From Burkholderiales bacterium (GTDB lineage: Bacteria; Pseudomonadota; Gammaproteobacteria; Burkholderiales; Burkholderiaceae_C): 37,938 nt of DNA. The DNA is taken from contig JANYCG010000042.1 of assembly GCA_025360385.1 (NCBI GenBank), positions 1 through 37,938 of the forward strand. The letters are read 5' to 3'. How positions within the stretch are numbered: the stretch's first letter is position 1; the number at the start of each line of letters is the position of its first letter. Positions 1 to 37,938 of the stretch are shown piece by piece. The notes beneath the pieces are model-generated. The model was not told the DNA's origin and searched no databases. It saw nothing but the letters and a program-made list of their open reading frames with translations. A program made the position numbers and the translations under genes.

Positions 1-586
1 TGACCTGGGTTTTTATGACAAGGTGCCAACCAAGTTCGCCCATCTTGACGAGGCGCAGATGCAGGCCACCGGCGTGCGCGTGGTGCCGCCCGCAGTAGCA
101 CGGCGCGGCAGTTTCATTGGCAAAGGGGCCATTCTGATGCCCTCTTACGTGAACATTGGCGCCTATGTCGACGAAGGCACGATGGTCGATACCTGGGCCA
201 CCGTTGGATCCTGTGCCCAGATCGGCAAGAACGTGCACCTGAGCGGTGGTGTCGGCATCGGTGGTGTGCTCGAACCGATGCAGGCCGGACCAACCATCAT
301 TGAAGACAACTGTTTCGTGGGAGCGCGCTCCGAAGTGGTGGAAGGCGTGATTGTTGAAGAAAACTCTGTCATCTCCATGGGCGTTTACATCGGCCAGAGC
401 ACACCCATTTATGACCGCGCGACGGACAGCGTGAGTTATGGGCGCATTCCGTCGGGCTCCGTGGTGGTGTCGGGCAATCTGCCGAAAGCGGGCGGCAAAT
501 ACAGCCTGTATTGCGCCGTGATCGTCAAACGGGTCGATGCCAAAACGCGCGCCACCACCAGCCTGAATGATTTGTTGCGGGATTGA
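1..586 (+). CDS. dapD: 2,3,4,5-tetrahydropyridine-2,6-dicarboxylate N-succinyltransferase, 5'-truncated
   Basis: DapD transfers succinyl from succinyl-CoA to tetrahydrodipicolinate in the succinylase branch of lysine and meso-diaminopimelate synthesis. The first complete codon is at 2 and the N-terminal part lies outside the window; about 195 codons remain. A GTG at 23 is internal, because family-typical sequence ([11 protein letters not shown]) already precedes it. The visible part is the left-handed beta-helix (hexapeptide) domain, with the hallmark stretches [20 protein letters not shown] and [12 protein letters not shown] and the conserved end [14 protein letters not shown]. It lies 67 bp upstream of pilU and one gene from dapE, the next-but-one enzyme of the same pathway. 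Identification is secure; only the start is missing. Confidence 0.97.
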
Positions 587-612
587 GCGGTTTGGATAAG
601 ATAGGTTTGCTT

Positions 613-646
613 GAATCCTTTGGATTCACACCATAATTTGAAGGAG
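613..646 (+). promoter_or_regulatory. dapD-pilU intergenic signals: small inverted repeat and ribosome binding site
   Basis: The 67-bp gap holds a perfect inverted repeat (GAATCC, 3-nt loop, GGATTC at 613-627), a CATAAT hexamer at 632-637 that could be a -10 box, and a strong Shine-Dalgarno AAGGAG at 641-646. The last sits 7 nt before the pilU ATG at 654 and decides that start over in-frame ATGs at 744 and 759. The hairpin has no T tract, so it is not a convincing terminator. The promoter suggestion is weak; the ribosome binding site is clear. Confidence 0.5.
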
Positions 647-653
647 CGTCGCG

Positions 654-1895
654 ATGTCCGCCGTTTTGTCCACCCCATCCGCAGCGCCGTCAGCCACTGC
701 ATCACTTTCGACATCACCCACTGCAACGCCCACCCCGCCTGCGATGCCCTCGGGCACGATGGAGCGCATCCTGCGGCTGATGTCAGACAAAAAGGCCTCA
801 GACGTCTACCTGTCGGCGCATTCGCCGGCCCTGATCAAGATCAACGGGCAGTGTCTGCCCATCAACAACCAACTGCTGCCGCCCGAGGCACCGCGCAATT
901 TACTGGCCGAGGTGCTGCCCCCGGACCGCATCAAGGAGCTTGAAGAGGTGGGCGAGCTCAACATGGGTTTCCCGTTGCCAGGCGTGGGGCGCTTTCGGGT
1001 CAGCGGCATGCGACAGCGCGGCTCCATTGCCGCGGTGATCCGTTTCATTCCCAATCTGATTCCGCCGCTGGACTCCCTGTCCGTGCCGATGATCCTGGGC
1101 GAGTTGATCATGGAAAAACGCGGCCTGCTGCTGATGGTCGGTGCCACCGGCGCGGGCAAAAGCACGACCCTGGCGTCCATGATCGACTTTCGCAACGAGA
1201 AGCAGTCGGGCCATATCCTCACAATTGAAGACCCGGTTGAATTCCTTTTCAAAAACAAAAAATCCGTCGTCAACCAGCGCGAGATCGGCACCGACACGCA
1301 AAACCTGGCGGTCGCACTGAAAAATGCGCTGCGCCAGGCGCCCGACGTGATTTTGGTGGGTGAAATTCGCGACCGCGAGACCATGTCTGCCGCCATCGCC
1401 TACGCGCAGTCGGGCCACCTGTGCCTGGCCACCATGCACGCCAACAACAGCTACCAGGCGCTGAACCGCATCTTGAGCTTTTACCCGGTGGAAGTGCGTC
1501 AGACCATGCTGGGTGACCTGGCTGCCGCGCTCAAGGCGGTGGTGTCGCAGCGCCTGCTGCGCACCACCACGGGGGGTCGCTTGCCGTCGGTCGAGATTCT
1601 GCTCAACACCAAGCTGATTTCCGAACTGATTGAAAAAGGCGATTTTTCAGGCATCAAGGACGCGATGGAAAAGTCCATGGCCGAAGGTTCGCAAAGTTTC
1701 GAAGCCGACATCGCCCGCATGATCACGGACGGCATCGTGGACCGCAAGGAAGGCCTGGCCAATGCCGACTCCCCGACCAACCTGATGTGGCGCATGCAGA
1801 ACGACTTCACCAGCAAAAAAGCGGCCGCCGTGGTCGAAGAGGATGTGGATGACGAGCCGTCGTTCACCGAAATCACGCTCGATGTAAAACACTGA
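654..1895 (+). CDS. pilU: Type IV pilus retraction ATPase, PilT/PilU family (PilU-like)
   Basis: This is a cytoplasmic hexameric secretion-type ATPase that helps PilT depolymerise type IV pili for twitching motility and DNA uptake. The 413-residue product has a Ser/Thr/Pro/Ala-rich N-terminal extension (about residues 2-35), the PilT N-domain from about residue 36, Walker [10 protein letters not shown] (163-171), the Asp box TIEDPVEF, Walker B ILVGEIRD and the His box ATMHANN. Length and C-terminal region fit PilU better than PilT, which is about 345 residues. The start is supported by AAGGAG 7 nt upstream. It is co-oriented with dapD and lies 2 bp before dapE, so it is probably co-transcribed with lysine genes. 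No pilT lies next to it. PilU rather than a PilT paralogue is inferred from length and order. Confidence 0.88.
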
Positions 1896-1897
1896 AC

Positions 1898-3157
1898 ATG
1901 TCCGCCACCATCCGCCTTGCAGAACAACTGATCGCCTGCCGCTCCATCACACCGGATGACGGCGGCTGCCAGGACATCCTCGCCGCAAGGCTCGCGCCTC
2001 TGGGCTTTGCACTGGAAACGCATGAAAGCGGCCCGGACAGCTTCAGAGTCAAGAACTTATGGGCGAAAAGGCTGCATGTCCCCGAGAATGCTCAACAGTC
2101 TGCTATTCATATTGTATCTGCTGCCAAACCAGGCGCGACCGCTTGCAAGACGGTTGTCTTCGTCGGCCACACCGACGTTGTGCCGACCGGCCCACTGGAC
2201 CAGTGGCACAGCGACCCGTTCACGCCGACTCAGCGCGACGGCATGCTGTACGGGCGCGGTGCCAGCGACATGAAGACCTCTATCGCCGCGTTCGTGGTCG
2301 CCACCGAAGAGTTTGTCGCTGCCAACCCCCATGCGGCCCTCAACATCGGCCTGCTGCTGACCAGTGATGAAGAAGGCCCGTCGGTCGACGGTGTGGCCGT
2401 TATGGTGGAGCGGTTCAAACAGTCGGGCGAGGTGATTGACTACTGCATCGTGGGTGAGCCAACCTCGATTCACCAGGTCGGCGACATGATCAAAAACGGG
2501 CGGCGTGGCACCCTGAGCGGCAAGCTCACGGTCAAAGGTATCCAGGGTCACATCGCATACCCCCACTTGGCCAAAAACCCCATCCATGAGGTGGCACCTG
2601 CGCTGGCCGAACTGGTCGGTACGCAATGGGACACAGGCAACGACTTCTTTCCGCCGACCACCTGGCAAATCAGCAACATCCACGGCGGCACTGGGGCGGG
2701 CAACGTCATTCCGGGGCACGTCGTGATTGATTTCAATTTCCGCTTTTGCACCGAGTCCACTGCCCCCGGTTTGCAGGCCCGCATGAAGGCCTTGCTTGAT
2801 CGCCATGGGCTTGACTACGAGCTGACGTGGGTCATTGGCGGCCAGCCGTTTTTGACGACGCCGGGCATGCTGGTGCATGCGGTGCGCGACGCGATTCGCT
2901 CTGAAAATGGCATCGAAACTGAACTCAGCACCACAGGTGGCACCAGCGACGGTCGCTTCATGGCAAAAATTTGTCCGCAGGTGGTGGAACTGGGGCCGAC
3001 CAATGCCACCATCCACAAAATCAATGAATGCCTGCCGCTGGCCGACATTGAGCCCCTGAAGAACATCTACCGCCGGGTGCTGGAAAACCTGGCCGCGCAG
3101 GCGGTGGCCGGAGCCCAGGCCACGGGGACCGTGCCGGTGTCGCCTGCCCTGGCATGA
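1898..3157 (+). CDS. dapE: Succinyl-diaminopimelate desuccinylase with an unusual N-terminal insert
   Basis: DapE is a di-zinc M20 metallohydrolase that cleaves N-succinyl-LL-2,6-diaminopimelate to LL-diaminopimelate and succinate. The 419-residue product has the metal-ligand and catalytic stretches GHTDVVPTG (His91), ASDMK (Asp124), SDEEGP, IVGEP and NATIHKINE, plus the dimerisation-domain sequence [14 protein letters not shown] (spelled [14 protein letters not shown] here). Typical DapE is about 375 residues. The extra length comes from about 22 residues between NLWA and [10 protein letters not shown] (residues about 57-85, nt 2066-2152) and a short Ala-rich C-terminal tail. The insert overlaps a diverged copy of a palindromic repeat found at 4100-4155. 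The insert does not remove any catalytic residue. The gene overlaps prmB by 4 bp (ATGA). Confidence 0.96.
2076..2110 (+). repeat. Diverged copy of a palindromic repeat inside dapE
   Basis: This 35-nt segment matches 4102-4136 without gaps at 26 of 35 positions, including ATGTCCC at the left and TGCTATT near the right. It lies inside the family-atypical insert of dapE. It is read as [11 protein letters not shown], the same codon phase as the related segment in prmB ([11 protein letters not shown]). This suggests in-frame acquisition of a small repeat, comparable in principle to Rickettsia palindromic elements; the mechanism is inference. Confidence 0.55.
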
Positions 3158-4062
3158 CCTTGCTTGAGCTGATCAGCCAGGGTGCCGCCAAGCTGGAGGC
3201 TGCTGGCGTCGCCTTCGGCCACGGCACGGACAACGCCTTTGACGAAGCCGCCTGGCTGACCTTGTGGCAGCTGGGTTTGCCGCTGGATTCAGCGCTTGAC
3301 ACCCCACTTGAAACGCTAAATACGTCATATGTCCCTGTGGATGCTGTAAAGCTTGCTCTACTTTTTGAAAAGCGCATTCAAACCCGTCAACCCGCCGCCT
3401 ACCTGACCAAGGAGGCCTGGCTGCAGGGCGTGCCGTTTTATGTGGACGAACGTGTGATTGTGCCGCGCTCCTTCATCGCCGAGCTGCTGGTCAATGGCGG
3501 CATCGACCCCTGGCTGAGAGAACACAGCAGCCGCGTGCTGGATTTGTGCACCGGCAACGGCAGCCTAGCGGTGCTGGCAGCCATGGTGTACCCGGACGTG
3601 GCGGTCGTGGCCAGTGACCTGTCTGCCGACGCGCTGGCGGTGGCCCGCATCAATGTCGACAAACACCAGTTGCAGGCGCGTATCAGCCTGCTCGAATCTG
3701 ACGGCCTGGGGGCCACGGCGCTGCAACGGCGCGGCCCCTTCGATTTGATCCTGTGCAACCCCCCCTATGTCAACGCCCGTAGCATGGCCGCGTTGCCGCC
3801 CGAGTACCGGGCCGAGCCGGCCATGGCGCTTGATGGCAACTTGCAAGGCGGCACGGACGGCATGGATTTCATCCGACAGCTTGTGCGCGATGCACCTGCC
3901 CACATGGCGCCTGGCGCCGTGCTGGTGCTCGAAATCGGCAATGAACGCGAGAATTTCGAAGCCGCATTTCCCGCGCTTGAAGTGGTCTGGCTGGCGATCG
4001 GCGCTGCAGAAGACCAGGTGCTGCTCGCCACGCGCGAAGCTTTGATGTCCCAATACGCCTGA
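3154..4062 (+). CDS. prmB: 50S ribosomal protein L3 N5-glutamine methyltransferase
   Basis: PrmB uses SAM to methylate the side-chain amide of a glutamine in ribosomal protein L3. The 302-residue product shows the family's [20 protein letters not shown] segment, a Rossmann SAM-binding motif ([16 protein letters not shown]) and the catalytic LCNPPYVN motif of the HemK/PrmB group. [11 protein letters not shown] distinguishes PrmB from the release-factor enzyme PrmC. The ATG overlaps the dapE stop as ATGA, so the two are translationally coupled. An internal stretch (3329-3363) resembles the palindromic repeat downstream, but by recollection of E. coli PrmB it gives no clear length gain there. 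Confidence 0.95.
3329..3363 (+). repeat. Possible diverged copy of the palindromic repeat inside prmB
   Basis: It shares an exact 14-mer (ATGTCCCTGTGGAT) with 4102-4115 and 26 of 35 ungapped positions overall with 4102-4136. Codon phase is the same as in the dapE copy. Against it, recollected PrmB homologues seem to have similar length here, so it may have replaced sequence rather than lengthened the gene, or be partly coincidental. Confidence 0.4.
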
Positions 4063-4099
4063 AAACCGCATTTTGCCAAATCCAATGGTAAAATGCACC

Positions 4100-4155
4100 G
4101 AATGTCCCTGTGGATATTGAATAGTTTGCTATTTATTAAATAGCAATTGACATTC
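4100..4155. repeat. Nested palindromic repeat element downstream of prmB
   Basis: In the 203-bp gap between prmB and the ABC-F gene there is a perfect inner inverted repeat TTGCTATTT-ATT-AAATAGCAA (4126-4146). Outer arms GAATGTC (4100-4106) and GACATTC (4149-4155) flank it, giving a nested hairpin of about 56 bp. No T run follows the stem, so it is not a typical intrinsic terminator. Related sequences lie at 2076-2110, 3329-3363 and, more weakly, 33005-33021. Short AT-rich palindromes with GCTATT cores are, from recollection, common dispersed repeats in Comamonadaceae. Confidence 0.7.
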
Positions 4156-4245
4156 CGTCAAAAATTCAATCACCAAGTTGCGGTTAAAACACGCACCTTG
4201 AAGGCTGCGGTATCCCGCACAACACAGCCCGCCCCGTTTGCCTCT

Positions 4246-4263
4246 GCCAGCCTCCATGCTGGC
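4246..4263 (+). promoter_or_regulatory. Hairpin just before the ABC-F start codon
   Basis: GCCAGC (4246-4251) and GCTGGC (4258-4263) form a 6-bp stem with a 6-nt loop, ending 2 nt before the ATG at 4266. No Shine-Dalgarno is visible at normal spacing, so the hairpin occupies the place of the ribosome binding site. A role in translational control is speculative. Confidence 0.3.
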
Positions 4264-4265
4264 CA

Positions 4266-6233
4266 ATGAATCTTGTGATCACCTTAAAAAACGTCACCCT
4301 GCGCCGTAGCGCCAAAGTGCTGCTCGAAGGCGCGTCTGTCACGCTCAACCCGGGCGAAAAAGTAGGCTTGGTGGGGCGCAATGGCGCGGGCAAATCGTCT
4401 CTATTCGCGCTGTTCAATGGCGGTTTGCACGAGGACGTGGGCGAGTACTACATCCCGGCCCAATGGCGCATGGGCCAGGTCGCGCAGGACATGCCCGAAA
4501 CTGACCAATCGGCCACTGATTTTGTGGTGGAAGGCGACACCGTCTTGCTGGCAGCCCAGCAGGAAGTGGCCGCCAGCGAAGCCACCGACGACTATGACCG
4601 CATGGCCCATGCCTACATGGAACTGCACGACGCCGGCGCGCATGACGCCCCAGCCCGTGCCCAGGCGCTGATCCTCGGCCTGGGCTTCAAAACCACAGAA
4701 CTCACCAACCCCGTCAACAGCTTCTCGGGCGGCTGGCGCATGCGGCTGCAACTGGCACGGGCACTCATGTGTCCAAGCGATTTGTTGTTGCTGGACGAAC
4801 CCACCAACCACCTGGACCTTGACGCCCTGGTATGGCTGGAAAGCTGGCTCAAGCGGTATGAAGGCACCATGATCGTGATCAGCCACGACCGTGAGTTTCT
4901 GGACGCCGTGACCAATGTCACCCTGCACATTGACGCGGGCAAACTGGTGCGTTATGGCGGCAACTACAGCAAGTTTGAGGACATGCGGGCCGAGCAGATG
5001 GCGCTGCAACAAAACGCCTATGCCAAACAGCAGGACAAAATCGCCCACCTGCAAAAATTCATCGCCCGCTTCAAGGCCAAAGCCAGCAAGGCCAAGCAAG
5101 CGCAAAGCCGCGTCAAGGCGCTGGACCGCATGGAAAAAATCGCGCCTCTGCTGGCCGATGCCGATTTCACTTTCGAGTTCAAGGAGCCTGCCAACCTGCC
5201 CAACCCGATGCTGTCGATGCAGGGCGTGAGTTTTGGCTACCCCGCACCTGAAGGGGCACCCGAGGGCACCCCGCCCACGGTGATTGTCAAAAACGTCAGC
5301 CGCTCGGTGCTGGCCGGCCAGCGCATCGGCATTCTGGGTGCCAACGGCCAGGGCAAATCGACCCTGGTCAAAACCGTGGCGCGGGATTTGAAGGCGCTGG
5401 GCGGCGACGTCACTGAAGGCAAGGGCCTGAACATCGGCTATTTTGCCCAGCAGGAACTGGACGTTTTGCGCCCGCTGGACACCCCGCTGGAGCACATGAT
5501 CCGCCTCGTCAAAGAGATGACGGTTGCCGGCAAAATTGCCGGGCAACAAACCCGCGAGCAAGACCTGCGCAGTTTTCTGGGCACCTTCAACTTCGGCGGC
5601 GACATGGTCAAGCAGGCCGTGGGCAGCATGAGCGGCGGCGAAAAAGCCCGCCTGGTGCTGTGCATGATCGTCTGGCAGCGCCCCAACCTGCTGCTGCTGG
5701 ACGAACCGACTAACCACCTCGATCTGGCCACACGCGAGGCTCTGAGCATGGCCCTCAACGAGTTTGAAGGCACGGTGATGCTGGTCAGCCACGACCGCGC
5801 TCTGCTGCGTGCGGTGTGCGACGAATTCTGGATGGTCTCACGCGGAGGCGTAGAGCCGTTTGACGGCGATCTAGACGACTACCAAAAATACCTGCTGGAC
5901 GAAGCCAAGCGCCAGCGTGAAGAGATCAAGGAAGCCGCCGGCAAACAGGCTAAAGAAGAGGCGCTGGCGGCCAAAGCGGCAGCTGCGGCCGCGCTCAAAA
6001 AGCCGGGCAAGGGTTCGATGTCAACCCAGCAACGACAGGTTGCCCAAGTTGAAGAGCGCATGAAAACTCTCAATTCTGAGGGTGCCGCACTGGAGGCGCA
6101 CCTGAACGCCGCCACTCTGCCGTTTGAGATTGCCGAGCTGGGCCAGCGGCTCAAACAGGTCAATGACGAATTGCAGAGCCTGGAAGAAAAATGGCTGGCC
6201 TTGTCCAGCGCGCTGGAAGCCGCCGTGGCGTGA
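4266..6233 (+). CDS. ABC-F family ATPase, YheS-like
   Basis: ABC-F proteins are soluble twin ATP-binding cassette proteins that act on ribosomes rather than in transport. The 655-residue product has cassette 1 with Walker A GRNGAGKSS (near residue 40), signature FSGGWRMRLQ and Walker B LLLLDEPTNHLDLD. A Lys/Arg-rich interdomain linker follows (ARFKAKASKAKQAQSRVKAL), typical of the P-site tRNA-interaction motif. Cassette 2 has GANGQGKST, MSGGEKARL and LLLLDEPTNHLDLA, followed by a charged coiled-coil C-terminal tail. Overall arrangement and wording match E. coli YheS more closely than EttA or Uup. The gene has its own 203-bp leader with a palindromic repeat and a hairpin at the start codon. 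It converges on the MFS gene, with 3 bp between stops. Confidence 0.9.
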   Translation: MNLVITLKNVTLRRSAKVLLEGASVTLNPGEKVGLVGRNGAGKSSLFALFNGGLHEDVGEYYIPAQWRMGQVAQDMPETDQSATDFVVEGDTVLLAAQQEVAASEATDDYDRMAHAYMELHDAGAHDAPARAQALILGLGFKTTELTNPVNSFSGGWRMRLQLARALMCPSDLLLLDEPTNHLDLDALVWLESWLKRYEGTMIVISHDREFLDAVTNVTLHIDAGKLVRYGGNYSKFEDMRAEQMALQQNAYAKQQDKIAHLQKFIARFKAKASKAKQAQSRVKALDRMEKIAPLLADADFTFEFKEPANLPNPMLSMQGVSFGYPAPEGAPEGTPPTVIVKNVSRSVLAGQRIGILGANGQGKSTLVKTVARDLKALGGDVTEGKGLNIGYFAQQELDVLRPLDTPLEHMIRLVKEMTVAGKIAGQQTREQDLRSFLGTFNFGGDMVKQAVGSMSGGEKARLVLCMIVWQRPNLLLLDEPTNHLDLATREALSMALNEFEGTVMLVSHDRALLRAVCDEFWMVSRGGVEPFDGDLDDYQKYLLDEAKRQREEIKEAAGKQAKEEALAAKAAAAAALKKPGKGSMSTQQRQVAQVEERMKTLNSEGAALEAHLNAATLPFEIAELGQRLKQVNDELQSLEEKWLALSSALEAAVA

Positions 6234-6236
6234 GGT

Positions 6237-7454
6237 TTATGCCACTGCGGGTGGCGACTGGTAGAGCTTCAGCTTGCCCGCCATCACCAGGGCCGCAACC
6301 GACGCGCACGCGCCAATCAAGGCTGACACCCAATAGTGCTGCACCATGTTTTGTGCATCGCGGCTGATCACATAGCCGCCGACAAAGGCCGCCGTGCCCA
6401 TGGCGGCCGCCTGGACCGATGAATTCAGCGCCATGAAGGTCCCACGCAACACCGGATTGGCGGCAGAGGTGACGATGGCCATGCCGGGGATCATGCGCCC
6501 GCTCATGCAGGTGAACATGGTCGTTGACACAATGACGACGGCCCACATCGGCAGGCCCTGTGTCAAAGTGGTGGCCACCAGCGGGAAAATCACCAGCACC
6601 GCCATCCAGCGGAACACCTTCACCTTGCCTTGGCTGTCGGTCAACCGGCCAATGAACCGGGCACCCGCCATGGAGGCGACGCCCCCGCACAGGTAAATAA
6701 TGGGCAGTTGCTCGGTGCGCCAACCGACGTTGGCTTCGAGGTAAATGGTGATGAAGGGAATCACGGTGAACCCTGCAAACATCATGAGGGCCGAAAACAC
6801 AAACGCTTTGAGGTGGTTTGGGTCCATCAGCACTTGCTGGATGTTGCGCCAGGCGCTGGACTTTCGGCCCATGTTCAGGTGGCCGCGCAAGGGCGGCAAA
6901 GTGAGCAACGCGCCCATGGCCAGAATGCCCACCAGGGTTGCAATGGCAATGAAGGGCGCATGCCAGCTGAAATGCGCCGACAGGTACAGGCCGGACGGAA
7001 CCCCCGCCACCACTGCGACCGAAAACGAGGTCATCACAATGCTCATGGCACGACCGCGCCGCTCAAACGGAATCACGTCGGCCACAATGGTCTGCGACTG
7101 GGCCGACAAGACGCCACCAAATACGCCAGCCAGTACCCGTGCGGCGATCAGCGCGTTGTAGGTCGGCGCCAGGCCGCAGGCCAGGGTGGCCAACCCAAAC
7201 AGGGTGTACAGCGTCAGCAGCAATTTTTTGCGGTCGAACTTGTCGAGGTAGGTCGCAGCGAGCAGGCCTGACACACCTGCTGCCAGGTTGTAGGACGACA
7301 CCAGCACCGCAAACTTCGCGTCGGAAATGCCAAACACTGAGGTAAATTGCGGCCCCAGCGGCATCATGATCATGAAATCGAGAATGTGCGTGAACTGAAT
7401 GCCGGCCAGGGTGAGCAAAAGCCAGAGTTCGCGCTTGCGGGAAAGTTGGGCCAT
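6237..7454 (-). CDS. MFS transporter, AraJ/drug-efflux type
   Basis: This 405-residue major facilitator superfamily protein should have 12 membrane segments. After a short cytoplasmic N-terminus (MAQLSRKRELW) comes a first helix with FTHILDFMIMMPLGP. The loop 2-3 region reads YLDKFDRKKLLL, a form of the MFS G-x-x-x-D-R-x-G/R-R/K motif. Helix 4-5 carries the antiporter-type AGVFGGVLSAQSQTIVADV, and a central loop precedes the second six helices. It resembles the predicted arabinose/drug efflux permeases (AraJ, YdhP). The substrate cannot be read from the sequence. It starts 31 bp beyond the terminator that closes the tRNA-Lys unit, so it is probably transcribed separately. Confidence 0.85.
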   Translation of the reverse strand: MAQLSRKRELWLLLTLAGIQFTHILDFMIMMPLGPQFTSVFGISDAKFAVLVSSYNLAAGVSGLLAATYLDKFDRKKLLLTLYTLFGLATLACGLAPTYNALIAARVLAGVFGGVLSAQSQTIVADVIPFERRGRAMSIVMTSFSVAVVAGVPSGLYLSAHFSWHAPFIAIATLVGILAMGALLTLPPLRGHLNMGRKSSAWRNIQQVLMDPNHLKAFVFSALMMFAGFTVIPFITIYLEANVGWRTEQLPIIYLCGGVASMAGARFIGRLTDSQGKVKVFRWMAVLVIFPLVATTLTQGLPMWAVVIVSTTMFTCMSGRMIPGMAIVTSAANPVLRGTFMALNSSVQAAAMGTAAFVGGYVISRDAQNMVQHYWVSALIGACASVAALVMAGKLKLYQSPPAVA

Positions 7455-7485
7455 GGTTTAAATCTTAGGGTATTTGCCCAAAACA

Positions 7486-7516
7486 AAAAAGCCTGAACTT
7501 TTGGTTCAGGCTTTTT
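7486..7516. terminator. Bidirectional-looking intrinsic terminator after tRNA-Lys
   Basis: A perfect 13-bp stem (AAAAAGCCTGAAC at 7486-7498 with GTTCAGGCTTTTT at 7504-7516) encloses a 5-nt loop. A GC-containing stem flanked by A and T runs gives a U tract in either direction. It lies 7 bp downstream of the tRNA-Lys 3' end on the minus strand and upstream of the MFS gene, so its main job is to end the tRNA transcript. Confidence 0.9.
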
Positions 7517-7523
7517 AAAAAAC

Positions 7524-7599
7524 TGGTGGGACGTGCGGGGGTCGAACCCACGACAAACGGATTAAAAGTCCGCTGCTCTACCAACTGAGCTAACGTCCC
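7524..7599 (-). tRNA. tRNA-Lys (anticodon UUU)
   Basis: The minus strand folds as a full 76-nt tRNA. The acceptor stem is GGGACGT/ACGTCCC with discriminator A and encoded CCA, and the D-arm is GCTC...GAGC. The anticodon stem GCGGA/TCCGT holds loop CTTTTAA, giving anticodon TTT, with A at position 37. The T-arm is GTGGG-TTCGACC-CCCGC. UUU-decoding lysine tRNA carries t6A at A37, the substrate of TcdA, encoded just upstream on the same strand. No second copy of its 3' end and no integrase was seen, so there is no sign of use as an attachment site. Confidence 0.98.
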
Positions 7600-7661
7600 C
7601 ACAAGGGCAGAAACCCTGTTTCACTGATTTTGCAAAATGATTCACACCACGCTGCAAAGCC

Positions 7662-8486
7662 TTAAATTATAGCGTTGTTTTTGCCCTGTCGCTCAATGGC
7701 AGACTTGATATTTTCCTGGATGGCGAGTTTCTCAATCACCCATCCAGCGGCGCACTGGCCAAACGTCGCCGTGACACTCACGGCGGAGCCATATCCGTGG
7801 CAATTGAGGGAGCCATCGCCGCGGGCATCGGCCTGCAAACCACACGACGCGTCGGGCAACGCAAGGGCTTCACGGCTGAAGACGCAGGCGACGCCGATTT
7901 TTTTGCCTTCCCTGGCGGCGTGGTGCTCCTTGCGCAACTTGTTCCGCAATTTTGCAAGCAAGGGGTCGTGCGTGGTTTGGCTCAAGTCGTCAATGTCCAC
8001 GCGGTGGGCCAGGCGTTTGCCACCCGCTGCGCCACAACTCACAAACACCGGTTTTGAGTGGATGGCCCAAGCGGCCATGGCAGTCTTGGCAATGACCTGA
8101 TCGCAGGCGTCAATCACCGCATCCACGCCATCGGGCAACAGTGCGGGCCAGTTGCCAGGCTCGACAAATTCCTCAATGCAAACGACCTGGCATTCAGGGT
8201 TGATCTGGTGGATACGCTCCCGCATGGCCAGCACCTTGGCTTGTCCCAGCGTCGAATTTGTCGCGTGGACTTGGCGATTGATATTCGATTCCGCCACGTG
8301 GTCCAGATCAATCAAGGTCAGGCGACCGATGCCGCTGCGCGCCAAGGCTTCTGCCGCCCAGGAGCCGACGCCGCCAATGCCGATAACCGCGACATGGGCA
8401 CTGCGGATTCGGTCAAATCCGGCCGCGCCGTAGAGCCGTTCCAGCCCGCCAAAGCGGCGCATGAAATCCATGCCGGGCCGGTCCAT
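7662..8486 (-). CDS. tcdA: tRNA threonylcarbamoyladenosine dehydratase (TcdA/CsdL)
   Basis: TcdA is an E1-like, ATP-dependent enzyme that cyclises t6A37 to ct6A in tRNAs reading ANN codons. The product (274 residues from the ATG at 8486) has the nucleotide-binding motif VIGIGGVGSWAAEALARSGI, then TLIDLDHVAESNINRQ, DACDQVIAK, and the family-specific DPLLAKLRNKLRKE segment. An upstream extension of the reading frame to 8642 lies inside the transporter gene. The start at 8486 shares one base with that gene's stop (TGATG) and is preferred. The coupling to a sulfur transporter is interesting because E. coli csdL sits with the sulfur-shuttle genes csdA-csdE. Its substrate tRNA-Lys lies 62 bp downstream. 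Confidence 0.93.
   Translation of the reverse strand: MDRPGMDFMRRFGGLERLYGAAGFDRIRSAHVAVIGIGGVGSWAAEALARSGIGRLTLIDLDHVAESNINRQVHATNSTLGQAKVLAMRERIHQINPECQVVCIEEFVEPGNWPALLPDGVDAVIDACDQVIAKTAMAAWAIHSKPVFVSCGAAGGKRLAHRVDIDDLSQTTHDPLLAKLRNKLRKEHHAAREGKKIGVACVFSREALALPDASCGLQADARGDGSLNCHGYGSAVSVTATFGQCAAGWVIEKLAIQENIKSAIERQGKNNAII
7666..7671 (-). promoter_or_regulatory. Candidate -10 box of the tRNA-Lys promoter
   Basis: On the minus strand a perfect TATAAT lies about 67 nt before the mature tRNA start, immediately inside the end of tcdA (stop at 7662-7664). Upstream there is only a weak -35 candidate (GCGACA at 15 bp or TTGAGC at 19 bp spacing). It would give a 5' leader of roughly 55 nt for RNase P to remove. 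Placement is convincing; exact -35 choice is not. Confidence 0.5.
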
Positions 8487-9604
8487 CAGAACGACGTCTT
8501 GAACGACGCGTCGACCCGCCATATCTGGTATTTGAGGGCAGCGACGGCACCCAAGACGATGGCTGCAACGGCAACGAAACTGGTCGCGCTCAAGGTCGAT
8601 ATGCCGCTCAGGCCCTGCCCTATCGTGCACCCCATGGCACAAACGCCACCAATGCCCATCAAGGTACCGCCAACCAGGTGGTTGGCCAGGTCTTCAGTCC
8701 CCCCGAAACCTTCCCACCGAAAGGTTTTGCTGCCAATCGCCTGGACGAACGCACCAAACGCCACCCCCGCGACCGACACGATGCCCAAGGTCAATACCTT
8801 GCTTTTGTCACTGAAGAAGAGCAGCCAGTCAAGCAAATACGCAACCGGTGCCACAAAACTCAAGGCCTCCATGCGCCCCGAGTTGGTGGCCAAAAAGCTC
8901 TCCTGCAAAGTCTCGGGATGCTCGGCGATATGGCCTAAGGAACCGCTCACCCACCACATGGCAACAATCACGGCACCCATGCCAAAACCAGCCAATAAAT
9001 TGTCAAGTGAGAAAAAGTCTTTGCCCGCCAAAGCCCAGACGATCAGGGCCAGGCCCAAACCAAGACCAAACGCCAGTGCCAAGGCCTGCGAGGCGCTTCC
9101 GGCGATCATTTGAGGCAAGGTCGTCCCCGCATTGAACTCCAGGGCCACCGGGTCAACCGTCGCCACGCGGACGACGGCAGCAATGCCCTTGAGCGTGGCA
9201 AACGCAGCCACAGCCATCACGATCAATACGACCAGCGACTTGAGGTTGCCACTGCCAATGCGAACCAGCGTTTTACTGCCACAACCGGATGCCAACACCA
9301 TGCCAAAACCGAAAAGAATTCCGCCCACCCAGGCAGACAGCCATAGCCAGCGGGTGGAGGCGTACAGGGACTTGGTCGGGTCAATGATGCCGGCGTAGGC
9401 CAGGCTTGCAAAGCCAATCATCGCCACACCCAGGCTGAGGCCCCACTGGCGCATGCGCGACCAGTCCCCCATGTTCACGACATCACTGATCGCGCCCATG
9501 GTGCAAAAATGGGTTTTTTGCGCGATTGCGCCAAACAAGGTTGCCAGGAAAAAACTAGCCCAAAGCACTTGGGCATTCAAGCTGGAGAGTTCAGAGATTT
9601 GCAT
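8486..9604 (-). CDS. YeeE/YedE family sulfur-compound (thiosulfate-type) transporter
   Basis: This 372-residue inner-membrane protein is predicted to have two homologous halves of short and long helices. Conserved cysteine motifs match the YeeE/TsuA family, whose characterised member imports thiosulfate by relaying it between cysteines: HFCTMGAISD (Cys34), ASGCGSKTLVR (Cys108) and GGVCAMGCTIGQG (Cys322, Cys326). The substrate here is inferred from the family and could be another sulfur or selenium compound. It is the first gene of a pair with tcdA (TGATG overlap) and lies 31 bp downstream of cpoB. No clear Shine-Dalgarno is seen; a small hairpin covers the start region. Confidence 0.87.
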   Translation of the reverse strand: MQISELSSLNAQVLWASFFLATLFGAIAQKTHFCTMGAISDVVNMGDWSRMRQWGLSLGVAMIGFASLAYAGIIDPTKSLYASTRWLWLSAWVGGILFGFGMVLASGCGSKTLVRIGSGNLKSLVVLIVMAVAAFATLKGIAAVVRVATVDPVALEFNAGTTLPQMIAGSASQALALAFGLGLGLALIVWALAGKDFFSLDNLLAGFGMGAVIVAMWWVSGSLGHIAEHPETLQESFLATNSGRMEALSFVAPVAYLLDWLLFFSDKSKVLTLGIVSVAGVAFGAFVQAIGSKTFRWEGFGGTEDLANHLVGGTLMGIGGVCAMGCTIGQGLSGISTLSATSFVAVAAIVLGAVAALKYQIWRVDASFKTSF

Positions 9605-9623
9605 CCCCGGATTTTAGGGGGAT
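9603..9623 (-). promoter_or_regulatory. Small hairpin overlapping the yeeE-like start codon
   Basis: ATCCCC (9603-9608) and GGGGAT (9618-9623) can pair around a 9-nt loop, with the start codon partly inside the stem. In the 31-bp gap after cpoB this might limit translation initiation. It is a short stem and could be chance. Confidence 0.25.
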
Positions 9624-9635
9624 TGCCAGCAGCAA

Positions 9636-10451
9636 CTATTTGAGCCGGGGCAATCGGTCTTTGGCTGCGACTGCCGCTTCAGATTGCGGGTAGGCCTTGA
9701 TCAAATCCTCCAGCGTTTTGCGCGCGCCCTTGGTGTCTTTGAGTTCCACCTGGCAATTGGCGATGGACAACACGGCTTCTGGTGCCCTTAAATGGTCTGG
9801 GGCGCTTGCCACCAACGCGCGGAAATTGACAACGGCCTCTTTGTAATCACGGGTTGCATATTGCGCATTGCCCAACCAGAAAAGAGCAGACGGTCCGTAC
9901 CCGCTTTGTGGGTAACGCTTGGTAAATTCAACGAGATTTGTTTGGGCGGCCGCAAAATCGGACTTGCGAAAAATTGCCATCGCCACATCAAAATCCCGCT
10001 TTTCAGCGGGTTCGGCCAAAAACTCGCGACCGTCAACGGTGACTCGGGCGGGTTCAAACTTCTTGAGACGGTCATCCAGGGATTGCATCGTCAGCCCCCC
10101 CTGCGCCGAATCTCTTTGTTGTCGCTGCAAATCTGCCAACTGTCGCCGCATATCAGCAGCGTCTTTGGTGGATTGTTCGTTGTCGCCGCGCAATTTTGCC
10201 AAGTCACCACGCAGGGCTTCAATCTGATTTTGCAGATCAAGCAGGCTGCGTTTCAGCAAGCCGCTGTCTTCAGCTGCTTTCCTGTTTTGCTCGACCAACT
10301 TTTGGTCTGCCTCAATCCGCACAGCTTCAACCTTCTGACGCAATTCCAAAATGGCCTTGCGCGCCTCATCATCGTCAAACAAGCCGGCGGCCGCAGACCC
10401 AGCCCACAATGTGCACACCAAAATAGTGAGGGGAATGCGCCGCAGCTTCAT
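9636..10451 (-). CDS. cpoB: Cell division coordinator CpoB (YbgF), periplasmic
   Basis: CpoB links Tol-Pal function with peptidoglycan synthesis during septation. The product (271 residues from the ATG at 10451) begins with a signal peptide (MKLRRIPLTILVCTLWAGSAAA, cleaved near Ala-Ala/Gly-Leu). A trimerising coiled coil follows (repeated Leu/Ala/Glu/Gln heptads up to about residue 130), then a C-terminal tetratricopeptide region (DVAMAIFRKSDFAAAQ, YPQSGYGPSALFWLGNAQY, DYKEAVVNF, and further). An in-frame extension to 10670 overlaps pal and is rejected because it would bury the signal peptide. It is 22 bp downstream of pal, the normal order. Confidence 0.95.
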   Translation of the reverse strand: MKLRRIPLTILVCTLWAGSAAAGLFDDDEARKAILELRQKVEAVRIEADQKLVEQNRKAAEDSGLLKRSLLDLQNQIEALRGDLAKLRGDNEQSTKDAADMRRQLADLQRQQRDSAQGGLTMQSLDDRLKKFEPARVTVDGREFLAEPAEKRDFDVAMAIFRKSDFAAAQTNLVEFTKRYPQSGYGPSALFWLGNAQYATRDYKEAVVNFRALVASAPDHLRAPEAVLSIANCQVELKDTKGARKTLEDLIKAYPQSEAAVAAKDRLPRLK

Positions 10452-10473
10452 ACTCTTCAACGGCTCGGTTGCA

Positions 10474-11025
10474 TTAACGGTAGGCAATTTCGGCACGCCG
10501 ATTTTTAGCCAAAGATGCTTCGTCCCCGCCCTCTGCAGCAGGTTTTTCTTTGCCAAAACTGACTGCTTCAACCTGAGCATCGTTGACGCCCAGCAATGCC
10601 AAAGCCTGTTTGACCGCCTCGGCCCGCTTTTGCCCAAGCGCCAAGTTGTACTCTCTCCCGCCTCTTTCATCCGTGTGCCCCTCTATCGTAAATTTACGGG
10701 TTTTTTCAGTTTTCAGGTACCGCGCTTGGGTTTCGATGATGCTTTGAAATTCGGGGTTGATGGCAAAACTGTCATAGTCAAAATAGATCACCCTGGCACC
10801 CGCTGGCATGGCCGTGTCCGAAGCGCCCTTGTTCAAGTTGACTGGCTCCACCCTGGTAGTCCCCGCGCCACCGGTAGTCACACTGCCGCCATCCCTTGGG
10901 GTGTTTGCACTTTGCTGAACCGGCGCACCAGTCCGGTCTTCAACCGGTGTGTTGTCAAGTTTGACTGCGGAACTGCACCCAGCCAACAGCGCGACCAAAC
11001 ACCATGTCAATACATTTTTCGTCAT
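10474..11025 (-). CDS. pal: Peptidoglycan-associated outer-membrane lipoprotein Pal
   Basis: Pal anchors the outer membrane to peptidoglycan and works with TolB. The product (183 residues) has a lipoprotein signal with lipobox LLAGC. A flexible Gly/Thr-rich linker follows, then an OmpA-C domain with VIYFDYDSFAI, IEGHTDERGGREYNLALGQ (diaminopimelate-binding Asp and Arg) and RRAEIAYR at the C-terminus. The ATG at 11025 is chosen over a preceding in-frame TTG because GGAGC lies 6 nt upstream of it. It follows tolB by 62 bp. Confidence 0.97.
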   Translation of the reverse strand: MTKNVLTWCLVALLAGCSSAVKLDNTPVEDRTGAPVQQSANTPRDGGSVTTGGAGTTRVEPVNLNKGASDTAMPAGARVIYFDYDSFAINPEFQSIIETQARYLKTEKTRKFTIEGHTDERGGREYNLALGQKRAEAVKQALALLGVNDAQVEAVSFGKEKPAAEGGDEASLAKNRRAEIAYR

Positions 11026-11087
11026 CAAATTGCTCCAGACCTGAAATTTATTTAACCAACGCAGCCGATTTTCCTAGACCCTGATTT

Positions 11088-12356
11088 TCACTGCTTTTGA
11101 AAGGGACCCCAGTCAGGCTCGCGCAAGTTGCCCCCCTGCCCGGCCAATTTGGCCTTTATTTTCCCATCGACAGTCGTAGTCATCAATGATTCTTTGCCCT
11201 GAACGACGGTTGCATAAACGACCAAACGACTATTTGGCGCAAAACTAGGCCGCTCGTCGGTGCTGGTCTCGGTGATGGCGCTGACTGCACCACTCGCCAA
11301 CTCCATGACGTGGAGCTTGAAGGCCCCGCTGACACGGGAAATGTAGGCGAGCCATCGGCCATCAGGACTGAGGGCAGGTGAAATGTTGTAACTGCCAGTA
11401 AACGTTACACGCTCTGGGCTGGATCCGGTTGCAGCCATGCGATAAATCTGTGGCGACCCACCACGATCACTCACAAAATAGATCGTTTTTCCATCGGGTG
11501 AAAATCTGGGTTCTGTGTCAATGCTGGGTGACTGGGCCAGACGTTTGGGCTCGCCGCCCATGGCATCGATGACATACAGTTGTGAGCCACCATCCCGGCT
11601 CAAGGTCACCGCAAGAGAACGACCATCCGGCGACCAGGCGGGCGCACTATTGGAGCCTTTGAAATTGGCCACCAGGCGCCTTTTGCCACTTGAAATGTCG
11701 TGGACATAAACCACTGGTTTGCGTGACTCAAAAGACACATACGCCAGTTGTGCGCCGGTCGGCGACCAGGCCGGAGAAATGATGGGTTCCGGACTGGCCA
11801 GGGCCGCTTGCGCATTTTCGCCATCAGCGTCGGCCACCCACAAATTGAACCGGCCCGCATTTTTGGTGACATAGGAGATGCGGGTCGAAAAAACCCCGCG
11901 CTCTCCTGTCAGCTTTTCATAGACAGAATCGGCGACGCGATGGGCTGCAAGACGAAAATCACCCGGCGCAACCGCGTAACTCTGACCTCCCAAGTCCTGG
12001 TTTCGCACGACATCCCACAAACGATACCGGATGTCGAACCGACCGTCAGCAAGTTTCGTCACGCTTCCGGAAACCAGTGAATCAGCGCCTTTTTGCCGCC
12101 AGGAAGCCATGTCAGGCCTGACAACTTCGTCAATGGCACCGCCTGAATTGTCAACGCCGCGAAACTGACCGCTGCGTTCCAGATCTGCCTGCACAATGGC
12201 ACCAATTTTTTGCGACACCCCCTCTTCGCCACGAAAATTAGCGATCGCTATGGGCGCTTGTGTTAGGCCAACGCCAGAGACTTCGACGCGGAACTGGGCA
12301 TTGGCCCCAAAATACATCAGTGCCATTAACACTGCGCAAAAAAATCGTTTCATCAT
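11088..12356 (-). CDS. tolB: Tol-Pal system beta-propeller protein TolB
   Basis: TolB is a periplasmic protein with an N-terminal alpha/beta domain and a six-bladed propeller, which shuttles between Pal and TolA. The 422-residue product has a signal peptide (hydrophobic FFCAVLMALMYFGANA) and then FRVEVSGVG. Repeated propeller signatures follow (ISPAWSPTG, SAPAWSPDGRSLAV, TEPRFSPDGKTIYFVSDRGG, ISPALSPDGRWLAYIS) and the terminal REPDWGPF. Either of two adjacent ATG codons (12356, 12353) may start it. The upstream neighbour is a glycosyltransferase 7 bp away, not tolA; tolQ, tolR and tolA are absent from the window. Confidence 0.97.
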   Translation of the reverse strand: MMKRFFCAVLMALMYFGANAQFRVEVSGVGLTQAPIAIANFRGEEGVSQKIGAIVQADLERSGQFRGVDNSGGAIDEVVRPDMASWRQKGADSLVSGSVTKLADGRFDIRYRLWDVVRNQDLGGQSYAVAPGDFRLAAHRVADSVYEKLTGERGVFSTRISYVTKNAGRFNLWVADADGENAQAALASPEPIISPAWSPTGAQLAYVSFESRKPVVYVHDISSGKRRLVANFKGSNSAPAWSPDGRSLAVTLSRDGGSQLYVIDAMGGEPKRLAQSPSIDTEPRFSPDGKTIYFVSDRGGSPQIYRMAATGSSPERVTFTGSYNISPALSPDGRWLAYISRVSGAFKLHVMELASGAVSAITETSTDERPSFAPNSRLVVYATVVQGKESLMTTTVDGKIKAKLAGQGGNLREPDWGPFQKQ

Positions 12357-12363
12357 TTCTGCA

Positions 12364-13218
12364 TTATCTCAGGCGGACTATGACAAGGTCGTCATTTTCA
12401 CGCACCGTCGAGTAGCCTTCACTCGCCCGAACTATTTTCGACGTGGTTCGTTCTGCCACGACTGCCGCATTGCGTGACACTTGGTTTCGTTTGGCCTCTT
12501 TGTGCCAAAGATGAAATACCTCGGTTGCACAGTAGCCGTTTTTTCGATTGACACCCGCATGAAAAAGACGCTGAACAAAATCAGCATCTTCATGGCCCCA
12601 ACCGACAAAAGACTCATCGAATCCGTCTACCCGCTCAAAATCGGACTTCCACACGCCCATATTGCAGCTGCGAATGCCTTTCCAGGAAAATCGATGCTGG
12701 GTTCGCAATTGCCAATCGGGCAAGCGCAGCAGCCCTAAAAATTTGTTGGCATCGCCCAAACCATATCGCGCAATCCAGTAGAACAATGATCGGCTATCGA
12801 CCCGTTCGACGCCTGATACGACTTTTTGGGTGAGCTGGTCAGACAGGAGCACCCGGCTGCCATTCACAAAAAAGCCAGTTTGGGAAAGCGCTTTGTGTTG
12901 TGCAATGAAATCTCGGTCTGGAATGCAGTCGCCGTCAAGAAAAATCAAGTAATCGCTTCCGGCCATTTCGGCGCCACGATTGCGCACCCTTGAAGCGGTG
13001 AATCCGATATCTGGATGCCAGACGTGACAAACCTGCAAAGAACGGCCGACAGATGAATTGCGAATTCTGCTGCGATGCAAATCCGAAGAGCCATCATCGG
13101 CGACGATCACCTCGAAATTCCGGTCCGTCTGGCGCAACAACCCATCCAACACAGCGAGCAGCGCTTCACTTCGGTTGTAGGTGGTGATCACAACGGATAC
13201 AGGCTTGAAAGATTCCAT
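12364..13218 (-). CDS. Family 2 glycosyltransferase with a galactosyltransferase-like C-terminal motif
   Basis: This 284-residue cytoplasmic GT-A enzyme is presumably for LPS core or surface glycan. It shows the GT2 start SVVITTYNRSEALLAVLDGL, VIVADDGSSD, the nucleotide-sugar DxD-like stretch LIFLDGDCIPDRDF, and SCNMGVWKSDFERVDGFDES followed by GWGHEDADF. That last pair matches the Glyco_transf_7C motif of bacterial chondroitin-synthase-like enzymes. Sugar specificity is unknown. It ends 7 bp before tolB and would head the tolB-pal-cpoB transcript. It diverges from the WaaE-like gene across a 67-bp gap. Confidence 0.85.
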   Translation of the reverse strand: MESFKPVSVVITTYNRSEALLAVLDGLLRQTDRNFEVIVADDGSSDLHRSRIRNSSVGRSLQVCHVWHPDIGFTASRVRNRGAEMAGSDYLIFLDGDCIPDRDFIAQHKALSQTGFFVNGSRVLLSDQLTQKVVSGVERVDSRSLFYWIARYGLGDANKFLGLLRLPDWQLRTQHRFSWKGIRSCNMGVWKSDFERVDGFDESFVGWGHEDADFVQRLFHAGVNRKNGYCATEVFHLWHKEAKRNQVSRNAAVVAERTTSKIVRASEGYSTVRENDDLVIVRLR

Positions 13219-13285
13219 TTTGAACTAGACTACCAACAAGTTACCCCATCATCCCGCGCAGAAAGCCGCCGAATACTAACACCCG
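13219..13285. promoter_or_regulatory. Divergent promoter region between two glycosyltransferase genes
   Basis: This 67-bp AT-richer gap is the only room for promoters of both the leftward glycosyltransferase-tolB unit and the rightward msbA operon. No consensus -10/-35 pair or Shine-Dalgarno is convincing by eye on either strand; its role is inferred from gene orientation. Confidence 0.4.
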
Positions 13286-14056
13286 ATGCGCAAGATTTCT
13301 GTCTACATCATTGCCTTCAACGAAGCCGAAAAAGTTGCCGCTGCCATTCAAAGTGTGCGTTGGGCAGACGAAATCATAGTGGCTGATTCCTGGAGTACCG
13401 ATGGCACACCTGACATCGCGGCGCAATTGGGTGCAAAAATCATCCAGGTTCCCTTCAAAGGTTTTGGCGATTTGCGCAACCAGGCGGTAGCGGCCTGTTC
13501 GCATGAATGGATATTCAGTCTGGACGCTGACGAACGCTGCACGCCCGAAGTCGCACTTGAAGTGCGCGGCTTGGCCGACAATCCCAACTCGCTCGATGCC
13601 TACTGGGTCCCGCGGCGAAATTTTTTCATGGGGCGCTGGATCCGGCATTCTGGTTGGTATCCAAATTTTCGGCAGCCACAGCTGTTTCGAAAAGGCTCTA
13701 TGCAGTATGACTTGAAAGAAGTCCACGAAAATTTCATCATGGCATCAGTGGGACCGCTGGGAACATTGAAGAACGCAATTTGGCAATTCCCGTTTAAAAA
13801 CATGAGCGAAGTTCTGCACAAGGCAAATCGTTATTCCACTCTTGGTGCGCAACGAATATCGGAGCACAAACTGACGATGGCATCGGCATTGATTCACGGA
13901 CTTTGGTCATTCTTCAAACATTATGTTTTTAAACTGGGCATTTTGGACGGCTGGGCAGGGTTGGTCATTGCCATTGGGAATTTTGAGGGTACGTTTTACC
14001 GCTATGTGAAGGCCATCGAGATCCAGAAAGGTGCCCAATGGCAGGCACCCAAATGA
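13286..14056 (+). CDS. WaaE/KdtX-like family 2 glycosyltransferase (LPS inner core type)
   Basis: The 256-residue product matches the short GT2 group that includes WaaE/KdtX, which adds glucose (beta-1,4) to inner-core heptose in some enterobacteria. Visible features are SVYIIAFNEAEKVAAAIQSV, EIIVADSWSTDGT, the DxD motif FSLDADER, WVPRRNFFMGRWIRHSGWYP and RQPQLFRKGSMQY. The C-terminal amphipathic part (FFKHYVFKLGILDGWAGLVI) is a typical membrane-association segment. It is the first gene of the rightward LPS operon, 36 bp upstream of msbA. The acceptor and sugar in this organism are inferred only from family. Confidence 0.85.
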   Translation: MRKISVYIIAFNEAEKVAAAIQSVRWADEIIVADSWSTDGTPDIAAQLGAKIIQVPFKGFGDLRNQAVAACSHEWIFSLDADERCTPEVALEVRGLADNPNSLDAYWVPRRNFFMGRWIRHSGWYPNFRQPQLFRKGSMQYDLKEVHENFIMASVGPLGTLKNAIWQFPFKNMSEVLHKANRYSTLGAQRISEHKLTMASALIHGLWSFFKHYVFKLGILDGWAGLVIAIGNFEGTFYRYVKAIEIQKGAQWQAPK

Positions 14057-14092
14057 CCCCTGTGGCGAGCCCCGCAGATTTGATCTCGATTG

Positions 14093-15838
14093 ATGAATAA
14101 GTCGCCGCCCCAGAACAACCGAGAGATTTATGTGCGCCTGCTGGCTTACCTCAGGCCATATTGGCGCGTATTTTTGCTGGCTTTGCTTTGCATGGTTGCC
14201 GTCGCATTGACCGAACCTGTGTTCCCGGCAATGATGAAACTCTTGCTGGATCGCGGATTTAAAACCGACGACCAACGCATGGTCTGGATGATTCCTTGCG
14301 GCATTGTTCTTTTTTTTGCGCTCCGAAGCGTATTCGTTTTTTGTGGCGGTTATTTGATGATGTGGCTGTCCAGCAGAATGGTCACCGATATTCGCCGCCA
14401 AATGTTCGCCAAAATGTTGCTTTTGCCTAGCAGCGCCTACTTGGAGCAATCTTCTGGGAAATTGATTTCCCGGCTTGTCTATGACGTGAGCAATTTGTCA
14501 GAAGCGGCCACCAGCGTTTTTGTTTCTCTTGTGCGTGAATCAATTACGGCTGCCGCCTTGATGGCTTACCTGCTTTACCTTGATTGGAAACTCACCCTCG
14601 TTTCCCTAGGCATAGGCCCCGTCATTGCGGTGGTCGTGAAGGCGTTTAGTCGGCGTATGCGGGCTGCCAGCCGAATGAGTTTTGAATCTATCCGCCTTAT
14701 TTCTCACGCAATCGAAGAAACCGCCAACGCACAAAAAGTGGTCAAAATTTTTGCCGGCCAATCCCAGCTAAAGCATCGATTTTGGAAGAACACAGAGCAA
14801 TTCCGGCGTGCACAAATGAAAGAGGCCATCCCGGCTTCAGCGGTGACTCCAATTACCCACGTCGCCGCAGCCGTTGCAATTGCAATCATCACTTTTTTGG
14901 CGCTCAGTCAAACCACTGGACAAGCGGGTGCCACCGCGGGTGGTTTTGTGTCATTTGTCACCGCCCTACTCATGCTGATTGCGCCCATCAAACAATTGAC
15001 GTCGATCAACACGACGCTGCAACGTGCCTTGGCCGCATCTGAGAGTGTGTTCGCCCTGCTCGACGCACCGGTTGAACTCGACACAGGCACTCACCACCTG
15101 GGACGGCTGGATGGGCACATTGAATTTTCCAATGTTAGCTTTGCTTACCCCGGTTCCGACCGGCCCGCACTGTCTGGTATCAGCTTCAATGTGAAGGCCG
15201 GGAAAACCGTCGCACTGGTAGGCGCCTCAGGTGGCGGCAAGACGACTTTGGGAGCGTTGATTCCCCGTCTTCATGGCGTGACCGGGGGAACTATTTTTCT
15301 TGATGGCATCAATATCGCTGATGCAAGCCTATCAAGCTTGAGAGGCAATATTGCTTTGGTGAGCCAAGACATTGTGTTGTTCAACGACACCCTGGAGGCC
15401 AATATAGCATTTGGCGCCAACGCGTCCAGCACCAGGGAGCAGGTGATTGAAGCGGCAAAAGCGGCCAATGCATGGGAGTTCATTGAACAGCTGCCCGATG
15501 GCCTGGATACGTTTATCGGCGAGAACGGCAGCCGGCTTTCGGGTGGACAACGCCAAAGAATAGCCATTGCGCGTGCCATTCTGAAAAATGCGCCTATCCT
15601 GATTTTGGATGAAGCGACCTCCGCGCTAGACACGGAATCGGAGCGCCTAGTTCAGGCGGCGCTTTCAGCACTGATGAAAAACAGAACGACACTGGTCATC
15701 GCCCATCGCCTAACCACTATCGAGCGGGCGGATCAAATTTTGGTGCTTGACCAGGGCCGGATCGTGGAGTCTGGCACCCACGACGAACTCACTGTAAAGG
15801 GCGGCTATTACGCGGGCTTGAGCCGCTTGCAGGCATGA
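14093..15838 (+). CDS. msbA: Lipid A export ABC transporter, ATP-binding/permease protein MsbA
   Basis: MsbA is a homodimeric inner-membrane flippase for lipid A-core. The 581-residue product has an N-terminal six-helix transmembrane domain (about residues 20-310). Its ATPase domain has Walker A GASGGGKTT (377-385), a Q-loop in VSQDIVLFND, signature RLSGGQRQRIAIARAIL, Walker B ILILDEATSALD and H-loop VIAHRLTTI. It is the usual MsbA length. An in-frame TTG at 14090 precedes the ATG at 14093; the ATG is preferred. The C-terminus overlaps the deacetylase start by 4 bp (ATGA). The setting among core glycosyltransferases supports lipid A-core as substrate. Confidence 0.93.
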   Translation: MNKSPPQNNREIYVRLLAYLRPYWRVFLLALLCMVAVALTEPVFPAMMKLLLDRGFKTDDQRMVWMIPCGIVLFFALRSVFVFCGGYLMMWLSSRMVTDIRRQMFAKMLLLPSSAYLEQSSGKLISRLVYDVSNLSEAATSVFVSLVRESITAAALMAYLLYLDWKLTLVSLGIGPVIAVVVKAFSRRMRAASRMSFESIRLISHAIEETANAQKVVKIFAGQSQLKHRFWKNTEQFRRAQMKEAIPASAVTPITHVAAAVAIAIITFLALSQTTGQAGATAGGFVSFVTALLMLIAPIKQLTSINTTLQRALAASESVFALLDAPVELDTGTHHLGRLDGHIEFSNVSFAYPGSDRPALSGISFNVKAGKTVALVGASGGGKTTLGALIPRLHGVTGGTIFLDGINIADASLSSLRGNIALVSQDIVLFNDTLEANIAFGANASSTREQVIEAAKAANAWEFIEQLPDGLDTFIGENGSRLSGGQRQRIAIARAILKNAPILILDEATSALDTESERLVQAALSALMKNRTTLVIAHRLTTIERADQILVLDQGRIVESGTHDELTVKGGYYAGLSRLQA

Positions 15839-16554
15839 ACATCCCGATCTTGATGTACCACCAGATCGACGCGCCGCCCAGGCGTGGCACGCCGCTTCGC
15901 GGCCTTGTGGTGTCTCCGGCCTCCTTTGCGCGGCAGATGTCCTGGTTGAAATTGCTCGGGTACCAGGGTTTGTCGATGACTGGCCTTGAACCCTATTTAC
16001 AGGGTGAGCGCATCGGGCGTGTCGTTGGAATAACCTTCGACGATGGATACCAAAATAACATCCAACACGCATTGCCAATCCTTTTGAAAAATCGGTTCAC
16101 AGCGACCTGCTACGGGGTAAGCAGCATGATCGGAGGCACCAATAGCTGGGATTTGAATTTGGGGGTTAGTCAAAAACCCTTGATGAACGCTGGCGAATGG
16201 GGCCGATGGCGCGATAGCGGAATGGACATTGGCTCCCACACCTGCATCCATGCTGATCTTCTGCAGGTTGGGCCTGACAGCGCCTGTGCGCAGATAGCGG
16301 ACTCGAAACTGGATCTGGAGCGGGAATTTCGTTGCGAAGTAAGGCATTTTTGCTACCCCTATGGGAGATTTGATCCGGTGCACTGCGAGATGGTGCAGCG
16401 CGCGGGATATGCCACGGCAACTACAACCCGGCGTGGCCGGGTGGCGCCTGGCAGCGACCCTTACACATTGCGTCGCATAATGGTGGCCCAGGCCACTACG
16501 CTGGCACACTTTACTTTGAAAATCCTGACAGCCTATGAAGACCGGCGCGGCTGA
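15835..16554 (+). CDS. Polysaccharide deacetylase (CE4/NodB fold)
   Basis: This is a predicted metal-dependent deacetylase of N-acetyl sugars. The 239-residue product shows PILMYHQI at the N-terminus, the catalytic/metal motif ITFDDGYQNN (Asp69, Asp70), the metal-binding SHTCIHADL (His135, His139), and FCYPYGRFDP near the end of the NodB domain. No signal peptide is apparent, so it may act on a lipid-linked or LPS intermediate on the cytoplasmic face; this is inference. It overlaps msbA by ATGA and is followed by a methyltransferase one base after its stop, so it belongs to the same operon. Confidence 0.87.
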   Translation: MNIPILMYHQIDAPPRRGTPLRGLVVSPASFARQMSWLKLLGYQGLSMTGLEPYLQGERIGRVVGITFDDGYQNNIQHALPILLKNRFTATCYGVSSMIGGTNSWDLNLGVSQKPLMNAGEWGRWRDSGMDIGSHTCIHADLLQVGPDSACAQIADSKLDLEREFRCEVRHFCYPYGRFDPVHCEMVQRAGYATATTTRRGRVAPGSDPYTLRRIMVAQATTLAHFTLKILTAYEDRRG

Positions 16555-16555
16555 G

Positions 16556-17245
16556 ATGGGCTCCCACCTTTACTCCGACAAAGACGCCGGGTATTTCGCC
16601 TGTGCGAGAACCGAGATTGAATCCCTCCTGCCCAAAGCAAATGGCAAGCCGCTGAGAGCGCTTGAGATTGGTTGTTCGGGGGGCCACACGCTTGAATGGC
16701 TCAAGAGAACCGGCACCATTGGATGGAGTGCTGGCGTTGAGCCTTTTGCCGAAGTTTGCCAAGCTGACCGTTTGATCGACCAGTTTTTCAAACTCAACAT
16801 TGAACAGGCCTTGCCTGATCTGCCACCCGCCTCAATCGACCTTCTTTTGTGTTTGGATGTACTCGAACATTTGGTAGACCCGTGGCAAGCCGTACACAAG
16901 CTGGATGCTTTGCTGAAGCCGGGCGGCCAGATGATCATCAGCCTACCTAACATCCGCAACTATCACATCCTGGTCGATTTGGCATTTGGCGGAAAATTCA
17001 ACTATGGCGATTCTGGAATTCTTGACAAAACCCATCTTCGGTTTTTTACCCGCCAGACCGCCATTGAATTGGCGCAGTGCGCAGGGGCAACGGTGACCCA
17101 CGTCATGGGAACCGAAGTGGGCAGGTGGCAGAAACGCATGCTGACTGCGCTGGGCCTAGGCGACTTGTTGGCCAAGCAATTTTTGTTGTCGGCGATGAAA
17201 CCATCCCCCACAAGGGCTGCGGCGGTTGTTGCGCCACCGACCTGA
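16556..17245 (+). CDS. Class I SAM-dependent methyltransferase
   Basis: The product (229 residues from ATG 16556) has a Rossmann methyltransferase domain: ALEIGCSGGHTLEWL (motif I, SAM binding), IDLLLCLDVLEHLVDPWQAV (motif II-like) and LLKPGGQMIISLPN (post-motif). It resembles the sugar/O-antigen methyltransferases grouped as Methyltransf_12/23. An in-frame ATG at 16535 would overlap the deacetylase by 20 bp; the ATG one base after the deacetylase stop is preferred, and MGSHLYSDKDAGYF looks like a natural start. The acceptor is unknown. Its operon position suggests methylation of a glycan residue. Confidence 0.8.
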   Translation: MGSHLYSDKDAGYFACARTEIESLLPKANGKPLRALEIGCSGGHTLEWLKRTGTIGWSAGVEPFAEVCQADRLIDQFFKLNIEQALPDLPPASIDLLLCLDVLEHLVDPWQAVHKLDALLKPGGQMIISLPNIRNYHILVDLAFGGKFNYGDSGILDKTHLRFFTRQTAIELAQCAGATVTHVMGTEVGRWQKRMLTALGLGDLLAKQFLLSAMKPSPTRAAAVVAPPT

Positions 17246-17254
17246 CACCCTGCC

Positions 17255-18142
17255 ATGGATTCCTTTGTCCTGTATTGCAAAAGTTACCGAGTCGATGTCA
17301 AGCGCGTCGTCCGTTTGGCCGCGACAGTCAAGAAATTCAATGTTGAGGGATTGCGATTTTTTGTGTCGGTGCCAAAGGCTGACCTGCCCCTGTTTGAACA
17401 ATTCCTGCAAGGCCACGACGTCGAACTCCTGTCCGATGAATCCATTGTTCTGGCGAATCCCGGAATTGATCCCCTGCGGCTCGCCAGTCTTGCCGGCAAT
17501 GTGTCTCAGCAAATTGTCAAATCAGAATTCTGGCGGCTGGGGCTCTGCCGCACCTACCTTTGCCTTGACTCAGATTGCTTTTTTATACGCGCGTTCAGAG
17601 CTTCAGATTTCATCGACCCGCAAGGCACGCCTTACACCATCATGGATGAAGGACATGATTTGTTGCTTTCGGCCCTTTCGCTCGGAAAAATGAGTGTTTT
17701 ACAAAATTTCCAGCGTGAGTCCGACGAGTTAAAGCAGGCGTTCGGCCGAACTGGAAAAACTTACAATTTTGGTCCAAATTGCCCAGTATGGGACCAGCGC
17801 GTGTGGTCCAGTCTTGACGAAAAAATGCTCAAGCCGCAACAGCTTTCGTTTCTGGATTTGATTCTGAAATCACCCAATGAAATGCGCTGGTACGGCGAGG
17901 CTTTACTGCGGTTCAAGGCAGTAGACCTGCTGCCGTCACAGCCGTTCTTCAAAATGTACCATTACGCATGGCAATTGAAAAAAGACCAACAGGCAGGCAT
18001 CGGCATCAGGGAACTGGCGCGTTTGTACAGCGGTGTTGTCTATCAGTCAGCCTGGGAGCGCGAAATGGATTGGCCCAGCGAAGGCGGAAGCTGGCTGTCA
18101 AAAACTGCTCGACGCGCCAGAGCCAGGCTTGGAAGAACCTGA
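17255..18142 (+). CDS. DUF6492-like protein, possible glycosyltransferase
   Basis: This 295-residue protein has no confidently known function. It begins DSFVLYCKSYRVDVKRVVRL and contains LRFFVSVPKADLPLFEQF, a core IVKSEFWRLGLCRTYLCLDS followed by DCF (a DxD-like metal/nucleotide-sugar motif), YNFGPNCPVWDQRVWSSL and HYAWQL. The pattern of a short alpha/beta start, YLCLDSDCFFI and a WxxR/W-rich second half resembles GT-A-type transferases annotated as DUF6492; this is from recollection, not a search. It is the last gene of the rightward operon. Its final 45 bp overlap the end of the convergent waaL-like gene. Confidence 0.6.
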   Translation: MDSFVLYCKSYRVDVKRVVRLAATVKKFNVEGLRFFVSVPKADLPLFEQFLQGHDVELLSDESIVLANPGIDPLRLASLAGNVSQQIVKSEFWRLGLCRTYLCLDSDCFFIRAFRASDFIDPQGTPYTIMDEGHDLLLSALSLGKMSVLQNFQRESDELKQAFGRTGKTYNFGPNCPVWDQRVWSSLDEKMLKPQQLSFLDLILKSPNEMRWYGEALLRFKAVDLLPSQPFFKMYHYAWQLKKDQQAGIGIRELARLYSGVVYQSAWEREMDWPSEGGSWLSKTARRARARLGRT

Positions 18143-19492
18143 CCGAGGGTCAGCATGGGCTGCTCGTTTAAGGGCGACCAGCGCATAACTCAGCACAAAG
18201 CCTTGCATTTCAAGCATATGGTCACGAAAGACCGTATCTGTAAAACCTCGAAGCATCCAGAAACTGCTTAAGGCCACCAGCACCAACGCCCATTCGTTGG
18301 CAACGCCGGTTATTAGGATGGCTTTCAGGCCTTGCGCCGCAAAGTAGGCCAGCACCCATAGATACAGCAACGCTCCCAGCCAGCCCAGGGCCAACACGGT
18401 GTCAAGCCATCCGTTGTGGGTGTGTGCAACTTTAAGCACGGGGGCCGGACACTCCCGCGCCAGTACATGCTGGAAAGCCTGCCGGCTTCCATCGCTGCCC
18501 CAAGGATACTTCTGGGCAAGTGAATAGCCCGCACGCAGCACCATGACACGGATTGCATCGCCATTGCGAACGCTGTCGATGATCTTCGGCGCTTGATCCC
18601 CAAATTCCGCCACGACCTGCGCCTCAATGACGGCGGGTCCTGTACAAAGGACGCTCAGGGCATTGCCATAAAACCCCGCCTCGAGTTCCGACGTCATGGT
18701 GCGCCAGCGGGCATCCTGTTGCGCCGCGATCGCCACTGCACCAAATGAGATTACAAGCAGCAAGCTCAGTCCGACACTTAGATAGCCCCGCTTTCTCCCC
18801 GAAGGAGAAAGCAGCGAAGCACAAAAAACCAAAGCCCCGCCAACCCCGCAAAAAATCTGGCCTGCACGGGAATGAGCGAAGACTGTGCTGGCCAACGAAG
18901 CCAGGATCAAACCCAAAGCCATCAAGCGAATTCCAGGGCGTTTTACGGCAATTGCCACGCATGCAAAAATCACGACTTGCCCGGCTGCGTACCCAAGGTC
19001 GGCATGATGCGTCTCCCGCCCCCAATAGCCCCAAGGCAGCCCGCCAGCCCGCAAGGCTTGGGCAAAGAAAAGATACAAATGGATAGCTATCGGAGCAGCA
19101 CTCACCACACCCAAAAACAAAACGCTGCCGTATTTTTTATTTCCGAATACCGCTGCTGTCCCCGCACCGGCAAGCATCGCCAGAAGACCTCTTGCCCATT
19201 GCCCTTCGAGGCTTTCAAGCGCCAGCATAGGCGAACTGGAGAACACAGGAAAAAGCAACAGGTAGGCGGCCCAAACCAGAAATGGCAGGGGCATGATTTT
19301 CAGACTGCTGACTGCAGGGCGCCACTGCCGCCAATGCCACGCCAAGCCCACAAGAAGGGTAGCAAGTGCAAGGTTTCTCAAGGCCATCGTTTTCGCCATC
19401 GGCAATACGGCCAGGTAGATTGCAGCGGCTGTACCAATCACGGTGGCAACGCCTGCCGACACCCGGCGGCTTGAGTCCATCCCTGTTGTCAT
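18098..19492 (-). CDS. O-antigen ligase family protein (WaaL/Wzy-C type)
   Basis: This inner-membrane protein of 464 residues has many hydrophobic helices and a large periplasmic loop (about residues 220-360). The loop contains AHTHNGWLDTVLALG, the conserved HxHN motif of O-antigen ligases that join undecaprenyl-linked glycan to lipid A-core. An earlier in-frame start (19525) would overlap the upstream gene by 37 bp; the ATG at 19492 overlaps its stop as ATGA and is preferred. WaaL and Wzy polymerases share this domain, but the position among core transferases favours a ligase. Its last 45 bp run antisense to the end of the DUF6492 gene. Confidence 0.8.
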   Translation of the reverse strand: MTTGMDSSRRVSAGVATVIGTAAAIYLAVLPMAKTMALRNLALATLLVGLAWHWRQWRPAVSSLKIMPLPFLVWAAYLLLFPVFSSSPMLALESLEGQWARGLLAMLAGAGTAAVFGNKKYGSVLFLGVVSAAPIAIHLYLFFAQALRAGGLPWGYWGRETHHADLGYAAGQVVIFACVAIAVKRPGIRLMALGLILASLASTVFAHSRAGQIFCGVGGALVFCASLLSPSGRKRGYLSVGLSLLLVISFGAVAIAAQQDARWRTMTSELEAGFYGNALSVLCTGPAVIEAQVVAEFGDQAPKIIDSVRNGDAIRVMVLRAGYSLAQKYPWGSDGSRQAFQHVLARECPAPVLKVAHTHNGWLDTVLALGWLGALLYLWVLAYFAAQGLKAILITGVANEWALVLVALSSFWMLRGFTDTVFRDHMLEMQGFVLSYALVALKRAAHADPRSGSSKPGSGASSSF

Positions 19493-20445
19493 GACAAGCG
19501 CAGCTTCGCCGTCTTTCGACGCCACAGCATTTTCTTGAGCAGGCTTCTCGGCACGTCATCCGTCAACGCGCCAATTCTCAACGCCCGCCGTGCCGCCAGT
19601 GACTCAGTCCAACGCCCAGCCTTTTCGAGCGCCTGGTAGGTTTTTAAAATTTCAAGGTTTCCAAGCCGGGTATGTTCGAGCCGCGCCTCGGGATGCTTGG
19701 ATAAAAGCAATTTTTTGTTGCGCTTCATCAAGGCCCTGGCCTCGGCGCTCGCTTTGAAGGTAGCGCTTCCCGCATGGAACACAAAAACATCTTCTGAAAT
19801 CATCTGCCGGTATCCTGCTTTCACAAGCCGCAAGCTGAAGTCGAAATCTTCGTAGTAACCCAAACCAAATTCCGGGTCAAGCCCGCCGAGCTCGGTCCAG
19901 ACGCAGCGGCGAATGGCGATGCAAAAAAAATCACACCGGTACGTTGGCATCAGCTCATGGGCCGGGTTCTGGTGCAAGCACTTGCCGATTTGAAGCCATT
20001 CATCTGGCGTCGCACCCGGTTTCCACAAGCGCTGGCCATTGCCGGCAGCGTTGGTGACTGGCCCAATCATGGCAACTTCGTCCGGGGCGTTTTGCAAAAC
20101 GCCAAGCAAGGCATCAATTGCCCGGTCAGGAAATACCGTGTCGTTGTTGACCAACAATAACCAGTCGCCGCTGGCGTGTTCCGCTGCCCAATTCATGCCG
20201 CCGGAAAAACCCCGGTTGATATCGCCCAGCAAGCATCTGACTTGCGGCCGACTGGCACACCATTGCGCCGTTTTTTCGGCAGAACCGTCCAGAGAACCGT
20301 TGTCCAGGACCAGAATTTCAACGTCCGGATGGTGCCCCCAGGGCATCAGTGAATTCAGGCAGACACGGGTCGTGGCATCGAAATTTCGAAAGCCCAAAAC
20401 CACCAGCGAAACCTTAACCTGAGTCACCTGAGTCACCTGAGTCAC
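19489..20445 (-). CDS. Family 2 glycosyltransferase, rhamnosyltransferase-like
   Basis: This 318-residue GT-A enzyme has VSLVVLGFRNFDATTRVCLN, EILVLDNGSLDGSAE, RGFSGGMNWAAEHASGDWLL followed by LVNNDT (DxD equivalent), CDFFCIAIRRCVWTELGGLD and YYEDFDFSLRLVKAGY. This is the pattern of RfbC/WbbL-like GT2 transferases. The start is a GTG at 20445, within a run of three 9-bp repeats that encode MTQVTQVTQV; GTG codons at 20436 and 20427 are also possible starts. It overlaps the upstream glycosyltransferase stop as GTGA and the downstream waaL start as ATGA. Donor and acceptor sugars are unknown. Confidence 0.86.
   Translation of the reverse strand: MTQVTQVTQVKVSLVVLGFRNFDATTRVCLNSLMPWGHHPDVEILVLDNGSLDGSAEKTAQWCASRPQVRCLLGDINRGFSGGMNWAAEHASGDWLLLVNNDTVFPDRAIDALLGVLQNAPDEVAMIGPVTNAAGNGQRLWKPGATPDEWLQIGKCLHQNPAHELMPTYRCDFFCIAIRRCVWTELGGLDPEFGLGYYEDFDFSLRLVKAGYRQMISEDVFVFHAGSATFKASAEARALMKRNKKLLLSKHPEARLEHTRLGNLEILKTYQALEKAGRWTESLAARRALRIGALTDDVPRSLLKKMLWRRKTAKLRLS
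20418..20444. repeat. Three tandem 9-bp units across a stop/start overlap
   Basis: Three exact CCTGAGTCA units lie at the junction of two glycosyltransferase genes. On the coding (minus) strand each GTGACTCAG-phase unit carries a GTG in the frame of the downstream gene and a TGA in the frame of the upstream gene, so the translational-coupling signal is present three times. Copy-number change by slippage would keep the downstream frame. Confidence 0.85.
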
Positions 20446-21779
20446 TTGCGGCCCTGGGGCAATTGGTTTACCCAGGTGATTACTTTGTTGACTGCCGATT
20501 CAACCGTGTAGGCGCTCGACTTTCCGTTGTCCGGCAAGCCAGAGGTGCGCCACTGGAAATAAAGCATGTCAAGTGCCGTCGCTAGCTGATTTGCAGGCAA
20601 TTCGCCACTGTTCATTTCTGCGTTCGAAAAAATTGCCACATGCCCTTGAAAGCGAACCATGTCTGCCATTTGCGGGTTGTCATGCACGACAGCCACGATT
20701 GGCCTTTGCATCCACAGGTATTCGTAGAGTTTGGACGGGATGTATTCAGAACACATAGCGTCTTCGCCATGCAACAACAACAACACATCGACCGACCGCA
20801 TTTTATGAAGTATTTGCTCTCTTCCACTTAAACCTGACACGGCATCCGCTTCAACCCGCTCATGGTGATGCACACAGAGCCCAACTGCCGACTTTGCAAC
20901 CAGATCTGATGAAATCATGTCAAGCGGTCCGCCGTAAACATGCAATTCAAGGTTTCTCAGCAAATCCGGGCTGCCCGCGACCATGTGTTCCAAAGCACCA
21001 ATGACAGGTGCCAAATTCCGGGTTACTGACAAGGAGCCAAAATGGCCGATGACAAATTTTTCGCCCGGGCGATACGGCGGGAGAACCACGAACGGCCGGT
21101 CAACACCTGGCAGCATCATTTTGCCGCGTTCAGCACGTTGTGGGTGGCGCTTCATCGCACTGGCCAAGGCCTGGTCGGTGAACCAGATGGCCACATCGGC
21201 ACCGGCACAAATTCTGCGTTCAATCTCTGCCTGCAAAGTCTGCTGTGGTGCAGAGGGAACCGTGCCTGGCGCCACCATCGGATCGTGGACTTCAGCCAAC
21301 CAGGGAGTTCCGGTCGCCTTCTTGAGCGCATCGCCCGCCCAATGGGCCGCAAATGCTCCTCCCGTCGAATAAATCAAGTCGAACGGCCTGTGCCGCGCCA
21401 ATGAACGCCCCTTGAGATAAGCGCTGAGCCACCAGGACCAGGAGCTTTCGACCGGACGCAGAATTTTCTCCAGCAGCATGAACGGCAGCAGCAGGAACGA
21501 CACCAAAGTCATCGTCAAACGATAACGCAGGCCGCTGCCCCATCGTCTGCGCAACACATGGCGCAATTCAAACCGGAAACCCGCAGGCCCCATCGGCCAC
21601 AACTGATGGTGTTCTAGCGATTTGTCCGGCGTGCCAGAAACGCCGCTCAACACCACGACCTCGATCCCTGCTGCCCGCAAATGGGGAAGCTTGTCCGTGA
21701 TGGTCTGGCTCGCGGCCCGGCCATCCATATTGAAGGCGTGGGCCAGGACGAGCCAGCGTTGGCCAGTCTTCAGCGCCAT
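20442..21779 (-). CDS. GT-B fold glycosyltransferase (GT4-like)
   Basis: This 445-residue protein has features of the two-domain GT-B group. The N-terminal part has WLVLAHAFNMDGRAASQTI and a stretch FDLIYSTGGAFAAHWAGDAL. A membrane-associating hydrophobic/basic segment lies near residues 88-115 (LTMTLVSFLLLPFMLLEKIL). The C-terminal domain has KFVIGHFGSLSVTRNLAPVI and SKLYEYLWMQRPIVAVVHDN, the usual acidic/sugar-binding region. The substrate is not known. It starts directly after the stop of the next upstream gene (TAAATG) and overlaps the following gene as GTGA, so four glycan genes are tightly coupled. Confidence 0.78.
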   Translation of the reverse strand: MALKTGQRWLVLAHAFNMDGRAASQTITDKLPHLRAAGIEVVVLSGVSGTPDKSLEHHQLWPMGPAGFRFELRHVLRRRWGSGLRYRLTMTLVSFLLLPFMLLEKILRPVESSWSWWLSAYLKGRSLARHRPFDLIYSTGGAFAAHWAGDALKKATGTPWLAEVHDPMVAPGTVPSAPQQTLQAEIERRICAGADVAIWFTDQALASAMKRHPQRAERGKMMLPGVDRPFVVLPPYRPGEKFVIGHFGSLSVTRNLAPVIGALEHMVAGSPDLLRNLELHVYGGPLDMISSDLVAKSAVGLCVHHHERVEADAVSGLSGREQILHKMRSVDVLLLLHGEDAMCSEYIPSKLYEYLWMQRPIVAVVHDNPQMADMVRFQGHVAIFSNAEMNSGELPANQLATALDMLYFQWRTSGLPDNGKSSAYTVESAVNKVITWVNQLPQGRK

Positions 21780-22922
21780 TTAAAGGGCCTCATGCGGGAC
21801 TTTGGCGACGCTCGCGTACAGCGCCTCGCAATGCCGCGCAGCTTCATTCCAGCTATGTTTTTTGGCGAAGGCCAGCGCAGTCATCGACAAGCGCATTGAG
21901 CGTTGCGGGTCGGTCAACAAGGACTGAATTGCCTGGTACAGGCCGCCCTCATCTGTTGGATCCGCCAGCAAAAGCGCCTGTTCGTCATCTTTCAACATCT
22001 GTGCCAGGCCACAATAGTTCGGCCCGCTCACCACAACGGGCAGGCTGTGCGCCATGGCCTCCAGCACCACCATGCCAAAACTGTCTTCCAGCGTCGGGTG
22101 GGCCAGGCAATCTGCAGCCCGATAGGCGGCGGAGAGGCCGTTGATCGAACCCAAAAAATGAACACGGTCTGTCAGTCCCAGAGACCGGGCCATTTGGGCA
22201 TACCGCGCAGCAGAATCGGAGGAACCCACCACCGCCAGCCGCGTATCGATGGGCAGTCGACAGAGCACATTGAGCAAGGCGTCCAGCCCCTTGCGCTCGA
22301 AATCATTGGCGACGAACAAAATTAGCTTGCCCTGGTCTGGCAGCCCCAGCAAATGTCTGGCGGCTGACTGGCCAAGTTGCTGCGACGGCAGTTGCACGCC
22401 TGGGGTGACCACGGGAATCAACCCTTTACAGTGCGGATAGACCCGCTCACACTGCGCCTTCAGGGTGTCAGAGGTCGCGACCGCCACCTTGCCGGGGCGG
22501 GCCTTGAATCGGGCACCCTCAAGAATCACGTAAGTCAGCAAGCGAGGACTCAAGACGACCTTGGCCCAACGCATCGCGAGCGCCAGCCCTTGGCGTTGGT
22601 CAAAAAGATTGACCCGGATCGGTCGCACATGAATCGTCTGGATTTGCCCATGCCAAGTGTTTTCGTGGGAGTGAACCACATCAAATCCCTGTCGGGTCTT
22701 GATCCATGTGGAAAAAGCAAACAACAACTGGTTGATCCATCGGGGTTTGACGAACAAGCAAACTATGGGGTGGTAAACAACGCCAGGCACAGGCCGGTTC
22801 GTTTGCTGGGAAAACACATGAATGTCGTGCCGAGCTGCCAATTGCTCGACCAAATTGACCGAATAAGCTTCAGCCCCACCTCCTGCTTTCGAGAATACCC
22901 GGCTGATGACTGCAATGCGCAT
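21780..22922 (-). CDS. Family 4 glycosyltransferase, WaaG-like
   Basis: The product (380 residues from ATG 22922) is a retaining GT-B transferase. It opens with MRIAVISRVFSKAGGGAEAY, the nucleotide-sugar-domain start seen in WaaG (LPS glucosyltransferase I). It contains LILFVANDFERKGLDALLN and RVHFLGSINGLSAAYRAADC, and ends its donor-binding site with PTLEDSFGMVVLEAMAHSLP (the EX7E motif). A longer in-frame version to 23066 overlaps rng and lacks family similarity. It lies 19 bp downstream of rng, so the LPS genes follow the housekeeping operon without a visible terminator. WaaG function is inferred. Confidence 0.82.
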   Translation of the reverse strand: MRIAVISRVFSKAGGGAEAYSVNLVEQLAARHDIHVFSQQTNRPVPGVVYHPIVCLFVKPRWINQLLFAFSTWIKTRQGFDVVHSHENTWHGQIQTIHVRPIRVNLFDQRQGLALAMRWAKVVLSPRLLTYVILEGARFKARPGKVAVATSDTLKAQCERVYPHCKGLIPVVTPGVQLPSQQLGQSAARHLLGLPDQGKLILFVANDFERKGLDALLNVLCRLPIDTRLAVVGSSDSAARYAQMARSLGLTDRVHFLGSINGLSAAYRAADCLAHPTLEDSFGMVVLEAMAHSLPVVVSGPNYCGLAQMLKDDEQALLLADPTDEGGLYQAIQSLLTDPQRSMRLSMTALAFAKKHSWNEAARHCEALYASVAKVPHEAL

Positions 22923-22941
22923 GGTGCCCCGAATGTCCGGT

Positions 22942-24417
22942 CTACAACAACACAATGTCGTACTGCTCCTGCCCCATGGCAGACTCACTTTGCAAAGACA
23001 CAGGCTTGCCGATGAACTCAGAGAGGCCCGCCAGATGCTGGCTTTCCTCATCCAGAAACAGCTCAATCACCTTGGGAGATGCCACGATCCGGAATTCACG
23101 CGGGTTGAACTGCCGCGCCTCACGCAAAATTTCGCGGAAGATGTCGTAGGTCACACTGCGGGCCGTCTTGATGCTGCCTTTGCCCGCGCACACCGCACAG
23201 GGTTCACACAACATGTGGGCCAGCGATTCGCGCGTGCGTTTGCGCGTCATCTCCACCAGGCCCAGATGCGAAAACCCGCCGGCCATGGTCTTGACCCGGT
23301 CACGTTGCAATTGCTTTTTAAATTCGCCCAACACGGCATCGCGATGGTCTTCGCGCGACATGTCGATGAAATCAGCAATGATGATGCCGCCCAGATTGCG
23401 CAGGCGCAATTGGCGCGCAATGGCCTGGGCCGCTTCCAGGTTGGTTTTGAATATCGTGTCGTCAAAATTCCTGGCGCCGACAAACCCGCCCGTATTGACG
23501 TCAACCGTCGTCAAAGCTTCTGTCTGGTCAACGATGAGGTAGCCGCCCGACTTCAGTTCAACCCGACGCCCCAGTGCCTTGGCGATTTCTTCGTCGATAG
23601 CGTACAGGTCAAAAATCGGCCGCTCACCTTTGTAGTGCTGAAGCTTTTCAGTGGCTGCTGGCATGAACTCCTGTCCAAACGCCTTCAGGACTTCAAATTG
23701 TTCACGCGAATCAACTCGGATGGTCTGGGTTGCGTCGCTCACCAAATCCCGCAGCACGCGTTGCAGCAAATTCAAATCCTGGTGCAACAGCGACATCGGC
23801 GGTAAACGGGTGGACGCACTTTTAATGCGGCCCCAAGCTTTCCATAAATAGGCAATGTCATCCGCCAAGTCTGCGTCTGACGCGTCCTCGCCATTGGTCC
23901 GCAAAATAAAGCCGCCCCCTTGCGCGCCAACCAGCGTCTGCAAGCGGGTGCGCAGCTCGTCGCGCTGGCTCGACGGGATTTTTTGCGACACGCCGATGTG
24001 GTCGTCTTGTGGCAAAAACACCAGCAAGCGCCCGGCAATGCTGATTTGGGTGGACAGGCGCGCCCCTTTGCTTCCTATCGGATCTTTGATCACCTGCACC
24101 GTCAGGGACTGGCCTTCAAAGACCTGCTTTTCAATCGGGACTTGCGGCGTCACCGTTCGGGCAAAATTCGGTGGCGCTCCGTCAGGCAGGCGGTTCCAGA
24201 CATCGGCAACATGTAAAAACGCAGCCTTGTCCAGCCCGATATCAATGAAGGCGGATTGCATGCCTGGCAACACCCGGGCGACCTTGCCCAGGTAGACGTT
24301 TCCCACCAGCCCGCGCTCAAGCGTGCGTTCCACATGCAACTCTTGCACAGCGCCGTTTTCAACGATGGCGACCCGCGTCTCCTGTGGCGACCAGTTGATC
24401 AGTATGTCTTCTTGCAT
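22942..24417 (-). CDS. rng: Ribonuclease G
   Basis: RNase G is an endoribonuclease that matures the 5' end of 16S rRNA and degrades some mRNAs. The 491-residue product has the conserved start EDILINWSPQETRVAIVENG and an S1-like RNA-binding region (GNVYLGKVARVLPGMQSAF). The RNase E/G catalytic core has GGYLIVDQTEALTTVDVNTG (metal-binding Asp) and GGIIIADFIDM. A zinc-link CEPCAVCAGKG and a small C-terminal domain follow. There is no long RNase E scaffold tail, and the length fits RNase G. One base separates its ATG from the maf stop. It is the downstream end of the rsfS-rlmH-maf-rng block. Confidence 0.96.
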   Translation of the reverse strand: MQEDILINWSPQETRVAIVENGAVQELHVERTLERGLVGNVYLGKVARVLPGMQSAFIDIGLDKAAFLHVADVWNRLPDGAPPNFARTVTPQVPIEKQVFEGQSLTVQVIKDPIGSKGARLSTQISIAGRLLVFLPQDDHIGVSQKIPSSQRDELRTRLQTLVGAQGGGFILRTNGEDASDADLADDIAYLWKAWGRIKSASTRLPPMSLLHQDLNLLQRVLRDLVSDATQTIRVDSREQFEVLKAFGQEFMPAATEKLQHYKGERPIFDLYAIDEEIAKALGRRVELKSGGYLIVDQTEALTTVDVNTGGFVGARNFDDTIFKTNLEAAQAIARQLRLRNLGGIIIADFIDMSREDHRDAVLGEFKKQLQRDRVKTMAGGFSHLGLVEMTRKRTRESLAHMLCEPCAVCAGKGSIKTARSVTYDIFREILREARQFNPREFRIVASPKVIELFLDEESQHLAGLSEFIGKPVSLQSESAMGQEQYDIVLL

Positions 24418-24418
24418 G

Positions 24419-25024
24419 TCAGCGTTTTGATTGGCCTATTTGTTTGAGCAATTGCGCCGTCTCAAAAACGGGCAGCCCCATGATGCCAGTGTAAGAGCCA
24501 CTGATATGCGAAATAAAGGCCGCCGCCCCGCCCTGCACCGCATAAGCGCCTGCCTTGCCCAGGGGTTCGCCAGACGCCACATAAGCGCGAATGTCGGCAA
24601 GGCTCACCGGTGCAAAACTCACCCTTGAAACACTCAGGCCCTGGACCCGCCGGAGACCCTTGCCAATGGCCACTGCCGTCAGCACTCTGTGGGTTTTGCC
24701 CGCCAGTTCCGCCAACATGCGCCGTGCATCCGTGGCGTCCACCGGTTTACCATAAATGCGCCGCCCCAGCGCCACGGTGGTGTCGGCGCAAAGCACCGGG
24801 GCCATTGGCAAGCCCCGACTTTGAAGGCGCAACAAAGCCGCGTCCAATTTGAGATTTGTCACGCGTTGTACGTAGGTGGCCGGCGCCTCGCTTGGTCGCT
24901 GGACTTCCAGCGCCTCGGCATCTTCGTCGGCATCTGGCAAGAGCAATTCATGGCGCACGCCGAGTTGCTCCAGCAATTGACGCCTGCGCGGGCTTTGCGA
25001 GGCCAGATAAATGAAATTACCCAT
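24419..25024 (-). CDS. maf: Maf family nucleoside triphosphate pyrophosphatase (YhdE type)
   Basis: Maf proteins hydrolyse non-canonical or excess nucleoside triphosphates; the YhdE subgroup prefers dTTP and UTP. The 201-residue product has the substrate-binding start [19 protein letters not shown], the catalytic [28 protein letters not shown], and the C-terminal [20 protein letters not shown] with [19 protein letters not shown] and the general order match YhdE rather than YceF (7-methyl-GTP). It sits 25 bp after rlmH and one base before rng. Confidence 0.94.
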
Positions 25025-25049
25025 GCGACATCACGCGTCAACGGCCAGT

Positions 25050-25517
25050 TTATTCACGGTGGTACGGGTGCCCGGCATTGATCGACCAGGCACGGTACAA
25101 CTGCTCAATCAAAAGCACCCGTGCAAAGGCATGTGGCAGGGTTAAATCCGACAGGCGGATGCGTTCGTGGGCGGCTTGTTTGAAAGCTGGATCCAGGCCG
25201 TCCGGGCCGCCAATCACCAGGGCCACATCGTCGCTGGCAAGTTGCCAGGTTTTTAGCTTGTCTGCCAATGCAGTGGTCGTGACGGCCGCGCCGCGTTCGT
25301 CTAGCGCCACGATTCGGCTGCCTTTGGGAATGACGGCGTCTAGGCGGGCGCGTTCAGCCGCGTACAGCGTGTCGAGGGTTTTAGAGCCGCGCGGCTCCGT
25401 TTTGACGGTTTTGAGTTCGATTTTGAGCTCATGCGGAAACCGCTTGGCGTAATCGTCCCAGGCCGTTTGCGCCCAATCCGGCACCCGTTGCCCGACCGCT
25501 ACGATCATCAGCTTCAC
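25050..25517 (-). CDS. rlmH: 23S rRNA (pseudouridine-1915-N3)-methyltransferase RlmH
   Basis: RlmH is a small SPOUT-class methyltransferase acting on pseudouridine 1915 in helix 69 of 23S rRNA on assembled 70S ribosomes. The 155-residue product has the usual full length, the start [15 protein letters not shown], the SAM-binding knot region [13 protein letters not shown] and the conserved end [18 protein letters not shown]. It lies 11 bp after rsfS, the standard neighbour in most bacteria. Confidence 0.97.
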
Positions 25518-25528
25518 ACAAGGCCCGA

Positions 25529-26233
25529 TCAGGCGTTGCGCGGCGCAGCTTTTTTGGCAGGCACCTTTTTGGCGGCTGGTTTGGCCGCTACGGCTTTTTT
25601 GGCAGCGGTTTTGACCGGCGCGTTGACCGTCACTTTTTGCACAGCAGCCGCTTTCACGGCGACCTTGGGGGCAGGTGCCCGCTTGGGTGATTTGGCGGGC
25701 ACCGCTTGCGCAGCCAGGTTTTTCTTCACTTGCGCTTTGGACGGAAAGGCCTCTGCAACGCCCTTCTTGGCCGCGCTGGAGCGCTTGATGTCGGGTATTG
25801 GCTTTTTGCCCCCGGTCTTGACCGATTTGGCAGGCGCGACAGCTACTTTAACCTCGGGCTTGGCTGCCCCAAACTTGAGGCGAACCGGCTTGTCGCCCCA
25901 CAGCTCTTCAAGGTTGTAATACTGGCGAAAACTCGGCTGCATCACATGCACCACGGCTGCGCCGCAATCCACGATGATCCACTCGCCATTGGTTTCGCCC
26001 TCGACCCTCGGTTTTGAAAACCCTGCATCACGCACCGCGTCGCGCACGCTGGCAGCCAGCGCCTTGGTTTGCCGGTTGGACGTGCCAGACGCCACGATCA
26101 CCCGCTCAAACAGCGCCGACAGGTGCTCGGTGTCAAACACCTGAATGTCCTGCGCCTTGACGTCTTCGAGCCCATCCACAATGGCACGTTGCAGTTTTTG
26201 AATGTCTTTTTTGGCGGGAATTGAAGTAGTCAT
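25529..26233 (-). CDS. rsfS: Ribosome silencing factor RsfS with long basic C-terminal tail
   Basis: RsfS binds ribosomal protein uL14 and blocks subunit joining in starvation. The product (234 residues from ATG 26233, preceded by an in-frame TTG) has the full RsfS domain in residues about 1-121, including [34 protein letters not shown] and [12 protein letters not shown]. Typical RsfS ends near residue 105-130. Here about 113 further residues are rich in Lys, Ala, Pro and Val with repeated AAKK/PAKK-like motifs (nt 25532-25870), resembling histone H1-like tails. The tail is in frame and ends just before rlmH, so it is not a fused neighbour. Confidence 0.93.
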
Positions 26234-26251
26234 CAAGGTGTCTGGTGAGGG

Positions 26252-26875
26252 TTATGGACTGGTTTGGTAAAGCTGATGGTCAACAATATAACGCGCAACG
26301 GCCTGGCCAACCAGTGGGCTGACATCCTGCCGGGCGTGGGCCATGGCGCGAATTTGCGTGGCGCTTTGCCCGCTTGGGGGCAGTTGCAAAGTCAAAAACC
26401 GGGCTTGGGGCCATTTCAGGGGGTCAAACCGGCTGTATGTCCCCGTGGAGTCTTGTCGGTCAGCTATACAAACCGTAGCGCATTGTAACAGATCATGAAT
26501 CCGGTGCCAGCTCGGCAAGGCGAGTGCCTGATCGCCGCCCAGAATCAGGAACCAATCGGTATCCGGGTTTTCGAGTTGCAAGCCGGCCAGGGTGTCCATG
26601 GTGTAGCTCGGGCCAATGCGCCGCGTCTCACGGTCGTCCACCCGCACTTTTCGCAAACCAGAAAAAGCCAGTTCAGCCATCGCGATCCGGTGGACTGCAC
26701 TGCTGAGCCCGCGCGGCTTGTGCCAGGCCGTCCCGGTCACAAGCACCCGCAACTCATCCAAGCCCAGTTGTTCAACCGCCAGCCTGGCAAGGTTCACATG
26801 GGTCAAGTGCGGTGGGTCAAACGCGCCGCCAAACAGGCCGATCCGCCTTCGGGGAGGCACGGGACTTGGCGTCAA
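26252..26875 (-). CDS. nadD: Nicotinate-nucleotide adenylyltransferase NadD
   Basis: NadD forms deamido-NAD from nicotinate mononucleotide and ATP in NAD synthesis. The 207-residue product shows the nucleotidyltransferase signature [20 protein letters not shown], a [17 protein letters not shown] core and the ATP-binding SATQIRA. The start at 26875 is a TTG overlapping the hemF stop (TTGA); a GTG at 26860 is an alternative. Other NadD proteins begin just before RIGLFGG, so both fit. It is followed by rsfS after 18 bp, a widely conserved pair. Confidence 0.95.
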
Positions 26876-27837
26876 ACCCAGTCCTTCCCGATCAAGAACC
26901 GGGTAGTCAAATCGGCTTCAGGCGACCCGACCTGCGGCTCTTGCTGATAGGCCCAGCTCGCCAGGGGCGGCATCGACATCAAAATGGACTCGGTGCGCCC
27001 GCCCGATTGCAAACCAAAATGAGTGCCTCGGTCCCAAACCAGGTTGAACTCCACATAACGGCCCCGTCGGTAGAGCTGGAAATCGCGCTGGCGCTGGCCA
27101 AATTCCTGGTTTTTCCGGCGTTCGACAATCGGCAAATAAGCCGCCAAAAACGCATCCCCGACCGACTGGATTAAAGCAAAGCCCCTGTCAAAACCGCCTT
27201 CTGCAAAGTCATCAAAAAAGATGCCGCCAATGCCACGGGGCTCCTGGCGATGTTTCAGATAGAAATACTGGTCGCACCAGGCTTTGTATTTGGGGTATTT
27301 GTCGATGCCGAAGGCTTCCAGCGCCGCCTGGCAGGTGTGATGAAAGTGGACTGCGTCGTCTTCAAACCCGTAATAGGGCGTCAAGTCCATGCCGCCGCCA
27401 AACCAACAGCTGGGTGCGCCACTGGCCGCCGTGGCGCTGATCATGCGGACATTCATATGCACCGTGGGCACGTAGGGATTGCGCGGGTGGAACACCAGTG
27501 ACACCCCCATGGCCTCAAACGGCGCACCGCTCAACTCTGGACGCGTCTGCGTGGCCGAGGTCGGCAGGTGGGGCCCGCGAACCTGGGAAAAGCCGCAGCC
27601 CGCGCGTTCAAACACCCGGCCGCCTTCCAGAATTTGCGTGATGCCGTCACCCTGTAACACCTCGCCAGGCGCTTTGGACCAGGCATCGGCCTTGAACGGC
27701 GAGCCATCGATTTGCGCAATGGCCGTGGTGATGCGGCTCTGCAGACCCCGCAAATAGGCGCGCACAAGCGTGGCCGACGCCGCTGCGGCAACGCCACCCG
27801 GCACCGTTGGATTGGCTACGGCAGGCACAGGTTGCAT
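26872..27837 (-). CDS. hemF: Oxygen-dependent coproporphyrinogen III oxidase
   Basis: HemF uses O2 to decarboxylate two propionates of coproporphyrinogen III in heme synthesis, which implies an aerobic lifestyle. The 321-residue product has the family's [34 protein letters not shown], the active-site stretch [36 protein letters not shown] and [21 protein letters not shown] variable Ala/Val-rich N-terminus of about 25 residues precedes the domain. The ATG shares one base with the purD stop (TGATG). Confidence 0.97.
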
Positions 27838-29129
27838 CAGCGCTTCACCGCCCGGTGCCCGATGTCAGTGCGGTATTGCTGGCCGTCAAACTGAATGCCA
27901 GCGGCGATTTCATAGGCGCGTTGCTGCGCCAGTTTGACTTTGTCGGCCAGCACCGTCACACACAAGACCCGGCCACCTGAGGTTTGCAGCTTGCCATCGA
28001 CCTGCTGCGTGCCCGCATGGAACACCACGGCGTCGTCCGTATCGACTGGCAGACCAGTGATGACATCACCTTTGCGCGGGTTGGCCGGGTAACCCTGCGC
28101 GGCCATCACCACCCCCAGCGCACAACGCCGATCCCATTCAAGGTCCACCTGGTCGAGCCGGCCATGTGGCCCAGGCTCGGTGGCGGCCATCAGCACATCG
28201 ACCAGATCCGTCTTGAGCCGCATCATGATGGGCTGCGCCTCCGGATCGCCCATGCGGCAATTGAACTCCAGCGTTTTGACGCCGCCCTGCGCGTCAATCA
28301 TCAGGCCCGCATAAAGGAAGCCGGTGTAGGGAATGCCGTCTTTTTCCATGCCCCGCACCGTGGGCAAAATCACCTCGCGCATGGCGCGCGCGTGGACATC
28401 GGGGGTGACCACGGGCGCAGGTGAATACGCGCCCATGCCGCCAGTGTTGGGGCCCAAATCCCCGGCCAGCAATCGTTTATGGTCTTGCGACGTGGCCAGG
28501 GCCACAACGTTTTTGCCATCCACCATCACGATGAAGCTGGCCTCTTCACCTTGCAGAAACTCTTCAATCACCACCCTGGCGCCGCCTTGGTTATGGGCCA
28601 CGCCCAGGGTGTTGTCCAGCAGCATGAAGTCCACCGCGTCATGCGCCTCCTGGGCCGTCATGGCCACGACCACGCCTTTGCCCGCCGCCAGGCCGTCGGC
28701 CTTGACGACGATGGGTGCGCCCATGGCGTCCACATAGGCGTGGGCCTTGGCCGGGTCTGAAAACGCCTCGAACGCCGCTGTGGGAATGCCATGGCGCTTC
28801 ATGAAGGTTTTGGAAAAAGCTTTAGAGCTTTCCAACTGCGCCGCCGCCTGGGTTGGGCCAAACACGCGCAGGCCGTGGGCGCGAAACTCGTCAACCACCC
28901 CGGCGGCCAACGGGCCTTCAGGCCCCACCACCGTAACCGCTATCTTTTCAGAAGCAGCCCAGGCCCGCAGCGATGGAACTTGCGTGATGTTGATGCATTC
29001 AAACCGGGAATCCAGCAAAGTGCCGCCATTGCCGGGCGCGACAAACACTTTTTGCACCTTGGGCGACTGCGCCAGCTTCCAGGCCAGGGCATGTTCCCGC
29101 CCGCCGCCACCAATCACCAATACTTTCAT
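27837..29129 (-). CDS. purD: Phosphoribosylamine-glycine ligase
   Basis: PurD is the ATP-grasp enzyme for the second step of purine synthesis. The product (430 residues) starts [20 protein letters not shown]. It carries [16 protein letters not shown], the ATP-grasp signature [45 protein letters not shown] and the metal site [16 protein letters not shown] reading frame extending to 29201 adds a Lys-rich stretch that homologues lack; ATG 29129 with AGGGA just upstream is preferred. It lies 68 bp after yebC and is coupled to hemF. Confidence 0.97.
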
Positions 29130-29197
29130 TCCCTGATTTTCATTTTTATGTTTCGCCAAAATTTCCCCTGGTTTGTCTTTTTTTTGCAGTTGTGCAG

Positions 29198-29917
29198 TCA
29201 CAGCGCTGCATTGTGAAAAATGTCCTGCACGTCGTCCAAGTCCTCCAATATGTCGAGCAATTTTTGCATCCGAATTGCGTCGTCACCCGTCAGTTCAATC
29301 GTGTTTTCAGCCCGCATGGTGATTTCAGCCAGCGCCGATTTAAAACCGGATTTTTCAAGGCTGTTTTTGATGCCCTCAAACTCTGTGTACGGCGTCAGGA
29401 CCTCGATGGCACCGTCGTCGTCGGCAATCACGTCGTCGGCACCTGCCTCCAACGCCGCTTCCATCAATTTGTCTTCGGGCGTGCCAGGCGCAAAAACGAG
29501 TTGGCCGCAGTGTTTGAACTGGAACGCCACAGAACCCGCCGTGCCCATGTTGCCGCCATGTTTGCTGAAGGCGTGGCGCACCTCGGCCACGGTGCGCACT
29601 TTGTTGTCGGTCATGGTGTCCACGATGATGGCGGCACCGCCAATGCCATACCCTTCATAACGAATCTCTTCATAACTCACGCCTTCGAGCGTGCCGGTGG
29701 CTTTTTCGATGTTGCGTTTGACAGTGTCAATCGGCAAATTGGCGGCCTTGGCCTTTTCAACCGCCAGGCGCAGGCGCGGGTTGATGCTCAAGTCGCCGCC
29801 GCCCAGGCGTGCGGCCACCATGATTTCGCGAATGACGCGGGTCCAAATCTTGCCCCGCTTTTCGTCCTGGCGGCCTTTTCGGTGCTGAATATTGGCCCAT
29901 TTACTGTGTCCTGCCAC
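29198..29917 (-). CDS. yebC: YebC/TACO1-family protein
   Basis: YebC-family proteins are about 240 residues, long annotated as transcriptional regulators. More recent work on the family points to a role in translation of difficult (e.g. proline-rich) stretches. The product begins [20 protein letters not shown] and contains [20 protein letters not shown] (written [20 protein letters not shown] here), [36 protein letters not shown] and [16 protein letters not shown]. The GTG at 29917 with AAGGA 4 nt upstream is the likely start, rather than the TTG at 29923. It heads the long leftward housekeeping operon. Confidence 0.95.
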
Positions 29918-29930
29918 GCGCAATCCTTCA

Positions 29931-29948
29931 AAAGTTCGCCAAAGTTCG
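29931..29948. promoter_or_regulatory. Direct repeat in the yebC-yjgR divergent gap
   Basis: AAAGTTCG occurs at 29931-29938 and 29941-29948, a 10-bp period (about one helical turn), in the 67-bp gap that must hold promoters for both divergent genes. It could be an operator for a regulator binding one DNA face. No known regulator site was recognised, and the left copy lies close to the yebC ribosome binding site. Confidence 0.3.
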
Positions 29949-29984
29949 TTAACCTAGGGGCTGATTGTACTTTTTGGGCTTGAC

Positions 29985-31649
29985 ATGGCATCTTCGAGCG
30001 ACGCATCGGCCACCACCCTGGCAAACACCCTGGCGGATGGCATCCTGATTGGCAAGCATGGCGACATTGAATGCCGCCTGTTGCCAGACAAAGCCAACCG
30101 CCACGGCCTGATCACCGGAGCCACCGGCACGGGCAAAACCATCACCCTGCAAACCATGGCAGAAGGGTTCTCCAAAATCGGCGTGCCGGTGTTCATGGCC
30201 GACGTGAAGGGCGACCTCACGGGCATCTCCCAAGCCGGAGTTGTTGGGGAAAAACTCTCGAAAGTCCTCCAGGAACGTGCATTGTCAGCTCCAGAATCAA
30301 TAGCATGTGCCACCACGTTGTGGGACGTGTTCGGCGAACAGGGCCACCCGGCGCGCGCCACCGTCAGCGACCTGGGTCCCCTGCTGCTGGGCCGTATGCT
30401 TGACTTGAATGACACCCAGGCCGGCGTGCTGAACCTGGTGTTCAAAATTGCCGACGACAACGCCCTTTTGCTGCTGGACATGAAAGACCTGCGGGCCATG
30501 TTGCAGTATGTGGGTGACAACGCGAAAGACTTCACCACCCAATATGGCAATGTCAGCGCGGCCAGCATTGGTGCCATCCAGCGCGGTTTGCTGCAAATTG
30601 AGTCGCAGGGTGGCACCCAGTTTTTTGGCGAGCCCATGCTGAACATCAACGACTTCATGCAGACCGCAGCCGCAGGCACCGCTGGCTCCCATGGCAAAGG
30701 CATCATCAACATCCTTGCTGCCGACAAACTGCTCAACGCGCCGCGCCTGTACGCCACCTTTTTGCTGTGGATGTTGTCCGAGCTGTATGAACAGTTGCCC
30801 GAGGTTGGCGACCTGGACAAACCCAAGCTGGTGTTTTTCTTCGACGAAGCTCACCTCTTGTTCAACGAAGCGCCCAAGGTGCTGGTTGAACGCATTGAAC
30901 TCGTGGTGCGTCTGGTGCGCTCCAAGGGCGTGGGCGTATTTTTTGTCACGCAAAACCCGCTAGACATCCCCGATTCGGTGTTGGCGCAGTTGGGCAACCG
31001 GGTGCAACACGCCTTGCGGGCTTTCACACCGCGCGACCAAAAAGCCGTCAAAGCCACAGCCCAGACCCTGCGGCAAAAGCCGGGGCTGGACATTGAAGCG
31101 GCCATCACCGAACTGGCCGTGGGTGAAGCCCTGATCAGCCTGCTCGACGCCAAAGGCCGCCCCAGTGTGACCGAGCGGGTTTTTGTGTTGCCCCCCGGCA
31201 GCCAGATTGGCCCTATCAGCCCGGCACAGCGCCAGAGCCTGATGCAAAACTCGCTGGTCGCCGGGGTCTATGAAAAGGCAGAAGACCGCGAATCAGCCTA
31301 TGAAAAACTCAAAGGCCGCGCGGGTGCATCCGGCACGTCTGGCACGTCCGGCACCGCTGGCAACACAGCGGGCGCGGGCGGACAAGCTGGCGGACTAGCT
31401 GGCGGCGGGGCCAGCACCACCATGGGGGCGCCGATCAGTGCCGGTACCAGCCCGGCGGGCGAATCGGGCGGCGGCCTGCTGGGCGGCCTGAGCGACGTCT
31501 TGTTCGGCACCACCGGCCCGCGTGGCGGCGTGCATGATGGCCTGGCCCAAAGCATGGCCCGCTCGGCTGTGCGCACCATGGGCTCGACGGTCGGGCGGGA
31601 AATCATTCGCGGCGTGCTGGGCAGCCTGTTTGGCGGCAGAAAACGCTAA
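29985..31649 (+). CDS. yjgR: HerA-like P-loop ATPase, YjgR (DUF853) family
   Basis: This 554-residue homologue of E. coli YjgR is a predicted HerA/FtsK-like NTPase of poorly known role. Visible are Walker A GATGTGKT (residues 45-52), [34 protein letters not shown], Walker [38 protein letters not shown] with [18 protein letters not shown], and a C-terminal [20 protein letters not shown] with SLFGGRKR. Compared with the roughly 500-residue E. coli protein it has a longer low-complexity Gly/Ala/Ser/Thr linker (about residues 445-500, with GTSGTSGT). It stands alone, divergent from yebC and 51 bp before urc1. Confidence 0.9.
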
Positions 31650-31700
31650 GCACCATCCTGCCGCAGCACCTCTGGCCACACCATTGACAAAGGACAACCC

Positions 31701-32969
<1,269 letters not shown>

Positions 32970-33004
32970 GCCAGCTTTCACTTTAAGGGGCCAGCTTTCC
33001 AGAT

Positions 33005-33021
33005 GCTATTAATTCGATAAC
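33005..33021. repeat. Possible degenerate palindromic-repeat remnant before urc4
   Basis: GCTATTAATTCGATAAC matches the inner arm region of the element at 4128-4144 at 13 of 17 positions and ends 13 bp before the urc4 ATG at 33035. It sits in a 65-bp gap that also has a 10-bp direct repeat GCCAGCTTTC (32970-32979 and 32990-32999). Similarity is short, so membership in the same family is tentative. Confidence 0.3.
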
Positions 33022-33034
33022 TACATACGCAGCA

Positions 33035-34282
33035 ATGACAGGGACTTTCACCACTTTACGCAATACAAACACGATCCGGGCACGGGCAGAGGCTTTGCTG
33101 GCCCGTGCTCGCGCCGGGCAGTCTGCGTTCTTCACCGTCAATGACAGTGCCATGGCTTCGGTTGCCCAAGGGGTGGCCGACACCACGCGCCAGCATTACC
33201 CCAGCCTGGAGATCCCCTACCACAGCCGCTGGCGGCATTTTGAGGCGGGTGGCCTGAACCGGCTGGCGCGTTTAAATGACGAGCTGGGCAAAGTCTCGGC
33301 CGCCAAACGGGCCCGCGCGCAGATTGACCTGGTCATCGTCAGCGTGCTGCTGGACGCCGGTGCCGGCCCTGGCTGGCGCTACTTGGACGCCCGCAGCGGC
33401 CAGACCTTCACCCGCTCCGAAGGCCTGGGTGTGGCCAGCTTCAACGCCTTCACGACCGGCCTGTTTTCCAGCAAACCGACGCAGCCCTGCCAGGCCGATT
33501 CCGCTGGTTTGCGGGCCCTCACGGCGCGGCAATTGGGTGACGCGTTTCAGGTCAGCAAAGACAATTTGCTGGTCGGCCTGGAGGGCCGCGCCGCCCTGCT
33601 TCGCCGCCTGGGCGAGGTGATGGCAGCCCAGCCCGGCGTGTTTGGCGGCGCAGGGGGGCAATGCAGGCCAGGGCGGCTGTATGACCACCTGCTGGCAGCC
33701 GCCGCATCCGACCCAGACAATACCGCTGCGCCGTCGATTGCCGCCCACGACATCCTGTCCACCTTGCTGGCGGCCTTGTCGTCCATCTGGCCCGCGCAAA
33801 ACGTCATTCAAACTGACGCTGGCCCAGTCGCATTGGGTGATTGCTGGCCGCATCCAGCCGTGCCAGGCGACGGCTGGATGCCCTTCCACAAACTCTCGCA
33901 ATGGCTGACCTACTCGTTGCTGGAGCCGTTTGAATGGGCCGGTGTGACCGTCAACGGTCTGGACGCCCTGACGGGCCTGCCCGAGTACCGCAACGGTGGC
34001 CTGTTGCTGGACGGCGGCGTGTTGCAATTCAAGCAAGCCGACCTGGCAAGCCAGACCTACCACGCAGGCGACGCGCTGATCGTCGAATGGCGCGCCCTGA
34101 CCGTCGCGCTGCTGGATGAACTGGCCCCGCTGGTGCGTGCCACCTTGGGGCTGACCGCCGCACAAATGCCGCTGGCCTGTGTGCTGGAAGGCGGCACCTG
34201 GGCCGCAGGTCGGGCGCTGGCCCAGCAATTGCGCGGTGGCTCGCCACCCTTGAATATTGAGAGCGACGGAACCGTTTTTTAA
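33035..34282 (+). CDS. urc4: URC4/urg3 family protein (DUF1688)
   Basis: Urc4 is required for uracil use as nitrogen source through the URC pathway; its exact reaction is not settled. The 415-residue product is recognisable from SLEIPYHSRWRHFEAGGLNR, VSVLLDAGAGPGWRYLDARS, GLGVASFNAFTTGLFS, DGWMPFHKLSQWLTYSLLEP and FEWAGVTVNGLDALTGLPEY, with VEWRALTVALLDELAPLVR near the end. It lies 65 bp after urc1. No clear Shine-Dalgarno precedes the ATG; a repeat-like palindrome lies just upstream. After it the pyrimidine cluster is interrupted by a restriction-modification pair before upp. Confidence 0.9.
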   Translation: MTGTFTTLRNTNTIRARAEALLARARAGQSAFFTVNDSAMASVAQGVADTTRQHYPSLEIPYHSRWRHFEAGGLNRLARLNDELGKVSAAKRARAQIDLVIVSVLLDAGAGPGWRYLDARSGQTFTRSEGLGVASFNAFTTGLFSSKPTQPCQADSAGLRALTARQLGDAFQVSKDNLLVGLEGRAALLRRLGEVMAAQPGVFGGAGGQCRPGRLYDHLLAAAASDPDNTAAPSIAAHDILSTLLAALSSIWPAQNVIQTDAGPVALGDCWPHPAVPGDGWMPFHKLSQWLTYSLLEPFEWAGVTVNGLDALTGLPEYRNGGLLLDGGVLQFKQADLASQTYHAGDALIVEWRALTVALLDELAPLVRATLGLTAAQMPLACVLEGGTWAAGRALAQQLRGGSPPLNIESDGTVF

Positions 34283-34319
34283 GCAACTGGCAGGCATCGA
34301 TTTCATTTTTTTCTACTCA

Positions 34320-34343
34320 AAGGTACCACTCTCTCTAAGGTAC
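34320..34343. promoter_or_regulatory. Repeat upstream of the methyltransferase gene, possible operator/promoter
   Basis: In the 94-bp AT-rich gap between urc4 and the methyltransferase, AAGGTAC occurs at 34320-34326 and 34337-34343 (17-bp period). The same bases also give an inverted repeat GTACC-N11-GGTAC (34323-34343). Restriction-modification genes are often autoregulated from such sites by the methyltransferase or a controller protein; no controller gene is present here. Function is a guess. Confidence 0.35.
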
Positions 34344-34376
34344 AGTGTGAGTCAACTGACGGTCGAACGACGATTT

Positions 34377-35666
34377 ATGACGCCATCTCAAACAACCAAA
34401 AAGCGCCCCGTTGGCATAGACCTTTTTGCGGGCGCTGGCGGTATGTCGCTTGGTTTCGAGCAAGCCGGCTTTGATATCGCGGCAGCCGTAGAAATTGACC
34501 CTGTCCACTGCGCCGTTCACGAATACAACTTTCCAAAAACAACGGTGATATGTGCCAGTGTTGTTGATATTTCGGGTGAAGAAATTAGAAAAAAAGCGGG
34601 TTTGGATAAAATTGATATCGACGTGGTTTTCGGAGGCGCCCCTTGCCAAGGCTTTTCACTTATCGGCAAACGTGCGCTGGATGACCCACGCAACCAACTT
34701 GTCTTTCATTTCGTCCGGATCGTCAAAGAACTACAGCCAAAATACTGTGTCTTTGAAAATGTCAAAGGCTTAACGCTTGGCAAGCATGCAAAATTCTTGC
34801 AAGAACTCATTGATGCAATTGAGGAAGCTGGTTACGACATTTTGCAGCCCTACCGAGTTTTGAACGCAGCTGACTATGGCGTGCCACAAGACCGTCATCG
34901 CCTGTTCCTGATCGGTACACGACGCAGCCTGAAAATTCCTGACTATCCTCTGCCGGTCAAACCCAGGGTTACTGTTTGGGACGCGATTGGAGATTTGCCC
35001 GATGCGGATGAATTTGCAGAGTTAAACAGCACTGACGAAGTATCCACTGCGTGGACAAGCAAATCCCGCTACGCACGCAAACTTCGCGCGCTGCAACCCG
35101 ACGCCAGCAACTTTGCTTATGAACGCAATTTCAACAAAAATTTGCTTTCGTCGAGTTTAAGAACCGAGCACAGCGCCCTTTCACGGACTCGCTTTCTTGC
35201 CACTGTCCATGGAAAGACTGAAGCGGTAAGTCGGTTTCGCAAACTCCCTCCCGACGGGCTATGCAATACCTTGCGCGCGGGTACTGACAGCGCCCGCGGC
35301 GCATTCACATCGCCACGACCCATACATCCTTTTCTGCCACGGGTCATCACCGTTCGTGAAGCCGCGCGCCTGCATTCTTACCCAGATTGGTTTCGCTTTC
35401 ACATGACCAAATGGCACGGTTTCCGTCAGATCGGCAACAGCGTTCCCCCCTTGCTGGCACGCGCCGTTGCCAGCAAAATTATCGAAGCCATGGATATCCA
35501 ACCCACGAAGCCATGGCAAGTGATTCAAACAGGCGATCCCGCGTTGTTGTCGTTCTTTATGGGTGATGCGGCTCGCTACTTTCGAGTGCCACGCAACACT
35601 ATCGCTCAGCGCATCCGCAAACCAGACTCAAACCAAATATCTCTTCTGGACGAAGCTTATGCCTGA
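34377..35666 (+). CDS. DNA (cytosine-5-)-methyltransferase of a type II restriction-modification system
   Basis: The product (429 residues from ATG 34377) has the ordered C5-methyltransferase motifs. These are I GIDLFAGAGGMSLGFEQAGF (SAM binding), IV GGAPCQGFS with catalytic Cys90, VI ENVKG (127-131), VIII DYGVPQDRHRLFLIGTR, then a variable target-recognition region, IX ITVREAARLHSYPDWF and X RQIGNSVPPLLARAV. About 45 residues follow motif X. The reading frame extends back to 34257, but that part overlaps urc4 and precedes the family start. It overlaps the endonuclease gene by 8 bp. The stretch is visibly more AT-rich than flanking pyrimidine genes, which fits horizontal acquisition. The recognition sequence cannot be read from the protein. 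Confidence 0.93.
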   Translation: MTPSQTTKKRPVGIDLFAGAGGMSLGFEQAGFDIAAAVEIDPVHCAVHEYNFPKTTVICASVVDISGEEIRKKAGLDKIDIDVVFGGAPCQGFSLIGKRALDDPRNQLVFHFVRIVKELQPKYCVFENVKGLTLGKHAKFLQELIDAIEEAGYDILQPYRVLNAADYGVPQDRHRLFLIGTRRSLKIPDYPLPVKPRVTVWDAIGDLPDADEFAELNSTDEVSTAWTSKSRYARKLRALQPDASNFAYERNFNKNLLSSSLRTEHSALSRTRFLATVHGKTEAVSRFRKLPPDGLCNTLRAGTDSARGAFTSPRPIHPFLPRVITVREAARLHSYPDWFRFHMTKWHGFRQIGNSVPPLLARAVASKIIEAMDIQPTKPWQVIQTGDPALLSFFMGDAARYFRVPRNTIAQRIRKPDSNQISLLDEAYA

Positions 35667-36480
35667 AGAAAAGTCATTGACACATTCCGGCCAACCGAAC
35701 CGGTACCAAGCCATCATTGCCCGCGTCTTCGCAGACCACTACACAAAAAAGGCGACAGAGTTTGAATTCACGCGAGATGAATTCGTTGGCATCGCGGAGC
35801 GACTCGGTATTGAATTGCCCAAAAATATCGGTGATGTTGTCTATTCTTTTCGTTACCGCAACGAACTCCCGCAAAGCATCAGAAAAACCGCCGTTGATGA
35901 CCTCGAGTGGATCATTGAGGGTGCCGGTCGCGCTCGTTACCGGTTTAAACAGGTTCAACTCAATCGAATCGTTCCCCGCGAAGAACTTCTGACCATCAAG
36001 ATCCCGGACGCTACGCCTGAAATCATTTCAGCCAACGCGCTGGGTGATGAACAGGCACTTCTGGCCAAAGTTCGCTACAACCGACTTGTCGATATTTTTT
36101 TGGGCATCACTGCTTTTTCGCTGCAAAACCATCTGCGTACCACCGTCAAGAACCTTGGTCAAATAGAGATCGACGAGGTCTATGTTGGCGTTGACCGCCA
36201 CGGGCGGCAATTTGTGGTTCCAGTTCAAGCCAAGGGCGGGACGGACAAACACGGTGTCGTTCAAACGCAGCAGGACATACTTTGCTGTGCCCAAAAATTT
36301 CCTTATTTAATCTGCAGGGCAGTTTCAGCGCAGTTCATGAGTGCAGGCCGCATCGCCATGTTTGAACTGACGGTGCAAGGTGGCGGCGTCAAAGTTGTTG
36401 ACGAAAAGCACTATCAGCTTGTGCCAGCGGCGGGTATATCGGCCGGGGATCTCCAACAGTACGCATCTTTCGGAAATTGA
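35659..36480 (+). CDS. Predicted type II restriction endonuclease partner
   Basis: This 273-residue protein starts at the ATG at 35659, overlapping the methyltransferase stop by 8 bp. The N-terminal half (about residues 20-100) looks like a small DNA-binding domain ([20 protein letters not shown], then [17 protein letters not shown]). The central part reads [20 protein letters not shown] followed by [11 protein letters not shown]. An acidic pair (Asp172/Glu173) and Gln190-Ala-Lys192 match a PD-(D/E)xK-type nuclease core with Gln in the second acidic position. The endonuclease role is inferred from this motif and the coupling to a methyltransferase; no known enzyme was recognised. The coding sequence is AT-rich like its partner. 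Confidence 0.72.
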
Positions 36481-36538
36481 ATCTTTCGGCCCAGCCCATT
36501 TCTCGCTTGCGAGTCCCATCCATACAAGATCAAACACT

Positions 36539-37168
<630 letters not shown>

Positions 37169-37189
37169 GCTGACTTTGGAACAAGCGCC

Positions 37190-37938
37190 ATGCTCGACCT
37201 GCTGATCCACAACGCCAGCCTGCCCGATGGCCGCACCCACATGGCCATCGCGGTGCAAAACGGCAAGATCGTCGAAGTCACCCAGGGCCTCAGCCCTGCG
37301 CAGGCTCCCGCGCATGAAATGGTCGACGCCCAGGGCCTGCTGGCAAGCCCGCCCTTCGTCGATGCGCACTTCCACCTTGACGGCACCTTGACGTATGGCA
37401 TGCCGCGCGTCAACCAGAGCGGCACCCTGCTTGAAGGCATCGCCCTGTGGGGCGAACTCAAGCCATCGCTGACACTGGAGGCCTTCACCGAGCGCGCCCT
37501 CACCTACTGCGACTGGGCGGTCGGCAAGGGCTTGCTGGCGATTCGTTCTCACGTTGACACGAGTGACCCGCGCCTGCTGGCCGTGCAGGCGCTGCTGCAA
37601 GTCAAGAAGCAAGTTGCCCCCTACATTGACCTGCAACTGGTGGCCTTCCCGCAAGATGGCATCTTGCGCAATGGCGGTGGAGGTGCACTGGGTGCACCGA
37701 GCGGCCTCGAAAATCTCAAACGTGCGCTGGCCATGGGGGTCGATGTGGTCGGCGGCATTCCGCACTTCGAGCGCACCATGGCCGTGGGTGCCTTAAGCGT
37801 CAAGCTGTTGTGCGAGATCGCCGCCGAACAAGGCAAGTTGGTGGACATGCACTGCGACGAGTCGGACGACCCGCATTCGCGCCATGTCGAATCGCTCGCG
37901 TTTGAAACGCAGCGCCTGGGCCTGCATGGGCGCGTCAC
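37190..37938 (+). CDS. codA: Cytosine deaminase/amidohydrolase, 3'-truncated
   Basis: CodA deaminates cytosine to uracil and ammonia. About 249 codons are present before the window ends, without a stop. The amidohydrolase metal site FVDAHFHLDGT (His60, His62) is followed by NQSGTLLEGIALWGELKPSL, IRSHVDTSDPRLLAVQALLQ, VAPYIDLQLVAFPQDGIL, GVDVVGGIPHFERT and DMHCDESDDPHSR, each matching the order in E. coli CodA. Related amidohydrolases on other heterocycles are possible, but uracil phosphoribosyltransferase next door supports cytosine. Spacing to upp (21 bp) suggests co-transcription. Confidence 0.9.
   Translation, partial: MLDLLIHNASLPDGRTHMAIAVQNGKIVEVTQGLSPAQAPAHEMVDAQGLLASPPFVDAHFHLDGTLTYGMPRVNQSGTLLEGIALWGELKPSLTLEAFTERALTYCDWAVGKGLLAIRSHVDTSDPRLLAVQALLQVKKQVAPYIDLQLVAFPQDGILRNGGGGALGAPSGLENLKRALAMGVDVVGGIPHFERTMAVGALSVKLLCEIAAEQGKLVDMHCDESDDPHSRHVESLAFETQRLGLHGRV

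Follow-up and report, generated by a model that had tools for sequence, protein, structure and literature searches.

A complete type II restriction–modification pair, acquired horizontally, has very probably been inserted into the urc4–upp gap of an ordinary pyrimidine-catabolism gene row. The pair appears to have entered this short gap carrying neither a recombinase nor a transposase gene, and uninterrupted urc4–upp junctions in related loci, a sharp compositional contrast and the patchy occurrence of its relatives carry this reading.

Gene organization of the locus

The segment at 34283–36538 of the window (the whole 37,938-nt stretch of DNA analysed here) corresponds exactly to the gap of 2256 nt between urc4, which ends at 34282, and upp, which starts at 36539. 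It contains two complete genes on the + strand, the same orientation as urc1, urc4, upp and codA. The first, designated M (34377–35666), encodes a C5-cytosine DNA methyltransferase of 429 aa, and the second, designated R (35659–36480), encodes a putative type II restriction endonuclease of 273 aa. The start codon of R lies inside the end of M with an 8-nt overlap (ATGCCTGA). M is preceded by 94 nt comprising the left junction and its leader (34283–34376, + strand, GC 0.45), and R is followed by the right junction and the upp leader (36481–36538, + strand).

On the left side, urc1 (31701–32969), a GTP cyclohydrolase II-like uracil catabolism gene, matched PF12471 (E = 3e-78) and NCBIfam NF005536/PRK07198 (783 bits), and urc4 (33035–34282), a DUF1688 gene that is present in a single copy in the genome, matched PF07958 (E = 1.8e-146). 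On the right side, upp (36539–37168) encodes a uracil phosphoribosyltransferase (TIGR01091, 281 bits) with 94% identity to Upp of the sister genome. The cytosine deaminase gene codA (37190–37938) is cut by the contig end, and its match to NF005748 (408 bits over 249 aa) is below the full-protein cut-off of 438.

The methyltransferase and the endonuclease

All of the usual catalytic motifs of M are intact (FAGAGG, GGAPCQGFS, ENVKG, QDRHRLF, and RQIGNSVPP). The protein matched PF00145 (246 bits, E = 6e-73) and the PADLOC model MTase_II (PDLC03326, 581 bits), and its relatives in the PDB include 3g7u, M.HaeIII, and M.HhaI. R matched the PADLOC model REase_II (PDLC03404, 405 bits, E = 3e-122) and had no match to any Pfam, NCBIfam or PHROG family. 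A candidate active site of R is IEID172E...VQ190AK192, in which D172, Q190, and K192 are invariant in 16 sequences and the context is typical of the PD-(D/E)XK fold.

The structure of R was modelled with AlphaFold2 using the window protein and 15 relatives from viral contigs. The model has a mean pLDDT of 85 and a predicted PD-(D/E)XK-like core. The top Foldseek matches were mostly PD-(D/E)XK nucleases (ACE1 Cas4-like, AdnA, and RecU), with DrdV, HincII, and MspI at lower ranks, and the matches were weak overall (best E = 1.6e-3, TM about 0.25). The fold matches together with the three invariant residues suggest that R is a PD-(D/E)XK endonuclease. No solved structure related to R by sequence was found, and the structure-sequence and literature searches gave no characterised close relative from which a recognition sequence could be taken.

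Judged from these features, M and R form a complete type II restriction–modification pair that is probably functional. M would methylate a specific sequence in the host DNA, and R would cut the same sequence where it is unmethylated in incoming DNA. Loss of the pair would expose the host DNA to cleavage by R, which would favour persistence of the pair.

Composition of the insert

The original prediction described a methyltransferase–endonuclease pair of AT-richer sequence between urc4 and upp, and the composition of the region agrees with this description. M and R have a GC content of 0.51 and GC3 values of 0.51 and 0.54, respectively, while the eight neighbouring genes range from 0.57 to 0.66 in GC and from 0.69 to 0.87 in GC3. 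The codon adaptation of M and R to the neighbours is 0.49, compared with 0.61–0.75 in the same eight genes. The shift in GC3 and codon use coincides with the limits of M and R, and the region is therefore not uniform in composition. A second AT-richer stretch (GC 0.50–0.57) is located at 11000–21000 of the window; it contains glycosyltransferases, an ABC exporter, a polysaccharide deacetylase, and a methyltransferase, and is probably a surface-polysaccharide cluster.

The empty site in related loci

The gene row was compared in eight other genomes with urc4, identified in a search for relatives, and in 80 loci from named genomes, on each of which urc1, urc4, upp, and codA were placed. In all 85 loci that have both genes (two genomes are counted twice), upp comes immediately after urc4, and the distance between the two ranges from −1 to 172 nt (median 30). 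Neither M nor R is present at the urc4–upp junction of any of these 85 loci, which belong to Burkholderiales, Actinobacteria, Alphaproteobacteria, and others. Three further loci lack upp: two end shortly past urc4 and one (L093) continues with other sequence, and none of them has M or R.

The most direct comparison is with the sister genome (G001), the only other genome of the genus, where the order is HerA–urc1–urc4–upp and only 27 nt separate the urc4 stop from the upp start. The alignment of the window to this empty site diverges after TTTTTTAAGCA, about 3 nt beyond the urc4 stop and within TAAGCA. Weak similarity to the sister's 27-nt leader returns over approximately the final 29 nt upstream of upp. 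From the points at which the alignment breaks off and weakly resumes, the right end of the insert is probably near 36510, and the insert would span roughly from 34286 to 36510, as sequence cleanly added between two genes.

Insertion of the pair between urc4 and upp, as originally proposed, is thus strongly supported: the junction is uninterrupted in the sister genome and throughout the 85 loci, and the cassette was not seen at this position in any genus examined, distant ones included. Taken together, the empty sites, the GC3 contrast and the patchy occurrence of related pairs (see below) indicate that M and R were acquired horizontally and inserted here.

The proposed ancestral operon was only partly borne out. 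The adjacency of urc4 and upp holds, while urc1–urc4–upp–codA is not the usual arrangement, since a transporter commonly separates upp from codA. The usual order in the family is HerA–urc1–urc4–upp–BMP/ABC transporter–codA, and BMP-type ABC transporter genes occupy this position in many Comamonadaceae-type loci as well as in the sister genome. Direct adjacency of upp and codA was found in five loci besides the window and is absent from the nearest relative. In the window, codA follows upp after 21 nt without the transporter genes (36539–37938), and the best BMP matches elsewhere in the genome have 37% and 34% identity. The missing transporter means that the window differs from its sister in this respect in addition to the gain of M and R.

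The sister genome has a different module in its own gene row. Its BMP and ABC transporter genes are separated by a YhaV–PrlF-like toxin–antitoxin pair in operon orientation (contig C34, L011:6571–7457), which is present in no other urc locus fetched. YhaV was identified by a Pfam match, whereas the PrlF-like antitoxin was assigned from its position alone. Each of the two genomes of the genus has a separate addiction-type module at a different place in the pyrimidine gene row, which, with n = 2, may be a coincidence.

Distribution and mobility of related pairs

Relatives of R are rare and scattered, with counts of 6 in 399 genomes of the order and 7 in 251 of the family, the genome of the window included. 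They are also found on 22 viral contigs and on 65 plasmid records, 57 of which are mobilizable, mostly plasmids of 4–6 kb from Klebsiella and Salmonella; none was found in sequenced phages of the INPHARED set. M and R travel as a unit. In all related loci examined the order is M then R, and the overlap is exactly 8 nt in 15 of 18 pairs.

The pair occurs once in the genome of the window. The sister genome carries a related pair with 75% identity in R at an unrelated locus, where an IS240-family transposase gene lies upstream of it (contig C85, L159:5281–7414), so that the pairs in the two genomes of the genus occupy different sites. In line with this second copy, the pair may have been acquired by an ancestor of the genus and then moved within the genome.

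Junctions and route of entry

The absence of a transposase and of an obvious target duplication, noted in the original prediction, was confirmed. The urc4–upp gap contains no transposase gene, no inverted repeat is visible flanking the pair, and the longest word common to both junctions is 6 nt, without repetition of the urc4 end. A long direct target repeat (about 100 bp) around the pair is also absent. No integrase, relaxase or phage genes are linked to the pair in the window, the flanks being urc1–urc4 and upp–codA.

Three candidate traces were tried and rejected. The sequence AAGCAACTGGCAGGCAT at the left junction matches, in 16/17 nt, the end of an integrase gene that neighbours R in a viral locus (L106), but shuffled sequences scored equally in the same set, and the resemblance is attributed to chance. 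Local alignment of the sequence upstream of M to vsr ends was no better than that of shuffles (p about 0.13–0.48). The direct repeat AAGGTAC, which occurs twice upstream of M with a spacing of 18 nt, is missing in the other loci searched, and a 7-nt repeat is unsurprising in 94 nt.

These traces bear on the possibility that the pair is what remains of a larger integrative element or prophage, in which vsr–M–R lay beside an integrase and was reduced to two genes after integration. Many relatives are indeed organized in this way: vsr lies directly upstream of M in about 20 of them, and integrase or relaxase genes adjoin several on phages and integrative elements. In one relative (G316, L115:8095–8245), the vsr upstream of M is internally deleted, with its start (DPQRRSWLMSRVKSKNT) joined to its end (GWKVLAVWQCE). 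In the window, however, no vsr is present at this position, the resemblances to vsr and integrase at the two junctions do not exceed chance, and the upp leader seems almost whole, with little space left for a decayed element. We therefore regard such a reduction as unlikely, though worth keeping in view. The genome of the window has, at another place (G000:C53:18377–19856), a further C5 methyltransferase gene whose immediate upstream neighbour is a Vsr-family match containing a single in-frame TAG.

An assembly artefact that joined the pair in from another replicon is very improbable; the genome is a draft of 337 contigs with 1.7% contamination and the composition of the pair is unlike that of the host, but both flanks belong to one locus, urc4 is single-copy, the pair occurs once, and a chance join at both sides with breakpoints exactly in the urc4–upp gap is hardly to be expected. 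Still less credible is an ancestral place of the pair in the operon with loss elsewhere, which its tight packing and operon-like orientation might suggest, and which is refuted for the sampled genomes by the 85 loci without it and further opposed by its sharply different composition and by the related pairs at other sites, including that of the sister.

For insertion of the pair by itself, the default route that remains would be illegitimate recombination, given that no transposase, inverted repeat, target duplication, integrase remnant or vsr remnant was found.

Expression

A simple pattern scan from urc1 to upp found no sigma-70-like promoter or terminator, such scans being weak in this genome type. 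Hairpins and terminators were also sought at both junctions by folding, which was no better than in shuffles. Because all of the genes are on the same strand and the scan gave no terminator or promoter, co-transcription of M and R with the urc operon is plausible. The urc promoter would then probably drive the pair at least partly, and upp would rely on read-through across it.

Related pairs lie on the same strand as host genes in two other genomes. In G595 (L161:6661–9626), the pair is placed between an ABC ATPase gene and trpC, all on the same strand, and the stop of R overlaps the start codon of trpC by 8 nt (ATGTCTGA), as in the overlap of M and R. In G020, the pair adjoins radA in the same orientation. 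Same-genus relatives of both genomes have no such pair at the corresponding sites. These cases, few in number and picked after the fact, suggest that placement beside host genes on the same strand is a habit of the pair. A bolder reading, which we consider doubtful and put forward only as speculation, is that in Comamonadaceae chromosomes the family consists of promoter-poor "operon guests", naked same-strand cassettes beside host genes that use host transcription. If true, restriction would be wired to a metabolic operon.

Comparison with known systems and implications

Kobayashi and colleagues have described restriction–modification units whose movement is not tied to a mobile element and in some cases comes with target duplications (review: PMC3874152). 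The window resembles these cases in having a complete, horizontally acquired pair in a regular chromosomal position without a transposase or integrase. It differs in the traces of insertion, since the target duplications of those cases are either short and accompanied by imperfect inverted repeats, or long (about 100 bp), and nothing of either kind is visible here. Restriction–modification genes are carried by many vehicles (PMC3031569), and PaeR7I, from the same source, is an example of such genes relocated to a new chromosomal site; the relocated PaeR7I genes are linked to IS copies, whereas the pair in the window has no IS at either end.

The plasmid pairs of PDLC03326 and PDLC03404, on small mobilizable plasmids of Klebsiella and Salmonella and on plasmids of Citrobacter braakii and Paracoccus, have the same gene order as the pair in the window, and the Citrobacter and Paracoccus copies share the 8-nt overlap. 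Their identity to the pair in the window is mostly 55–62% in R and about 60% in M. They are borne on plasmids, in Paracoccus with vsr upstream, while the pair in the window is chromosomal, lacks vsr and lies inside a metabolic gene row.

Naked insertion of restriction–modification genes has already been described, and the window adds a clean example to this known phenomenon. It provides a clear before-and-after case of a complete pair entering a metabolic gene row alone, and can be used to study the movement of such genes when no recombinase accompanies them, and the safe expression of a nuclease that is new to its host. If M and R are transcribed with the urc genes, defence would be coupled to pyrimidine supply, and upp expression would require transcription to pass through a foreign cassette.

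Follow-up and report, generated by a model that had tools for sequence, protein, structure and literature searches.

The question raised by this locus was what kind of protein is encoded downstream of a cytosine methyltransferase gene in a Burkholderiales bacterium, and whether its glutamine-containing motif is compatible with a restriction endonuclease. The DNA analyzed, called the window here, was the 37,938-nt stretch of contig JANYCG010000042.1 (GCA_025360385.1), read on the forward strand. The original prediction had described the gene as an unrecognized restriction endonuclease that is the partner of the methyltransferase. As predicted, its translation is 273 amino acids long with D172, E173, Q190, A191, and K192. 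The two genes are as follows:

34377..35666, + strand: M, C5 cytosine DNA methyltransferase, 429 amino acids (PF00145, TIGR00675, and PADLOC PDLC03326)
35659..36480, + strand: R, probable Type II restriction endonuclease, 273 amino acids (PADLOC PDLC03404; linkage to M homologues in relatives)

Family assignment and methyltransferase linkage

M matched PF00145 in Pfam (E 6.2e-73, residues 14–369), leaving about 60 amino acids beyond the Pfam domain, as well as TIGR00675 in NCBIfam (E 4.8e-61) and PDLC03326 (MTase_II) in PADLOC-DB 2.0 (E 3.6e-175, 8–404 of 429). The ORF coordinates place the start of R inside the 3′ end of the M gene, with an 8-bp overlap. When the bacterium's own genome was searched with the R protein, the only match was the R gene itself.

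R matched the PADLOC-DB 2.0 model PDLC03404 (REase_II, "Type II restriction enzyme") with an E-value of 2.8e-122 over nearly its full length, 12–269 of 273 aligning onto 2–259 of 260. The same model matched all 57 of the aligned family members scanned, so PADLOC-DB already lists this family among the Type II endonucleases. The description of R as unrecognized, and as not placeable in a known family, was not supported. At the level of sequence profiles, R is thus assigned to a Type II restriction enzyme family; the name of the model is an annotation rather than a test of function. PDLC03404 probably originates from REBASE; in the available parts of the PADLOC papers REBASE was found in the reference lists only, and the searches run here connected the model to no particular characterized enzyme. 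Searches of other collections with R gave no families at E ≤ 1 in Pfam, nothing significant in NCBIfam (one sub-threshold IS1595 match, E 0.16), in PHROGs (best E 0.14), or among PDB sequences (best E 1.1), and a profile of 57 R sequences had no matches to PDB chains at E ≤ 10. No close match to a characterized non-nuclease family appeared in the Pfam, NCBIfam, PADLOC, or PHROGs searches, and no enzyme name or specificity for the family was found in the titles and opening lines of abstracts in the literature.

An M homologue was found in 83 of the 84 relative loci, and in 82 of them it lay upstream on the same strand; the exceptions to the upstream position were L058, where it is on the opposite strand, and L079, which starts at a contig end. 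Together with the 8-bp overlap, this linkage bears out the pairing of R with the cytosine methyltransferase.

A third gene accompanied the pair at some loci. With a threshold of phmmer E ≤ 1e-6 and one Vsr as query, a Vsr-like ORF was detected in 25 of the 84 relative loci. Of these ORFs, three lie on the other strand and a few scored low. None was found in the 3.8-kb region of the window that surrounds R. The presence of Vsr-like ORFs in the relatives fits a genome carrying 5mC.

M homologues were also found apart from R. One is gene 44 of Mycobacterium phage Cueylyss (L203:2965-4284), with 58.6% identity over 96%; R homologues were not found in phage records, and the Cueylyss enzyme is possibly a counter-restriction methylase. 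Another is carried by Rhizobium leguminosarum plasmid pRlX5 (L193:4001-5194; 54.5% over 90%), and no Rhizobium was present among the plasmid records carrying R. The pRlX5 gene is apparently solitary, with a gyrase/topoisomerase-A-like ORF, identified by eye, downstream. The occurrence of these two homologues without R is what might be seen for a self-protecting or orphan methylase.

Predicted fold and active site of R

The structure of R was predicted with AlphaFold2 using an alignment of 57 rows with 45–83% identity to R; the model had a pLDDT of 87.1 and a pTM of 0.79. The features assigned from the model and the alignments are these:

35695..35973, + strand: predicted N-terminal winged-helix domain, residues 13–105 (separate model; winged-helix chains as top rows)
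35830..35859, + strand: candidate DNA-reading helix, residues 58–67 (third helix of the N-domain model)
35992..36438, + strand: predicted PD-(D/E)xK-type nuclease domain, residues 112–260 (AlphaFold2 model and structural matches)
36049..36051, + strand: E131, putative motif I acid in the first core helix (invariant; assigned by analogy to Hjc E9)
36172..36177, + strand: D172-E173, motif II acid or acids in a core strand (invariant in 74/74)
36226..36234, + strand: Q190-A191-K192, motif III, QxK (Q190 and K192 in 74/74, A191 in 73/74)
36274..36276, + strand: D206, in the helix after motif III (invariant acid; candidate motif IV or replacement carboxylate)

The elements of the nuclease core in the model are a helix (130–140), three strands (151–163, 167–178, and 184–192), a second helix (200–213), and a further strand (221–226). 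Foldseek found nothing in the PDB at E ≤ 0.001; its best match was the Cas4-like ACE1 (3.5e-3), with unrelated chains (SAS-6) close behind. A second comparison (VIA), performed over Foldseek's own matches, gave only Z-scores below 8. Its top rows, all on model residues ~115–254, were EndoMS 5gke (Z 7.6, rmsd 3.5, 96 residues), the unknown-function chain 3fov (Z 7.6, rmsd 3.2, 94 residues), Hjc 1ob8 (Z 7.5, rmsd 3.5, 100 residues), NucS 2vld (Z 7.5, rmsd 2.9, 91 residues), Hjc 1gef (Z 7.2, rmsd 3.6, 99 residues), and BsaXI 8w2p (Z 7.0, rmsd 4.1, 133 residues). We take the EndoMS, NucS, Hjc, and BsaXI chains to be members of the PD-(D/E)xK superfamily; for Hjc this membership is given in the accessible part of PMC1913061, which also supplies the basis for the analogy between Hjc E9 and E131 of R. 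Because the Foldseek values exceeded 0.001 and all Z-scores were below 8, we base the fold call on the secondary structure, on the position of the motif residues in the expected elements, and on the consistency of the rows. Although all of the structural matches are weak, the model supports a core with a PD-(D/E)xK-type nuclease fold and motifs I–III. The predicted structure was thus of the kind that the original prediction called for.

The prominence of EndoMS/NucS and Hjc among the best rows (Z 7.2–7.6, rmsd 2.9–3.7, 91–103 residues, with 3fov tied at 7.6) would suit a DNA-repair or recombination nuclease of the Hjc or EndoMS type. These rows share with R only what is common to the superfamily core, and a sporadic distribution, carriage on plasmids, and linkage to M are unlike a repair gene; we regard a repair function as highly improbable.

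The putative N-terminal DNA-binding domain was likewise supported. Modeled alone (residues 12–108), it had a pLDDT of 90.0 and the order H-E-H-H-H-E-E, and its VIA rows were mainly winged-helix proteins, MCM8 being the best (Z 6.6, rmsd 3.0, 68 residues), with Fur and Rok also present and none at Z ≥ 8. In helix 58–67, G58, D59, Y62, R65, and R67 were invariant in the 57-row alignment, and this helix is a plausible DNA-reading face in the predicted model.

Conservation of the active site was examined in a wider set. A GTDB genome scan with R gave 83 relatives, of which 80 were kept; by record titles they belong to Proteobacteria, Verrucomicrobia, Acidobacteria, Cyanobacteria, Bacillota, and others. 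From the 80 loci, 74 ranges were listed, and the resulting alignment consisted of R from the window plus 73 relatives. L070, whose matched range contains a stop, was dropped, and six other loci, which are truncated, split, or gapped, were left out. E131, D172, E173, Q190, K192, and D206 were invariant in all 74 sequences, as in the 57-row alignment, and A191 was present in 73. Because D172, E173, Q190, and K192 never varied, the motif is not a chance arrangement. The first position of motif III was Gln in every sequence and never an acid.

ORF matches from further loci had QAK in 44 of 48 cases; these are not 48 independent sequences, because several contigs occur twice and one match comes from the window itself. 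The remainder were two paralogues, one with EAK and one with SGK, and two more fragments of the split gene in L057. The EAK paralogue (P0003; L039:2178-3111, + strand) lies in a Phenylobacterium MAG upstream of Vsr, M, and R. It shares 37% identity with R over 207 aligned columns (E 1e-39), matches PDLC03404 too (E 2e-50), and has the canonical E-A-K at the Q190–K192 columns and Asn at the D206 column. A search with P0003 among 398 genomes of the phylum gave five matches, own R included, all QAK, and a protein search of viral contigs gave no further EAK-type paralogues. The SGK paralogue is more distant: a 278-residue open frame on a viral contig (L182:796-1629, + strand), it keeps GQIEIDEV and has S-G-K at motif III and Leu, a non-acid, at the 206 column. 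In the R homologue of L191, residues ~138–200 containing the motif II stretch read differently, as if by one or more local frame changes, and the sequence matches the family again afterward; it is evidence neither way.

D206 is 13 residues after K192. In swapped-carboxylate enzymes such as those of the Cfr10I, EcoRII, and SsoII type, motif III does not begin with an acid, and in Cfr10I and EcoRII an acid is found at this same spacing. R resembles these Type II enzymes in having an acid 13 residues after the lysine; it differs in that the acid is Asp rather than Glu, and it had no solved-structure sequence match below E 1. The paralogue with a Glu motif has Asn at 206, and the one with a Ser motif has Leu. 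Because a leucine at 206 in the SGK paralogue does not suit a simple Glu/Asp exchange, a carboxylate swap in R is not established and the role of D206 is a hypothesis.

The glutamine itself has precedent. PD-QxK is described as an Mrr-like active-site variant in the accessible text of PMC11347163, which cites Bujnicki and Rychlewski (2001) for it, and that of PMC12707154 states that MspJI and EcoKMrr carry it. Thus, the Gln that the original prediction singled out is real and invariant, and it is a known variant rather than a new arrangement. From the same partial sources, R is like the Mrr-type PD-QxK enzymes of the EcoKMrr, MspJI, and BisI families in its motif III Gln (PMC11347163; PMC12707154).

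A Gln lacks a metal-binding carboxylate and the distant paralogue has S-G-K, as might be expected if R were a catalytically impaired or nicking relative and the module were retained for an epigenetic or addiction role. Decay would not be expected to leave Q190, K192, D172, E173, E131, and D206 invariant over 45–83% identity and many phyla. In addition, MspJI and BisI enzymes, which are also PD-QxK, cut DNA in vitro according to the available parts of the same two papers (PMC11347163; PMC12707154). We consider an impaired enzyme very unlikely.

EcoKMrr is also the closest parallel in architecture, combining an N-terminal winged helix with PD-QxK (PMC12707154, in part), as does R in its predicted model. 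This likeness is the main point for a modification-dependent (Type IV, Mrr-like) nuclease that sits beside M by chance and attacks differently methylated foreign DNA. The linkage to an M homologue (83 of 84 loci, with M upstream and on the strand of R in 82) is a Type II pattern, and in this respect R is the opposite of the modification-dependent Mrr-type enzymes. A Type IV enzyme does not require a cognate methylase. Unlike Mrr-type enzymes, R had no match to the Pfam Mrr models; the 57 family members matched eight families at E ≤ 1, none above chance level and none of them Mrr, and a search of the bacterium's own genome with Mrr_cat matched contig C285 only, not R. Because of the M linkage, the absence of a Pfam Mrr match, and the location of the Mrr_cat match on another contig, a Type IV role for R is disfavored, and we judge it very unlikely.

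Insertion and spread of the gene pair

M and R lie in a segment that differs in composition from its surroundings:

34283..36538, + strand: inserted low-GC cassette between the DUF1688 gene and upp (G+C contrast; upp loci of relatives)

The G+C content of the cassette is ~49–53%, vs. ~58–67% around it. The DUF1688 gene (33035-34282) is intact, matching PF07958, a family of unknown function, with E 1.8e-146. Among 20 upp loci of relatives, DUF1688 and upp were adjacent with no insert in four (L147, L149, L151, and L159), and the genomes with this uninterrupted arrangement were G110, of the same genus, G001, G009, and G300. The spacer between DUF1688 and upp is short in G110, a genome that has its own R copy on another contig. 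The empty site was seen in a minority because, within the fetched flank, DUF1688 was not found beside upp in the other 16 loci.

Carriers of R are sporadic, comprising 7 of 299 genomes of the bacterial family, this one included. R was present on 22 loci of viral contigs and in 65 plasmid records, 39 from Klebsiella and 17 from Salmonella; mobility typing of the 65 gave 57 mobilizable, 7 non-mobilizable, and 1 conjugative. The plasmids include the 5.2-kb Klebsiella plasmid pB1019 and a 5.4-kb Citrobacter copy typed as non-mobilizable, and one plasmid copy has an annotated Vsr upstream. In E. coli p11A17045A_B_KPC, a 15.7-kb mobilizable KPC plasmid, the module (L083:3728-5780) lies beside Tn4401, and the same protein accessions are found on a Citrobacter plasmid (L082). 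A search of the E. coli genome collection for DNA nearly identical to that of the Citrobacter plasmid pair gave no match.

From the gene identities, the linkage, the predicted fold class, the invariant motif, the insertion, and the spread, we conclude that R and M very probably form a Type II restriction-modification system that consists of two genes and is mobile. The PADLOC Type II models PDLC03404 and PDLC03326 are the known system most like it, matched near full length by both genes. A similar kind of mobile module, with an m5C methylase, a restriction enzyme, and Vsr, is described for phage KL3 in the accessible part of PMC3091744; its endonuclease has an EcoRII-C domain (PF09019) that R does not match, and no Vsr-like ORF was found within the 3.8 kb surrounding R. 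ScmA of Caulobacter (PMC12907096) and PcaRCI, whose components appear under headings as Dcm and McrBC homologues (PMC8989522), were considered as analogues from the available parts of those papers and set aside.

In such a restriction-modification system, M would mark a short DNA site with 5-methylcytosine. R would bind the same site, presumably as a dimer with Mg2+ and with its winged helix recognizing the sequence, and its PD-QxK nuclease would cut both strands only where the site is unmethylated. Incoming phage or plasmid DNA would be destroyed and the host spared.

Site avoidance and significance

Candidate recognition sites were sought as palindromes avoided by carriers. In the first comparison, CCGCGG was the most depleted of 378 palindromes in carrier sequence, with observed/expected ratios of 0.29 in the bacterium's own sequence, 0.29 in G018, 0.48 in 17 loci taken as beta-proteobacterial by record titles, and 0.58 in all 84 loci. 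Two non-carriers gave 0.96 and 0.79, but their G+C content is 66–68%, vs. 57–60% in carriers. In whole genomes, the median CCGCGG/GGCGCC ratio was 0.434 for 7 carriers vs. 0.518 for 63 non-carriers (one-sided Mann-Whitney p 0.049, the motif having been chosen out of 378). Three non-carriers were below the bacterium's own genome. When 377 motifs were compared between 7 carriers and 5 non-carriers, with lower-GC non-carriers added, none separated the groups convincingly, the best reaching 7/792 relabellings. CCGCGG had t −0.6 in this 12-genome comparison, and neither this nor the 70-genome counts held it up as a candidate site.

XorII/CGATCG is a Vsr-linked m5C system. CGATCG was considered as a possible site here (see PMC4390886); in the 12-genome comparison, carriers did not clearly avoid it more than non-carriers did (t −0.6). 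If the system was acquired recently, no avoidance would be expected, so these tests say little either way. In agreement with the original statement, they assigned no specificity to R.

It is also conceivable, if rather doubtful, that R represents a Type II lineage specific for unmodified DNA built on an Mrr-type chassis, a link between Type IV and Type II enzymes in which D206 replaces the Glu.

The Gln in R is an active-site variant that has been described before, and a Type II restriction endonuclease model already exists for the family. The family is widespread, also on plasmids, and in the searches run it had no Pfam model or solved-structure sequence match. Determining the cleavage site of R would allow dozens of systems to be annotated together, and it could show how an Mrr-type nuclease became blocked by methylation.
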